64,000 nt of DNA from Pseudidiomarina marina (GTDB taxonomy: Bacteria; Pseudomonadota; Gammaproteobacteria; Enterobacterales; Alteromonadaceae), in NCBI RefSeq assembly GCF_003987045.1, contig NZ_PIPZ01000001.1:620001-684000 (forward strand), given 5' to 3'. The notes under the pieces were generated by a model, which saw only the letters and a program-made list of their open reading frames with translations, was not told the DNA's origin and searched no databases. Positions 1-64,000 of the stretch are shown one piece after another (position 1 is the first letter of the stretch; every line of letters starts with the position of its first letter). The position numbers and the translations under genes are program-made.

Positions 1-623
1 AATAAGCCGGCGCGATCACGACGACTTTCTCCCATGCCAACAATGCCACCAGCACATACTTTCATACCCGCATCTCGCACATTTTGTAACGTCGACAATC
101 TATCGGCGTACGTACGAGTAGAAATAATCTCGCCATAAAATTCCGGGGAGGTATCTAGGTTATGATTGTAGTAATCAAGACCAGCTTGTTTCAGAGCTTG
201 CGCTTGTTGTGGGCTTAACATACCTAACGTCATACAGGTTTCTAAGCCAAGCTCTTTCACGCCTTTTACCATTTCAATTACATACGGCATGTCACGGTCT
301 TTGGGGTTACGCCAAGCGGCGCCCATACAAAACCGACTTGCACCTTGTGCTTTTGCCGCTCGAGCTTCTTCAAGAACTTTCTCAACTGCCATTAACCGTT
401 CTTTGTCCACATCGGTACGATAATGCGCACTCTGTGGGCAATATTTACAATCTTCAGGGCATGCACCTGTTTTAATCGACAATAAGGTACTCACCTGTAC
501 CGCATTGGCGTCGAAGTTGGCGCGATGAACTTGCTGCGCTTGAAACAATAGATCGTTAAAAGGTAGCGCAAAAAGAGCCTCAATTTCATTGAGTTGCCAG
601 TCATGGCGAATGACAGCCGACAT
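1..623 (-). CDS. bioB: Biotin synthase BioB (3' end outside window)
   Basis: Radical-SAM enzyme that inserts sulfur into dethiobiotin in the last step of biotin synthesis. The N-terminal 207 codons are present. The radical-SAM cluster motif [13 protein letters not shown] gives Cys55, Cys59 and Cys62, and a later [11 protein letters not shown] segment fits the [2Fe-2S]-binding half of the family. The start ATG at 623-621 begins MSAVIRHDW, matching the usual BioB N-terminus. The gene is divergent from bioA across 121 bp, the classic BirA-controlled arrangement. The missing C-terminal part lies beyond base 1, probably followed by other bio genes (inference). Confidence 0.96.
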
Positions 624-693
624 AGTTAGATCCTTGGATACAACGTTTAAAAATAGTGATTTGATATTGCACAGGGTACGGAGTTTACCTAGA

Positions 694-726
694 CTGTCAA
701 CTTTATTTAACTCATTTAAATTACAA
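694..726. promoter_or_regulatory. Candidate BirA (biotin repressor) operator
   Basis: CTGTCAACT at 694-702 and AAATTACAA at 718-726 are separated by 15 bp. They resemble the two half-sites of the proteobacterial BirA operator (wTGTmAACC, 14-16 bp spacer, GGTTkACAw). The outer bases fit well and the inner bases of the right half less so. The site lies in the bioB/bioA divergent region, where BirA normally represses both directions. Confidence 0.5.
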
Positions 727-731
727 TCGGC

Positions 732-737
732 TATTAT
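732..737 (+). promoter_or_regulatory. Candidate bioA -10 element (TATTAT)
   Basis: TATTAT ends seven bases before the bioA ATG at 745, overlaps the right edge of the BirA operator region, and would place the transcription start at or next to the start codon. No good -35 hexamer is evident at 17 bp (TTAACT lies 19 bp upstream). No Shine-Dalgarno sequence precedes the ATG. Confidence 0.35.
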
Positions 738-744
738 TTAATCA

Positions 745-2028
745 ATGATCACAAATAGCGACTTGCAGTTTGATCGCCAACACATCTGGCACCCTTACAC
801 CTCCTTTAGCGAGCCACTTCCGGTGTATCCGGTTGAAGCGGCTGAAGGCTGCGAATTAATTCTTAGCGACGGTACACGATTGATTGATGGAATGTCGTCG
901 TGGTGGGCGGCTATTCACGGTTACAACCACCCGCAACTAAACCAAGCCGCGACTGAACAAATGACAAAGATGAGTCACGTGATGTTTGGTGGTATCACCC
1001 ATGAACCAGCAATTCGGTTATCGCAAAAGCTCGTAGAGTTAACACCAGCCGGGTTAAATCGTGTGTTTCTTGCCGACTCCGGCTCAGTTTCCATTGAAGT
1101 CGCGATTAAAATGTCGGTGCAATACTGGTTTAGTCGCGATCTTCCGCAAAAGAACAGAATGGCGACCATTCGCGGCGGGTATCACGGTGATACCTTTGCC
1201 GCGATGTCGGTGTGTGATCCCGTCAATGGCATGCATAGCTTATTTAAAGGTAGCCTCAGAGAGCAGCTATTCGCCCCTATTCCGAATATCGCGCCCGAAC
1301 AACCGTGGCACGCTGATTATTTAGTCCCACTGGAAAAACTTCTTGAGCAGCATCAACACGAGTTAGCCGCTTTGATTTTGGAGCCAATCGTGCAAGGTGC
1401 TGGGGGGATGCGTTTTTATCACCCTGAATACCTGCGCGGCGCGCGCAAACTCTGCGACCAATATAATGTGTTACTGATTGCGGATGAGATTGCAACCGGG
1501 TTCGGTCGAACCGGCAAGTTATTTGCCTGTGAGTACGCCAACATCACGCCAGATATTATGTGCCTCGGTAAAGCATTAACCGGCGGCTATCTAACGCAAG
1601 CAGCCGTGTTATGTAGCGATGATATCGCCGAGACTATCAGTCGAGGTCCTGCAGGGGGCGCATTTATGCATGGCCCTACCTTTATGGGCAATCCGCTCGC
1701 CTGTGCCATTGCCTGTGCCAGCATTGACGTTCTGCTTGATAGCCCATGGCAGCAGCGAATTCATAACATTAACGCGCAGCTTCAAGCGGAACTTGAACCT
1801 GCACGACACCTGCCGAACGTAGCCGACGTGCGCTGCTTTGGTGCCATTGGCGTCATCGAGATGAATCACGCAGTGGATGTCGCCGCTGCACAACGCTTAT
1901 GTGTGCAGCACGGCGTATGGATTCGACCATTTGGGAAACTGATTTACGTGATGCCACCGTTTGTCATTCGTCCCGAACAACTCAGCAAAATCACCCAAAC
2001 CATGTGCTTACTCGCGGCGTCGGTGTGA
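745..2028 (+). CDS. bioA: Adenosylmethionine-8-amino-7-oxononanoate aminotransferase
   Basis: PLP-dependent class III aminotransferase that converts KAPA to DAPA with S-adenosylmethionine as amino donor in biotin synthesis. At 427 aa it is the usual family length. Recognisable segments are HIWHPYTS near residue 13, the active-site region [13 protein letters not shown] (51-63), [12 protein letters not shown] with the cofactor-binding Asp247, and Schiff-base Lys276 in LGKALTGG. The start aligns with E. coli BioA. Only a few bases could precede the ATG if the -10 element at 732-737 is used, so translation may be leaderless. asnS follows 83 bp downstream on the same strand. Confidence 0.97.
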
Positions 2029-2035
2029 TTTTCGC

Positions 2036-2063
2036 TTGAGTCTGGCGCAAAGCAAGGTAACAT
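2036..2063 (+). promoter_or_regulatory. Possible asnS promoter
   Basis: TTGAGT (2036-2041), a 16-bp spacer and TAACAT (2058-2063) lie in the 83-bp gap between bioA and asnS. The match to sigma-70 consensus is moderate. A Shine-Dalgarno-like ACGGAG follows near 2095. Confidence 0.35.
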
Positions 2064-2111
2064 ATCAGCCTATTTTATTCTTATACCTTAACTAACGGAG
2101 TCTGTAGGCCC

Positions 2112-3512
2112 ATGTCCTTCGCTACAATTGTCGATGTTTTATCGGGAAAAGTTGCCGTTGGTGATGAAGTAACTGTACGCGGTTGGGTTCGTACCCGCCG
2201 TGATTCAAAAGCAGGCATTTCATTTATCAACGTGCATGATGGTTCGTGTTTTGACGCTATTCAGGCGGTCGTACCGAATAATCTCGATAATTATGACAAT
2301 GAGGTTCTCAAACTGACCACCGGATGCAGCGTTGCCATCACCGGTATAGTGGCTGAAAACGCTGGTAAAGGTCAAAGCTACGAGATTCAAGCCACAGCCG
2401 TTCATGTGTATGGCTTTGTGGAAGATCCGGATACCTATCCGATGTCGCCAAAACCGCATTCAATGGAATACCTGCGTGAATTTGCACATCTACGCCCGCG
2501 CACCAATATTACTGGTGCAGTCATGCGCGTACGTAACTGCTTAGCACAAGCATTGCATCGCTTTTTCCATGAACGCGGTTATTTATGGGTAGCAACACCG
2601 ATCATTACCGCTTCCGATGCCGAAGGTGCTGGTGAAATGTTCCGCGTTTCTACGCTGGATTTAATGAACCTACCGCACACCGATAATGGCGGTATTGATT
2701 TCAGCAAAGACTTTTTCGGAAAAGAAGCGTTTTTGACGGTTTCCGGTCAACTTAATGGCGAAACCTACGCCTGCGCATTGTCAAAAATCTATACTTTTGG
2801 CCCTACTTTCCGTGCCGAGAATTCGAATACAAGTCGTCACTTGGCCGAATTTTGGATGGTGGAACCTGAAGTCGCATTCGCTGATTTAAATGACATCGCC
2901 TATTTAGCCGAAGATATGCTGAAATACTGTATCAACGCAGTTCTTCAAGAGCGTGCTGACGATATGGCATTTTTCCAACAGCGTGTTGATAAAGGCGTAC
3001 TTGACCGCCTAAATCATGTGGTTAGCAACAAGTTCGTGCACATGGATTACACCGATGCGGTTGAAATTCTGCAAAACTGTGGGAAGAAATTTGAATACCC
3101 GGTTGAATGGGGCATGGACCTGCAATCTGAGCATGAACGCTACTTAGCTGAAGAGCATGTCGGTGCGCCGGTCGTTCTGAAAAACTATCCGAAAGATATT
3201 AAAGCTTTCTACATGCGCCAGAACGACGACGGTAAAACGGTTGCGGCAATGGATGTGTTAGCACCAGGTATCGGTGAAATCATCGGTGGTAGTGCGCGCG
3301 AAGAGCGTCTAGAACGCCTTGACGCGCGTATGCATGAACTTGGTCTACCAACCGAAGATTATGGCTGGTACCGCGATTTACGTCGTTACGGCACCGTGCC
3401 GCACGCCGGCTTCGGGCTTGGCTTCGAGCGTTTGGTGACTTATGTAACAGGTATGGGAAACATCCGTGATGTCATTCCATTCCCACGTGCACCAAAAACT
3501 GCCGATTTTTAA
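2112..3512 (+). CDS. asnS: Asparaginyl-tRNA synthetase
   Basis: Class IIb aminoacyl-tRNA synthetase that charges tRNA-Asn. At 466 aa it has the same length as E. coli AsnS. The N-terminal OB-fold anticodon-binding domain (about residues 15-105, including [12 protein letters not shown]) precedes the catalytic core, with motif 2 in the [17 protein letters not shown] stretch and motif 3 as [10 protein letters not shown] near the C-terminus. The ACGGAG ribosome site is about 11 bases upstream of the ATG. The gene is followed by a strong hairpin terminator shared with the convergent ydjA. Confidence 0.98.
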
Positions 3513-3527
3513 CGAAACGAGCGTGCC

Positions 3528-3561
3528 GATAAAAAAACCAGCTTCGGCTGGTTTTTTTATC
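3528..3561. terminator. Bidirectional terminator between asnS and ydjA
   Basis: A perfect 15-bp stem (3528-3542 with 3547-3561) has a TTCG tetraloop. Its outer arms are A7 and T7, so transcripts from either side end in a U-run after a CCAGC/GCTGG core. It lies between convergent stop codons at 3512 and 3571. Confidence 0.93.
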
Positions 3562-3570
3562 TTATTGAAC

Positions 3571-4122
3571 TCACTGCCAGAACTGAACTTTACCGGTCAA
3601 CTCCTTATTGGGTTTGATCGGTGTTGGTACCGCCGGTGTGCCTACATACAAAAAGCCGACAATAACATCATCTTCGCTTAATCCAAGTTCGGTTTTCACC
3701 AACCCTGATTCAGCGTACCAACCTGTCCGCCAAATAGCGCCAAGCCCCTGCGAAAATGCCGCTTGCTGCAATAATAATGTCGCACAAGCCGCACTCGCTA
3801 GCTGCTCATCACGTGGTACTTTATCGTGTTGTTGGTATTTCATCGCTACCGTAATCACCATCGGCGCTCGCAATGGTAGTTGGCTTGCTTGCACGCATTG
3901 TGCTTCCGCCTGACCTTGCGCGACGGCTGCACGTTGGAAAATTTGGCCTAACTGCTGACGCTTTTCATCACTAAAAATAATAAAATGATACGGCATTAGC
4001 GCCATATGATCGGGTGCTCGCGCCGCAGCTTTAAGCATCAATTCAAGTTGTTCGTTCGTCGGGCCCGGTTCAATTAAACGGGGCATTGACGAGCGCGTTG
4101 TTAAAAGTTCCAATGCGTCCAT
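3571..4122 (-). CDS. ydjA: YdjA-type nitroreductase
   Basis: Small FMN-dependent NAD(P)H nitroreductase of the YdjA branch, 183 aa, single domain. The start MDALELLTTRSS matches E. coli YdjA, as does the following P-x-P-x-x-E-Q-L-E and RAPDH segment. The ATG at 4122-4120 is preceded by GAGG at five bases, so it is preferred over the upstream in-frame start at 4179. The physiological substrate is not known for this family. It is divergent from sppA-ansA; ydjA, sppA and ansA are also neighbours in E. coli. Confidence 0.92.
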   Translation of the reverse strand: MDALELLTTRSSMPRLIEPGPTNEQLELMLKAAARAPDHMALMPYHFIIFSDEKRQQLGQIFQRAAVAQGQAEAQCVQASQLPLRAPMVITVAMKYQQHDKVPRDEQLASAACATLLLQQAAFSQGLGAIWRTGWYAESGLVKTELGLSEDDVIVGFLYVGTPAVPTPIKPNKELTGKVQFWQ

Positions 4123-4270
4123 AACATCCTCAAAAAAGTAGAATTTGGCTTCCTCACCAAGTTTTCGATAGCTTAGCAAATGATCACGCTCTGTTACATT
4201 GTCTTACTAGTTTCTGAGTAATTTCTGCGGTAATCTCCTAGCATTACTACTCAATTTGGGATTGTTTTAT

Positions 4271-6124
4271 ATGAGCGGGATCGCTTCAGTCTTCAAAAAA
4301 CTTTTTAGTCTCATTAACGTTATTCGCAAAATCATTGTAAACATTGTGTTTTTCTTGGTTTTGCTCGTCTTTATTGGTCTTTTCGCAGCCGATGAAGAAC
4401 CTATTCGTGTGCCTGACAACGGTGTACTGGTGCTCGAATTAAACGGTCGCTTAGTTGAAGAAAAAACGTGGGTTGACCCGGTCGACGCATTCTTTGACGA
4501 AATGTTAGGCGGTAGCGGGAAACCAGCCGAAGTTCTGCTGCGCGACGCAGTGACTGCCATTGAGCAAGCGGCAAACGATGACCGCATCAGTGGCATTCAA
4601 TTAAAGCTCAGCAACTTCGCCGGTGGTGGGTTGAATAAAATGAATGTTCTTGGCGAAGCACTCATGGCCTTTCGTGAAAGTGGCAAGCCAGTTATCACTT
4701 ACGCCGACGCTTATAGTCAAGACCAGTACTACATTGCTGCCCACGCCGACAAAATTTATTTAAACCCGTTGGGTATGATGATGTTTGAAGGTTATGGCTC
4801 ATACCGGTTGTACTTCAAAGAGCTACTCGAAAAATTAAAAGTGAGCACGCATGTATTTAAAGTGGGTGCCTATAAGTCAGCGGTAGAACCGTATACGCGT
4901 AACGACATGTCGGATGAAGCTCGTGAGGCCAACAAGATTTTGTACGATGAGCTTTGGCAAACTTACATAGCAGATATCGCAGCGCTGCGCGAACTAGACC
5001 CTCGCGTACTATCTGGCGACATGGACGATTTCTTGGCCGCTGTGACTGACTATGAGAACGATTTTGCACAAATGGCTGTCGGTACTGGTTTGGTAACAGA
5101 TTTATATTCTCGTGAGCAATTCCGTCAGGAAATGATCAGCCTAACCGGTCTTGATGACGATGAAAAAAGCTGGCGCCAAATCAACCACGATAACTATTTA
5201 GAATCGTTGAATGGTCAGGCGTATCAAGAAGAAACGAAAGAACGCGATAACATTGCGATCGTGGTCGCACGTGGTGTCATTGTCGATGGCCATCAGAAAG
5301 CAGGCATGATTGGCGGTGATAGTACGGCTGAATTGCTTCGCAAGGCGCGTTTGGACGATCAAGTCAAAGCCGTTGTGCTGCGTATTGATAGTCCCGGTGG
5401 CAGTGGTTTTGCTTCAGAGGTTATTCGTCAAGAAGTGCTCGAATTACAAAAAGCCGGCAAGCCAGTTATCGCCTCAATGAGCAGTGTTGCTGCATCGGGT
5501 GGTTATTGGATTGCTGCAAGTGCCGATGAGATATGGGCTGCACCAGAAACCATTACTGGGTCAATTGGCGTATTCGGCATGTTCTTTACTTTCGAAAACT
5601 CACTGGCAGAAATTGGCGTCCATAACGACGGTTATCACACGACCAATTTGCCGGTGCTTGACGTGACTCGCGGGCTTGATGATGGCGGTAAGCAACTTGT
5701 GCAGATGAGCATTGAAAAGTTCTACCGTGATTTTGTCAACATGGTCGCTGAAAGCCGCGATATGAGCTACGACGAAGTTCATGCCGTTGCGCAAGGCCGC
5801 GTTTGGACAGGTAATCAAGCTCAACAATTTGGACTCGTTGATGAACTCGGTGAACTAGATGATGCTATTCGTGCCGCGGCGCAACGAGCTGATGTCGTCG
5901 AATACGATGTTGAAGTGATTGAAGCTGACTTATCGGCGCGCGATAAATTCATGCGTGATTTATTCGGTCAAGCCAGCACTTGGGTACCAGCGTCGGTATT
6001 CGAAAAAAATCACTCACCGATTGAAATGGAATTGCAACGCGTGTGGCAGGAAGTTAAATTACTAGATAAATTTAACGACCCGAACGGTGTTTACGCACTG
6101 TGCGAACTATGTCCACTGCAGTGA
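4271..6124 (+). CDS. sppA: Signal peptide peptidase SppA, 67-kDa type
   Basis: Inner-membrane serine protease that degrades cleaved signal peptides. At 617 aa it is the long, duplicated form. One membrane anchor lies at about residues 15-40, followed by two tandem S49 domains. The Ser/Lys dyad is split between the repeats as in E. coli: Lys202 in GAYKSAVEPYTRNDMS and Ser409 in SSVAASGGYW. I chose the ATG at 4271 (MSGIASVF) over the in-frame TTG at 4256. Only a weak GGGA ribosome site is present. ansA starts three bases after the stop, so the two are almost certainly cotranscribed. Confidence 0.96.
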   Translation: MSGIASVFKKLFSLINVIRKIIVNIVFFLVLLVFIGLFAADEEPIRVPDNGVLVLELNGRLVEEKTWVDPVDAFFDEMLGGSGKPAEVLLRDAVTAIEQAANDDRISGIQLKLSNFAGGGLNKMNVLGEALMAFRESGKPVITYADAYSQDQYYIAAHADKIYLNPLGMMMFEGYGSYRLYFKELLEKLKVSTHVFKVGAYKSAVEPYTRNDMSDEAREANKILYDELWQTYIADIAALRELDPRVLSGDMDDFLAAVTDYENDFAQMAVGTGLVTDLYSREQFRQEMISLTGLDDDEKSWRQINHDNYLESLNGQAYQEETKERDNIAIVVARGVIVDGHQKAGMIGGDSTAELLRKARLDDQVKAVVLRIDSPGGSGFASEVIRQEVLELQKAGKPVIASMSSVAASGGYWIAASADEIWAAPETITGSIGVFGMFFTFENSLAEIGVHNDGYHTTNLPVLDVTRGLDDGGKQLVQMSIEKFYRDFVNMVAESRDMSYDEVHAVAQGRVWTGNQAQQFGLVDELGELDDAIRAAAQRADVVEYDVEVIEADLSARDKFMRDLFGQASTWVPASVFEKNHSPIEMELQRVWQEVKLLDKFNDPNGVYALCELCPLQ

Positions 6125-6127
6125 TTC

Positions 6128-7138
6128 ATGACTAAAAAACGTATTTATGTCGCCTACACGGGCGGAACAATTGGTATGCAAAAGTCGACACAGGGTTACA
6201 TCCCTGTGTCTGGCTTTTTAACCGAGTGCGTAAAACGCATGCCCGAGTTTTATCGGGATGAAATGCCTGAATTCACCATTCACGAATATGACCCGTTAAT
6301 GGATTCATCGGATATGTCCCCTGCGGATTGGCAACACATCGCCGAAGATATCCAAAACAATTATAATGACTACGATGGTTTCGTGATTTTACATGGTACC
6401 GACACCATGGCTTACACGGCTTCCGCGTTATCATTCATGTTTGAGAATTTAGCCAAGCCGGTCATCATTACAGGTTCGCAAATTCCACTAGCAGCATTAC
6501 GCTCAGACGGTCAAACCAACCTTTTGAATGCCCTATACATTGCTGCAAACTATCCAATTCACGAAGTGGGTTTGTTTTTCAACAACACCCTGTATCGTGG
6601 TAACCGTGCAACGAAGGCCGATGCCAATGGCTTTAATGCATTTGCATCGCCAAATTTTGCGCCGCTCCTCAAAGCTGGCATACAAATAACTGTTGATGCC
6701 GGAACCATTAAAGACATCGGGCACGAACCGCTACGCTTAACATCGGTAACGCCACAAGCCATCGGTGTCGTGACGTTATATCCAGGTATTTCGGCAGCAA
6801 TATTCGATAACATGCTGCAGCAACCAGTAAAAGCCCTTATCATGCAAAGCTATGGCGTTGGCAATGCCCCGCAAGATCCCAAGCTTCTCGCCAGCTTGCA
6901 GCGCGCGATCAAGCAAGGTACGGTCGTGCTTAATTGCACACAGTGCTTCAAGGGCAAAGTCAATATGGGCGGCTACGCAACCGGCAACGCACTAGCGCAA
7001 GTCGGCGTTGTTAGCGGCCACGATATGACCATTGAAGCAGCGCTTACAAAACTACATTATTTGTTATCGCAGAATTTAACTCAGCGTGAAATAAATAATC
7101 TCCTTGAAACTAACTTACGTGGTGAATTAACCGCTTAA
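6128..7138 (+). CDS. ansA: Type I (cytoplasmic) L-asparaginase
   Basis: Hydrolyses L-asparagine to aspartate and ammonia. The protein has 336 aa and no signal peptide, so it is the low-affinity cytoplasmic type I enzyme. The first catalytic Thr is Thr14 in the YTGGTIGM signature, and the second pair is Thr91-Asp92 in ILHGTDTMAYT. The C-terminal domain contains the NCTQCFKGKVNM segment typical of AnsA. It follows sppA with a three-base gap and has a weak ribosome site, suggesting translational coupling. Confidence 0.96.
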   Translation: MTKKRIYVAYTGGTIGMQKSTQGYIPVSGFLTECVKRMPEFYRDEMPEFTIHEYDPLMDSSDMSPADWQHIAEDIQNNYNDYDGFVILHGTDTMAYTASALSFMFENLAKPVIITGSQIPLAALRSDGQTNLLNALYIAANYPIHEVGLFFNNTLYRGNRATKADANGFNAFASPNFAPLLKAGIQITVDAGTIKDIGHEPLRLTSVTPQAIGVVTLYPGISAAIFDNMLQQPVKALIMQSYGVGNAPQDPKLLASLQRAIKQGTVVLNCTQCFKGKVNMGGYATGNALAQVGVVSGHDMTIEAALTKLHYLLSQNLTQREINNLLETNLRGELTA

Positions 7139-7172
7139 GCCGAATAACAACAGAACAACAAGAATAAAAAAT

Positions 7173-8516
7173 ATGGCTCTTAAATCTCCTGCTTTTTCAT
7201 CTCGTATCGGTTTCATTCTTGCCGCAGCCGGCTCCGCTGTTGGTGTTGGCAACATTTGGGGATTCCCCACCCAAGCTGCACAAAACGGCGGTGGTGCATT
7301 TTTATTGGTCTATCTCTTGATGGTTGCCCTACTTGCCTATCCAATGCTGGTCGCTGAGCTAACTATTGGCCGTATGCGTCAACGTAATCCAGTCGAGGCA
7401 TTACGAGCGCTTAGCGAGAAACCTTTTTGGCGTGGCTTTGGAGCATTTACCGGTATTGTTGGGTTAACTGTGCTCTCGCTAATTCTAAGCTTCTACGCCA
7501 TTGTTTCAGGTTGGCTGCTCGCCTTTATGTTTGCACCTTTGGCCGAGTTGCTCGGGTTTCAAACTGCTGCCACATGGTTAACCGGTTTTGGTGTTGAACG
7601 AAATTTAATCATGATGGTCTTGTTCCTTGTGCTTACCATTCATGTCGTGCGCTCTGGCGTCACTGACGGCATTGAGCGTTGGTCGCGTCGCCTTATGCCG
7701 TTGTTGTTTGTTCTACTGATTGCCATGGCGCTTTACATTCTAACGCTGCCTGGTGCTATTAACGGCTTAAAAATGTATCTCACGCCTGATTTTGAGCAGG
7801 TGACGAATCCAAACCTTGTGATCCGAGCAATGGGGCAAGCGTTTTTCTCGCTCTCTTTAGGTGTTTGCTGCATGATGACCTATGGTGCTTATCTCTCAAA
7901 AGATGAACACCTCCCGAAAACCGCCGGTTGGGTTGCCGGACTCGATACATCTGTCGCATTCTTAGCCGGTCTACTCATACTGCCTGCGATGTTTGCCGCG
8001 CAAGAACTCGGTGTTGTGATTTATGACCAAGCTGGACAACTATTATCGAGCGACACACTGGTATTCAACGTGTTGCCGGCGATGTTTGATTCGATGGGAT
8101 CAGCTGGATTATGGGTAGGACTCGCCTTCTTCGCACTAATGGTAATCGCTGCAATTACCTCATCGATTTCCATGCTCGAAGCACCGGTCAATGCACTCGT
8201 TGAGGAAACAGGTCAATCACGTGCGCAAATGGTTTGGGTTGTTGGCGCGACAATTGGTCTTATCTCAGCCATTATTATTTATAATTTTTCCAGCCTATTT
8301 GGCGCAGTAGTAACCTTTACAACCGTATACATGCAACCGTTGCTAGCACTTGTATTTGGTTTGTTACTAACGTGGATTCTTCGCCAGCATTTTTTGCTTA
8401 AAGCTCTTCAAGAAGGCGCGCCTGAAATTGATAAAACTTGGTTCTGGAAAGTTTGGCCATGGTACGTCAAATTCATCTGTCCAATATTGATTTTATTAGT
8501 CATATGGCGTGGATAA
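7173..8516 (+). CDS. Sodium-dependent transporter, NSS/SNF family
   Basis: Inner-membrane Na+-coupled amino-acid or amine symporter with a LeuT-like fold. The N-terminus SSRIGFILAAAGSAVGVGNIWGFP carries the NSS signature with the unwound TM1 region that binds Na+ and substrate. About 11-12 hydrophobic segments fill the 447 aa, which is the common length of bacterial members (eukaryotic ones are longer). The substrate cannot be told from sequence. It starts 34 bp after ansA with no clear ribosome site. An asparagine or aspartate link to ansA is possible but only inferred. Confidence 0.9.
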   Translation: MALKSPAFSSRIGFILAAAGSAVGVGNIWGFPTQAAQNGGGAFLLVYLLMVALLAYPMLVAELTIGRMRQRNPVEALRALSEKPFWRGFGAFTGIVGLTVLSLILSFYAIVSGWLLAFMFAPLAELLGFQTAATWLTGFGVERNLIMMVLFLVLTIHVVRSGVTDGIERWSRRLMPLLFVLLIAMALYILTLPGAINGLKMYLTPDFEQVTNPNLVIRAMGQAFFSLSLGVCCMMTYGAYLSKDEHLPKTAGWVAGLDTSVAFLAGLLILPAMFAAQELGVVIYDQAGQLLSSDTLVFNVLPAMFDSMGSAGLWVGLAFFALMVIAAITSSISMLEAPVNALVEETGQSRAQMVWVVGATIGLISAIIIYNFSSLFGAVVTFTTVYMQPLLALVFGLLLTWILRQHFLLKALQEGAPEIDKTWFWKVWPWYVKFICPILILLVIWRG

Positions 8517-8570
8517 AATTTATCTACCCATTTGAGTTAACCTTTTGTTTTATAATTATAAATTTTAGAC

Positions 8571-8607
8571 AAAAAAATGCTCGGGACGAATCCAAGTTGT
8601 CCCGAGC
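8571..8607 (-). terminator. Rho-independent terminator downstream of ycfH
   Basis: A 9-bp GC-rich stem (GCTCGGGAC at 8579-8587, GTCCCGAGC at 8599-8607) is followed on the minus strand by A and seven T residues (complement of 8571-8578). It would end minus-strand transcripts coming from ycfH. Confidence 0.85.
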
Positions 8608-8690
8608 TTAGGGGAATGGCTCAAGGGATTGAGCCGTGCGCTAACTCGATAAATGTCGAGGGTAAGATCTAGTGTAGATCGTTATTTTTA
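8608..8690 (-). ncRNA. Multi-hairpin region, possible structured 3'UTR or small RNA
   Basis: Three further hairpins precede the terminator on the minus strand. They are 8618-8635 (7-bp stem, GGGA loop as read on plus), 8645-8660 (5-bp stem) and 8666-8680 (6-bp stem, 3-base loop). On the plus strand the last one is followed by GTTATTTTT. No reading frame fits. The region could be the ycfH 3'UTR, a separate small RNA on either strand, or a converging terminator array. The function is unknown. Confidence 0.4.
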
Positions 8691-8724
8691 AAATGCGAAT
8701 TTTTTGTGTAAAAAACGTACAAAT

Positions 8725-9507
8725 TTATGTTCGCACTCGTTTAAACAACGAATAGAAGTTATGGGTGGTTACTTCAGCCACTTCAGATAAGGCCACGCCT
8801 TTCACATCCGCGACACATTTCGCAACGTCAGCAACAAAAGCTGGCTGGTTTTCTTTACCTCGATGCGGTACCGGCGCCAACCAAGGACTATCAGTTTCAA
8901 TTAACAGGCGTTCAAGTGGTAACGCTTTTACGACGTCACGCAATTCTGTGGCGTTGCGAAACGAGGCGATTCCTGAAATGGAAATATAAAAATCAAGGTG
9001 TTCAATTGCTTGCTGCGCCATTTCTAGTGATTCGGTGAAACAATGCAATACACCACCACAACGCTCGGCTTTACCTTCACGCAGCATTGCGATGGTGTCG
9101 TCGCGCGCATCGCGCGTATGAATAATTAATGGTTTGTCTAATTCATTCGCAAGATCAATATGATAGGCAAAACTTTCTTGCTGCACGGGACGACTTTCTG
9201 GGTCGTAATAATAGTCAAGGCCGGTTTCACCAATGGCAACCACCTCAGGCAACGCGGCCCATTCTCGCAATTGCGCTTTATCTAGCGGATGCTTGGCGAC
9301 ATAGAGTGGATGAACACCACAAGTAATACTGATGTCAGAAAAACCAGCTACTTTCTCGCGCATTGCCGGAAAGTCATCAAGCGTCACGCCAATACAGAGC
9401 ATGTGTTGAACTTGAGCTGCACGAGCAGCTTCAACAATGGCTGCAAAATCGCCATTAAAATTTGCTAAATCAATTTTATCAAGATGACAGTGGGAATCGA
9501 CAAACAC
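8725..9507 (-). CDS. ycfH: TatD/YcfH-family metal-dependent hydrolase
   Basis: Metal-dependent DNase/hydrolase with a TIM-barrel amidohydrolase fold, 260 aa. Metal ligands are visible: His6 and His8 in DSHCHLD, Glu in IGETGLDYYY, His in LIIHTRDA, and Asp in the ETDSPWLAP motif near residue 205. It lies downstream of holB and pilZ, the same location as E. coli ycfH and the tatD paralogue of Pseudomonas. The gap after pilZ is 24 bp. The exact cellular substrate of this branch is unsettled. Confidence 0.93.
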   Translation of the reverse strand: MFVDSHCHLDKIDLANFNGDFAAIVEAARAAQVQHMLCIGVTLDDFPAMREKVAGFSDISITCGVHPLYVAKHPLDKAQLREWAALPEVVAIGETGLDYYYDPESRPVQQESFAYHIDLANELDKPLIIHTRDARDDTIAMLREGKAERCGGVLHCFTESLEMAQQAIEHLDFYISISGIASFRNATELRDVVKALPLERLLIETDSPWLAPVPHRGKENQPAFVADVAKCVADVKGVALSEVAEVTTHNFYSLFKRVRT

Positions 9508-9531
9508 AACAACTCCAAACTCAATGATGCA

Positions 9532-9897
9532 TTACATGGTAGCGGTCGGTGTGCCGGTATTACCAATAGCCGCTAACTTTGATTCAATCATGTTTTTTAA
9601 CATGGCTTTATCATCAATAAATTGCACACCAACGCCCTGCTGTTCCGGACGTCCAGGCTTAGAAGGCGCTAACCACACAACCTTGCATTTCACCAATACT
9701 GAGTTTTGTTCACCAAACAAACGCACTTCAAGTAAAAACGCATCCCCGATTTTCAGCGGTTCATCGGTTGTCAGAAACAACCCGCCACCTTTAATAAATG
9801 GCATGTAATAACGTCGCAATTGCGCTTCAGTGCCAAGCACAATTCGTTTCTTTGGTAACTCTGCTTCAGCGTCAGCTGCTACGGTCTGTGTATCCAT
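9532..9897 (-). CDS. pilZ: PilZ-domain protein (type IV pilus PilZ type)
   Basis: Small cytoplasmic protein of about 121 aa, almost entirely one PilZ domain. The usual c-di-GMP motifs (RxxxR and D/NxSxxG) are missing: the second is replaced by GGGLFLTTDE, as in the founding PilZ of type IV pilus biogenesis, which does not bind the nucleotide. The holB-pilZ-tatD order is the same as in Pseudomonas. I chose the ATG at 9897; an in-frame GTG at 9906 is possible, and neither has a good ribosome site. The 5' end overlaps the last codons of holB, so translation is probably coupled. Confidence 0.85.
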   Translation of the reverse strand: MDTQTVAADAEAELPKKRIVLGTEAQLRRYYMPFIKGGGLFLTTDEPLKIGDAFLLEVRLFGEQNSVLVKCKVVWLAPSKPGRPEQQGVGVQFIDDKAMLKNMIESKLAAIGNTGTPTATM

Positions 9898-10844
9898 TGT
9901 AACCACTGTTGTTGTAATAATAATGGTAGGTTTAAGCCGGACTGTTCACGTGTAATTTTGCGCAAATTATAACATAAAGCGAGCCAACCGTTTAATGTTG
10001 TAACAGATATCTGCTCTCGTTGCAGCCATTCCTGTGCGGCCAGAGTAAGCTGCGGGTAGTGTAATCGTTGTTGCGCAACCCGCTGACGGATACGGATGAG
10101 TTCTTGCAACCAAGCCAATGAGGCTTCGAGCCATTGTTGCACATCATCTTTCTTGGGCTGGGGCCACGCTGTTTCGGATATCATGGCGTTGGCGATAACT
10201 TGAACGAAGTCGACCGGATCTGCCAATTCGCCATTCAATGCCGCTAAGGCTGTCAATGGAGCTCCCGGAAATTGCTGACTACGAACCCGCTCAGCTTCCG
10301 ATAACGTTCGCCCCAATTGCTGTGTTAACCAATCTTCTACGGCTGTTTGATTTGGCTCGTGAAAGGTATGTAGGCGCATACGACTACGCAACGTTGGTAA
10401 CAGGTCACTGGTACGTTCAGGGCTGAGTATCAAATAGGTATTTCCACTCGGCTCCTCGAGAGTCTTTAACAGCGCATTTGCCGCTTCAATCGTCATACGA
10501 TGAGCATCCTTAATCCACGCAACTTTGCTTCCGTGCTGACTCGCTGTTTGTTGTAGCTGCTGCGTTAGCTCACGAATTTTATCAACCCCGATGGCTCGAT
10601 TATCCTCACTCGCTACTTCGTAATAATCTGGATGCGTACCTGCCTCCATTAACAAACAACTTTTACATTGACCGCAAGCTTGTTTCTGTGGCTGTAGGCA
10701 AAGCAAAAATTTCACCAGAGTCTGTGTATAGGCCTCGGCACCTACCCCTTTTCTATCAGGAATACAATGGGCATGACCAAAGCGCTGATTGTGATAATCA
10801 GCAACCAATTGCCGCCAGGGTTCACGTAACCAAGGTAAACTCAT
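9879..10844 (-). CDS. holB: DNA polymerase III delta' subunit
   Basis: Clamp-loader subunit of the replicative polymerase. The 321-aa protein has an AAA+ fold with a four-cysteine zinc module (Cys49, Cys57, Cys60, Cys63 in the ACGQCKSC region), and WIKDAHRMTIEAANALLKTLEEP is the conserved core helix region. The P-loop is degenerate (DRKGVGAEAY), as expected for delta', which does not hydrolyse ATP. The tmk stop lies three bases upstream, so tmk-holB are coupled as in E. coli. Confidence 0.94.
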   Translation of the reverse strand: MSLPWLREPWRQLVADYHNQRFGHAHCIPDRKGVGAEAYTQTLVKFLLCLQPQKQACGQCKSCLLMEAGTHPDYYEVASEDNRAIGVDKIRELTQQLQQTASQHGSKVAWIKDAHRMTIEAANALLKTLEEPSGNTYLILSPERTSDLLPTLRSRMRLHTFHEPNQTAVEDWLTQQLGRTLSEAERVRSQQFPGAPLTALAALNGELADPVDFVQVIANAMISETAWPQPKKDDVQQWLEASLAWLQELIRIRQRVAQQRLHYPQLTLAAQEWLQREQISVTTLNGWLALCYNLRKITREQSGLNLPLLLQQQWLQWIHRP

Positions 10845-10847
10845 TTC

Positions 10848-11480
10848 TTACCCATACTCATGAAATAAATGTTGCTCAAGTTGATTCAATAAGTCGCGAT
10901 GAACATCGGCCATCGCTTGGTTGCTATTCACGACACAAATATTTGGCTCATCTTGAGCAATTTGTAAGTATCGTTCCCGTGTTCGCTCGAAGAAGGCAAG
11001 ATCCTCTTGTTCGATACGGTCAAGTTCACCGCGCTCACGAGCGCGCTCCAATCCCTGTTTCGGATCAACATCTAAAAGTAGCGTTAAATCTGGTACGAAA
11101 TCGCCAAGTACGAGCTGACGAAGTGTTGTTAGTTTCTCATCACCGAGTTGCCGACCACCACCTTGATAGGCACGCGATGATAAGTCATGACGATCAGCTA
11201 TGACCCACATGCCCTTTTGCAATGCTGGTTTAATTACGTTTTCCACTAACTGGGCGCGGCTCGCGTACATGAGCAACAATTCAGTTTCAGCGGTTAAGCG
11301 CTCTTCCCAGTCTTGCTTTACCAACGCTCGAATTGCTTCAGCTAATGGCGTACCACCGGGTTCGCGCACTGTTTGCGTTGCAATGCCTTTAGCGTGTAAA
11401 TGGGCGACCACACTGGCAATTGCTGAGCTTTTACCGGCGCCTTCTAATCCTTCAATGACAATAAATTTGCCCAGTGGCAT
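10848..11480 (-). CDS. tmk: Thymidylate kinase
   Basis: Phosphorylates dTMP to dTDP. The protein has 210 aa. The P-loop GLEGAGKSS is at residues 11-18, the DR(H) motif lies in [22 protein letters not shown], and the LID region REREG-type segment is [12 protein letters not shown]. The start overlaps the mltG stop by one base (TAATG), a typical coupled junction. Gene order mltG-tmk-holB matches E. coli yceG-tmk-holB. Confidence 0.97.
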
Positions 11481-12499
11481 TAACCTTGATTCCTTTGGTA
11501 ACGATTCACTGCACGGTTATGCTCAACAAGTGTTTTTGAAAACACGTGTCCACCAGAACCATCAGCAACAAAATAGTAATAATCGGTTTGTTCAGGGTGC
11601 GCCGCGGCAATTAAGCTTTCACGACTTGGCATCGCTATTGGTGTTGGTGGCAAACCATCAATGCGGTATGTATTAAATGGCGTCAGCTCACGTAAATGTA
11701 CGCGCGTTAAATTGCCATCGAAATTTTCGATTCCATAAATAGTTGTCGGATCTGACTGCAAACGCATACCTTTGCGCAGTCGATTTATAAATACTGAGCT
11801 AACCTTGCCACGCTCACCACCAATACCCGTCTCTTTTTCAATGATAGAGGCCATAATAAGCAACTCGTACGGCTTTTCATAGGGTAAATCGCCACTTCGT
11901 TGGGCCCAAATTTCTGTCAGCTCGGATTGCATTCTTTGGTAAGCTTTTACCAATATATCGATAGCTTTGGTTCCGCTCGTATACTTGTAGCTATCGGGAT
12001 ATAACAACCCTTCAAATGAAGTATGCGTGGTTCCTAAACGCTCATTTAAACGCTCGATAACCGTTGCGAGATCTGCACCGTGGTCGTTAATGATCAATCG
12101 ATCCGCCTGACCAAGAATCGATAACCATTCAGCGAATGTTCTTCCCTCAACCAAGGTTACCTGAAATAAATATTGCTCACCCTGACGTAGTTTACGCCAG
12201 ACATTCGCGACGTTATCGCTCGGATGAATTTCGTAGACACCGGCTTGCAAACGTTGTGGGATATCGAACAAACGACTAGCTACATAAACAGGGGTAACAC
12301 GAATATCGGCACCTTGCGTATTGAGCTGCTCGAGAATAGTTCGCGCATGCATACCACGCTTCACTTCAAACAAAATCGGTTGCTCGAGATCAAGGGGTTG
12401 CTGTAGTTGCTGATAGCTATACCCTAGCCCGGCCACAATTGCAGCAGCAGCGATAACGGTAAAGCCTACGAAGATTTGGATAAAACGTTTAAATACCAC
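11480..12499 (-). CDS. mltG: Endolytic murein transglycosylase MltG
   Basis: Inner-membrane endolytic transglycosylase that cuts nascent glycan strands and helps set their length. A single N-terminal membrane segment (about residues 5-27) is followed by a LysM-like part and the YceG catalytic domain; the catalytic Glu is in [10 protein letters not shown], and the [10 protein letters not shown] motif follows. I propose a GTG start at 12499-12497 ([10 protein letters not shown]), with AGAGG ten bases upstream, because further upstream extension is not homologous to the family. The 5' end overlaps pabC by 34 bp. Confidence 0.9.
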
Positions 12500-13260
12500 G
12501 TGTTCACAACCTCTGGTAATCCTTGCTGCGGTAATTGACGCGAGCCAATTTGGCCTATCGGACGCGGCCCTAACACAGTATTGCACACAAAGGCTTGGTC
12601 AGCCGATATCAAATCGTTCCAAACCGCATTGGTGGGTATTGCTTTAGGTAACACCGCAGCACAAATTTCTGCTTGCATGATACCGGCAATGCCGGCGTTT
12701 TTTAACTGCGGAATCCGCCAGTTAACGCCATCATACCAGAATAAATTGCTACTGATCGCCTCTACAATGTGAAGGCTACTATCGCACACAATCAAGTCAT
12801 CAACTTGGCGTTCAGTGCGCTCCTGTGCCAGCAATACCTGCTCGAGGCGATTTAGTGTTTTCAATCCGGCCAGCCGCGGTTGAATTGCTAGTTGAAATTC
12901 AGCTTGTTCAACGTGTAGGGCTCGTTGTTGCCATGTCGGTAACGGAGCCGTCGTCACATACCAATTGACTGACCCATCGACCGACGGCGCATAGCCGCGT
13001 TCACTATAACCGCGCGTGACAATTATTTTGACTACACAATTAGGTTGTTGTTGCACAATGAGCTGAAACAGCTGTTCGATTTCGTGACGAGGTGGTAATG
13101 CCATTCCTAAGCGCTGACTGGCTTCAGTTAAACGCTGCCAATGACGGGGCCAAAATTCAGGTTGACCGTGACGTATTACGAGTGTAGTGAAATGCCCGTC
13201 GCCAAATTGTAGGCCACGATCAAGTGCGGGTTGGGAAATAGGTTTGCCGTTATGCCACAT
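12466..13260 (-). CDS. pabC: Aminodeoxychorismate lyase
   Basis: PLP fold-type IV lyase that makes p-aminobenzoate for folate synthesis, 264 aa. Features seen are the N-terminal DRGLQFGDGHFTTL, the cofactor lysine in GLKTLNRLEQVL, and SNLFWYDG. The ATG at 13260 is preceded directly by the acpP terminator hairpin and its U-run, leaving no normal ribosome site. In E. coli fabF lies between acpP and pabC; here it is absent. Expression may rely on terminator read-through or on a promoter within acpP. Confidence 0.92.
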   Translation of the reverse strand: MWHNGKPISQPALDRGLQFGDGHFTTLVIRHGQPEFWPRHWQRLTEASQRLGMALPPRHEIEQLFQLIVQQQPNCVVKIIVTRGYSERGYAPSVDGSVNWYVTTAPLPTWQQRALHVEQAEFQLAIQPRLAGLKTLNRLEQVLLAQERTERQVDDLIVCDSSLHIVEAISSNLFWYDGVNWRIPQLKNAGIAGIMQAEICAAVLPKAIPTNAVWNDLISADQAFVCNTVLGPRPIGQIGSRQLPQQGLPEVVNTWYLNVLSKSS

Positions 13261-13262
13261 AC

Positions 13263-13288
13263 AAAAAAGGCGGAATTCTCATTCCGCC
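13263..13288 (-). terminator. acpP terminator abutting the pabC start
   Basis: The 8-bp stem GGCGGAAT (13269-13276) / ATTCCGCC (13281-13288) has a 4-base loop and is followed on the minus strand by six T residues. The U-run ends two bases before the pabC ATG at 13260. Confidence 0.88.
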
Positions 13289-13305
13289 CTTCTCGCTATA
13301 TCTGC

Positions 13306-13545
13306 TTAGTCGTTTGAGTGGCTTTTTACATACTCAATCGCAGCTTCAACAGTTCTGATCTTCTCAGCTTCTTCATCTGGAATTTCAGTTTCAAATTCTT
13401 CTTCGAGAGCCATTACTAACTCTACGATGTCTAATGAATCTGCACCTAGGTCATTTTCGAAAGAAGCTTCTGGTTTTACTTCTTCTTCTTTAACACCTAG
13501 TTGTTCAACGATGATTTTTTTAACGCGTTCTTCAATAGTGCTCAT
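13306..13545 (-). CDS. acpP: Acyl carrier protein
   Basis: Carries the growing acyl chain on 4'-phosphopantetheine for type II fatty-acid synthesis. The protein has 79 aa and is strongly acidic, with the attachment Ser37 in the GADSLDIVE motif; helices and length are standard. A 151-bp gap separates it from fabG, and a terminator follows, so acpP may be transcribed alone at high level. A TACACT-like -10 lies near 13593-13598 on the minus strand, but a matching -35 is weak. Confidence 0.99.
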
Positions 13546-13605
13546 TGTATATATGTCCCTTGATTTTAGGTCATGAGTTCAAAATTGGGCTTAGTGTAGT
13601 GAATG

Positions 13606-13689
13606 CGACGGCAATAATAAAGCAAAAAATGGTCCAACCTTGACAGGTCATACCCCTTGGCTTGTTTGCCGAAGCAAAAATTGCCGTCG
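13606..13689. repeat. Inverted repeat upstream of acpP
   Basis: CGACGGCAAT (13606-13615) and ATTGCCGTCG (13680-13689) are perfect 10-bp inverted copies with 64 bp between them, in the fabG-acpP gap. An AAGCAAAAA word lies next to each inside. It may be a regulatory or RNA structure; no known operator was recognised. Confidence 0.5.
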
Positions 13690-13696
13690 AATTCAT

Positions 13697-14443
13697 TTAC
13701 ACCATGGCCATTCCGCCATTAACGTGAATGGTCTCACCCGTAATATACGCAGCGCCTGGCGATGCTAAAAACACCACAGCAGCTGCAATTTCATCAGGTT
13801 GTCCTAAGCGCGCTGCCGGAATATTGGCAAAAATCGCTTGTTTCTGATCGTCTGTCAACGCCTTTGTCATATCCGTATCGATAAAACCTGGCGCTACGCA
13901 GTTCACGGTAATACCGCGCGCCGCAATTTCTTTTGCTAATGCTTTGGTAAAACCAGCCAACCCAGCTTTTGCAGCACAGTAATTAGTCTGCCCTGGGTTT
14001 CCGGTAGTTCCCACCACCGATGAAATATTAATGATACGGCCTTGGCGACGTTTCATCATGCCGCGCATCACGCCTTTACTCAAGCGGTAGACCGATTTCA
14101 AGTTAGTGTCCATGACACTATCCCATTCATCGTCTTTCATACGCATCAGTAAGTTATCACGGGTAATACCCGCGTTATTTACCAAAATATCGAGCTGACC
14201 ATAAGTGTCGTCAATATGTTTTAGCACCGCCGCAACGCTAGCTTCATCGGTCACATTCAATGCAACGCCTTCACCATCAGCACCTAAATAATCGCTAATC
14301 GCTTTCGCGCCACTCTCGGTCGTTGCTGTACCAACAACTTTTACGCCGCGGGCTGCAAGTTGCTGCGCAATCGCTTTACCAATACCTCGGCTAGCACCTG
14401 TAACCAAGGCCACTTGGCCATCAAGATTCATTAAATCAGTCAT
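13697..14443 (-). CDS. fabG: 3-oxoacyl-[ACP] reductase FabG
   Basis: NADPH-dependent short-chain dehydrogenase that reduces beta-ketoacyl-ACP in fatty-acid elongation, 248 aa. The Rossmann motif TGASRGIG is at 15-22, NNAG near 89-92, and the catalytic set is Ser142, Tyr155 and Lys159 (YCAAK). I chose the ATG at 14443 because AAGGA lies seven bases upstream and the product then matches the family length; the longer frame adds six residues. It starts one base after the fabD stop. Confidence 0.97.
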   Translation of the reverse strand: MTDLMNLDGQVALVTGASRGIGKAIAQQLAARGVKVVGTATTESGAKAISDYLGADGEGVALNVTDEASVAAVLKHIDDTYGQLDILVNNAGITRDNLLMRMKDDEWDSVMDTNLKSVYRLSKGVMRGMMKRRQGRIINISSVVGTTGNPGQTNYCAAKAGLAGFTKALAKEIAARGITVNCVAPGFIDTDMTKALTDDQKQAIFANIPAARLGQPDEIAAAVVFLASPGAAYITGETIHVNGGMAMV

Positions 14444-14444
14444 A

Positions 14445-15362
14445 TTATTTCCTTGCTGCAATAGCGTCGACCGTATTTACGGCGTCGCCTTGAATCGATT
14501 TATCGATGCGTTTGGTTAAGCCAGTTAATACTTTACCTGGACCAATCTCGTAAATTTCAGTCACACCCTGCTCGGCGAGATATTGGATCGTCTCGGTCCA
14601 GCGTACTGGCGAATACAATTGGCGAACTAACGCATCACGAATTTCATCAGCTTCACGTGGCGCAGATACATCAACATTGTTGACCACCGGCACTTGAGGG
14701 GTCTTCACTGTTAGTTTACCGAGCTCAACCGCAAGTTGCTCAGCAGCAGGCTGCATCAACGAACAATGCGATGGTACACTCACCGGTAACGGTAGCGCAC
14801 GTTTCGCCCCCGCTTTAATACAAGCTTCTCCTGCGCGTTCGACGGCGGCTTTATGACCGGCAATCACCACTTGGCCTGGCGAATTATAATTAACCGCCGA
14901 CACCACTTCATCACCCGCAACCTCCGCACACGCCTGTTCAACTAACTTATCCTCTAAGCCGATAATTGCGGCCATCGCACCAATACCGGCAGGTACCGCG
15001 CTTTGCATAAATTCGCCGCGTTTAGCGACTAGCACAATCGCATCTTCAAAAGCTAAGGCACCAGCACAAACCAATGCGGAATATTCCCCTAAGCTGTGCC
15101 CAGCCATCATTTCTGGCGCTGGCACACCTGCCTGCTCTAACACGCGGTACAACGCCACACTGGCGGCTAACAGCGCCGGTTGCGTGCGCTGCGTTTCGTT
15201 GAGTTGCTCTGCCGGTCCAGCTTGCACCAACTTCCACAAATCGTAACCGAGAACCGCGCTAGCTTGGGCAAATGTCTCTTCGACGACAGGATACTGCGTC
15301 GCGACATCCGCTAACATACCAACGGCTTGTGAACCTTGCCCCGGAAAAACATAAGCTCGCAT
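14445..15362 (-). CDS. fabD: Malonyl-CoA:ACP transacylase
   Basis: Loads malonyl groups onto ACP for chain elongation, 305 aa. It contains the N-terminal FPGQGSQ motif, nucleophile Ser90 in GHSLGEYSAL, and His199 in PSHCSLM, the catalytic pair of the acyltransferase fold. The ATG at 15362 (MRAYVFPGQG) has AAGGA eight bases upstream and is preferred over an upstream in-frame start at 15386. It sits between fabH and fabG as in E. coli. Confidence 0.97.
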   Translation of the reverse strand: MRAYVFPGQGSQAVGMLADVATQYPVVEETFAQASAVLGYDLWKLVQAGPAEQLNETQRTQPALLAASVALYRVLEQAGVPAPEMMAGHSLGEYSALVCAGALAFEDAIVLVAKRGEFMQSAVPAGIGAMAAIIGLEDKLVEQACAEVAGDEVVSAVNYNSPGQVVIAGHKAAVERAGEACIKAGAKRALPLPVSVPSHCSLMQPAAEQLAVELGKLTVKTPQVPVVNNVDVSAPREADEIRDALVRQLYSPVRWTETIQYLAEQGVTEIYEIGPGKVLTGLTKRIDKSIQGDAVNTVDAIAARK

Positions 15363-15375
15363 GAATGCTTCCTTA

Positions 15376-16335
15376 TTAATAATCAATCAATGCTGAACCC
15401 CAGGCGAATCCGCCGCCAAAGGCTTCTAATAATAATTTCTGACCGCGCTGAATTCGACCATCACGAATGGCAACATCGAGTGCAATCGGAACCGAAGCTG
15501 CCGACGTGTTGCCAGTATATTCTAACGTCGTAATCACTTGTTCCATTGGCATTTTCAGCTTCTTTGCAGTTGCTTTAATAATGCGCAAATTCGCTTGATG
15601 TGGCACTAACCAATCGAGATCCGACGCCTGCATATTATTGGCGGCTAAGGTATCAACCACCAATTCACTCAGCTTACTTACCGCAACTTTAAATACCTCG
15701 TTGCCTTTCATATACATCCAGGCTTCACCCAATTGCTCAGGTGAGGTACGCGACAAATGGTTCACGCCTAAAAGATCAGCAAACTCGCCGGCACTGTTCA
15801 AGTGCGTGGACATAATACCGGCGCGATCACTTGCTTCAAGTACGACGGCACCAGCGCCATCACCAAATAGTACCAGTGTATTGCGGTCGTCAGGATGACA
15901 CAACCGCGATAAAACATCTGAGCCGACCACTAATACTTTTTCATACATGCCACTGCGAATGTATTGATCCGCCACACTCAAAGCAAAGATAAAACCTGAA
16001 CAGGCCGCTGCAACGTCAAATGCTGGAATATTATTTTCGGTAAGAGCCGCTTGAATTTCGCAAGCAACGCTTGGGAAAGCGCGCTCACCCGACGTGGTCG
16101 CCACAATAATCAAATCGAGATCATCGGCGTTAATACCTGCCGCTTGTAACGCTTGACGTGCAGCTGCAGCGCCCATCGTTACGGCACTTTCAGCTGGCTC
16201 GGCAATACGGCGCTCATGAATTCCGGTGCGTTCAACAATCCAGTCATGGCTTGTATCCACACGCTGTTCTAGCATAGTGTTGGTCAGGCGCTGGGCCGGT
16301 AAATAATGGCCAGTTCCTGCGATTACTGATGGCAT
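15376..16335 (-). CDS. fabH: 3-oxoacyl-[ACP] synthase III FabH
   Basis: Initiating condensing enzyme that joins acetyl-CoA with malonyl-ACP. The protein has 319 aa and a thiolase fold with catalytic triad Cys112 (AAACSGF), His246 (VPHQANLRI) and Asn276 (GNTSAASVP), which distinguishes FabH from FabB/F. It lies eight bases downstream of plsX in the plsX-fabH-fabD-fabG run. No FabF homologue is present anywhere in the window, so elongation condensing enzymes must be encoded elsewhere. Confidence 0.97.
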
Positions 16336-16343
16336 AATAACGT

Positions 16344-17372
16344 TTATTCCTGCTCTAACAGAACTTGTTCTACTCGATCACGAATTCGTGTTGGTAGATC
16401 GCGTTGAGTTTCTTCCACGGCTTGCTCAATGGCACTATAGAATGCGCGCGCATTAGCATCACCATGGCTTTTTATAACCACTCCACGCAATCCTATCAAA
16501 CTCGCGCCATTGTAGTGGTCGGGCTTCAACCAATCCCATGAGCGTTGTAAACGTTGATAGAAGAGTTTCACGAACCACCGGGTTAACCAATGGGCATGAA
16601 TATTTGCTTTGATATTGTTCAATAAAAGTTCAGCTAAACCTTCACAGCTTTTCAATGCGATATTGCCGACAAAGCCATCACACACAATCACATCTGCTTT
16701 TCCAGCGAATAAATCATCGCCTTCAATAAAACCAATATAATTAATATGGTGCGATTGTTGCAGCAAGGCAGCAGTGGCTTTCACCACATCATTTCCTTTA
16801 ATTTCTTCCTCACCCATGTTCAGCAATGCGACTCGCGGTTTGGCAATGCCCAGTACTTCTTGAGCTGCAACCGAGCCCATCACGCCAAATTGGAATAGCG
16901 TATCGGAATCGCAAACTGGGTTCGCTCCTAAATCAAGCACAAACGCTGAACCGCCCTGCTGTTGCGGTATCGCAGACATGAGTGCGGGTCGCAATACACC
17001 GGGTAAGGTTTTTAAGGTGAAATACGCTTTTGTCATCAACGCGCCGGTATTACCTGCGCTAACACAGGCTGCAGCGTCTTCGGCAGCAACAAGTTCTAAG
17101 GCAACACGCATTGATGAATCAGGTTTCGCTCGTAGTGAATAACCGGGCTTATCGGTCATGGTCACAGTTTGACTCGCGTGCTTCAACGTCACCCGCGAAT
17201 GAGTCGCTAACTTAGCTTGAGTAAGTAATGGAAGGAGTTCGTCTTCGTCGCCGACGACCAAAAAATGAACGTCAGGAAATGCATCTAACGCCCTTTGCAG
17301 GGCGTCTATAACAATTGAGGGGCCATGATCGCCCCCCATTGCATCAAGTGCCAGTGTTGTCAGTGTGGCCAT
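16344..17372 (-). CDS. plsX: Phosphate acyltransferase PlsX
   Basis: Makes acyl-phosphate from acyl-ACP for the PlsY step of phospholipid synthesis; a peripheral membrane enzyme. The protein has 342 aa from ATG 17372 ([18 protein letters not shown]), which matches the family N-terminus; a longer frame from 17387 adds five residues. The conserved [13 protein letters not shown] and [11 protein letters not shown] segments are all present. It follows rpmF after 21 bp, the usual yceD-rpmF-plsX order. Confidence 0.95.
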
Positions 17373-17393
17373 TGCCTCACTTTCCAATTCTGG

Positions 17394-17564
17394 TTACTTG
17401 TTAACTACTTTACGGCCTTTATAAAAACCATCAGCTGTTACATGGTGACGACGATGCGTTTCACCAGAGGTAGAATCAACCGACAGTGTAGGGCCGCTCA
17501 GTGCATCGTGAGAACGACGCATGTCGCGCTTCGAACGACTTTTCCGATTCTGTTGTACAGCCAT
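17394..17564 (-). CDS. rpmF: 50S ribosomal protein L32
   Basis: The 56-residue basic protein begins [20 protein letters not shown] and ends in [15 protein letters not shown], the typical L32 pattern for gammaproteobacteria without the zinc cysteines found in other lineages. It is short enough to be missed by length-filtered gene calls. It sits 19 bp after yceD and 21 bp before plsX, the conserved position. Confidence 0.96.
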
Positions 17565-17583
17565 TTTACGCTATCTCCTAAGT

Positions 17584-18108
17584 TTATTTACGCTTTAATT
17601 CTTGCAACACCGCAAAAGGATTATCCTTTGCTTCCGGCGAGTCATCAATGACTCCCCATTTCATTGCATTACTATCTACCCGACATTCGCGCTCGTCGTG
17701 TTTTACCACCACAGGCATTGCCAATATCAGCTCATCTTCAACAAGTTCATGCAGATTAACTTCACCGAGTTCATCCAGTTCAATCGGTTCGTATTCCTCT
17801 GGCATATCGGTGGCCGTTTGCCGCCGTGTTAGCGGAGCATATATAAATGTGCTCTGCAACGGCACCGTCATTGGGTCACCACAGCGTTCGCAACGTGCTT
17901 GCACAGTAACTTGTGCCTCACCGCGAATGCGTTTAATGCCCTGCTCGTCGATATCAAAATTAAGTGATACATCAATATCAGGGCAGGCTTCCACCAACAA
18001 CTCTTGTAAACGAACAAGCGACTTCCCCGGAACGATTCCGATATAAGTCAATTGTTTGCCGGCACTTTTAACCGGATCTACCGTAATCGGTACTCGAACC
18101 TTCTGCAT
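17584..18108 (-). CDS. yceD: YceD (DUF177) ribosome-associated protein
   Basis: Protein of 174 aa of the DUF177 family, linked in bacteria and plastids to 23S rRNA processing or accumulation. Visible features are the CERCG pair and a later CRV cysteine as a possible zinc site, the acidic middle PEEYEPIELDELGEVNLHEL, and a C-terminal NPFAVLQELK that is the family hallmark. It is cotranscribed with rpmF. The precise molecular role is not established. Confidence 0.92.
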   Translation of the reverse strand: MQKVRVPITVDPVKSAGKQLTYIGIVPGKSLVRLQELLVEACPDIDVSLNFDIDEQGIKRIRGEAQVTVQARCERCGDPMTVPLQSTFIYAPLTRRQTATDMPEEYEPIELDELGEVNLHELVEDELILAMPVVVKHDERECRVDSNAMKWGVIDDSPEAKDNPFAVLQELKRK

Positions 18109-18152
18109 AGGGCGCGAATGTTAAAGGATTAAACGGCTGAACACAAGTGGTT

Positions 18153-18773
18153 TTATTGGCTTTGCTCGCTGTTTTCGTCAACTAACGGATTAATTCCCCA
18201 CTCGCGTAACATTGCGAGTAAGCGAATTAACGGCAAGCCAACCAATGTGTTTGGATCATCGCCATGCAAACGCGAAAATAAACTGATACCTAGCGCTTCA
18301 CTTTTAAAGCTACCGGCGCAATTCAGAGGTTGTTCACGCTGCACATAGGCCGCTATTTCAGCATCGGATATATCGCGAAAGGTGACATGAAAAGGCTCAA
18401 CTGCTGACTGTAGCCGCTGCTCCGCACTATCGTAAACAGCTAAACCAGTTAAAAACGTCACGGTTTTGCCGCGCATCATCTGCAATTGTTTTACCGCATT
18501 CTCGCTCGTACCCGGCTTGCCTAGAATCTTACCATCAACCACTGCAACTTGATCGGAGCCAATTAGTACATGCGCAGGATAGTCAGCGGCGAGCGCTTTC
18601 GCTTTCGCGATAGCTAAGCGCTCAACCAGATGTTCTGGCGCTTCTTGTTGCTGCGGAGTTTCATCGACAAGCGGTGCTGCGACAGTAAAGTTTTTCACCA
18701 CTTTCTTCAGTAGCTCGCGACGAAATGGCGATGTCGATGCTAATACGATCGATGCAATCATGACGTTACTCAT
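18153..18773 (-). CDS. yceF: Maf/YceF-family nucleotide pyrophosphatase
   Basis: Maf-fold house-cleaning pyrophosphatase. Its position next to yceD-rpmF and its sequence fit the YceF branch, which acts on 7-methyl-GTP. Motifs are [12 protein letters not shown] at the N-terminus, VDETP, and [11 protein letters not shown] with the catalytic Asp. Length is 206 aa as drawn; the ATG at 18761 ([10 protein letters not shown]) is an equally good start and aligns better with E. coli YceF. In E. coli yceF is divergent from yceD; here both are on the same strand with a 44-bp gap. Confidence 0.92.
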
Positions 18774-18800
18774 TAAGTTTTGTGTTCGTTATTACTGAGT

Positions 18801-19442
18801 TTAAACGTGGTCGTTCAGTTCACTCAGCTGGTCAATGATAGCTAATGGCTGATGATTTTGCAGACGCTTTGCGTCATGGGCGCCAAAGCTCACACCTATA
18901 CGCGCCATCTGCGCATTTTCTGCCATGCGCATATCATGCACTGAATCACCTATCATAACCGCTTGATCAGTCCGGAATCCTGTTTCGGCGAGAATATCCA
19001 ATAGCATTTTGGGATTCGGTTTTGATGCGGTTTCATCAGCACAGCGTGACGTATGAAACAGATGACGAATATCAGCCTCTTCCCATACACGTTCTAAACC
19101 ATGACGCGCTTTACCGGTTGCTACCGCCAACGTGTAGCCTCGCTCACGCAACGTTTCCAATGTGTCGCGAGCGCCAGTGAATAGCGGTGATGGCGTAATA
19201 TCATCGTGTACGTATTGCTGGCGATAAACCGTCATAAACTGTTCGAATTGCGAAGCCGACAATCGGCCAAACAACGTTTCAATCGCCGGTTCTAGGCTAA
19301 TCCCGATAATTTCACGGACCGCTGTTACCGTCGGTTCAGGCAATTTTAAGATAGCTGCCGTGCGCTGCATCGACGAGACAATACGCCCCACCGAATCCAT
19401 CAAGGTGCCATCCCAGTCAAAAATTACCAGAGGATACTTCAT
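18801..19442 (-). CDS. HAD-superfamily phosphatase (phosphoglycolate phosphatase-like)
   Basis: Soluble HAD-IA hydrolase, 213 aa. Motif I is FDWDGTLMDS (nucleophile Asp9, acid/base Asp11), motif II is in VATGKARHGL, motif III Lys in SKPNPKML, and motif IV is MIGDSVHDMRMA. An alpha-helical type I cap lies between motifs I and II. Substrates of such proteins are hard to predict; phosphoglycolate is a guess. It overlaps rluC by four bases, a neighbourhood common in marine gammaproteobacteria. Confidence 0.9.
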   Translation of the reverse strand: MKYPLVIFDWDGTLMDSVGRIVSSMQRTAAILKLPEPTVTAVREIIGISLEPAIETLFGRLSASQFEQFMTVYRQQYVHDDITPSPLFTGARDTLETLRERGYTLAVATGKARHGLERVWEEADIRHLFHTSRCADETASKPNPKMLLDILAETGFRTDQAVMIGDSVHDMRMAENAQMARIGVSFGAHDAKRLQNHQPLAIIDQLSELNDHV

Positions 19443-20404
19443 ATAAATTTATGGCCACCTAATTGTTTTAATGTGCGTCGCAGCGTTTCATCTAATGGCG
19501 CATTAACCGTAACTTCTTTACCCGTTTGCGGATGTTTGAACGTCAATTTGTGAGCATGCAGAAATAAGCGATTCAGTCCTACTTGCTGCATGGCTTGGTC
19601 AAATTCGCTATCGCCATATTTCGGATCACAGGCAATTGGGTGCCCAGCATGCAAAGCGTGTACTCGAATTTGATGCGTGCGTCCGGTAATCGGCGACGCC
19701 TCTACTAAGGTGCACTGTGTAAATTGTTCAACAATGCGAAAGCGTGTTTCTGACGGCTTACCCTCGGCATCGACACGAACGACGCGCTCACCTGACTTTA
19801 ACGTATTCTTCAATAATGGTGCGGCAATAAATTTCACGTGCTTTTGCCAATGCCCACGCACCAAAGCAAGATATTGCTTATCCATGGTTTTGTTGCGTAA
19901 CTGCTCGTGCAGGCTTCGCAACGCTGAGCGGCGTTTTGCAATCAGAATACAGCCGCTCGTTTCGCGGTCTAGTCGATGAACAAGTTCCATTTGTTTCGCA
20001 TCGGGGCGCAGTGCGCGCAAGCTTTCGATTAAGCCAAACTGCAAACCTGAACCACCATGAACCGCTAACCCAGCCGGCTTATTCATCACCATCAATACGT
20101 CGTCTTCGTATAGAATTTGATGTTGCAAGGCTTGCACTTGATCTAGATTGGCCGATGGTAACGGATTCGACTCGGCCACGCGTACTGGCGGAATGCGAAT
20201 CACATCGCCCACTTGAAGCTTATACTCCGGCTTGACGCGTTTTTTATTTACCCGCACCTCACCTTTACGCAGAATGCGGTACACCAAAGACTTGGGTACG
20301 CCTTTTAACTGCGCAAGTAAATAATTGTCGATGCGTTGATCTTGATAACCCGATTCAACGGTTTGAAAACGCACACCTTGTGAAATTGTTGTTTGTTCGC
20401 TCAT
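19439..20404 (-). CDS. rluC: 23S rRNA pseudouridine synthase C
   Basis: Makes pseudouridines 955, 2504 and 2580 in 23S rRNA. The protein has 321 aa, an S4 RNA-binding domain at about residues 23-70, and the RluA-type catalytic domain with Asp146 in HRLDRETSG. It is divergent from rne, as rluC and rne are in E. coli. The start ATG at 20404 matches the family N-terminus. Confidence 0.96.
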   Translation of the reverse strand: MSEQTTISQGVRFQTVESGYQDQRIDNYLLAQLKGVPKSLVYRILRKGEVRVNKKRVKPEYKLQVGDVIRIPPVRVAESNPLPSANLDQVQALQHQILYEDDVLMVMNKPAGLAVHGGSGLQFGLIESLRALRPDAKQMELVHRLDRETSGCILIAKRRSALRSLHEQLRNKTMDKQYLALVRGHWQKHVKFIAAPLLKNTLKSGERVVRVDAEGKPSETRFRIVEQFTQCTLVEASPITGRTHQIRVHALHAGHPIACDPKYGDSEFDQAMQQVGLNRLFLHAHKLTFKHPQTGKEVTVNAPLDETLRRTLKQLGGHKFI

Positions 20405-20429
20405 AGGGCGCGGATTTTAGCATGAGCTC

Positions 20430-20474
20430 TTGACAATGTTCATCTTGTATTTACAACGATTTTCGTGGGATAAT
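20430..20474 (+). promoter_or_regulatory. Candidate rne promoter region
   Basis: A consensus -35 TTGACA (20430-20435) is followed after 16 bp by TACAAC (20452-20457). A second possible -10, GATAAT (20469-20474), has TTGTAT 18 bp upstream. Either would give a leader of about 470-490 bases before the rne ATG. Confidence 0.45.
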
Positions 20475-20953
20475 CAGGAACCGGAAAAATCCGCACCGGT
20501 TTAACAGAGAGCGGTACATCATGCGCAGCTGATAAAAGCCCGCTATGATGCAAGAACAGAGAAAAATTTAACGCGTGGTTTGAGCGGAAAGCATCACTGC
20601 CAATTCATCCACCTCAGCTTACGACAGCTGGTTCACTTAGAACGGCATCGAGAAGTTGATGGCACGGAATATCGTTGGCTCATCTTCACCGAATTGTGTT
20701 TTGAAGATTGATTGAGTGCACCGCCTTTTATAAATCAAACCAAATTGAAGAACCAATGCTGCAACGCAGTATGGCCTTTACAAGCGCATTTCGGCTTGGT
20801 AACAAATTGCAAGTCTCACGTTTATACCAAGTAGTAAAACGGGGGATGTTAGGTGTTAGTTAGTAACCCTAATAGAAAACAATTCAATCTCGAAATAGCG
20901 ATGGCGAACGCCTGTCGTACTGTGTTGTAGCCTGACATAACGAGCTACAACTA
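20475..20953 (+). other. Long rne 5' leader
   Basis: About 480 bp with no convincing gene between the promoter region and rne. E. coli rne has a 361-base leader that mediates feedback control by RNase E cleavage; a similar role here is inferred from position and length. Just before the ATG, GTTGTAGC (20924-20931) pairs with GCTACAAC (20944-20951) in an 8-bp stem with a 12-base loop, leaving two bases before the start. A stop-free frame at 20505-20711 has no ATG. Confidence 0.55.
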
Positions 20954-23900
20954 ATGAAAAGAATGTTAATTAATGCAACGCAGCAAGAGGAATTGCGCGT
21001 TGCGCTGGTCGATGGCCAGCGTCTATATGATCTGGATATTGAAAGCCCAGGTCATGAACAGAAAAAAGCCAATATTTATAAGGGTAAAATTACCCGCATC
21101 GAACCTAGCTTAGAAGCCGCATTTGTTGATTACGGCGCCGAACGCCATGGCTTTCTGCCCCTAAAAGAAATTGCTAAAACCTACTTCCCTGACGGTTATT
21201 CGTTTTCCGGTCGGCCAAATATCAAAGATGTTATCTCTGAAGGCCAGGAAGTTATCGTTCAAATTGATAAAGAAGAACGTGGCCAAAAAGGCGCGGCATT
21301 AACGACCTTTATCTCACTCGCCGGCAGTTACTTAGTTTTAATGCCAAACAACCCTCGTGCCGGTGGTATTTCCCGCCGTATTGAAGGTGATGAGCGCAGT
21401 GAATTAAAAGCGACACTCGACGCATTGAACTTACCAAGCAGCATGGGCTTGATTGTGCGCACCGCTGGCGTTGGTAAATCGCAAGAAGAACTTGAGTGGG
21501 ACTTAAATGTTCTTTTACATCACTGGGATGCCATCGAGAAAGCAGCAAGCTCGCGCCCTGCGCCATTTTTGATTCACCAAGAAAGTAACGTCGTTTTTCG
21601 CGCTATTCGTGATTACCTACGCCGTGATATTGGCGAAGTGCTTATTGATAACCAGAAGGTGTTCGAGCAAGTTCGTGATCACGTTACCTTAATTCGCCCT
21701 GATTTCGTCAATCGGGTGAAAATTTACCAAGGCGATGTACCGCTCTTTAATCATTACCAAATTGAAAGCCAAATTGAATCAGCATTTCAACGAGAAGTTC
21801 GTTTGCCTTCAGGCGGCTCCATTGTTATTGACCCAACCGAAGCATTAACGTCAATCGATATCAACTCGGCCCGGGCTACCAAGGGTGGCGATATTGAAGA
21901 AACTGCGTTTCAAACGAATTTAGAAGCAGCTGAAGAAATTGCCCGTCAATTGCGTCTACGTGATGTGGGCGGCTTGGTCGTTATCGACTTTATCGATATG
22001 ACCCCTACTCGTCATCAACGTGAAGTTGAAAATCGTTTACGTGATAGCCTCAAGCAAGACCGTGCGCGCATTCAAGTTGCGCGAATTTCACGTTTTGGCT
22101 TGTTAGAAATGTCGCGTCAGCGTTTACGTCCATCGCTTGGTGAAGCTTCAAATCATGTCTGCCCGCGTTGTAGCGGCCACGGTACCATTCGTTCAGCTGA
22201 ATCTTTGGCATTGTCTATTTTGCGTCTAATTGAAGAAGAAGCGCTAAAAGACAATACCATTCAAGTTCAAGCGCAAGTCCCAGTAACAGTTGCAACTTAT
22301 CTGCTGAACGAAAAGCGTCAATCAATTTTCGATATTGAGAAGCGTCATGATGTCTCAGTTTTAGTGATTCCGAACCCACATCTTGAAACACCGCATTTCG
22401 ATGTGAAGCGTTTACGTAATGATGAGCTAGAAGAAGCTAACAGCTTTACGTTAATTGAGAAGCCTGAAGATACCAGTACTGAAGTTGTTCTCAACAAAGA
22501 CAAACCTAGTTTTGAAGAGCCAGCATTGAAAGGTTTACAGGCTCCGGCCGCACCAGCACCTGCGCCTGCTGCACCAACGAAGCCTGCCGCAAAAGCGGAT
22601 ACAGGCCCCGGTTTGTTCGCACGCTTAGGCAAGTGGTTAGCTGGCCTATTCAGCAGCGACGAAAGCAGCGATTCTGATAAGAATAAGAAGTCGAATCAGC
22701 AACGTCGTAACAACAATAATCAACGCCGTAATAATCGCGGCAACAATCGTCGTCGCGGTAATAACCGTGGTCGCGGTCGCGATCAAGACAAAGAAACTAC
22801 AGCGCCTGAGACGGCTAAAGCAAGCGACAACAAGCCGAATAAGGACGATCAAAAAGAGCAGCGCAATGAGCGCGGTGGACGTCGTCGTGGTGGCCGAAAT
22901 CGTAACAAGCAAAACGCTGAGCAAGATACCAATGTTGCGGCCAAAACGACTGAAACGAAAAGTACTGAGCCAGCAGCGACCGAAGAGCGTAAATCGGTTC
23001 CGAAGCAACGCCGTCAGCGTCGTAAGCTTGATCAATCGGTGCGTGTAATTGGCGAGAAAGCTAGTGAAAAAGACGTTGAAGCAGTTCAAGCTGCGGCACC
23101 AGAGACTGCGCCACAGCCCCATGCGGAACAGCAACCAGCACCAGAAGCCAAGGTGACTTCGGATGCAGCCACTGCTCCGCAAGTTGAAGTGGTAGCGTCT
23201 GAAGCGGTTCAGTCGGCACCGGCAACAACTGACGTACAAACAGATGCAGCCAACGACAACGCCGACGATAGCGACACGTCAACACCTCGTGGTCGCAATC
23301 GTAGCCGTCGTTCACCGCGTCATCAACGTGCTGCTGGCCAACGTCGCAAAGCAGAACAAGACCATGTGTCAAGCGAAGATGCTACAAATGATTCTACAGA
23401 GACAGACGTTGCAGAGACGCCTGTGGTTGAATCTCAATCGTCTGAAGCTACCGCTAAGGTTGCAGAAGCGAAGCCGGTCGAGCAAGCCGAAACTACTGAA
23501 GTCTCAGCCGAGCCAGAGGTTTCTGTACCAGCAACTTCGGCCGAGGTAGAAGATGCTCCGGTTGATATTCCTGCAAGCAATGAAGCGGTTGACACAAAAG
23601 TTGAAGCAACAACAGAAGTTGTAACTAAAACAGAGGTTTCAACTGAAACCAACGTTCCAGTCGTTGAAGAAAGCAAAACTGATGAACAACCGGCTGAGCA
23701 AGTTGAAACAGCAGAGCAGTCACCTGTTGCTAAACCTGTCGCAGAGCAAGCTGAAACGAAACCTGCAGCGGCAACGAAGCCACATGTTCGTGGACGCGTC
23801 ACAACAGCGCCGATGGCGAAAGCGAGTGCCGTAGAACGTAGCGACAGCTTCACACCGCTAGCTATTGCATCTGGCGACGTACGCTTGCCATTCAATAAAG

Positions 23901-23968
23901 ATGCTCGCGCTGCGAGTTTCACCGAAGCACGTTCCGTCACTTACGCAGAAATGACCAAAACCCAATAG
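20954..23968 (+). CDS. rne: Ribonuclease E
   Basis: Essential endoribonuclease and degradosome scaffold, 1004 aa. The N-terminal catalytic half has the S1 domain (about 35-125), the DNase I-like site with [11 protein letters not shown] and VVIDFIDM acidic residues, and the Zn-link CPRCSGHG. After about residue 540 it becomes low-complexity: a predicted amphipathic membrane-anchor helix [12 protein letters not shown] (about 556-567), Arg/Asn-rich RNA-binding tracts, then a long Glu/Ala/Val/Pro-rich stretch, and a TAPMAKAS microdomain near the C-terminus similar to the E. coli tail. No clear ribosome site exists; the start lies right after a hairpin. Confidence 0.97.
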
Positions 23969-23990
23969 TAGGCGGTCATTTTGTGCAGGA

Positions 23991-24027
23991 TAAAAAAATC
24001 CCAGCTGTCATAGCTGGGATTTTTTAT
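23991..24027. terminator. Bidirectional terminator between rne and S9 peptidase
   Basis: The stem ATCCCAGCT (23998-24006) / AGCTGGGAT (24012-24020) has a 5-base loop, with A7 on the left and T6 on the right. It can stop transcripts from both convergent genes. Confidence 0.92.
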
Positions 24028-24060
24028 GGACGTTCACTTCTGTTTCGAGGAAACCTGAAT

Positions 24061-26532
24061 TTACTTCAGGTTCTCTTCGAATAATTTGAAAATCCGACGA
24101 TATTCATCCAACCAGCTTGATGGTTGACGGAAACCGTGCGGTTCTACTGGGAAAATAGCTGTCTCAAAGTCTTCTTTTTCGTGTTCGATTAAACGCTGCA
24201 CTAAACGAACACTATCTTGGAAAAATACATTATCATCAACCATCGGCGAGTTGATCAACAAGGCATCTTCAAGACCTTCAGTGAAGTAAATTGGCGAACT
24301 GCGACGGTACGCAATTGGATCATCATCTGGCAGATTCAAGATATTTGACGTATAGCCCGTATTATAATGCGCCCAATCGCTTACTGGACGTAATGCCGAG
24401 CCAGCTTTAAATAAACCAGGCTCTTTAAACAAGGCCATAAAGGTCAAGAAACCACCGTAAGAACCACCGTAAGTACCCATACGATTCGTATCGACATTGG
24501 CGTTTTCTCCCGCCCACTTCGCAACATCAACTAAATCTTCAACTTCAGGGGTACCCATTTGACGATAAATTGCCGTACGCCAATCACGCCCATAGCCTTT
24601 TGAGCCGCGGTAATCCAAATCCAGAACAACATAACCTTGTTGGGTCAGGAACGTATGGAACATGAACTCACGCTGATAGCCTGACCAACCCGCATGCGCG
24701 TTTTGTAGATAACCGGCACCGTGAATAAACACGACCGCAGGATATTTCTCGGCACGATTCGGGTCATAATCTTTCGGGTAGTAAACACGAGTATAAATAG
24801 GATCCGCAACGTGGCTTGACGGCACAGGCACAATTTCCGGCGCCACCCAGTCGAAACTCATGAATTGTTCGGTGACCGTGTTGGTAAGGCGTTGCGCCGA
24901 ATCACTACCAACAGCTTGAACATACAGTTCCTCTGGTTGCAATGCGGTTGAATGCTTGATCAATAAACGATCTTCTTGTGGACTCAATTCATAATTATTA
25001 ATGCCGCCTAATGCGGTCAATTGTTCCAGTTCAGCATTATCAGTACGCACACGGTAAATTTCGTAATTACCTGGGTGCGGCTTATTGGCACTGAAGTAAA
25101 TGAATTCACCATTGCTACTTACAGTCGGATCTTCAACAACATACTTACCCTGTGTGAGTTGCTTAGTTTTGCCGTTCAGAGGTTTCACATACAAGTGTGA
25201 ATAGCCATCGGCCTCCGATTGGAACCATAAGGTGTCACTATTGGGTAAGAAGCCGAATTCATTATGGGTGTAGTTAATCCATGCTTCGTCGTGCAGGCGA
25301 TCTTGGTTAACGAAACGCTTTCCAGCAAAATCGACCGAAGCAATCCATCGATCTTTATTATCCCACGCCTCTAACATCAACGCCGCTTGCTTTCCGTCAT
25401 CGGTCCAACGAATCGCACCACTTTGCCAACCCCAATCCTGCATCAGCGTAATTGGACGTGGTTTCTTCTCTGATTGATATGTTTTACCCTCGGCCGCATA
25501 ATTCTCACGGCGAACTTCAGCGAGTACATCTTCATCCCAACCAGGCAAGGTGTTGTAGGTCAGTTTCGTTTGCTCACCTGAGCTCAAATCAAGTACTAAA
25601 ATTTCATGCTCAACTGGCTTAGCGTCAGCGACACGTGAACGCACTGGCTCAGCCGCAATACGGCCGTCCTCTGTCACGTAATTAGGCATAATATCGCCAT
25701 CTTCTCGCCACTTTTGCGGCGCGCTAATCGCAACAATGAGTTTATCGCCAGCTGGAGACAAACTGGTTGCTACAATTTGTTTGCCCTCACCCAGATAAAA
25801 CGGTTGCGGTGCCAATGATGCATTTTTTTCTTGCAGTTGTTGCTGTTGCGCAAAACGATCTGCTTTGTTCTTGCGCTCAACTTGAACGAATACAATCAGA
25901 TCTTGTTGTTCGCGCGCGATAAAGTCTTTCGGTTCACTATTCGCCTTGGGTGCATCGCGCAATGCTAAAGAAGCAATTTGTTGGGTAAGACCAGTACGTG
26001 GGTCAACACTGAAAAAGTCATTTTCTTGACGATACGCCAAGTGCCCGTTAGTTAGAAAAACCAATTGCGATTGACGCGCTTCATCACGAGTCAATTGGCG
26101 GGTTTCGTTCTTGGTTAAATCACGAACGAAAATATTACCTTCAAAGGTATACGCCAACAGCGATTTATCCGCATTGTAAATGCCATCGTTGTACGCGTAG
26201 TTATGCAATTTATCCAACGGAACTTGATGTGCTTCTTTATCGAGGGGTTGATGATACCAATCGCTAAGTTGTGAACCTTCGCGTTTCTGTTGATACAGCA
26301 CACCGCTACCATCAAGCATCCAATAAGCATTGGTTGGCGAACGCGCCACCCAGTCCTGATCCGACATGATTTGCTTTAACGTCAACTCTTGACCAGCAAT
26401 AGCCTGATTATTTTCGGCGGTCGCTAATACTGTCGGCGGGGTTGTTTGCTGTGGTGCTGTCGGCGCCTCGGTCATTGCGCACGAAGCACTCATCAAAGCC
26501 GCGGCAATCGCTATTGCAACTTTTGTTTTCAT
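24061..26532 (-). CDS. S9 family (DPP IV-like) serine peptidase, exported
   Basis: Probable periplasmic dipeptidyl-peptidase-type enzyme of 823 aa. An N-terminal signal sequence ends in SASCAM, a weak lipobox, so it may be a lipoprotein. A beta-propeller (about 60-560) precedes the alpha/beta hydrolase domain with the catalytic triad Ser691 (GGSYGG), Asp766 (MVDDN) and His799 (EPHGF). Family members release dipeptides or acylated residues from peptides. It sits alone between terminators; nearby sapABCDF and amino-acid degradation genes fit a peptide-eating lifestyle (inference). Confidence 0.9.
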   Translation of the reverse strand: MKTKVAIAIAAALMSASCAMTEAPTAPQQTTPPTVLATAENNQAIAGQELTLKQIMSDQDWVARSPTNAYWMLDGSGVLYQQKREGSQLSDWYHQPLDKEAHQVPLDKLHNYAYNDGIYNADKSLLAYTFEGNIFVRDLTKNETRQLTRDEARQSQLVFLTNGHLAYRQENDFFSVDPRTGLTQQIASLALRDAPKANSEPKDFIAREQQDLIVFVQVERKNKADRFAQQQQLQEKNASLAPQPFYLGEGKQIVATSLSPAGDKLIVAISAPQKWREDGDIMPNYVTEDGRIAAEPVRSRVADAKPVEHEILVLDLSSGEQTKLTYNTLPGWDEDVLAEVRRENYAAEGKTYQSEKKPRPITLMQDWGWQSGAIRWTDDGKQAALMLEAWDNKDRWIASVDFAGKRFVNQDRLHDEAWINYTHNEFGFLPNSDTLWFQSEADGYSHLYVKPLNGKTKQLTQGKYVVEDPTVSSNGEFIYFSANKPHPGNYEIYRVRTDNAELEQLTALGGINNYELSPQEDRLLIKHSTALQPEELYVQAVGSDSAQRLTNTVTEQFMSFDWVAPEIVPVPSSHVADPIYTRVYYPKDYDPNRAEKYPAVVFIHGAGYLQNAHAGWSGYQREFMFHTFLTQQGYVVLDLDYRGSKGYGRDWRTAIYRQMGTPEVEDLVDVAKWAGENANVDTNRMGTYGGSYGGFLTFMALFKEPGLFKAGSALRPVSDWAHYNTGYTSNILNLPDDDPIAYRRSSPIYFTEGLEDALLINSPMVDDNVFFQDSVRLVQRLIEHEKEDFETAIFPVEPHGFRQPSSWLDEYRRIFKLFEENLK

Positions 26533-26594
26533 TGTTATGGTCCTTGTTAATCAAGCCTTATTGAACAACTCTATATTTTTATAATCGCTTCATT

Positions 26595-26630
26595 AAAACA
26601 AAATGCCCAGCAACTTACGAGCTGGGCATT
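26595..26630 (-). terminator. Terminator of the hpd-hmgA-fahA-maiA operon
   Basis: A perfect 10-bp stem (AATGCCCAGC 26602-26611 / GCTGGGCATT 26621-26630) with a 9-base loop is followed on the minus strand by TTGTTTT. It lies 33 bp beyond the maiA stop. Confidence 0.85.
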
Positions 26631-26663
26631 CAATTTGTGCGATGAAGTTCAAGGTAATTGCGG

Positions 26664-27305
26664 TTAGCTTTCCGCATCCGGCTGCTGACTCGGATGCGCC
26701 TTGGCAACCCACGGTAGCTCAACGAGGCGCGCGTAGACTTCACGCAGCAACGGATACTCATCAAGAGGAATACCAAACCGCTCAGCGCTATACACTTGCG
26801 GAACTAAGCAGATATCGGCCATTGAAAAGTCATCACCGACGCAATACTTACCAGAAACCTCTTCTAAGTTGCGTTCAAATGCAGTGAAGCTTTGCCGGAA
26901 CCAGTGCTGCAACCAGGCTTGCTTCGCACTGTCATCAGCACCCAGTTCACGCACCAAATACTGTTGCACACGCAAATTAATTAACGGCTGTAATTCACTG
27001 GCGATATCTAACGAAAGCGCTCGAATGGCGCCGCGTCGTTGTGCATTTCCCGGCAATAATGAAGGCTCTGGATACTTCTCATCCAAATACTCCATAATTG
27101 CCAGTGATTGATGCAAAATCACGCTACCATCAACTAACGTCGGTACTAGCCCATTCGGATTCAGCTGACGATACGATTGCTTATGTTGCTCGCCACCCTC
27201 TTTAATGAGGTGAACCGGGATGTAGTTGTAGTCTAACTGTTTATAGTTGAGCGCAATTCGCGCCCGGTAACTGGCGCTTGAACGCCAGTAGCCGTAGAGC
27301 TCCAT
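26664..27305 (-). CDS. maiA: Maleylacetoacetate isomerase
   Basis: Zeta-class glutathione S-transferase that isomerises maleylacetoacetate to fumarylacetoacetate in tyrosine degradation. The protein has 213 aa. The GST thioredoxin domain carries the zeta signature YWRSSASYRARIAL (SSCxW-like variant), followed by NPNGLVPTLVDG and the alpha-helical C-terminal domain. The ATG at 27305 has GGAG six bases upstream; a TTG two codons earlier is less likely. It is last in the operon, 14 bp after fahA. Confidence 0.95.
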   Translation of the reverse strand: MELYGYWRSSASYRARIALNYKQLDYNYIPVHLIKEGGEQHKQSYRQLNPNGLVPTLVDGSVILHQSLAIMEYLDEKYPEPSLLPGNAQRRGAIRALSLDIASELQPLINLRVQQYLVRELGADDSAKQAWLQHWFRQSFTAFERNLEEVSGKYCVGDDFSMADICLVPQVYSAERFGIPLDEYPLLREVYARLVELPWVAKAHPSQQPDAES

Positions 27306-27319
27306 AATCAACTCCGCAA

Positions 27320-28345
27320 TTATTCGTCAGATGGCGAATACTGCACTACTTCTTGGTCAATGCTGCCAAAAATACTGTGGCCTTGCGCATCTGTCATTTC
27401 AATTTTGATGGTGTCACCAAATTGCATAAACCCAGTGCTCGGTTGCCCGTCACGGATGGTTTCAATCATCCGAACTTCAGCAATACAACTATAGCCGACA
27501 CCGCCTTCAGCAATAGCACTTCCGTGATCGGTGCCTTGCTTATTTGAAACAGTGCCTGAGCCAATAATCGCACCAGCACCCAAATGACGCGTCTTCGCAG
27601 CATGTGCTACGAGCTGTGCGAAATCAAAAGTCATGTCTTCGCCAGCGTTAGGTTTACCAAAAGGCTTCCCGTTATAGTAGCTCAACAATGGCAAATGCAC
27701 CTTGTTGTCACGCCATTTTTCACCTAACTCATCTGGCGTTACCGCAACTGGTGAGAATGCTGATGATGGTTTTGACTGAAAGAAACCAAAGCCTTTACCT
27801 AATTCATTTGGAATGAGGCCGCGCAATGACACATCGTTCACTAACATGAGTAAACGGATATATTGACCCGCTTCAGCGGCTTCAACCCCCATTGGTACAT
27901 CGTCAGTAATGACCGCAATTTCGCCTTCAAAATCGATACCCCATGACGTATCTGCCATTTCAATATCGTCTTTTGGCCCAAGGAAGTCATCTGACCCACC
28001 TTGATACATTAATGGATCGGTCCAAAAGCTCGGCGGCATTTCTGCGTTGCGTGCTTTACGCACCAATTCAACGTGATTCACATAAGCACTGCCGTCTGCC
28101 CATTGATAAGCGCGTGGCAATGGTGACTCACACAAGCTCTCATCAAACGCTTCAGCGTCGGCAATCTCACCATTGTTGAGTGCTTGATAGGCTTTTTCTA
28201 ACTGCGGCGCAACCGCATCCCAGTCATCTAATACTTCTTGTAACGTGGCAGCAATTGCTGGTACCGCAACTGCTTTCTTCAAATCGCGACTAACCAGCAT
28301 TAACTGGCCGTCGCGGGTTCCATTTCGATACGTTGCAAACTTCAT
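27320..28345 (-). CDS. fahA: Fumarylacetoacetase (FAH family)
   Basis: Hydrolyses fumarylacetoacetate to fumarate and acetoacetate, the last step of tyrosine degradation. The protein has 341 aa and the FAH fold with metal ligands in WGIDFEGEIAVITDDVP, and catalytic-region segments RHLGAGAIIGSGTVSNKQG and GGVGYSCIAE. It is shorter than the mammalian enzyme (about 420 aa) and belongs to the bacterial 2-keto-hydratase-like branch. Operon context with hmgA and maiA supports the assignment strongly. Confidence 0.93.
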   Translation of the reverse strand: MKFATYRNGTRDGQLMLVSRDLKKAVAVPAIAATLQEVLDDWDAVAPQLEKAYQALNNGEIADAEAFDESLCESPLPRAYQWADGSAYVNHVELVRKARNAEMPPSFWTDPLMYQGGSDDFLGPKDDIEMADTSWGIDFEGEIAVITDDVPMGVEAAEAGQYIRLLMLVNDVSLRGLIPNELGKGFGFFQSKPSSAFSPVAVTPDELGEKWRDNKVHLPLLSYYNGKPFGKPNAGEDMTFDFAQLVAHAAKTRHLGAGAIIGSGTVSNKQGTDHGSAIAEGGVGYSCIAEVRMIETIRDGQPSTGFMQFGDTIKIEMTDAQGHSIFGSIDQEVVQYSPSDE

Positions 28346-28351
28346 AAATCG

Positions 28352-29497
28352 TTATGCCTTATTGTCGTCTTTAGCTTTCCAGCTATTTACGTAATCAGGA
28401 TTTTCTACGCTGGCGCAAACATCGCCCATTTCTAGCGCATTGCGAGTATCCAGCATCACCGCAACTTCGTCGGTGAACTTTTTACGATACTCTAAACCTG
28501 CCTGAAATGCCTTCGGATGCGGCCCGTGCGTAAATCCGGCTGGATGGAAGGTTACCATACCTTTGTCGATGTTATCACGACTGAAGAAATCACCTTCATG
28601 GTAGAACAACACTTCATCGTAATCATCGTTATTGTGGTAGAACGGTACTTTTAACGCACCTGGATCAGACTCAATTGGGCGCGGTACAAATGTGCACACC
28701 ACAAAGCCATCAGCTACAAATGTGGTATGCGCTGACGGTGGTAAATGATAACGGTGGCTCATCAACGGACGAATATCACGCCAATTAATTCGAACTGGCG
28801 CTAAATCACCGTGCCAGCCAATGGCATCTAGCGGATTAAATGGATAGGTAATCACTGAGATTTTGCCATGACGCTTCACTTGAACCTGCCAGCTCTCTTC
28901 GCTGTATTGCGCTTTAAACGCCGCGTCGATATCTGGTGTATCAAGGCATGCCGGATCAAATATTGCATGATTACCAACCAGACCTTTCTCTGGTAACTGA
29001 TAAGCGCTATTGGTCGCCTCAATCATCACAATCTGCATCGGCTCTAGGGGCTCAATGCGCCAAGAGGTCGAACGCGGAATCGAGAAGTAATCACCTTTCT
29101 CGAGCGTGATGTGACCATAGTCGCAAAACAGCTCGCCACGCCCTTCGTGAATGAATAGCAGCTCGTCGCCATCGGCATTACGAACCAAAAAGTCCATGCG
29201 CTCATGACAATGCCAAATACGGAATTTACACTGCGCATTATGCAGCAACATTGGCACTTGCCACGGTGATTCGGTGGCGACGTTATCGAGTTTATTAAAG
29301 TCGAAGTTACGCGGACGCAACTCGCCTTCCCAATCACTCCAACCCGTTGGAGCATGGCGATGATGAAAGTGCGTTGCGGGACCAAAAAAACCACTACGCC
29401 CTACTTCGCGTTCAAAGATCGCTTGCTCCGGAAAATCAGCGTGCGCCTGCTTCGAGGCCACGCCAACTTGTTTCGGAAAGCTAATCCATTTACGCAT
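28352..29497 (-). CDS. hmgA: Homogentisate 1,2-dioxygenase, short form
   Basis: Opens the ring of homogentisate to maleylacetoacetate using Fe(II) and O2. At 381 aa it is shorter than the classical enzyme (about 430-445 aa). Cupin segments with likely iron ligands are visible: EVLFYHEGDFF and TFHPAGFTHGPHP near the C-terminus. The product is placed by the hpd-hmgA-fahA-maiA order as well as by sequence. Its start overlaps the hpd stop by eight bases, indicating coupled translation. Confidence 0.93.
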   Translation of the reverse strand: MRKWISFPKQVGVASKQAHADFPEQAIFEREVGRSGFFGPATHFHHRHAPTGWSDWEGELRPRNFDFNKLDNVATESPWQVPMLLHNAQCKFRIWHCHERMDFLVRNADGDELLFIHEGRGELFCDYGHITLEKGDYFSIPRSTSWRIEPLEPMQIVMIEATNSAYQLPEKGLVGNHAIFDPACLDTPDIDAAFKAQYSEESWQVQVKRHGKISVITYPFNPLDAIGWHGDLAPVRINWRDIRPLMSHRYHLPPSAHTTFVADGFVVCTFVPRPIESDPGALKVPFYHNNDDYDEVLFYHEGDFFSRDNIDKGMVTFHPAGFTHGPHPKAFQAGLEYRKKFTDEVAVMLDTRNALEMGDVCASVENPDYVNSWKAKDDNKA

Positions 29498-30554
29498 CGC
29501 TTAATACTCCACGACGAATTTGATCTTCTTCGATGGATTCAAACAACGCTTTGAAGTTACCTTCACCGAAACCTTCGTTGCCTTTGCGCTGAATAATTTC
29601 AAAGAATACTGGGCCAATCACGGTTTTGGTAAAAATTTGGAGCAAAATACCGTCTTTCATCGGCGCACCATCTATCAAAATCTGCAATTCACGTAATTCA
29701 TCGACATTTTCTTCGTGGCCTTCAACACGCTCATCGATTTTCGCGTAGTAAGTGTCCGGTGTTGGCATGAAGTCCATCCCAATCGCTCGCAAATCTCGCA
29801 CGGTCTTGTAAATATTATCGGATGTTAAAGCAATGTGCTGAATGCCTTCACCGTTGTATTCACGCAAATATTCTTCAATTTGCGATTTATCATCGTGTGA
29901 CTCATTAATTGGAATACGAATCTTACCGCATGGTGCAGTCATCGCACGGCTCAACAAGCCGGTCAGTTTACCTTCAATATCGAAATAACGGATTTCGCGG
30001 AAGTTACCGATTCGCTCATAAAAACCAGCCCAAGTATCCATATTGCCGCGGAATACGTTATGAGTTAAGTGATCGACTTCATACAATCCGGCAGCGTGAT
30101 CTTTCATCTTCGCTTCCCAGTTGTCGTAGAAGTTGAAGTCATTGGTGTAGATATCTTTATCAACGAAATACAATACACTCTCGCCGATACCATACACTGC
30201 AGGAAACTCTTCTTCACCTGCGGCGGTGTGACGCTGGAACGGCTTCGCGCCATTGGCAACAGCATGGTCAAATGCATGTTGTGCATCTTTAACACGCCAC
30301 GCCATACCGCAAACGCTTGGGCCGTGAGCTTTCGCGAACTCTTCAGCTTGCCCGCCGGTTTCAGCGTTCACAATGAAATTAATGTCGTTCTGCTTGTACA
30401 ACCAAACGTCTTTCGTTTTATGCTTCGCCACTTCAGTAAAACCAAGCTTGGTGAATAAATCTTTTAATGCCGCAATGCCATTTGCATCTGGCGCAGAGTA
30501 TTCAACGAATTCAAAACCGTCAGTTTGTAATGGGTTGTAGTTAATATCAGTCAT
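29490..30554 (-). CDS. hpd: 4-hydroxyphenylpyruvate dioxygenase
   Basis: Fe(II) enzyme that turns 4-hydroxyphenylpyruvate into homogentisate, 354 aa. Two vicinal-oxygen-chelate halves are seen; the iron ligands fit His in VDHLTHNV, His in GIQHIALTS, and Glu in FFEIIQRKGNEGFGEGNF, which also holds the C-terminal gating helix. A GAGG ribosome site lies seven bases before the ATG. It is first in the operon, and three TyrR-box-like sites lie 147-246 bp upstream. Confidence 0.97.
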   Translation of the reverse strand: MTDINYNPLQTDGFEFVEYSAPDANGIAALKDLFTKLGFTEVAKHKTKDVWLYKQNDINFIVNAETGGQAEEFAKAHGPSVCGMAWRVKDAQHAFDHAVANGAKPFQRHTAAGEEEFPAVYGIGESVLYFVDKDIYTNDFNFYDNWEAKMKDHAAGLYEVDHLTHNVFRGNMDTWAGFYERIGNFREIRYFDIEGKLTGLLSRAMTAPCGKIRIPINESHDDKSQIEEYLREYNGEGIQHIALTSDNIYKTVRDLRAIGMDFMPTPDTYYAKIDERVEGHEENVDELRELQILIDGAPMKDGILLQIFTKTVIGPVFFEIIQRKGNEGFGEGNFKALFESIEEDQIRRGVLSDA

Positions 30555-30700
30555 AGTGTCCTCGTTATTCGAAAATAGTGCGTTCTCTTCTGGTTAAAAT
30601 GACGCACAAAAAAGAATGTATCGATACTACTATGCGCACAGACGTGGTGAATCGCCAGCCCAGCACTGTGATCAAGTGGCTGCGCAGAAAAACAGCAAGA

Positions 30701-30718
30701 TGTAAACATATTGATACA
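30701..30718. promoter_or_regulatory. TyrR box candidate 1 upstream of hpd
   Basis: TGTAAA, six bases, GATACA, compared with the E. coli TyrR box TGTAAA-N6-TTTACA (10 of 12 bases). It lies upstream of hpd, next to the tyrR gene. Confidence 0.65.
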
Positions 30719-30750
30719 GATCAAGAAAGGCTGGCATGTAGGGGTTAAGC

Positions 30751-30768
30751 TGTCATGATTTCATTACA
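30751..30768. promoter_or_regulatory. TyrR box candidate 2 upstream of hpd
   Basis: TGTCAT, six bases, ATTACA, matching 9 of 12 bases of the TyrR box including the key G and C spaced 14 apart. It starts 50 bp from candidate 1, about five helical turns. Confidence 0.5.
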
Positions 30769-30782
30769 GAAGCCAAAAGCAC

Positions 30783-30800
30783 TGTAAAGAAAAAGCTACA
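30783..30800. promoter_or_regulatory. TyrR box candidate 3 upstream of hpd
   Basis: TGTAAA, six bases, GCTACA, matching 10 of 12 bases. It starts 32 bp from candidate 2, about three helical turns, and its right half runs into the left boundary of the heptamer element. Confidence 0.6.
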
Positions 30801-31034
30801 ACAGCGATATTCGTTATTCGTTATTCGTTATTCGTTATTCGTTAAAGATAAGGTCAAGGCAAAGAACGCAAGTTCCTTGCAGCAAAAGAAATTCCGAAAA
30901 TGAGTGCATTTGGATTTACCGAACAGCGAAGCGGACGAACAGCAAAGCGCACGAACCACGAAACACGTTGTTGCTTTTGTCTTCTCGAATAACCAATAAC
31001 GAATAACCAATAACGAATAACGAGTAACGAGTAA
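30795..31034. repeat. Heptamer-array inverted-repeat element A
   Basis: Left arm 30807-30841: ATATTCG followed by four perfect TTATTCG units. Right arm 30986-31034: seven inverted units (CGAATAA, CCAATAA, CGAATAA, CCAATAA, CGAATAA, CGAGTAA twice). The arms flank about 144 bp, which includes a degenerate 16-bp direct repeat at 30921-30936 and 30937-30952. The right arm begins five bases beyond the tyrR stop. No protein-coding content is supported. The shared boundary with element B begins at about 30796 (CTACAACAGCG). Confidence 0.85.
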
Positions 31035-31039
31035 CGTTC

Positions 31040-32590
31040 CTAGCGTTTGCGGGTTTTGCCGATACCGTAGTCGCGCAGCTTATTCGCTACTGCCGTATGC
31101 GACAACCCCAACTTCTTCGCCAATTGCCTCGTACTCGGATAACTCGGATATAACCGTCGAAGAATCGTCGCCTCAAATTTCTTTACGGCTTCGTCCAAGC
31201 TACCCTCTTCGAGATCGACTGCCACATTCTCCTGCAGGCTGTCTGCACCGGGAAGATGTATATCACTGATATCGAGGGTATCGCCTTCTGACATCGAAAT
31301 AGAACGGAACAACACGTTTTCGAGTTGACGCACGTTACCCGGCCATTGATACCGTTGCAACGCCTCACGCGCGGCGCGGGTAACCATCACTAAACTTCGC
31401 CCTAAGCGCTGACAAGCTTGCACGGTAAAATGGTCGGTTAGCAGGCTGATGTCCGATTTGCGCTCACGCAACGATGGCACTTGAAGCGTTAATACATTGA
31501 GGCGATAAAATAGGTCTTCACGAAATGTGCCCGCTTCAACGCGTTCAATCAGATCGTCTTGCGCTGAACAGATAATCCGTACATCGACAGTCACCTCTTG
31601 CTCTTCACCGATTCGACGGAAGCGTCCATCTTGGATAAAACGCAATAACTTGGCTTGCAAGCCATTCGACATTTCACCAACAGCGTCAAGTAGCACGGTA
31701 CCGCCGTTTGCTTGTTCAAAAATCCCCTTTTTCGCTTCAGTGTACGGTCCTAAACTACCTTTGCCGTGACCAAATAATTCACTCTCGGCGACGTTATCGG
31801 GTAAAGCAGCACAGTTGATGGCTAAAAATGGCTTATCCGCACGATGACTCGCTTGATGACAGGCTCGGGCAAGTAACTCTTTGCCGACACCAGTTTCACC
31901 TTGAATTAACAACGGTACGTTCAATTCAGCCATACGCGCCGCTTCTTTAATTAAGCGCTTCATGCTTGTGTGTTCGCCCAGAATTTGCCTGAACACATCA
32001 TGATTACCACCACGTTGCCATTGCTCAACCAAGGGTTGTGGTTTACAGGTAATCACCGCGCCAGCAAAACTGTTCTTACCGGCATCATCGGCAACCCAAA
32101 TGGGTAGCAGATCGGCAAAGTACTTTGAGCCACCAGCACTTATCTGCTGAACGGTTGGTTCTGTCGGTTGTTTCTCAAGCCAACGCTGTACTGCAAAACC
32201 GCTCAACCACTGGCCGATGAGCGTCCCGACAAGCTCAGTACGATTGTCACTCAGCACTTGTTGCGCTGCATCGTTAGCAATATCGATCATGCCGCGGCTA
32301 TCAACCGATAGGATGGGATCTGGAAGCTTACTAAGTAGCAGTTTAAATTCGAAATGTTCGCGCTCAGAAGGCATAATCGCGATGGTTTTAACGTCCTTCA
32401 CGTTCGGAATGCGTCGAATTTCCGGCATCAGATGCTGAAAGTCTTTAAATTCCAATTCGGGAAAGTTAAGGAAGATTTTGCCCTTCGGATCGACTTCAAT
32501 ACCACGCAAATCTATTTCGTGGTCACGCAATATTTGTAGCACGTCCTGAGCAATACCCAGACGATCATCGCAGGTTATTTCCAAACGCAT
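31040..32590 (-). CDS. tyrR: TyrR-type aromatic amino-acid regulator
   Basis: Transcription factor for aromatic amino-acid transport and degradation genes, 516 aa from ATG 32590 (MRLEITCDDRLG), matching E. coli TyrR. Domains: ACT (1-72), PAS (about 80-190), AAA+ (about 205-430) and a Fis-type HTH at the C-terminus (PSTRQLAKKLGLSHTAVANK). Walker A is GETGVGKE (231-238). The GAFTGA loop that contacts sigma-54 is absent, as in TyrR proteins that work with sigma-70. Unusually, Walker B reads LLDAVGEM, with Ala303 where Glu is expected. It is flanked by its probable target operons. Confidence 0.95.
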   Translation of the reverse strand: MRLEITCDDRLGIAQDVLQILRDHEIDLRGIEVDPKGKIFLNFPELEFKDFQHLMPEIRRIPNVKDVKTIAIMPSEREHFEFKLLLSKLPDPILSVDSRGMIDIANDAAQQVLSDNRTELVGTLIGQWLSGFAVQRWLEKQPTEPTVQQISAGGSKYFADLLPIWVADDAGKNSFAGAVITCKPQPLVEQWQRGGNHDVFRQILGEHTSMKRLIKEAARMAELNVPLLIQGETGVGKELLARACHQASHRADKPFLAINCAALPDNVAESELFGHGKGSLGPYTEAKKGIFEQANGGTVLLDAVGEMSNGLQAKLLRFIQDGRFRRIGEEQEVTVDVRIICSAQDDLIERVEAGTFREDLFYRLNVLTLQVPSLRERKSDISLLTDHFTVQACQRLGRSLVMVTRAAREALQRYQWPGNVRQLENVLFRSISMSEGDTLDISDIHLPGADSLQENVAVDLEEGSLDEAVKKFEATILRRLYPSYPSTRQLAKKLGLSHTAVANKLRDYGIGKTRKR

Positions 32591-32633
32591 AAATAGCAGC
32601 TTTGTTAGTCTATCTGTAAAGCAAAGTATACAC

Positions 32634-32672
32634 AAAAAAGCCCTCGGGATAACCATCCTCAAGGGCTTTTTT
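32634..32672 (-). terminator. phhB terminator
   Basis: AAAAAAGCCCT pairs with AGGGCTTTTTT, with an inner GGAT/ATCC stem, located between phhB and tyrR. The symmetric A/T arms make it potentially bidirectional. Confidence 0.88.
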
Positions 32673-32703
32673 AAGTCGTCCGAGCAGTTCTAAGTGTCGC
32701 TAT

Positions 32704-33048
32704 TTATTGGTCGTTTAAAACTGCGTCTGTACGTGCGGCCATGATAAAGTCATTCTTATGCAGACCATTAATTGCGTGAGTCCACCACGTGACAGTCACT
32801 TTACCCCACTCGGTAACCAGTGTTGGGTGATGAAATTCAGCTTCAGCAATTTCACCCACTTTATTCGTGAATGCTAGCGCTTGTTTAAAGTTCTTGAATT
32901 TGAATTCGCGTTCAAGTTGCATCACTCCGTCACGAACTACTGGTGTCCAATCTGGAATCTCACGAATCAGTTCAGCCAATTCAGCGTCACTTACTTTAGG
33001 TGCATTGGCATTACAAGCTTCGCAGGTTTGTTGTTTTAGTTCTGACAT
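32704..33048 (-). CDS. phhB: Pterin-4a-carbinolamine dehydratase
   Basis: Regenerates the pterin cofactor after each PhhA turnover by dehydrating 4a-hydroxytetrahydrobiopterin. The protein has 114 aa. The family motif EFHHPTL with its two His residues, and WWTHAINGL with the third active-site His, are visible. An N-terminal CEACNANAP segment resembles that of Pseudomonas PhhB. It follows phhA by 40 bp. Confidence 0.96.
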
Positions 33049-33088
33049 TCGTTCCTCGATTTACTTCTATTAGTGTCTAACAATAAGT

Positions 33089-33892
33089 TTACGCAGCGTC
33101 GGTTTTCGGTTTTGGCGGAAACTTCGGTTCAAATAACCCCAATTCCATCGCTTCACGTACCAACGCCATAATATCCAAATCGGCAATTTCAAATAACCGA
33201 TCTGTACTTTCAATGGTGTAGTAAATTGGCTGCATGATATCGATACGATACGGCGTCCGTAATGCATCCAATGGGACTAGCGGCTTACGCTCTGGCTTGT
33301 CACTCGAAATAGCATATTCGGTTTCACCAGGTGACGATAAAATACCGCCGCCATAAATACGCAAGCCGTCTTTCGTTTGTAACAAACCAAACTCAACGGT
33401 GAACCAATAAAGACGTGCCAAATAAACCCGTTCTTTCGGCGTCGCATTCAAGCCTAATTTACCGTATTGATGGGTAAAGTGCGCAAAAGCTGGATTCGTT
33501 AACAACGGACAGTGTCCGAAAATCTCGTGAAAGATATCGGGCTCTTGCAAGTAATCAAATTCTTCGCGGGTACGAATAAACGTCGCAACTGGGAATTGTT
33601 TATTCGCCAATAAGCGGAAAAACTCATCAAATGGAATCAATGCTGGTACTTGCGCAACCTGCCAACCTGTTGTCTCTTGTAACACTTCATTAATTTCATG
33701 AAGTTGCGGAATTCTATCATGTGGCAAATTCAATAAATCTAGGCCATGCATGTATTCATCGCAGGCTTTACCTGGAATATGCTTGAGTTGGCGCTCCACA
33801 AGGTCGTGCCAAACCGCATTCTCTTCACCACTCCACGCAATAATACCGTTTTCGTCCGGCTGTCGTGAAACATAGTTGCTTTGTTTACCCAT
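33089..33892 (-). CDS. phhA: Phenylalanine 4-hydroxylase
   Basis: Non-haem iron, pterin-dependent hydroxylase that converts phenylalanine to tyrosine. The protein has 267 aa and is the catalytic-domain-only bacterial form. The iron triad is His122 and His127 (DIFHEIFGHCP) and Glu167 (YWFTVEFGL). It overlaps the megL stop by eight bases, so it is translated in a megL-phhA-phhB run, and its product feeds the hpd operon via tyrosine transamination. Confidence 0.97.
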   Translation of the reverse strand: MGKQSNYVSRQPDENGIIAWSGEENAVWHDLVERQLKHIPGKACDEYMHGLDLLNLPHDRIPQLHEINEVLQETTGWQVAQVPALIPFDEFFRLLANKQFPVATFIRTREEFDYLQEPDIFHEIFGHCPLLTNPAFAHFTHQYGKLGLNATPKERVYLARLYWFTVEFGLLQTKDGLRIYGGGILSSPGETEYAISSDKPERKPLVPLDALRTPYRIDIMQPIYYTIESTDRLFEIADLDIMALVREAMELGLFEPKFPPKPKTDAA

Positions 33893-35126
33893 AGCGTACT
33901 TGTTCCCCTGTTGTTGTCATTTGGCTGTTGGCACAAGCAGCAAACGCTTGTTCCAAATCAGCAATAATATCTTCGACGGCCTCAAGCCCAACTGAAATTC
34001 GAATCAGCGTATCACTGATTCCCGCGGCTGCTCGTGCCTCTGGTGTATAAGGTGAGTGCGTCATCGAAGCTGGATGCTGAATTAACGTTTCGGCATCCCC
34101 TAAGCTTACCGCTATTGTAATTAACTGTAAGCTATCTAATAACTGGCGCGCAGTGTTGATGTCACCATGTAATTCAAAGGCAATCACTGCACCAGCGCCA
34201 TGCATCTGGGTACCCATCAATGCTTGCGCCGGATGATCAGCAAAGCCTGGGAAATACATGGTTTTAACCAGATCTTTTGCGCGCAAATACTCAGCTACTT
34301 TGACCGCATTTGCACAATGACGTTCCATACGTACGTCGAGCGTCTTTAGACCACGCAGAATTAACCAAGCATCGTGTGGGCTCATGGTAGCGCCCATATC
34401 TTTCAGCGTGGTTAATTTAATGAGCTCAATATCTTCTTCGCTACCACACACAATACCGGCAACCACGTCGCCGTGACCATTCAAATATTTGGTCGCACTA
34501 TGAAGTACGAGATCGGCACCTTGCTTGCGTGGTTGCTGCAATAAGGGCGTCATAAACGTATTATCAACAACCAAGCGCGCATTCACTTCGTGAGCAATAT
34601 CGGCAATCGCTTGAATATCTATCACTTTCAAATGCGGGTTAACTGGCGATTCAAGGAATACCAATTTCGTATTTGGACGTATCGCAGCACGAGTTTTCGC
34701 TAGATCCGCCATGTCGACAAAGTCGACAGCGATACCAAACTTCGTGAACAAATGAGAGAACAACGCAAAACTACAGCCATAAATTGCGTCTGATACTAAA
34801 ACGTGATCGCCCTGCTCAACAAATGCCAGCATACTGGCCGACACCGCGCCCATCCCCGTGGCGGCAGCGGCGGCAGCAGGAAACCCTTCAAGCGCCGCAA
34901 CGCGTTCTTCTAGCTCGGTTACTGTTGGGTTGCCCAAGCGACTATAAATATAACCTTCTTCTTCGCCAGCGAAACGAGCTGACCCTTGCGCCGTGTTCGT
35001 GAATGAAAACGTCGCAGTTTGATACAGTGGTGCAACCAATGCGCCATGTTCATCACGACGTTTACCGCCATGAATCGTCACTGTCGCTGGCTGCCATTGC
35101 GATTTATCTTTATTGTTGGTGCGCAT
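33885..35126 (-). CDS. megL: Probable methionine gamma-lyase (Cys/Met metabolism PLP enzyme)
   Basis: PLP enzyme of the Cys/Met metabolism family, 413 aa. PLP-binding Lys213 lies in SATKYLNGHGD, and YSRLGNPT and SDAIYGCSF match the cofactor and active-site loops. Cys118 in YGC corresponds to the Cys that marks methionine gamma-lyase rather than cystathionine lyase or synthase (P. putida Cys116), so breakdown of methionine to methanethiol, 2-oxobutyrate and ammonia is likely. The start is uncertain: ATG 35126 lies 11 bases after GAGGAG, and ATG 35165 is also in frame. It is coupled to phhA. Confidence 0.85.
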   Translation of the reverse strand: MRTNNKDKSQWQPATVTIHGGKRRDEHGALVAPLYQTATFSFTNTAQGSARFAGEEEGYIYSRLGNPTVTELEERVAALEGFPAAAAAATGMGAVSASMLAFVEQGDHVLVSDAIYGCSFALFSHLFTKFGIAVDFVDMADLAKTRAAIRPNTKLVFLESPVNPHLKVIDIQAIADIAHEVNARLVVDNTFMTPLLQQPRKQGADLVLHSATKYLNGHGDVVAGIVCGSEEDIELIKLTTLKDMGATMSPHDAWLILRGLKTLDVRMERHCANAVKVAEYLRAKDLVKTMYFPGFADHPAQALMGTQMHGAGAVIAFELHGDINTARQLLDSLQLITIAVSLGDAETLIQHPASMTHSPYTPEARAAAGISDTLIRISVGLEAVEDIIADLEQAFAACANSQMTTTGEQVRYG

Positions 35127-35240
35127 TGGCAGAATATCTCCTCGTTGTTGCGCATCAGATTGCATTCAGGCCGATCTGAACGCAACAGCTAACTTTGATG
35201 TTGATCATGTTTTGCTGTAACGGAAATTTGCCACTTGCAT

Positions 35241-35277
35241 AAAAAACCCCGCTGTCGGAAGAACCGAACAACGGGGT
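35241..35277 (-). terminator. psp operon terminator
   Basis: ACCCCG (35246-35251) pairs with CGGGGT (35272-35277), with an inner TGTCGG/CCGAACA stem, and on the minus strand is followed by six T residues. It lies 46 bp after the pspC stop. Confidence 0.85.
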
Positions 35278-35322
35278 ATTCACGGTGTATTCGTGCGCTG
35301 TGTTGCTAACGAACTCGTATCG

Positions 35323-35718
35323 TTACAGTCGATCGAGTTCGCGATCAATTTTATAAGCGTTTGACGTGATGTACCGCTCAATGCGTTGTAAAGACTGCTC
35401 TAACTCATTGAATTCTTGGTTAATCTCACGAAACGCTCGCTGTGGTGGTTCACCAGCCTGCCAGACTTTGGTTTTAACGCCAAGATGATGTGATGGCTGG
35501 TCGGCTGGATTCGACTTTTTTTCGTCAAGAATGAACCACATCGCAATATAAATGACGGCTACAAAGCTTGAACTGAAAATAAGTGCTGTAACGGCAATAA
35601 TACGTACCAACCACACTTCAATATTAAAATATTCAGCTATACCTGCGCATACCCCGGCAATTTTGCCTTTGGCTTTATCGCGCATTAGTGTTCTGCGTTG
35701 ACAATTATCCTGGTTCAT
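35323..35718 (-). CDS. pspC: Phage shock protein C
   Basis: Inner-membrane sensor of envelope stress that works with PspB to release PspF from PspA. The PspC domain with KGKIAGVCAGIAEYF is followed by a membrane segment (about 40-62), and the C-terminal part is a predicted coiled coil (EFNELEQSLQRIERYI). The ATG at 35718 overlaps the pspB stop (ATGA) and has GGAGAG seven bases upstream. The product is 131 aa, slightly longer than in E. coli. Confidence 0.93.
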   Translation of the reverse strand: MNQDNCQRRTLMRDKAKGKIAGVCAGIAEYFNIEVWLVRIIAVTALIFSSSFVAVIYIAMWFILDEKKSNPADQPSHHLGVKTKVWQAGEPPQRAFREINQEFNELEQSLQRIERYITSNAYKIDRELDRL

Positions 35719-35951
35719 ACGCGGTCTCTCCATTTTGGTGACTCCGCATCAAGAATTGACTCTAGGGTTTTAATTCGATCACGCATGCGTTCCGCTTGAT
35801 GCGCTAGCTCTTGTAGTTGCAGCAATTCGTCTTGGCTTAAGCCCTGACCAATTTTACGCTGACTACGGTAGTGCATGATGATCCAAATTGGCGCCACAAA
35901 AATCATAAACAAAATAATCGGTGCGCCAATGAGTGGGGCTATAATATCCAT
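35715..35951 (-). CDS. pspB: Phage shock protein B
   Basis: Small inner-membrane partner of PspC, 78 aa. One N-terminal membrane helix (about 5-27) is followed by a charged, Leu-zipper-like cytosolic helix (LSQDELLQLQELAHQAERMRD). It lies 82 bp after pspA and overlaps pspC by four bases. Confidence 0.93.
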   Translation of the reverse strand: MDIIAPLIGAPIILFMIFVAPIWIIMHYRSQRKIGQGLSQDELLQLQELAHQAERMRDRIKTLESILDAESPKWRDRV

Positions 35952-36033
35952 GTGCTTCTCATCTCTCGTCGTTCAAAAAGTTCGGGTGCCTAGCGCGACA
36001 CCCGCTATCATGGTTTGGTAAACGTTCCGCTAA

Positions 36034-36711
36034 TTAAGCTTTTTTATCAGTCTTATCTTTCTTAACGCGGGCTTTTAAAGCCTCAAGCTCGTCGGTAATC
36101 TTGTCATCAGTTTCTAATTGCGCAAATTCATCACGCAATGTCTTCTTACCAAGATCGTAAGCTTCAACTTGCGACTCTAAGTCATCAATTTTTGATTCAA
36201 ATCGCTCAAAGCGCAACATCGCGTCGTCGATTTTGCCACTATCAATGCGTTTTTTAACTTCTAAACGGCTGCTAACCGCGCGTTGACGCATGATAATAGT
36301 TTTCTGACGAGCTTTGGCATCAGCCAATTTCTCTTGCAGTTGTCCCACTTCTTCACCTAACCGGTTCAAGTGTTCGTCAATGCGAGTGATGTCAGCTTGT
36401 AAACTTTCTGCATCAGCTGTTGCTTTTTGTTTCTCAACAAGAGCAAGCCGTGCTAAGTCTTCGCGATCTTTACTCAGAGCAAGTTCAGCTTTCGCATCCC
36501 ACTCCGCAACTTCTTTTTCAAAACGCGCTAGTTGACGTTCAGTGTCTTTCTTCTCAGCAATCAAGCGAGCTGATGTTGAACGAACCTCAACTAATGTGTC
36601 TTCCATTTCTTGGATGATAAGACGAACCATTTTTTCAGGATCTTCTGCCTTATCCAATAAAGCGTTCAGGTTTGAATTTACGATATCTGTAAAACGTGTA
36701 AAGATACCCAT
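36034..36711 (-). CDS. pspA: Phage shock protein A
   Basis: ESCRT-III-like peripheral membrane protein that repairs or stabilises the inner membrane and inhibits PspF. The protein has 225 aa and is almost wholly helical coiled coil after an N-terminal amphipathic segment (MGIFTRFTDIVNSNLNALLDKA). The ATG at 36711 has GAGG eight bases upstream. It is transcribed from the sigma-54 promoter at 36768-36784. Confidence 0.97.
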   Translation of the reverse strand: MGIFTRFTDIVNSNLNALLDKAEDPEKMVRLIIQEMEDTLVEVRSTSARLIAEKKDTERQLARFEKEVAEWDAKAELALSKDREDLARLALVEKQKATADAESLQADITRIDEHLNRLGEEVGQLQEKLADAKARQKTIIMRQRAVSSRLEVKKRIDSGKIDDAMLRFERFESKIDDLESQVEAYDLGKKTLRDEFAQLETDDKITDELEALKARVKKDKTDKKA

Positions 36712-36767
36712 GTTTGTGTCCTCATAAAGCGTCAATAGAAATTTAATTATTGTTCGCTGAAATATTA

Positions 36768-36784
36768 TGCAGATACCGTGCCAA
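36768..36784 (-). promoter_or_regulatory. Sigma-54 promoter of pspABC
   Basis: On the minus strand the site reads TTGGCACGGTATCTGCA, with the GG and GC pairs 10 bases apart as in the -24/-12 consensus. It lies 57 bp upstream of the pspA start. Confidence 0.9.
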
Positions 36785-36847
36785 CTTTTATAAATTGCTC
36801 TAAACCGTTTAAATTCAATGTTTTTTTCGGATTTAGCAAAAAATGAT

Positions 36848-36875
36848 TTGACGCACTGTGCTTATGAAATACACT
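36848..36875 (+). promoter_or_regulatory. Candidate pspF promoter
   Basis: TTGACG (36848-36853), a 16-bp spacer and TACACT (36870-36875) form a sigma-70-like promoter that overlaps the putative PspF site. Confidence 0.55.
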
Positions 36876-36885
36876 AATAATTAGT
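36873..36885. promoter_or_regulatory. Candidate PspF enhancer site (UAS)
   Basis: The 13-bp palindrome ACTAATAATTAGT is centred about 103 bp from the centre of the pspA sigma-54 promoter, the expected distance for an enhancer. It overlaps the pspF -10 region, which would give negative autoregulation as in E. coli. Confidence 0.55.
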
Positions 36886-36925
36886 CAAATTCACCAATAA
36901 CGATAATAACAGCGTGGTGCTAGCC

Positions 36926-38026
36926 ATGAGTCGCTTCCGCGAAGCTGATAATTTAATCGGACAAGCTAACAGCTTTCTTGCCGTTCTTGAGCAAGTTTCT
37001 CAGATTGCCCCTCTTAATAAACCAGTTTTAATTATCGGCGAACGCGGCACGGGTAAAGAGTTAATCGCCGCCCGCTTGCATTTTTTGTCGAAACGCTGGG
37101 AACAAAACTACATCAAATTAAACTGCGCAGCGCTTAGTGAAAGCCTTTTGGAAAGTGAGCTATTTGGTCATGAGGCTGGTGCGTTTACCGGCGCTCAAAA
37201 ACGCCACGAAGGCCGCTTTGAGCGCGCTGACGGCGGTAGCTTGTTTCTTGATGAGCTTGCGAATACATCGGCTTTGGTGCAGGAGAAAATTCTGCGCGTC
37301 ATCGAGTATGGCGAGTTTGAACGCGTCGGTGGTACTAAAACCGTACGCGTCGACACTCGCTTAATTGCTGCGACCAATGAAGATCTTCCTACCCTAGCTG
37401 AAACGGGCAAGTTTCGCGCCGATTTACTCGACCGTCTCGCATTTGATGTCATCACCTTGCCACCACTAAGGGAGCGCCGTGAAGATATTTTGGTACTCGC
37501 CGAACACTTCGCCATTCAAATGGCGCGCGAGTTAGAATACGAGCTATTCAGCGGTTTTACCGAGCAGGCTCGTAAAACGTTGCTCGATTATCACTGGCCA
37601 GGTAACGTACGCGAGTTAAAGAATGTTGTTGAGCGTTCAGTTTATCGAATTGGCAATGGTCATGTTCCTGTCAGTGAGATTATTATCGACCCGTTTAACA
37701 GTCCCTATCGACCGGCGGCAGCGCCCCATCGTGAAAGCAATTCGCAGCCAAAAGCTGAAACGGAAGCTGCTACCGCAGCCACCAACGAACGTACCTCACC
37801 CGCACCAGCGCCGAGTGGTACTGAAGCGGTCGGTGTATGTGTTGATTTTGACAACGGCGGTATTGATTTTAAAGAGGTCACCGCTGAATTTGAAATTGAA
37901 GTCATTCAACGTGCTCTACAACACGCACAATTTAACCAAAAGAAAACAGCAGAAGTGCTTGGACTCACCTATCATCAATTGCGTGGTTACTTAAAAAAAT
38001 ACGCTTTGCTTGAGGGACAGGGTTAA
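36926..38026 (+). CDS. pspF: PspF, sigma-54 activator of the psp operon
   Basis: AAA+ enhancer-binding protein without a sensory N-terminal domain, controlled by PspA. Walker A GERGTGKE is at 38-45, the sigma-54 contact loop GAFTGA at 85-90, Walker B FLDE with Asp109-Glu110, and a Fis-type HTH at the C-terminus (KKTAEVLGLTYHQLRGYLKK). At 366 aa it is longer than E. coli PspF (325 aa) because of an Ala/Pro/Glu-rich linker at about residues 262-305. I chose the ATG at 36926; two GTG codons upstream are in frame. Its stop overlaps the sapA start (TAATG). Confidence 0.95.
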   Translation: MSRFREADNLIGQANSFLAVLEQVSQIAPLNKPVLIIGERGTGKELIAARLHFLSKRWEQNYIKLNCAALSESLLESELFGHEAGAFTGAQKRHEGRFERADGGSLFLDELANTSALVQEKILRVIEYGEFERVGGTKTVRVDTRLIAATNEDLPTLAETGKFRADLLDRLAFDVITLPPLRERREDILVLAEHFAIQMARELEYELFSGFTEQARKTLLDYHWPGNVRELKNVVERSVYRIGNGHVPVSEIIIDPFNSPYRPAAAPHRESNSQPKAETEAATAATNERTSPAPAPSGTEAVGVCVDFDNGGIDFKEVTAEFEIEVIQRALQHAQFNQKKTAEVLGLTYHQLRGYLKKYALLEGQG

Positions 38027-39648
38027 TGTTCAAACAGCTGATGGTAGCGTCAGGCACCTTATTGCTGGCCGCCTGTGGTCCGGTACAAACTGATAGTGAA
38101 GTTTATCAAGACGGTTTAGTCTACTGCTCAGAAGGTAATCCAGAGATATTTAATCCTCAGTTAGTAACGTCTGGTACCACCGTTGATGCAACCTCAGCAC
38201 AACTTTATGATCGGCTACTCGATTACGATGCGAAACAACAACAGTTCGTACCGGCTTTGGCTCGGGGCTGGCAATCTTTTGACGATGGCCGGCGTTATCG
38301 ATTCAATTTGCGTAAAGACGTTAACTTTCACCATACGGATTGGTTTACACCAACGCGTACCTTTAATGCTGATGATGTGTTATTTAGCTTTCAACGTTGG
38401 TTGAATGAACAACACCCTTATTATCCGGTCAACGGCGGTCGTTATCCATTTTTTCGCTCGAGCGGCTTAATTCGTCTGATTGAACATGTCGAAAAAATTG
38501 ACGATTACACCGTTGATTTTCATCTCGCACAATCTGACAGTTCGTTTTTAGCGAATGTAGCGACAGACTTTGCAGTTATTCTATCGGAAGAGTACGGGCA
38601 ACAGCTTATTGCAGCGGGTAACCCGGAGCAAATCGATCGCCTACCGGTTGGCACTGGTCCTTTTGCGTTTGAATTATTTCGCAAAGATTTCGTCATTCGC
38701 TACAGTGCTCATAAAGATTATTGGCGCGAACAGCCCGAGATTAAAACACTCGTCTATGTCATAACGCCTAATGCCAATAAACGCATGCTTAAACTGCTAA
38801 CAGGTGAATGCGACGTTATTCCCTATCCGTTAGTGAACGAATTATCGCAACTCGACCAAGATGCACAAATCGAAGTTGGGAGTTCAGTTAGCCCTAATGT
38901 TTCGTTTTGGGCCTTTAATACGAAACAGCCGCCTTTCGATAATGTAATTGTTCGACGGGCATTAGCACATGCCATTAATCGCCCGGCAATTATTCAAACT
39001 ATCTATAGTGGCAACGCGCGCTTAGCAACCGGCATGTTACCGGAAACCTCTTGGGCATACAGCCCAGTGCAACAAACTTATCCTTATGATCCAGCGAAAG
39101 CGCGCGAATTGCTGGCTGAAGCAGGATTCCCGAATGGTTTTAGTATGGACATTTGGGCGATGCCCGTACAACGAGCCTACAACCCAAACGCGCAACGTAT
39201 GGCAGAGCTGATTCAATCCGATTTAGCTCAAGTTGGTGTGCAGGCGAATATCGTAAGTTACGAATGGAACACTTTCCGACAACGGTTGGTTGAAGGTGAA
39301 CACGATAGTGTTTTAATTGGATGGGTTGCGGATAACGCCGATCCCGATAATTTTTTTAGACCCACCCTCAGTTGCGCAGCGGCCCGCTCTGGCAATAACC
39401 GTGCACAATGGTGTAATCCTGAGTTTGATCGGCTGCTCATTGAAGCGATTGCCGAGAGTGATCTGGATCAGCGCAAACACCTTTATCAAGCGATTGAAGA
39501 TTTTGTTATGCAACAGGCGCCTCTGGTTCCAATAGCAAATTCATTGCGTTTTCAAGCGCATCGTGACGATGTCGAAGGGGTGGAGCTTCCGCCTTATGGT
39601 GGCATAAACTTTCGTTATGCGCGGAGGATAAAAGATGCTCCGCTATAG
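38026..39648 (+). CDS. sapA: SapA, peptide-binding lipoprotein of the Sap ABC transporter
   Basis: Extracytoplasmic solute-binding protein (family 5) for the SapBCDF transporter, which takes up peptides and is linked to antimicrobial-peptide resistance. The protein has 540 aa. The signal ends in the lipobox LLAAC (Cys17). Family signatures WQSFDDGRRYRFNLRKDVNFH and LPVGTGPF are present. It begins within the last base of pspF and overlaps sapB by 14 bp. Oligopeptide or dipeptide binding alone cannot be excluded. Confidence 0.93.
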   Translation: MFKQLMVASGTLLLAACGPVQTDSEVYQDGLVYCSEGNPEIFNPQLVTSGTTVDATSAQLYDRLLDYDAKQQQFVPALARGWQSFDDGRRYRFNLRKDVNFHHTDWFTPTRTFNADDVLFSFQRWLNEQHPYYPVNGGRYPFFRSSGLIRLIEHVEKIDDYTVDFHLAQSDSSFLANVATDFAVILSEEYGQQLIAAGNPEQIDRLPVGTGPFAFELFRKDFVIRYSAHKDYWREQPEIKTLVYVITPNANKRMLKLLTGECDVIPYPLVNELSQLDQDAQIEVGSSVSPNVSFWAFNTKQPPFDNVIVRRALAHAINRPAIIQTIYSGNARLATGMLPETSWAYSPVQQTYPYDPAKARELLAEAGFPNGFSMDIWAMPVQRAYNPNAQRMAELIQSDLAQVGVQANIVSYEWNTFRQRLVEGEHDSVLIGWVADNADPDNFFRPTLSCAAARSGNNRAQWCNPEFDRLLIEAIAESDLDQRKHLYQAIEDFVMQQAPLVPIANSLRFQAHRDDVEGVELPPYGGINFRYARRIKDAPL

Positions 39649-40663
39649 CTTACGCCGTATCGTCCTACTCATCGTCACCTTGTGGCTATTGTCACTACTG
39701 ATATTCTCTTTGAATTATTGGTATCCAGGCAATGCCGTTACCAATATGACGGGAATTTCCGCCAGTAACCCACTAGCTTATCAAGAGGTTTATGTCGCGC
39801 GTGGCTTTGAAGATGGCATCGTGACGCAATATGGCGAATTTATTCGTCATTTATTGCAAGGTGATTGGGGTCTATCATTGGTAACCCAACAACCAGTATT
39901 TGCAGAAATAAAGCCGTTATTAGGTGCCACCATTGAGCTTGGCTTACTCGCCATGTTTCTCGCAATGGTATTAGGCATTCCGCTTGGTGTTTATGCTGCC
40001 GTACAACAACGCGGGCCAATGGATCGCATTGTAATGGGCGTTAGTTTGAGTGCCTACTCAATTCCAGTGTTCTGGTTAGCTCAGTTGTTTATCCTTCTAT
40101 TCGCAGTAAAACTGGGCTGGAGCCCTATTTCGGGACAAATTAATCCGCTCTATGCCATTGAAACCCAAACCGGTTCAATTCTTATCGATATTTGGTTAAG
40201 TGATTCACAGTTTAAAACAGCGGCATTTTACGACGCCCTAAATCATTTGTGGGTGCCGGTCATTGTTCTCGCGATGATGCCACTTACCATGCTGATTCGA
40301 ATCATGCGCAATGCAGTGCTCGACGTGCTTCAACAAAACTATATAAAAGCGGCGCGGGCGCGTGGATTGAGTGATTCAACCATCATGTTTCGGCATACAC
40401 TGCCAAATGCGATGCAGCCCGTTGTGCGACAGCTCGGACTGCAATTTAGCGTGTTAATGACCAACATCGTCATCACCGAAGTGATTTTTAACTGGCCGGG
40501 GCTCGGTAGTTGGCTGGTGAAGAGTATTTATGAACGCGATTTTCCAGTGATTCAAGCCGGATTGCTTATTTTAGCCTCGCTGATTCTATTGGTGAATCTA
40601 TTCGTCGATTTATTACACGCTTGGCGATATCCGCAGGTAAGGAAAGAAATCGATGCAGAATAA
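39635..40663 (+). CDS. sapB: SapB, ABC transporter permease
   Basis: Inner-membrane permease of the DppB type, 342 aa and about six membrane helices. The EAA-type loop is seen in AARARGLSDSTIMFRHTLPNA, which docks onto the ATPases. GGAGG lies seven bases before the ATG, inside the end of sapA. It overlaps sapC by 11 bp. Confidence 0.95.
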   Translation: MLRYSLRRIVLLIVTLWLLSLLIFSLNYWYPGNAVTNMTGISASNPLAYQEVYVARGFEDGIVTQYGEFIRHLLQGDWGLSLVTQQPVFAEIKPLLGATIELGLLAMFLAMVLGIPLGVYAAVQQRGPMDRIVMGVSLSAYSIPVFWLAQLFILLFAVKLGWSPISGQINPLYAIETQTGSILIDIWLSDSQFKTAAFYDALNHLWVPVIVLAMMPLTMLIRIMRNAVLDVLQQNYIKAARARGLSDSTIMFRHTLPNAMQPVVRQLGLQFSVLMTNIVITEVIFNWPGLGSWLVKSIYERDFPVIQAGLLILASLILLVNLFVDLLHAWRYPQVRKEIDAE

Positions 40664-41552
40664 TCGCAGTATCTACTACCAATATCGCGAACCATCGCCA
40701 TTGCGCTCGCTGTGGCTGCACATGAATACTAATCCATTTGCGGTAGCAGCCTTTTATATATTTAGTTTTATGCTATTAGCGATGATTTTGTCGCCGATTA
40801 TTGCGCCCTATAGCCCTGACGCTCAGTTTAGCGATGCCATTTCGCAACCCCCCGCTTGGCATGACGATGGTGAAATACGATTTCTCTTTGGAACCGATGA
40901 TTTGGGTCGTGATTTATTATCGCGTGTGTTATCTGGTGCGGTATATAGTCTCGGCTATCCGCTTATGGCAACTGCAGCCGCCGCCTTTATCGGTATTGCA
41001 ATTGGTGCTTGGGCGGGGATGAGTCGCGGCGTTCAATCTTCCACATTAAATCATCTGCTTGATGTTGTATTATCCATTCCATCGCTCCTGCTGGCGCTTA
41101 TTATTATCGCTATTCTTGGTCCGGCGCTACACACAGTGATGATTGCCATTACAATCGTATTAATTCCACAGTTCATTCATAGCGTCCATAACGCATTTTA
41201 TGAGGAACGCAACAAAGAATACGTTATTGCCTCGAAACTAAACGGTAGCTCACGCTGGTACATTCTAACCCGGGTTATTTTCCCAAATATTACGTCTGTT
41301 GTTGTCATGCAGGTGACTTTTGCCTTATCGACAGCCATTCTCGATATTGCTGCGTTAGGCTTTCTTGGTCTAGGCGTGCAAGCCCCAGCACCAGAATGGG
41401 GTACCATGCTCGCACGCAGCCTTGATCAGGTATATCTATTACCGTGGACGATGGTACTGCCGGGCCTTGCACTGTTTTTAACCGTGCTCTCAATAAATGT
41501 GCTCGGTGATAGCCTACGCGCAGCAATTCAAGAACGGATACGTGGCTCATGA
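40653..41552 (+). CDS. sapC: SapC, ABC transporter permease
   Basis: Second inner-membrane permease, DppC type, 299 aa. The N-terminal OppC-like segment is followed by FGTDDLGRDLLSR and six membrane helices; the EAA loop is in IASKLNGSSRWYILTRVIFPN. It overlaps sapD by four bases (ATGA). Confidence 0.95.
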   Translation: MQNNRSIYYQYREPSPLRSLWLHMNTNPFAVAAFYIFSFMLLAMILSPIIAPYSPDAQFSDAISQPPAWHDDGEIRFLFGTDDLGRDLLSRVLSGAVYSLGYPLMATAAAAFIGIAIGAWAGMSRGVQSSTLNHLLDVVLSIPSLLLALIIIAILGPALHTVMIAITIVLIPQFIHSVHNAFYEERNKEYVIASKLNGSSRWYILTRVIFPNITSVVVMQVTFALSTAILDIAALGFLGLGVQAPAPEWGTMLARSLDQVYLLPWTMVLPGLALFLTVLSINVLGDSLRAAIQERIRGS

Positions 41553-42547
41553 GCAATATTTTAGATATTCGCAACCTCACCATCGAGCTCGAAACAAGTG
41601 CCGGCGTGGTAAAAGTTCTCGACAAGCTCAGTTTGCAACTTGCCGAAGGTGAAATTCATACGCTAGTCGGTGAATCAGGCTCTGGCAAAAGCTTGCTCGC
41701 AAAAGCAATAATGGGGTTTATTAATCCACGCTGGAAAATTACTGCCGATAGACTGTGGTGGCGGCATTATGATTTGTTGGCTTTAAATCCCGTGCAGCGC
41801 CGACTCGTCACTGGCCGCGATATGGCGATGATTTTTCAGAACCCAGGCAGTTATCTTGATCCGAATACCAAAGTTGGTGAGCAACTGCGAGAGACCATTC
41901 CACAAAGCGAACTGAAAGGTATTTATCTGCGCCGCAAAGCGACACGTACAGTTCGCGCAGAACGGCTGCTGCATCGAGTTGGTATTAAAGATACCGCCAA
42001 AGTTATGAACAGTTATCCGCAGCAATTGTCCGAGGGTATCGCGCAGAAAGTAAGTATTGCAATGGCGATTGCTCACAATCCCAAGCTACTTATCGCCGAT
42101 GAACCCACAACGGCAATGGAGCCTAATACTCGCAATCAGATTTATCGGTTACTTGCCAAACTGAGTGCAAGCCAAGGGATGAGTATTTTGATGATTACTC
42201 AGGATTTGACGGCCATCATTCCTGAGACGCAACGCATGAGTTTGGTCTATTGTGGTCAATTAATGGAGACAGGACCCACCGAAAAACTCATGAGTGAACC
42301 TTTCCATCCGTATACCGATGCCATGTTGAAAATGAGCTTCTTTAACCAAGATGTTGCGCCGAAGACACGATTACCAACTCTAACGGGAGCTATTCCAACA
42401 TTGCAACACATGCCAATTGGATGTCGCTTGGGTCCTCGATGTCCGAACGCTCGTCGTGCATGTATTCATCAACCGCGCCTTAGTAAAGTGAAACAGCATC
42501 AGTTTGCTTGCCACTTCCCGCTAATCGAGATTGTGCATCATGACTGA
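41549..42547 (+). CDS. sapD: SapD, ABC transporter ATPase
   Basis: Cytoplasmic ATPase, 332 aa, with an OppD-type C-terminal extension containing a CRLGPRCPNARRAC cysteine cluster. Walker A is GESGSGKS and Walker B is LLIADEPT. The ABC signature is altered to LSEGIAQK, as is usual for SapD (E. coli has LTEGECQK), so the deviation is a family trait. It overlaps sapF by eight bases. Confidence 0.95.
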   Translation: MSNILDIRNLTIELETSAGVVKVLDKLSLQLAEGEIHTLVGESGSGKSLLAKAIMGFINPRWKITADRLWWRHYDLLALNPVQRRLVTGRDMAMIFQNPGSYLDPNTKVGEQLRETIPQSELKGIYLRRKATRTVRAERLLHRVGIKDTAKVMNSYPQQLSEGIAQKVSIAMAIAHNPKLLIADEPTTAMEPNTRNQIYRLLAKLSASQGMSILMITQDLTAIIPETQRMSLVYCGQLMETGPTEKLMSEPFHPYTDAMLKMSFFNQDVAPKTRLPTLTGAIPTLQHMPIGCRLGPRCPNARRACIHQPRLSKVKQHQFACHFPLIEIVHHD

Positions 42548-43340
42548 CCTATTGGAGGTTCGTAACCTCAGCAAATATTATAGCTTTAAAAATGGTTGGC
42601 TCCGCCCTACCCGAGTCTGTGCGCTTGAACCGATCAATTTTTCAGTCAAACGCGGCGAGACTATCGCCATTATGGGTGAAACGGGCTCAGGTAAGTCAAC
42701 TCTAGCGAAACTCATCGCTGGTGCTGAAGTTCCCACTTCTGGGGAAATCTATTTAAACGGCGAATTACTCGATCCGAACAATTATCAGCAACGCTGTCGT
42801 GAAATCCGAATGATTTTCCAAGATAGTTTCGGTTCACTCAATCCACAGTTAACCATCGGCAAGCAGTTACTTGAACCATTGCGTTTCAATACGGCGTGGA
42901 CACCAGCCGAACGGCAAGAGCACGTATATGTCACCTTGCAAAAAGTTGGCTTGTTGCCAGATCACTTTGATTTTTATCCGCACATGCTTTCAAGTGGTCA
43001 ACAACAACGCGTGTGCATTGCGCGAGCAATAATCCTAGAACCTCAAATTATCGTCGCAGACGAGGCATTCGCCTCATTGGATCCATCGATTAGAGCTCAA
43101 ATTATTAACTTAATACTCGATCTACAAGAAGATATGGGTATTTCTTTCATTTTCGCGTCACATTCGCCGGAGATCGTTCGTCACCTTGCTGACAAGATCT
43201 TAATAATGCATCGTGGTAAAATGATTGAGTTTGATTCCACACAGGCGCTACTAACAAATCCGAAAGAGCAGTTGACCAAAATACTGCTGCAATCGGAGCA
43301 ATTGAATAAAGCGCTTAAACACACAACAACACAGGAGTAA
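42540..43340 (+). CDS. sapF: SapF, ABC transporter ATPase
   Basis: Partner ATPase of SapD, 266 aa. It has Walker A GETGSGKST, the canonical-like signature LSSGQQQRV, and Walker B IIVADEAFASLD. The ATG at 42540 (MTDLLEVRNLSKYY) is chosen over an in-frame TTG nine bases upstream. The AGGAG for the next gene, putP, lies within its last codons. Confidence 0.95.
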   Translation: MTDLLEVRNLSKYYSFKNGWLRPTRVCALEPINFSVKRGETIAIMGETGSGKSTLAKLIAGAEVPTSGEIYLNGELLDPNNYQQRCREIRMIFQDSFGSLNPQLTIGKQLLEPLRFNTAWTPAERQEHVYVTLQKVGLLPDHFDFYPHMLSSGQQQRVCIARAIILEPQIIVADEAFASLDPSIRAQIINLILDLQEDMGISFIFASHSPEIVRHLADKILIMHRGKMIEFDSTQALLTNPKEQLTKILLQSEQLNKALKHTTTQE

Positions 43341-43344
43341 GGCT

Positions 43345-44868
43345 TTGGAAACAGGTACTCTCGTTTCATTAGCACTCTATTTTATTGCCATGTTAGGTAT
43401 TGGTTTTTATGCCTACAAGAAATCAACGGATGATGTTTCTGGCTACATGCTTGGGGGAAGAGCTTTAGGGCCCGGTGTTACGGCATTATCAGCAGGCGCA
43501 TCTGATATGAGCGGCTGGATGCTCATGGGTCTTCCAGGTGCGATTTATGTCTCTGGTGTTTCACAATTATGGATAGCTGTCGGTTTGCTTATTGGCGCCT
43601 ATTTAAACTATCTCATTGTGGCGCCGCGGCTACGCACTTATACCGAAGTAGCGAACGACTCAATTACTATACCTGATTATTTCGCTAACCGATTCGACGA
43701 CAAAACTCGCGTGCTTCGCGTATTTTCGTCGGTGGTAATTATTATTTTCTTCACCTTGTACACGTCGGCAAGTTTAGTGGCCGGCGGTAAATTGTTTGCG
43801 AGCTCAGCGTTTGGTCTTGATTATAGCTTGGGCTTATGGGTAACAGCTGGTGTCGTCTGCGCATATACACTGTTTGGCGGCTTCTTGGCGGTATCGATGA
43901 CCGATTTTGTGCAAGGCTGCATCATGTTTGTAGCGCTTGTATTAGTTCCGGTAGTCGCCATCTTCGATTTAGGTGGCATCGGTCAAGTGACCAGCACGGT
44001 AGAATCCATTAACCCGGATTTTCTTAAGTTCTTCCGAGATGGCTCTATCGCCGATCCAATGCTCAATCAGTTATCCATTCTAGGCATTATTTCATTGCTC
44101 GCTTGGGGGCTTGGATATTTTGGTCAGCCACATATTATTGTCCGTTTTATGGCCATTCGTTCGGTAAAAGATATCCCGACAGCTCGTCGTATCGGTATCA
44201 GCTGGATGTTTGTTTCAATTATCGGTGCGATGGTAACCGGCTTTGTTGGCATCGCTTATGTTGCGGAAACCAAAATGCAGCTTAATGATGCTGAGACTAT
44301 TTTCATCATTTTCTCGCAGTTTCTATTCCATCCCCTCATTTCTGGTTTCCTATTGGCAGCTATTTTAGCGGCAATTATGAGTACAATTTCGTCACAGCTA
44401 TTGGTGACATCAAGCTCACTCACCGAAGATTTTTACAAAGCGTTCTTGCGTCGTGATGCGAGCGATCGAGAACTTGTCACTGTCGGACGAATTTCGGTGC
44501 TGTTAGTATCTTTAGTAGCTATTGCGCTGGCATGGGATCCGAATAATACAATTCTAGGCCTCGTTGCTAACGCTTGGGCTGGTTTCGGAGCTGCATTCGG
44601 CCCAGTAATCATTCTGAGTCTGTTCTGGAAGCGTATGAACCGTCATGGCGCATTAGCTGGCATGGTATCAGGCGCAGCAACAGTGCTCTTCTGGATTTAT
44701 GCGCCTGTACTTGCAGATGGCGCAACATTGAGCAGTATCGTTTATGAAATTATTCCAGGCTTTATTGTTTGTACTTTAGCAGTCATCGTTGTCAGTAACT
44801 TGACCGCTGATCCAGCTAAAGAGTTACAAGATACCTTCGAAGAAATGGAAAAAGTGATTCACTCTTAA
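43345..44868 (+). CDS. putP: Sodium/proline symporter PutP (TTG start)
   Basis: SSS-family Na+/proline symporter with about 13 membrane helices, 507 aa. The PutP core YMLGGRALGPGVTALSAGASDMSGW and WGLGYFGQPHIIVRFMA are nearly as in E. coli. The start is TTG at 43345: it has AGGAG seven bases upstream, gives the right N-terminus, and no ATG is suitable. It starts four bases after the sapF stop, so it is probably cotranscribed with the sap genes, an unusual partner. It ends before element B. Confidence 0.95.
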   Translation: METGTLVSLALYFIAMLGIGFYAYKKSTDDVSGYMLGGRALGPGVTALSAGASDMSGWMLMGLPGAIYVSGVSQLWIAVGLLIGAYLNYLIVAPRLRTYTEVANDSITIPDYFANRFDDKTRVLRVFSSVVIIIFFTLYTSASLVAGGKLFASSAFGLDYSLGLWVTAGVVCAYTLFGGFLAVSMTDFVQGCIMFVALVLVPVVAIFDLGGIGQVTSTVESINPDFLKFFRDGSIADPMLNQLSILGIISLLAWGLGYFGQPHIIVRFMAIRSVKDIPTARRIGISWMFVSIIGAMVTGFVGIAYVAETKMQLNDAETIFIIFSQFLFHPLISGFLLAAILAAIMSTISSQLLVTSSSLTEDFYKAFLRRDASDRELVTVGRISVLLVSLVAIALAWDPNNTILGLVANAWAGFGAAFGPVIILSLFWKRMNRHGALAGMVSGAATVLFWIYAPVLADGATLSSIVYEIIPGFIVCTLAVIVVSNLTADPAKELQDTFEEMEKVIHS

Positions 44869-44975
44869 CTACAAGAGCGATATTAGCACTTAGATATTGG
44901 ATATTAGCTAAAGAGCAAAAACAAAAGGCGCCGCAAGGCGCCTTTTTTCTGTCTAATATCTAAGTGCTAATATCG
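44869..44975. repeat. Heptamer-array inverted-repeat element B
   Basis: A perfect 21-bp inverted repeat (44878-44898 and 44955-44975) is built from heptamers. The left arm 44880-44907 reads ATATTAG, CACTTAG, ATATTGG, ATATTAG; the right arm 44953-44973 is the inverse of ATATTAG, CACTTAG, ATATTAG. A terminator sits between the arms. Its left boundary CTACAAGAGCGATATT nearly matches that of element A. It fills the gap between the putP and rssA stop codons. Confidence 0.85.
44923..44948. terminator. Bidirectional terminator between putP and rssA
   Basis: AAAAGGCGCC (44923-44932) pairs with GGCGCCTTTT (44937-44946) around a GCAA tetraloop, followed by more T residues. It lies inside element B. 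Confidence 0.92.
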
Positions 44976-44985
44976 TCTTTGCTTT

Positions 44986-46023
44986 TTACACGCCGCGACG
45001 TTCGGAGAAGAGCTGAAGTTCGGACAAAATAAAATCTTTCATCCGCATCGTCGTTTCATATCCCACATCAATCGCTTCATTACCACGCTCAAACTCCATC
45101 AAACTAATGTGACCAAGTTTCGGTTGAATTAAAATATCTGGCGGATCGCCAGCCAATCGAGCTTTCGTGATACGTTCTTGCATAATATCAATCGAGCCAG
45201 CCATCACACCTAACATGCCTGGGGCCTTATAAGATTGACCATTAAACTTATCTTTCATCGAATCCCAATATTGCTGACTGGTCGACAAAAAACTCTTGAA
45301 AAAACCTTGCTCCGCATCCTCGCTTGGATGCACGCCATCCTCGGAAGCTTCCGTTGTGGTTGGCGTGTTGTGGCCATGTACATCCGCCTGCGGTTCACTC
45401 TGATTCTTACGCAAATTTTCATGACCAGGAGCCACATATTTATTCCGCGCTTCAATCGCTGTTGTTGTCAGCTGCGAGTTCAGATTCACTGCAATCACAA
45501 AGTCGGAACCGAGAGCTCGGCATAACGATACAGGAACCGGATTGACGAGGCCGCCATCAACGAGCCAACGACCTTTAACACCGGTCGGCGCTAATAACCC
45601 TGGCATTGAGCAAGATGCTCGAGAAGCATCATAAACATCACCTTTTCGAAGCCATATCTCGCGCCCAGTAAATAAATCAGTCGCGACAGCCCCATAGGTA
45701 ATCGGCATATCTTCAATATTAATTGCACCAAACAAGTCGCGGGCGTGACTAAAAACCTTCTCGCCTTGAATGATGCCACCATGACTTAACCCAAAGTCGA
45801 GTAAATTGAAAACTTCCCAACGTCCCATATCGCGAACCCACTCCTCGAGTTCGTTAAGACGCCCAGAAGCAAAACCGGCTCCCACGAGGGAGCCGATTGA
45901 AGTGCCTGCAACCATGTTAATTTCAATGCCCATATCTTTTAGGGCCTTAATCACACCAATGTGTGACCATCCGCGGGCAGCGCCGGAACCCAGCGCTAAT
46001 GCGACTTGAACATACTGACTCAT
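44986..46023 (-). CDS. rssA: RssA-type patatin-like phospholipase
   Basis: Bacterial patatin-family lipid acyl hydrolase, 345 aa, probably cytoplasmic or membrane-peripheral. The oxyanion loop GSGAARG is at residues 12-18, the nucleophile Ser42 in GTSIGS, and the Asp of the dyad is Asp156 in DGGLVNP. A hydrophilic, poorly conserved insert (about 205-240) separates the core from a C-terminal extension. E. coli rssA lies next to rssB, but here the neighbours are recA and putP. The true substrate is unknown. Confidence 0.9.
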   Translation of the reverse strand: MSQYVQVALALGSGAARGWSHIGVIKALKDMGIEINMVAGTSIGSLVGAGFASGRLNELEEWVRDMGRWEVFNLLDFGLSHGGIIQGEKVFSHARDLFGAINIEDMPITYGAVATDLFTGREIWLRKGDVYDASRASCSMPGLLAPTGVKGRWLVDGGLVNPVPVSLCRALGSDFVIAVNLNSQLTTTAIEARNKYVAPGHENLRKNQSEPQADVHGHNTPTTTEASEDGVHPSEDAEQGFFKSFLSTSQQYWDSMKDKFNGQSYKAPGMLGVMAGSIDIMQERITKARLAGDPPDILIQPKLGHISLMEFERGNEAIDVGYETTMRMKDFILSELQLFSERRGV

Positions 46024-46049
46024 GGTAACATTGTCCTAAAAAATGAGAG

Positions 46050-47117
46050 TTAGATAAGATCGTCATCCATCATAACATCATCTTTTGCTTCAGCAACTTC
46101 CGCTACGGCAGACTTACTACCTTTAACAGGTTTTGCTAATAGCTGTTCGCGAATCTGTTGCTCAATATCCGCAGCAACCGCAGGGTTATCGAGCATAAAT
46201 TTCATCGCATTTGCTTTGCCTTGGCCAATCTTATCGCCTTTGTAGCTATACCACGCACCCGCTTTATCAATAATCTTTTGCTTCACACCAAGATCAATCA
46301 ACTCGCCTTCTTTCGAAATACCGGCGCCATACATGATTTGGAATTCAGCTTGTTTGAACGGTGGTGCAACTTTGTTTTTCACCACCTTCACACGGGTTTC
46401 GTTACCAACAACTTCATCGCCTTCTTTTACCGCACCAGTGCGACGAATATCGAGACGTACCGATGAGTAGAATTTCAGCGCGTTACCGCCAGTTGTGGTT
46501 TCTGGGTTACCAAACATCACACCAATTTTCATTCGAATTTGGTTGATAAAAATACACATGCTGTTTGATTTCTTAATATTCGCAGTCAATTTACGTAAAG
46601 CTTGCGACATCAAGCGTGCTTGTAGCCCCACATGGCTATCACCCATTTCGCCTTCAATTTCAGCTCTTGGCGTTAGTGCCGCAACCGAGTCAACCACAAC
46701 GACATCAACGGCGCCTGAACGCACCAACATGTCACAGATTTCTAGTGCTTGTTCACCAGTATCTGGCTGTGAAACAAGTAACTCATCAACATTGACACCT
46801 AGCTTTTCGGCGTAGATAGGATCAAGGGCATGTTCCGCATCAACAAACGCACAAGTTTTTCCTTTCTTCTGCGCTTCTGCAATGACTTGTAAGGTGAGCG
46901 TTGTTTTACCACTTGATTCAGGTCCATAAATCTCAACCACACGGCCAAATGGAAGCCCGCCAATACCAAGTGCGATATCCAGTGTTAATGAACCAGTTGA
47001 AACTGACTCGATGTCCATTGCTTGGTTATCACCCAAGCGCATAATTGAACCTTTACCAAATTGACGTTCAATTTGCCCTAGCGCGGCGTCGAGTGCTTTT
47101 TGTTTATCGTTGCTCAT
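46050..47117 (-). CDS. recA: Recombinase RecA
   Basis: DNA strand-exchange protein and LexA co-protease, 355 aa. Walker A GPESSGKT is at 65-72, with the L1/L2 DNA loops and the acidic C-terminal tail [11 protein letters not shown] chose the ATG at 47117 ([10 protein letters not shown]), which aligns with E. coli RecA; the longer frame adds eight residues. It is driven by an SOS promoter at 47152-47179. RecX is not adjacent downstream; rssA is. Confidence 0.99.
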
Positions 47118-47151
47118 GTTAATGTCCGTTCTGTTGGTCATGTTGTAACTA

Positions 47152-47179
47152 AGTGTACTGTAAATTTATACAGTATCAA
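47152..47179 (-). promoter_or_regulatory. recA promoter
   Basis: On the minus strand, TTGATA (-35), a 16-bp spacer and TACACT (-10). This is the same layout as the E. coli recA promoter, with the LexA box filling the spacer. The -35 overlaps the stop codon of pncC. Confidence 0.88.
47156..47175. promoter_or_regulatory. LexA (SOS) box of recA
   Basis: TACTGTATAAATTTACAGTA on the minus strand contains CTGT, eight bases, ACAG, a near-perfect match to the gammaproteobacterial LexA operator. Confidence 0.95.
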
Positions 47180-47658
47180 GTAATTTTTTCAAAACTTCGC
47201 AAAGCCTCGTCAATTGTCGCCTTGCGAACTTGCGTTCGACTCCCTGCAAACACTTTATGCCAAGTTATACAGTGGTTTTCCCAAGCTAATCCAAACCATA
47301 CCAAACCAACTGGCTTTTCCGGTGTGCCTCCATCAGGACCGGCGATTCCGGTCACCGCAATGGCCACATCACCACCGCTATTCGCTAATGCACCGGAGGC
47401 CATGGCTGCCGCCGTTTCACTCGAAACAGCACCATAGCGCGCCAAAGTGACATTAGGAACATTCAATAGCTCATGTTTGAGCGTATTGGTGTATGTGATA
47501 AAACCACCGGCAAACCACGCTGAGCTGCCAGGAATCGAACTAATAGCATAACCAATTCCACCACCAGTGCAGGATTCCGCAGTGACAATTTGCCATTGAC
47601 GTTGTTGTAACCACTTACCTAAATCTACTGCTAAATCGTGACGTGTTTGTGATACCAT
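47176..47658 (-). CDS. pncC: Nicotinamide-nucleotide amidohydrolase PncC (CinA C-terminal type)
   Basis: Stand-alone CinA C-terminal domain that deamidates NMN to nicotinate mononucleotide, 160 aa. Conserved ESCTGGGIGYAISSIPGSSAWFAGG and GIAGPDGGTPEKPVG are clear. It lies directly upstream of recA, as the E. coli homologue ygaD does, and its stop codon overlaps the recA -35 element. It is divergent from mutS across 52 bp. Confidence 0.95.
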   Translation of the reverse strand: MVSQTRHDLAVDLGKWLQQRQWQIVTAESCTGGGIGYAISSIPGSSAWFAGGFITYTNTLKHELLNVPNVTLARYGAVSSETAAAMASGALANSGGDVAIAVTGIAGPDGGTPEKPVGLVWFGLAWENHCITWHKVFAGSRTQVRKATIDEALRSFEKIT

Positions 47659-47710
47659 TTGACTATTCCCTTATACGCGGTATATCGACTCTATACGGAT
47701 AATAACAGGC

Positions 47711-50293
47711 ATGTCGAACCCACAAAATAACTCGCAAAAAAATTCAGCACATACGCCCATGATGCAGCAATATCTGCGGATAAAAGCAGAACATGCTGAT
47801 ACCCTATTATTCTATCGCATGGGTGATTTTTACGAACTTTTCTATGATGACGCAAAACGCGCTGCTGAGTTACTTGATATTTCACTAACCGCGAGAGGAA
47901 GCAGTAACGGCCACCCCATTCCAATGGCTGGCGTGCCTTATCATGCAGCTGAAAACTATTTAGCACGTTTACTCGAACTTGGTGAATCGGTCGCTATTTG
48001 TGAGCAAATTGGCGACCCCGCAACCAGCAAAGGCCCCGTTGAACGCCAAGTCGTTCGGATTCTTACCCCCGGCACACTGACTGATGAAGCTTTGCTTCCC
48101 GCCGCACAAGAAAATTTACTGGTTGCCGTGAATCCCGGCGATAACTTCGGCATTGCTTGCCTTGATATGGCAAGTGGTCGTTTTACGGTACTTGAGGCAA
48201 ATAGTCGTGAGCAACTTCGTGCCGAACTCGAACGTTTACAACCAGCTGAAGTGTTGTACCCAGAAACTTGGCAATTTAGCGACAAAGAATTGAATTGCAG
48301 CTGTTGTCGCCGTCGCCCCGAATGGGAATTCGATTTTGCCAGTTCTGAGCAGCTACTCTTGCGCCAATTTCAGGTAGCGCACCTTGATGGATTCGGTATT
48401 AGTCACCTACGCACTGCCGTTGGCGCAGCCGGTGCTATCTTAACCTATGTCAAAGCGACGCAGCGCGCGGCATTACCTCATATTACATCGATTATCGCGG
48501 AACGCTACGACGAAGCCATCATGCTCGATGCCGCAACACGTCGAAATTTAGAACTGGTGCGCTCGCTAAGCGGACAGAAAACCGCTTTGTTTGATGTACT
48601 GGATAGCACCAGTACCGCCATGGGAAGCCGCTTGCTACAACGTTGGCTACAACGCCCTTTACGCCAACATCAGCAACTCAACAGTCGTTACGATGCGGTT
48701 GGTGCTCTCCAACAAATTGATTTTCATGAACTTCACCAACAGTTACGCCAAGTCGGCGATGTTGAACGTATTTTGACCCGTATCGGCTTACGCAGTGCAC
48801 GCCCTCGTGATCTCGCTCGATTACGCGTTGCACTGCAGACCTTGCCCAGTATTCAAAACTTAATTCAACATCCTAATCTGGCTCCATGGCAGCAAGCTAT
48901 CTCTACGTTTCCTGAACTTGCTGATTTACTTGAACAAGCGATTGTCGAGCAACCGCCCATGCTCATTCGTGATGGCGGCGTTATTCGTGACGGTTTTGAC
49001 GAAGAGCTTGATGAACAGCGCCAGTTAGCCGCGGGCGCAACCGATTTTCTTCAGCAAATTGAGGCACGAGAGCGACAGCGCACTGGTATCATGACGTTAA
49101 AAATCGGCTACAACAAAGTTCACGGTTACTATTTAGAGGCGAGTCGTGCCGCGAGCGCACAAATTCCGGCCGACTACCAACGTCGCCAAACATTAAAAAA
49201 TGCTGAACGCTATATAATTCCCGAGTTAAAAACCTACGAAGATAAGGTACTTCAAAGCCAAAGCCGTGCGCTTACTCGTGAAAAATGGCTATACGAAAGT
49301 CTCATTGAACAATTAGCCGAACATCTACAACCATTGCAACGTACCGCTTTGGCATTAGCTGAAATCGACGTGCTTCGCAGTTTTGCTGAACAGGCAATTA
49401 CCTATCAATATCAGCGTCCGGAACTGGTTGAACAAGTTCAAATTGAGCTCAGCGATGCGCGGCATCCGGTGATTGAACGGTTACAGCAAGAACCGTTTAT
49501 TGCGAATGATGTTAGTCTAACACCACAACAACGATTACTTCTGATTACCGGCCCGAATATGGGTGGTAAATCAACGTATATGCGGCAAACTGCGTTACTT
49601 GCGATTATGGCGCATTGCGGTAGTTATGTCCCTGCAAGAAAAGCGGTATTTGGCCCTATCGATCGAATTTTTACGCGTATAGGCGCTTCCGATGATCTCG
49701 CTTCGGGGCGTTCAACGTTTATGGTCGAAATGACTGAAGCAGCAAATATTTTGCACAATGCTACTGACAAAAGCTTAGTACTTATGGATGAAATAGGTCG
49801 TGGTACATCAACCTATGACGGGCTTGCTTTAGCGTGGGCCTGTGCCGAAGCATTGTTAGATAAAAACCGTGCCTTAACGTTATTTGCGACACACTATTTT
49901 GAATTAACACAAACCATCGGTCAGCATGCGGGGGCGCTCAATGTTCATGTTGAAGCGACAGAACATGGCGACACCATTGCTTTCCAACATAAGGTTAAAA
50001 CCGGTGCCGCGAGTCGTAGTTTTGGCGTGCAAGTAGCACAACTTGCTGGCTTACCAACCTCCGTGCTACAGCAAGCAAAACAGTATCTACAACAACTTGA
50101 AAGTGATCATCACGGTGTTGTCGAAGCGCTGCCAGCTCAGGCATCTGCTGCGCCGGCACAGGCGCCGTTATTTGAAGTTCAACCGAGCGCGCTTGAACAA
50201 GCGCTTGCTGACTTAGATGTAAATCAATTAACGCCGATTGAGGCGCTAACGTGGTTAGCGCAGTGGCAACAAAAAATGCGCACTAGCGATTAA
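47711..50293 (+). CDS. mutS: DNA mismatch repair protein MutS
   Basis: Mismatch-recognition ATPase, 860 aa. The mismatch-binding F-x-E is Phe40 and Glu42 in GDFYELF; the ATPase has Walker [10 protein letters not shown] near residue 618 and Walker [13 protein letters not shown]. The N-terminal [14 protein letters not shown] and the length match E. coli. The last codons overlap the rpoS terminator stem, so the two convergent genes share DNA at their ends. Confidence 0.98.
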
Positions 50294-50306
50294 GCTTGTG
50301 CGCATT
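50271..50306 (-). terminator. rpoS terminator overlapping the mutS 3' end
   Basis: AATGCGCAC (50275-50283) pairs with GTGCGCATT (50298-50306) around a 14-base loop. On the minus strand this is followed by a run of T residues. The stem and U-run fall within the last codons of mutS (stop 50291-50293). Confidence 0.75.
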
Positions 50307-50335
50307 GAGTTCGTCGATAACAATCGAATTGCAAT

Positions 50336-51304
50336 TTAATCGCGATGAAACAATGAATCTAAGCTCAAGCCTTGCTGCCTAAGCATATCGCGTAAACGTC
50401 GTAACGCTTCAACTTGTATTTGCCGCACCCGTTCACGCGTCAGACCAATTTCACGTCCAACATCTTCTAACGTGGCCGGCTCATAACCTAACAAACCAAA
50501 ACGGCGTGCCAATACTTCACGCTGCTTTTCATTTAAATTTTCCAACCAAGTCATGATGTGATCGCGCACGTCTTCTTCTTGCATATCGCCTTCCGGACCG
50601 TAATCGTTATCGTCCGTAAGCATATCGACAAGTGCTTTATCGTTGTCGCTACCGCCCATAGGCGTATCGACAGAGGTAACTCGTTCGTTGAGACGCAACA
50701 TCCGGCTCACATCGGCTACCGAAACATCGAGTTTTTCAGCAATATCTTCCGCGGTTGGTTCATGATCAAGTGTATGCGCTAATTCCCGAGCCGCTCTTAA
50801 GTAACTATTTAGCTCTTTGACGACATGAATAGGCAAGCGAATAGTGCGCGTTTGATTCATAATTGCGCGCTCAATGGTCTGACGAATCCACCAAGTCGCA
50901 TAAGTAGAAAAACGAAAACCACGTTCAGGATCAAACTTTTCAACCGCACGAATGAGGCCGAGGTTACCCTCTTCAACCAAATCAAGTAGAGCCAATCCAC
51001 GGTTGGTATATCGACGGGCAATCTTCACAACCAAGCGCAAGTTACTTTCAATCATGCGCGCTCGTGCTTTAGCATCCCCTTTACGGGCTAAACGAGAAAA
51101 ATGAACTTCTTCTTCGGCACTTAACAGCGGTGAGTAACCTATTTCACTCAAATATAACTGCGTCGCGTCCATTTTCTTTTGGTAATTGACACGATTGGCA
51201 AGAATTTCTTCGAATGCCTCATCACTGTCATCGGGCGCAGATTGCTCCATTGACAGCAACTCTTGCTCATCAATTTCGTCTATGTCTTCCTGATCTCGAC
51301 TCAT
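50336..51304 (-). CDS. rpoS: RNA polymerase sigma factor RpoS
   Basis: Stationary-phase/general-stress sigma factor, 322 aa. Region 1.2 starts at [16 protein letters not shown], region 2 holds [26 protein letters not shown], and region 4.2 is [28 protein letters not shown]. The start ATG overlaps the nlpD stop (ATGA), with GGGGGA five bases upstream. This tight junction differs from E. coli, where a long leader regulated by small RNAs precedes rpoS; a promoter inside nlpD remains possible. Confidence 0.97.
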
Positions 51305-52158
51305 TGTGTCCCCCGAGGCAAATAGTGCCGTGGATTTACCGACTTTCCGCGAAACCGCACTTGAAAGTGCAGTTTCACACGTTCCGCATCGGTATCGCCC
51401 ATGGCGGCGATTTCATCGCCTTTGTTGACCCATTGTTGCTCTTTCACTAACAGCTTCTGGTTATGGGCATAGGCCGTAATATAGTCATCGTTATGTTTCA
51501 AAATAATTAACTGACCATACCCTTTTAATGCATTGCCTGCATAAACCACTTTCCCCGCGGCTGCGGCATAAATCGGATCGTTGCGATTACCGGCAATATC
51601 TAAGCCTTTGCTACCCGTTTCAGCTGTTGAAAACTCTTTCAACACACGCCCGCTGTTAGGCCACTGCCAAACAATATCTTTGCTTGCTGGGAGTGCCGGT
51701 TCTGTTTTTTGCGGCGGCAATGGCCGACTCGCTACAGACTGTTGCTTTGTTGTTAACGGCTTGCTTTTATTTTGTTTACTCTGCTGTTCACGATACTCTT
51801 TCTTTGGCGTCGACGCAATGGTTTGTGACGTGTTCGCTGGTCTCGTCGGCGTCGTTGCGGAAGCCGTTGCCGTTAACCGCAATTTCTGTCCCGGCACTAT
51901 CGTATATGGTGCTGGGATGTTATTCCATTGTGCCAATGTTCGCACATCTTCGTTGGCACGAAACGCAATGGAATAAAGTGTATCGCCCTGTTCGACGGTA
52001 TAGGAGGGAGATGTCAAACTAGCCGGCTCAAAATCATGAATGGTTTTGCCTTTATATAATCGGGTAACCGGTGCTGGCTCAGTCCGCTGCGCACACCCAG
52101 AAAGCACTAGAATCAGCGCTATTGATAACCCAATCAGCTGTTTAACGCGTCCACACAT
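51301..52158 (-). CDS. nlpD: NlpD, LysM/degenerate M23 lipoprotein
   Basis: Outer-membrane lipoprotein that activates the amidase AmiC during cell division. From ATG 52158 the signal ends in LVLSGC (Cys22). One LysM domain ([20 protein letters not shown], about 53-96) precedes a Gln/Lys/Thr-rich linker and the LytM fold, whose zinc ligands are degenerate (GLDIAG lacks the His), as in E. coli NlpD. The 5' end overlaps yqaA by 17 bp. It is shorter than E. coli NlpD (379 aa). Confidence 0.93.
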
Positions 52159-52720
52159 AAGCGATGATGGCGAGTATAACCATCCCCCAACCGATACGGT
52201 CAACATAGGTTCGTAATTGTACCGCCATTTTCGGTCCACCTGTTTTCAGTAACCACGCCACTAAAAAAAATCGTAAGCCACGGCTAATCACAGAACCTAA
52301 GACAAATGGCAGAAACGCCACACTCAGCATGCCGCCAGTTACAGTAAATAGCTTATACGGCAGTGGCGAAAATCCGGCAATGAAAATTATCCAAAAACCG
52401 TATTCATGGAACCAACTGGTAACCCGTGCCAATTTTTCTTCGTACCCTGCCCATTCAACCAACGGCAGTACGACAGGATCAAACAAGAAGTACCCTAGCC
52501 AATAGCCGGCAATACCACCAAGCACTGATGCGATTGTGGTTATCCAAGCAAACTGCCAAGCACGCTGCGGCTGTGTCATCGCCATTGGTGCTAGCATAAC
52601 ATCCGGTGGAATTGGAAAAATAACCGACTCAGAAAAACTCAACCCAGCAAGAATTGCCGGCGCGCGGCGATGTTGTGACCAACTTAAAACTTTGTCATAG
52701 AGCCAACCAAATAGCTTCAT
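52142..52720 (-). CDS. yqaA: YqaA, DedA/VTT-family membrane protein
   Basis: Inner-membrane protein of the SNARE-associated/DedA (VTT) superfamily, 192 aa with about four to five membrane segments. It carries the [11 protein letters not shown] and [14 protein letters not shown] segments typical of this branch. DedA relatives act in lipid transport and membrane homeostasis, but no specific activity is known here. It is inserted between pcm and nlpD and overlaps both by a few bases (ATGA with pcm). Confidence 0.9.
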
Positions 52721-53352
52721 GTAGTTGCCCCTGGTACTAACGGTACAAATTTCACTTCACCCAATTCCTTTTGTTCAAATTCGTCGCCAAAACGACGCAC
52801 GACAATGAGTCGTTGTGTGGTGGTGCCAACTGGAATGACCATCACGCCGCCATCGGTTAGCTGTTGTAGTAACGCCATCGGCATGGAACTCGCAGCTGCA
52901 GTGACGATAATGCCATCGAATGGAGCTTTGCTTGCCCACCCCTGCCAACCATCGCCATGGCGCATTGATACGTTGTGTAAATCGAGTTTCTTTAATCTTC
53001 GCTTGGCTTGATACTGCAATTCAGCAATTCGTTCCACGGAATAAACATGATTCACTAACTGTGCCAAAATTGCTGTTTGATAGCCACTACCTGTACCAAT
53101 TTCTAACACTTTTTGACAATCATGTTGCATTAATAATTGCGTCATTGACGCAACCATCAGTGGCTGCGAAATAGTTTGTCCCTGGCCAATTGGCAGCGCT
53201 GTATTTTCATAGGCTTTGTGAGCGAGCGATTCGGGCATAAACAAATGCCGGGGCGTGGTTCGAATGACATTTAACACGGCCGTATTAGTAATGCCTTCAG
53301 CGCGTAATTTATCCGCTAATTTACGCGCCATACCTTGAAAATTCTGAATCAT
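52717..53352 (-). CDS. pcm: Protein-L-isoaspartate O-methyltransferase
   Basis: Repairs isoaspartyl residues with S-adenosylmethionine. The protein has 211 aa; the SAM motif [16 protein letters not shown] and the PCMT signature GQTISQP are intact. Its start overlaps the surE stop by four bases and its stop overlaps yqaA by four. surE-pcm-nlpD-rpoS is a stationary-phase cluster shared with E. coli. Confidence 0.97.
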
Positions 53353-54104
53353 GTTGTCGTGTTCGTTAACCAGTTAGACAAAGTGTCTTGATGACTCCGC
53401 GCCGTCATATCCAAACTTAACGGCGTTATCGAGACATAACCTTCACGCACGGCGTGAAAATCGGTTCCCTCGGCATCGTCTTGATGACCACCAATCGGAC
53501 CGTACCAAAAGATGTCGCGACCAAAAGGGTCTTTGCTTTGCACCATTGTTTCGGCTCGGTGACGACGCCCCAGACGGGTCACTTTGTAACCTTTGAGATC
53601 GTCATACGGTACCGCTGGTACATTAATATTCAAAATGGTGTCCAAGCGCAGGGGTTGTTCTGCCATACGGCTGACAATATCCGCAACAACCTGAGCTGCC
53701 GTATCGTAGTACTCATCACTACGTGAACCCATCGAAACCGCAATGGCAGGCAAGCCCATGAAGCGCCCTTCCATTGCCGCGGCAACGGTACCTGAATACA
53801 GCACGTCGTCACCCATGTTTGGGCCATCATTAATGCCGGAAACAACCAAATCAACATCATCAGCGAGTGGCGAATTGGTACCGAGGTGGACACAATCAGT
53901 CGGTGTCCCGTTCAGTGAATAAAAGCCGTTAGGTAAACGCTGCATCCGAAGCGGATTATGGAGTGTTAACGAATTACTGGCGCCGCTGCAGTTGCGATCT
54001 GGTGCAATAACACGAACTTGAGCAATATCTTTTAAACGCATGTAGAGCGCTTCAATCCCGGGTGCATGTACACCATCGTCGTTGCTGACTAACAACTTCA
54101 TCAT
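53349..54104 (-). CDS. surE: 5'/3'-nucleotidase SurE
   Basis: Metal-dependent nucleotidase and exopolyphosphatase of stationary phase. The metal site SNDDG is at the N-terminus, with ASNSLT and [19 protein letters not shown] further on. The start is one of two adjacent ATGs (54104 or 54101) just after the truD stop; AAGG lies 11 bases before the first. Length is about 251 aa, as in E. coli. Confidence 0.95.
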
Positions 54105-54108
54105 GAGT

Positions 54109-55185
54109 TTAATTACCTTGTGTTGGTTCACTAATTAGGGCGCTATTGGGAGTACTCATGGAATCACAAATCAATTCACGTAATACACTCGTGGCAAAAC
54201 TACCACGCGGCAATGAGAACTCGAGTTCAGCGCAATCATCTGCTAACCAGCGTAGTTGCGGGTTCTGTAACGTCATCAGTAATGGGCGACGGGCATGGTC
54301 AACCCGCTGTTTAGCTAAGCCGTCCATTAACTCTGGATACCGCCGGCAAATCGACTGTTCAAACTCTGCTATCGACGCGGAGCTTGCCCATTTGTCGCTG
54401 CCTGGCAACGGTGCTGTCAACATGATATCACCCTGCGAATAGCGCTCAAACAAACTTGCGTCTAACGTATCAACAACGAAAAACGACTGACTACCCTGTA
54501 ACATGACAGCATCGCCAATTTCCGGCATCAAACGTTGCGTAGAAATGCGTTCGCTTACCACTTGGTTAAATAAAAATGAACGAGCCGCTGATAAATATAA
54601 ACCGATTTGATTGCGGGTTAACCGGCGTTTCAATTGTCCCGAAAACCAGCGTTTGGCTTGCTCAATATTCTGACCATTGTGACCAAAGCGCTGTTCACCA
54701 AAATAGTTTGGCACACCTTGCTCGACAATTTGCTGCCAGCGTTGCTTAAATTGTTCAGTTTGATCAATATCTCGGATTTTCAATACAAAATGATTAGCGC
54801 GGTGCGTTCCGGTTTTAAGTTTTTTGGGCTGCAGCGCGGCTTTTTCTACCGAAAATTCAGGATGCTCTAGGGTTTCCCACGGTAGCAGCGCTTGGCCTGG
54901 TAGCTGCACTGAAAACCATTGGTACGTAACAGCATGGCGATCTTTTAAACCGGAAAAGCTGACATCTCGTTCTTTTACCCCCGCAAACTTGGCTAATTGA
55001 CCGGCTACAAAAGCAGTGTTCGCTCCTTTTTTCTTAACCCATAGCCATTGATGCTCGCCGACTTGTTCGCTTGGTTCAGTAACCGGTAATGCCAACACTT
55101 CGGTTACCTGAAAATCTTCAGGTGAAGCTTTAAACGTGCCACGGCAGGTCGGAATTCCATGTAAATAGGCGTCAGTCACGGGCAA
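54109..55185 (-). CDS. truD: tRNA pseudouridine(13) synthase TruD
   Basis: Modifies U13 of tRNA-Glu. The protein has 358 aa; catalytic Asp82 lies in [13 protein letters not shown] and the TruD family signature [11 protein letters not shown] is present. It overlaps ispF by 14 bp, the same ispD-ispF-truD-surE order as E. coli. Confidence 0.96.
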
Positions 55186-55657
55186 TACTCGGCATCAACA
55201 GAACAACGGCATGACAAGCGATACCCTCTTTTCGACCGACGAAACCAAGCTTCTCGGTCGTCGTCGCTTTCACATTTATTTGGCTTACATCGGCGGCTAA
55301 AAGTGCAGCAATACGCTCCCGCATGGCTGGAATGTGGCCCGCCAGTTTTGGGGCTTGGGCAACGACGGTAACATCGAGATTACCCAGCTCGAACCCTTGG
55401 TGCTTAACCAACCGATAGACATGCTGTAACAGTTTTCCGCTATCAGCACCGGCATATTGTGCATCCGTATCAGGAAAATGTTGCCCAATATCGCCTAGGG
55501 CAACTGCGCCAAGCAATGCATCAGCAACTGCATGTAATATGACGTCACCGTCAGAATGCGCAATCAAGCCTTGCTCATGTGGTACTTGAATACCACCAAG
55601 TGTTAGTGGCCCGTCACCACCGAATTTATGCACATCATAACCGTGCCCTATTCGCAT
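55172..55657 (-). CDS. ispF: 2-C-methyl-D-erythritol 2,4-cyclodiphosphate synthase
   Basis: MEP-pathway enzyme of isoprenoid synthesis, 161 aa, homotrimer. Zinc ligands Asp8 and His10 (GYDVHKF) and the [21 protein letters not shown] motif are present. It overlaps ispD by 10 bp and truD by 14 bp. Confidence 0.97.
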
Positions 55658-56370
55658 GCTTGCTCCTTTGCCATTAAAGCGATAAACATTGCCGCCAAGC
55701 GCTCGTCACCAGGCTGCGTAATTTTAATATTGGTTTGCTGCCCCACCACTAACTTCGGATGTCCACCGGTAAGTTCAATGGCAGAGGCTTCATCGGTAAT
55801 TGCCGCATGCTCAACCCCAAGCTGACGCAGTGCCTCAATAAGCTGTTCGGCGCGGAAAACTTGAGGTGTTAGCGCTCGCCATAATCCTTCGCGCGGTACA
55901 CTGTTGGCAATAATATCGGCTTTAGCGACTTGCGTTTGTTTGATGGTATCGGCAACAGGAAGAGCAAGAATGGCGCCATCGCCATGTTCAATTCCTGCAT
56001 CAATCACAGCTTTCAATTCAGACAATTGTAAACACGGTCGCGCAGCATCATGCACCACAACCCAATGGAAGCCATCCGCTTGTGCCGCTGCAACGCCGGC
56101 AAATACCGATGCGGCACGAGTGGCGCCGCCAACAACCAAATGTACTGGGCAGTTCGTTTTAAAATGGATTGACTGCACTCGTATATCGTCCGCGGCGACA
56201 GCAATGTAGATAGCAGCTACACGGTTATCTGCAGCGACAGCAGCGACACTGTGTTCAAGAACTGTTTTGTCGGCAATGCGAAGATACTGTTTTGGCTCGG
56301 CCAGACCCATACGACTGCCGATACCGGCAGCAGGAATTACTGCGGCAACCTTAAGCTGGTTATGCATCAT
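55648..56370 (-). CDS. ispD: 2-C-methyl-D-erythritol 4-phosphate cytidylyltransferase
   Basis: Third MEP-pathway enzyme, 240 aa. It has the nucleotide-binding N-terminus [19 protein letters not shown] and the signature [10 protein letters not shown]. It is five bases after ftsB and overlaps ispF, a conserved division/isoprenoid unit. Confidence 0.97.
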
Positions 56371-56375
56371 CTCTA

Positions 56376-56663
56376 TTAATTCGTTGTTTGTTTCACTGGC
56401 ACAATGCGGAAAAAGGTTTCGTGCCGCTTAATCAACCCAAGTTCGTTACGCGCGCGCTCTTCAAGTGCAACCTGACCTTCGCGCAAATCCGCGATATCAG
56501 CCGCTAACACTTGGTTGCGCTGCGTTAATCGTGTATTGGTTTCCGCTTGTCGCACCACATCTGACTGTAAGTGCCAATAATCTGGTAAGCTGTTTTTACC
56601 GAACCACAGCCGATATTGAAGCGCAATGAGAGCGACAATAAAGATGAGTTTCAATAATCGCAT
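56376..56663 (-). CDS. ftsB: Cell division protein FtsB
   Basis: Bitopic inner-membrane divisome protein that forms the FtsQBL complex. The protein has 95 aa: one membrane helix (about 3-21, MRLLKLIFIVALIALQYRLW), then a coiled coil (about 28-65) with the GQVALEERARNELGLI motif. The ATG at 56663 has GGGGA six bases upstream and is preferred over the longer frame from 56675. Confidence 0.95.
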   Translation of the reverse strand: MRLLKLIFIVALIALQYRLWFGKNSLPDYWHLQSDVVRQAETNTRLTQRNQVLAADIADLREGQVALEERARNELGLIKRHETFFRIVPVKQTTN

Positions 56664-56770
56664 AGCTGTCCCCACTTGCTGTTGTTCGTTATTATAAATA
56701 AATGCAGCAGTACTGCTAGTATATCGACCTTTGTCGTAAAGCCCAACGATTAATCGAGAGCGTCTTTATT

Positions 56771-57496
56771 ATGGATTACCTGTTGATCACCTTGATTATT
56801 TTCATTGGTGCATGCCTTCAAGGTATTACTGGATTCGGTTCTGGTCTGATTGCGGTGCCTTTACTCACCTTGCTGCTGCCCTTGAGTGTCATTACCCCTA
56901 CCTTGTCGATAATAAATTTTGCCATGGCAACTTACCTCGCCTGGATGCTTCGACATTCAGTACAAATTCGGCAGTGGCGATGGCTATTATTAACTGGGGT
57001 TATGGGCACACTCGCTGGCAACTGGTTACTCAATCATATTCGCTTAGATTGGCTACAAATGGGTATGGCTATTATGGTGATAACAGTCGCGCTGCTATTT
57101 TGGTTTGGGGTGCAATTAAAGCATCGCAGTACACCAGGATTGCAGTCAGTGACGGGATTATTGGCTGGTTTTAGTAACGGTGCTTTGACGCTTGGTGGCC
57201 CACCAGTGGTGTTGTTCTTAACCGGTAATGGTCTCGATCGCCTTGCTTTTCGCGCAACGCTAACCATTTTCTTCTGGGTGTTAGCGTTAACCAATATTGT
57301 GTCGTTTGGCGTTCAGCAACGCTACGAAGCAGCGCATGTTCCCATTGTTATATGTCTTCTCATTGGTGCCATTAGTGGTGCTTGGTTGGGTCACAAAATC
57401 AGCGATAAGCTTTCTGAAAGACTATTTCGCAAGCTCAGTCTTCTGTTAGTGATTATTGCCGGAGCAATCGCTTTTGCGGGTGCTTGGAATGCTTAA
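56771..57496 (+). CDS. TauE/SafE-family permease
   Basis: Inner-membrane protein of the TauE/SafE (sulfite/organosulfur exporter) family, 241 aa with about seven to eight membrane helices. Both family half-motifs are visible: GITGFGSGLIAVPLL near the N-terminus and GFSNGALTLGGPPVVLFL in the middle. The substrate is unknown. It is divergent from ftsB, and its stop codon overlaps that of the convergent unknown gene in a shared TTAA. Confidence 0.88.
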   Translation: MDYLLITLIIFIGACLQGITGFGSGLIAVPLLTLLLPLSVITPTLSIINFAMATYLAWMLRHSVQIRQWRWLLLTGVMGTLAGNWLLNHIRLDWLQMGMAIMVITVALLFWFGVQLKHRSTPGLQSVTGLLAGFSNGALTLGGPPVVLFLTGNGLDRLAFRATLTIFFWVLALTNIVSFGVQQRYEAAHVPIVICLLIGAISGAWLGHKISDKLSERLFRKLSLLLVIIAGAIAFAGAWNA

Positions 57497-58119
57497 AAAG
57501 TAACAGTGGTTGCCAACAAGACTTCGCGCAACGCCAACGTTCGTGGGTCAATTCGGCCTTTGTGATTCCATTGATGGCCGCAAAATGCGGGCGCTAAATT
57601 GGCATGATCAGGACGCAACAATCGTAGTTTATCCCCTTCTACTTCGAGGCATTCACCTTGAAATGAAAACCAACCATGCATGTTGCAATGGACACGCTGT
57701 TGCGCTTTATCGATTCGATCAATGGAATCTAAACGAGCTTGCTGAATCGGCAGACGAAAATCAAAAATAGGCACAGTATCACCTAAGCGTGCAGAGTGTG
57801 TCAGCCAACGCTGTAATTTACTCGGTTGCGTAGCGCTAACGCTTAGTTGCCGTTTTTGTGGTGTCTGCCAGCTCGCATTTTGAATATCGAGCGTATAAGG
57901 TGCGTCACTTTCTAACATCCCTTGGGCGGCATTTTTAACGTGATAAGGCAGACTTTGTAAGCGCCGTTGAAGTAAAGAAATCGATACCTGCGGTTGCTGA
58001 GAGAGCTGTTTTAGTTCGCGCTCATATAACGCCATACAGAGCTCTGCAAAAACAGCAGAGCTCACACCCACCGTCGAGGTAGATGTGAGCTGCTGAAAGA
58101 TATCGCTTTGATGTGTCAC
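57493..58119 (-). CDS. Conserved-looking protein of unknown function downstream of eno
   Basis: I do not recognise this 208-aa protein. It has no signal peptide or membrane segment. The C-terminal part is the most structured-looking (HCNMHGWFSFQGECLEVEG and FCGHQWNHKGRIDP), with several Cys, His and Trp residues, and the N-terminal half is helical and Gln/Leu-rich. The likely start is GTG at 58119, 18 bp after the eno stop; it lies in a small hairpin (GTCAC 58115-58119 / GTGAC 58124-58128). Codon use and length support a real gene. Cotranscription with eno is probable; no function can be given. Confidence 0.75.
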   Translation of the reverse strand: MTHQSDIFQQLTSTSTVGVSSAVFAELCMALYERELKQLSQQPQVSISLLQRRLQSLPYHVKNAAQGMLESDAPYTLDIQNASWQTPQKRQLSVSATQPSKLQRWLTHSARLGDTVPIFDFRLPIQQARLDSIDRIDKAQQRVHCNMHGWFSFQGECLEVEGDKLRLLRPDHANLAPAFCGHQWNHKGRIDPRTLALREVLLATTVTF

Positions 58120-58137
58120 GGTAGTGACCCGTTCAGC

Positions 58138-59445
<1,308 letters not shown>

Positions 59446-59470
59446 CTACTCCTGTTAATACACGCGACGC

Positions 59471-61123
<1,653 letters not shown>

Positions 61124-61254
61124 TCAGGTTAAAAAGGGATTTGCTTCAAGACGGGAAAACAGTATACCTGAAGCATCGCTTGCCGACAATTTAAAATCGC
61201 ATCATCGGTAACTTTTGCTTAGCTGTTCCCCTATTTATTAACTCACTTAGCAAA

Positions 61255-62058
61255 TCACCCATCGGTCTTCACTGCTTGCCAATGGCTCTCAAGTTCATCC
61301 AAGCTAAGTTCCTCGGGATTCTTATCTAATTCGCGTAAACGTTGCTCGATGGCTTGAAAACGACGTTTGAATTTCAAATTCGTGCGTCGTAGCGCATGCT
61401 CCGGGTTAACTTGAGCATGCCGTGCTAAGTTCACTACGGCAAACAAAACATCACCAATTTCCGCTTCAAGCGCCTGTTGATCACGCTCCTCGCGGGCGAG
61501 TTCCTCTTCAACTTCGGCTATCTCTTCGTGAATTTTGGCGAGAACAGGTTGTATGTTCGGCCAGTCAAAACCGACATTGGCGGCTCGCTTCTGCAATTTA
61601 AGCGCTAGTAAAATACTCGGCAGATTATCTGGAATACCGTTAAAAACACTCTCATGCTGCCCTTTTTTAGCGCGTTCCTCGGTTTTTATCTGCTCCCACT
61701 GAGCTTTAATCTCTTCATCAGTTTGGCTGTTACTGTCGCCAAATACATGAGGGTGGCGGCGAATAAGCTTCTCCGCCGTCTGTTGTGCCACCTCATCAAA
61801 GGTAAATTGCTGTTGCTCGGCAGTCAGTTGGGTATAAAAAACAACCTGAAACAATAAATCGCCTAACTCATCTTTAATTTCCGCTAAATTGCCCTCGGTA
61901 ATAGCCGCAGCAACTTCGTATGCTTCTTCGATCGTGTATGGGATTAGCGTCGTCATAGATTGCTTTAAATCCCATGGACAGCCGCCATTAGGATCCCGTA
62001 ATCGACGCATGACCTCCAGTAGGGCCGCAACCCCCTGAAAGTTTTCTGACTGACTCAT
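61255..62058 (-). CDS. mazG: Nucleoside triphosphate pyrophosphohydrolase MazG
   Basis: Hydrolyses (d)NTPs to monophosphates and is linked to ppGpp decline under starvation. The protein has 267 aa with two MazG domains; the N-terminal one shows GGCPWDLKQSMTTLIPYTIEEAYE and the metal-binding EEAYE/ELGD residues. It overlaps relA by four bases, the conserved relA-mazG pair. Confidence 0.96.
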   Translation of the reverse strand: MSQSENFQGVAALLEVMRRLRDPNGGCPWDLKQSMTTLIPYTIEEAYEVAAAITEGNLAEIKDELGDLLFQVVFYTQLTAEQQQFTFDEVAQQTAEKLIRRHPHVFGDSNSQTDEEIKAQWEQIKTEERAKKGQHESVFNGIPDNLPSILLALKLQKRAANVGFDWPNIQPVLAKIHEEIAEVEEELAREERDQQALEAEIGDVLFAVVNLARHAQVNPEHALRRTNLKFKRRFQAIEQRLRELDKNPEELSLDELESHWQAVKTDG

Positions 62059-64000
62059 TGTGTGACCCTTTCCACGTTGTGTATCCCTTTCAACTGTCCA
62101 ATTCTATTGAGTAGACGTTGTACATCTTCCGCACCAGCTACAATAATACCAACGGTTACCAGCGCTTGGCGTGTCGCTGTATCCAAGCGTGAATCAAGTT
62201 GCGCGACATTGACTTTTTCGTTCGCAAGGACGCTCGTAATATCATGCAACAAGCCTTGACGATCGTCCGCGTCAATGCGGATGTTCACCCGATAGTTGCC
62301 GCGTTTCGCTTGGCTCCAACTAACTTCTAATGCACGCTCTGGATGTTGTTCCAATAAATGTTTGAGTTGTTCACAATCCGTTCGATGCACGGAAACACCG
62401 CGCCCTTGCGTAACAAATCCTAAAATCGAATCGCCGGGAACCGGTTGGCAGCACTTCGCAAACTGCACCAACAGGTTACCTATTCCTTCAACCGTTACAT
62501 CACTTTGTTTACCACTGCGAGTTGCTTTTCCCTTACGCGCGGTTAAGCGTTCGATGCGTTCAGCTGCACTGTCGGTTTCGGGGCGCAATTGGTTGACCAC
62601 TTGTTGCAGCCGTACATCACCAGCGCCAATTGCCGCGAGTAAATCATCTAAATGCACCATATTAAAGCGTTCTAATATGCTTTCCGCTTGCGCCAATGGC
62701 ACATTATGTTTCGCTAACTCAGCTTCAAGTAACTCTTTGCCTGCTTTGAGGTTTTTATCACGATCAAGCTTTTTAAAATAGGTAACAACTTTGCCGCGTG
62801 CTCTCGAGGTTTGTAAATAACCATTCGCAGGGTTTAACCAATCACGGCGTGGTTGAGCATTTTTCTGTGTAAGAATTTCGACTCGCTCGCCATTCTTCAA
62901 GTGGTAAGTAAACGGCACAATATGACCATCCACTTTGGCACCAACACAACGGTGCCCCACCTGTGAATGAATGTAATAAGCAAAATCTAACGGCGTCGCA
63001 CCGGCAGGTAAATCAATGACTTCGCCTTTTGGCGTAAAAACATAGACACGGTCTTCAAATACTTGCGAACGTATTTCATCGACAAGGCCTTCATGACCAG
63101 CCATATCATCATGCCAGGCAAGCAATTTACGTAACCAGGCTATCTTTTCTTCGAAGCCTGAACCTTTACCCGCAGCACCGCCCTCTTTGTACATCCAATG
63201 TGCGGCAACACCAAGTTCGGCGTCGTCGTGCATCGCCTGCGTGCGTATCTGAATTTCAACATGTTTATCTTGAGGACCCAATACCACCGTATGAATCGAC
63301 TGATAACCATTGGCTTTGGGGGTGGCGATGTAATCATCAAACTCCGAAGCAATATGACGCCATAAACTGTGCACAACGCCAAGCGCTGCATAACAGTCTT
63401 TCAGCGAGTCGGTGATAATACGTACCGCGCGAATATCGTATAACTGGTCAAAGCTAAGATGCTTTTTCTGCATCTTGCGCCAAATTGAGTAGATGTGTTT
63501 TGGCCGGCCATAAACCGTTGCCTGCACCCCTTCGTCATCTAGCGCTTGTTGTAATGTTTGCAGAAAGTCATTGATATAAATCTCACGGTCAATACGCCGT
63601 TCATGTAGTTGAGCTGCAATGGCTTTATAAGTGGATGGATGTAAATAGCGAAATGCGAGATCTTCAAGTTCCCATTTGAGCTGACCAATACCAAGACGAT
63701 TGGCTAACGGCGCATAAATTTCGTTGCACTCCTTGGCGGCAAGGACACGCGTTTCTTCGTCGAGCGTTTTAACTTCACGTAAAAAACAGATACGTTCAGC
63801 TAGCTTGATTAATACCGCCCGAACGTCGGTAACCATCGCCAGTAGCATGCGCCGCACATTGTCTATTTGTACAAGACTGGGTTTACCGTGTTGAAAGTGT
63901 TGCAGCGCACTGATGGTCTGCATTTGTTGCACTGCTTCAAGTAATACTGGAAGGCTTTTGCCACCCCACGCTAAAGCTTGTTCTAAATCAATGAGTTGGG
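62055..64000 (-). CDS. relA: (p)ppGpp synthetase RelA (5' end outside window)
   Basis: Ribosome-associated stringent-response enzyme that makes (p)ppGpp. The C-terminal 648 codons are visible; the reading frame stays open to base 64000. Segments seen are the end of the pseudo-hydrolase domain (RVLAAKECNEIYAPLANRLG), the synthetase domain with the RelA-type EFDD motif and NGYQSIHTVV, TGS, the CC region (FAKCCQPVPGD) and a C-terminal ACT domain. The HD-region residues that separate RelA from SpoT lie mostly outside. Position beside mazG and the EFDD motif favour RelA. Confidence 0.96.
   Translation of the reverse strand, partial: QLIDLEQALAWGGKSLPVLLEAVQQMQTISALQHFQHGKPSLVQIDNVRRMLLAMVTDVRAVLIKLAERICFLREVKTLDEETRVLAAKECNEIYAPLANRLGIGQLKWELEDLAFRYLHPSTYKAIAAQLHERRIDREIYINDFLQTLQQALDDEGVQATVYGRPKHIYSIWRKMQKKHLSFDQLYDIRAVRIITDSLKDCYAALGVVHSLWRHIASEFDDYIATPKANGYQSIHTVVLGPQDKHVEIQIRTQAMHDDAELGVAAHWMYKEGGAAGKGSGFEEKIAWLRKLLAWHDDMAGHEGLVDEIRSQVFEDRVYVFTPKGEVIDLPAGATPLDFAYYIHSQVGHRCVGAKVDGHIVPFTYHLKNGERVEILTQKNAQPRRDWLNPANGYLQTSRARGKVVTYFKKLDRDKNLKAGKELLEAELAKHNVPLAQAESILERFNMVHLDDLLAAIGAGDVRLQQVVNQLRPETDSAAERIERLTARKGKATRSGKQSDVTVEGIGNLLVQFAKCCQPVPGDSILGFVTQGRGVSVHRTDCEQLKHLLEQHPERALEVSWSQAKRGNYRVNIRIDADDRQGLLHDITSVLANEKVNVAQLDSRLDTATRQALVTVGIIVAGAEDVQRLLNRIGQLKGIHNVERVTQ

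Follow-up and report, generated by a model that had tools for sequence, protein, structure and literature searches.

A putative FNR site overlaps a conserved TyrR box upstream of the hpd operon in Pseudidiomarina

Our analysis of the DNA between tyrR and hpd of Pseudidiomarina marina revealed that the TyrR box nearest to hpd, here called D3, overlaps a perfect match to the consensus recognised by the regulator FNR. The window analysed is the whole 64,000-nt stretch of DNA, and all positions given below are those of the window. The FNR consensus is TTGAT-N4-ATCAA, and the FNR box at 30711–30724 on the minus strand (TTGATCTGTATCAA) matches it at 10 of 10 specified bases. Positions 30711–30718 of this box are common to D3, and as these eight shared bases include the left-arm G that TyrR requires, simultaneous binding of TyrR and FNR seems unlikely. 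The original prediction had described the TyrR site at 30701 and missed the FNR box on its left arm, which came to light in our alignment. As a tentative reading, which could nearly as well hold as fail, we propose that TyrR and FNR compete for a composite 24-bp tyrosine-AND-oxygen gate (TTGATCTGTATCAA-N4-TTTACA). Selection on both functions would have preserved this gate in much of Pseudidiomarina, with several gains or losses within the genus, and the sole genus genome without an fnr match does not have it.

The putative gate precedes a set of closely spaced minus-strand genes, identified here with NCBIfam and Pfam profiles. The first of these, hpd (29490–30554, minus strand), encodes 4-hydroxyphenylpyruvate dioxygenase (TIGR01263, 428 bits, cut-off 277) and overlaps by 8 bp an hmgA-like homogentisate dioxygenase gene (28352–29497, minus strand; PF20510, 57.4 bits, over the cut-off), which is followed by a fahA-like fumarylacetoacetase gene (27320–28345, minus strand; PF01557 and PF18288 both over the cut-off) and by maiA, maleylacetoacetate isomerase (26664–27311, minus strand; TIGR01262, 273.8 bits, cut-off 171). 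The homogentisate dioxygenase is divergent, scoring 80.6 bits with TIGR01015 (cut-off 510.75) while passing the Pfam HgmA_N cut-off. Upstream of hpd lies tyrR (31040–32587, minus strand; NF008085, 621 bits, cut-off 576; TIGR04381 HTH over the cut-off), whose start was taken as the ATG at 32587, the frame from a TTG start running to 32662; tyrR in turn is preceded by mdeA-like, phhA and phhB genes. The order mdeA-phhA-phhB-tyrR-hpd-hmgA-fahA-maiA is found in 16 loci (L084–L099, titled Pseudidiomarina, Idiomarina or Aliidiomarina), save L098, in which the gene-order comparison found no maiA match.

Two further regulatory sites in the cluster deserve mention. A TyrR box (TGTATACTTTGCTTTACA, 11/12; 32615–32632, minus strand) lies 28–45 bp upstream of the tyrR ATG, and a box at -41 to -54 of tyrR is present in 16/16 of the same loci; tyrR is probably autoregulated via this box of its own. 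At 35195–35233, upstream of mdeA-phhA-phhB, there is a TyrR-like site with three mismatches (TGGCAAATTTCCGTTACA), with TGGAAA versions in several relatives, together with an FNR-like site with one mismatch in this window, L084 and L085. PhhA, like the two dioxygenases discussed below, uses oxygen.

We searched for TyrR boxes with the pattern TGTAAA-N6-TTTACA, counting mismatches over its 12 bases, and found three upstream of hpd, all on the minus strand: the distal D1 (30783–30800; hpd-strand sequence TGTAGCTTTTTCTTTACA; 10/12, two mismatches), the middle, weak D2 (30751–30768; hpd-strand sequence TGTAATGAAATCATGACA; 9/12, three mismatches) and the hpd-proximal D3 (30701–30718; hpd-strand sequence TGTATCAATATGTTTACA; 10/12, two mismatches). 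The positions and match scores of these sites, as well as their spacings of 50 and 32 bp in the site scan, agree with the original prediction, which had also rightly placed them between tyrR and hpd: they lie downstream of the former and upstream of the latter, both genes being on the minus strand with no divergent gene between them. In a study of TyrR-dependent promoters, a strong TyrR box is one with at least 10/12 matches to this pattern (PMC4374768), a grade that D1 and D3 reach, while D2 is a weak box. The G-N14-C pair, as read off the sequences, is kept in all three. The window holds no excess of single sites with up to three mismatches (28 observed vs 43.7 expected). So tight a cluster, however, is unusual: no triple spanning 82 bp and including two or more sites with two or fewer mismatches was seen in 150 shuffles of the window (0/150), and one of the same strictness in 0/3000 shuffles of the 485-bp tyrR-hpd intergenic region; a looser 82-bp triple, with all sites at three or fewer mismatches, appeared in 10/150 and 4/3000 shuffles, respectively. 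Genome-wide, boxes with at most one mismatch number seven vs four for the reversed pattern, which leaves little beyond tyrR's own site.

Between tyrR and D1, at 30805–30845 and 30988–31036, are heptamer arrays, (CGTTATT)n and inverted (AATAACG)n, on either side of a core of roughly 150 bp. With one mismatch allowed, a 21-base array pattern matches 186 times in the genome, counting overlapping registers, and occurs in 18/26 Pseudidiomarina genomes vs 1/33 others; the cores differ among the array copies that were inspected.

For comparison of the hpd upstream region we used a genus set of 26 Pseudidiomarina genomes, the source genome and 25 further ones. The original prediction held that the box spacings are close to whole helical turns, with TyrR binding cooperatively on one face of the DNA. 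At 10.5 bp per turn the claim on spacing holds for the 32 bp (3.05 turns), which are in phase, and fails for the 50 bp (4.76 turns), which are roughly a quarter turn off, and cooperative binding on one face is thereby supported only in part; the 82 bp between D1 and D3 make 7.81 turns. Counted over the genus loci without L025, the spacing of this outer pair is 81 bp (n=1), 82 bp (n=14), 83 bp (n=2), 84 bp (n=2), 85 bp (n=2) or 95 bp (n=4), corresponding to 7.7–8.1 or 9.05 turns, so that the step to 95 bp, of 11 to 13 bp, is about one turn. In L021, L023 and L024 the extra bases fall between D2 and D3, in L032 between D1 and D2. These spacings suggest that the outer pair prefers one face, with exact phasing of all three boxes left without support.

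A promoter can be placed tentatively downstream of D3. The element CT[AG]G[CT], a putative -35 at 30654–30658 (minus strand) with a poor match to TTGACA, is found 41–43 bp after D3 in 24/26 genus genomes, the intervening DNA being unconserved, in an alignment of genus loci that was fitted in the sense that its register was hand-shifted by 1 or 8 bp in eight loci to follow CT[AG]G[CT], with outer spacings entered by hand from the earlier alignment. In 16 of the 26 genomes a 17-bp spacer then leads to CATAGT or TAGAAC (each 4/6 to TATAAT), and in the window the presumed -10 would be CATAGT (4/6) at 30629–30634, minus strand. Two groups of species differ by 5 bp in where a CATAGTA motif follows CT[AG]G[CT]. 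The tentative -35/-10 assignment rests on the conserved spacing, and a sigma-70 promoter scan of 30540–31060 gave 0 hits vs 1.2 expected. Measured from the tentative start, the centre of D3 would be near -88 and that of the FNR box near -95.5. Sigma-54 control was judged unlikely, as the alignment shows TyrR to have GSLGPY where NifA has GAFTGA, and therefore the encoded TyrR should use ordinary RNA polymerase; among the few sequences inspected by eye, none showed a GG-N10-GC element at the CT[AG]G[CT] position.

Both HPD and homogentisate dioxygenase require O2, and FNR displacing TyrR at low oxygen is therefore the simplest reading of the overlap. We lean slightly towards a model in which TyrR at D1–D3 activates the hpd-hmgA-fahA-maiA operon and FNR, at low oxygen, excludes TyrR from D3. 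The region would then be the operator and promoter of this operon, with TyrR carrying a bound aromatic amino acid occupying D1, D2 and D3, perhaps in hexameric form, and activating a weak promoter whose tentative start lies about 88 bp further downstream. A fall in oxygen would lead [4Fe-4S]-FNR dimers to bind their box and shut TyrR out of the promoter-proximal D3, and the oxygen-requiring pathway would be expressed only in the presence of both tyrosine AND oxygen. The arrangement of sites thus suggests that tyrosine and oxygen jointly switch these oxygen-requiring genes.

The main rival to displacement is activation by FNR, which as a class I activator or co-activator could raise hpd when oxygen is low, together with TyrR or alongside it, perhaps for use of scarce oxygen. 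Class I activators sit at positions of about -92.5, close to the -95.5 estimated for the FNR box, and the constant distance from D3 to CT[AG]G[CT] would be in keeping with such a role. Moreover, anaerobic biofilms of P. aeruginosa are reported to express the pathway genes, at a higher level on one medium than on another (PMC3742457), which fits activation and means that low oxygen need not shut the pathway off elsewhere. At the same time, joint occupancy is unlikely where the D3 left arm, with its TyrR-essential G, is common to both sites, and inducing two dioxygenases anaerobically makes little metabolic sense. We therefore consider activation unlikely, although it is the strongest of the alternatives to exclusion of TyrR by FNR.

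A lone perfect FNR box proves little, since most such boxes lie inside ORFs. Across the 2.41-Mb genome we found 27 perfect boxes vs one for the reversed pattern, and crude ORF calling places 20 of them inside ORFs and seven outside. The latter are the box at hpd, one between a norB-like and a radical-SAM gene (the radical-SAM gene presumably being nrdG-like), one before ompW, one 292 bp ahead of a catalase-like gene, one near a GNAT gene, and those before two short frames; the genes at the norB-like/radical-SAM and ompW sites are of the kinds that FNR targets. The case for the putative FNR box at hpd is its conservation. The box is perfect in 15/26 genus genomes, compared with a mean of 0.006 and a maximum of 1 of 26 genomes in shuffled regions (500 rounds). 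In an alignment of these 15 box-bearing genomes alone, all 14 FNR-box columns are identical, as is TTTAC of the D3 right arm, while in columns -25 to -7 relative to D3 the majority base is shared by merely 5–10 of the 15. Of the other 11 genomes, L011 has a version with two mismatches and ten have no FNR box at D3 even when two mismatches are allowed. All 11 carry other letters at the TTGAT position beside D3, showing that the TTGAT half-site is unneeded for the TyrR box. The left arm TGTATC may be the cost of accommodating an FNR half-site, yet it is also found without the box in L011 and L031–L033.

The distribution of the box was placed on a tree built from TyrR and HPD pieces (30 rows, six open forks). 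The perfect FNR box requires at least five changes on this tree and is strongly clustered (0/500 shuffles as low, near-copies contributing), its bearers spanning two subclades and L016. P. homiensis (L087), for instance, has the box, and P. sediminum (L086) does not. Such a history would fit one gain followed by several losses, or several gains, equally well. Beyond the genus, perfect boxes were found in 0/4 loci (L035–L038), 1/20 (L050, genome G068) and 0/71 (L093–L163), sets that share some genomes. The single case, G068 (L050/L178), belongs to a second genus and has TTGATGTAAATCAA over a TyrR box; in its genus mate G146 (L177) no perfect box was seen by eye in 330 bp, and the G068 box may have arisen by chance.

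These data bear on the possibility that TyrR alone matters, the TTGAT-N4-ATCAA match arising incidentally from the TyrR box and common ancestry. Consistent with this, 11 of 26 genus genomes manage without the FNR box, and TGTATCAA is found without TTGAT in L011 and L032. We nevertheless hold such an incidental match to be less likely even than activation, given that TTGAT is no part of the TyrR box and is the same in 15/15 genomes, across two subclades and L016, while neighbouring columns are scrambled.

The genome encodes a protein suited to read the putative box. There is one Fnr (NF008365, 318 bits, cut-off 228), which in an alignment to a solved FNR retains all four cysteines (three of them N-terminal) as well as the VETISR segment. 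The family is present in 25/26 genus genomes. The exception is G009 (= L025; 99% complete), where no Fnr-family match was found and which is also without the FNR box; as ten further genus genomes have fnr without a perfect box, G009 is one consistent case only. Counting against the displacement model are the 11 of 26 genomes lacking a perfect box, ten of them with fnr, and also the lack of a promoter in the scan and the greater distance of D3 from the -35 than at ipdC and mtr (see below).

Some regulator besides FNR could in principle recognise the palindrome, HmgQ, which regulates homogentisate genes in other lineages, being an example. LysR, MarR and IclR regulators of homogentisate genes are known elsewhere (PMC5343134). 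Such a reader is improbable here: the encoded FNR is the sole protein in the genome over the PF13545 cut-off, so that there is one Crp/Fnr-type HTH by this measure; tyrR is the only regulator among eight genes between 26664 and 35165 that were searched against NCBIfam; and the box is an exact copy of the FNR consensus.

Conservation of the TyrR boxes themselves is broader. Within 400 bp upstream of hpd, a box with at most two mismatches is present in 26/26 genus genomes (shuffled mean 0.6, maximum 4), and at least two boxes with at most three mismatches in 25/26 (an unshuffled count). Two boxes 82–85 bp apart occur in 20/26 (shuffled mean 0.015, maximum 1), and a triple with 32/33- and 50/51-bp spacing in 9/26 (0 in shuffles), although the shuffle tests count related genomes as independent and these figures thus overstate independence. 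The six genomes outside 82–85 bp are L015 (81 bp), L021, L023, L024 and L032 (95 bp), and L025, which has no clear D1. The three L030 boxes deviate from the pattern at just one base each. D2 is the weakest box and is degenerate in many relatives, where often the outer arms alone are kept. Among the named loci L093–L163, a box with at most two mismatches was found in 49/71 hpd upstream regions (shuffled mean 4.5, maximum 10; L106, with just 132 bp of upstream DNA, counted as a miss), namely in 21/36 where tyrR is the upstream neighbour and 28/35 where it is not. Positions for L033, L037 and L038 were taken from the match start rather than from a checked start codon.

The comparison of hpd upstream regions across related genomes that the original prediction called for thus finds both boxes and spacing conserved (20/26; 49/71), and by comparative standards the three sites are TyrR boxes. 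That they are chance matches without function is very improbable, for although shuffles of the window yield at least as many sites with up to three mismatches as the window itself, the conserved spacing and sequence of the boxes, in the genus and beyond, lead us to reject a chance origin. Direct TyrR control of hpd, and with it of tyrosine breakdown as originally predicted, is well supported by the conserved sites, the adjacent tyrR and the published TyrR/PhhR regulons (PMC5343134).

The TyrR/PhhR regulons of gammaproteobacteria include hpd and hmg genes, with TyrR predicted to control hpd, hmg, phhAB and tyrR itself, much as here (PMC5343134, PMC3223726). An FNR site at hpd and a composite TyrR/FNR operator are features of the present region that are mentioned in neither of these sources, in so far as their text was available. 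Similarities are also found with the ipdC and mtr promoters, where strong and weak TyrR boxes lie upstream of the -35 and E. coli TyrR activates via the RNA polymerase alpha subunit, the same mode that we propose for hpd (PMC4374768). Unlike ipdC and mtr, which have two boxes, hpd has three and an FNR overlap, and the centre of D3 is 55 bp from the tentative -35, compared with 33 bp at ipdC and 42 bp at mtr (PMC4374768). The control of hpd, hmg and phh genes by TyrR/PhhR is therefore already in print, while we did not find the FNR overlap in print: a search for a published TyrR and FNR site at hpd gave none among the matches listed, and was thin on subscription journals.

With respect to FNR, the region resembles FNR-controlled TTGAT-N4-ATCAA promoters in having a perfect consensus box and an FNR with four cysteines. 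It differs from them in that some bases of the box also belong to a TyrR operator and that the role of FNR is putative.

TyrR control of tyrosine breakdown has already been predicted in many gammaproteobacteria. A conserved FNR site within the TyrR operator would show how this oxygen-consuming catabolism is tied to substrate and oxygen at one short element, and since the FNR box is patchily distributed among species of a single genus, the evolution of such gates can be examined there in a natural setting.
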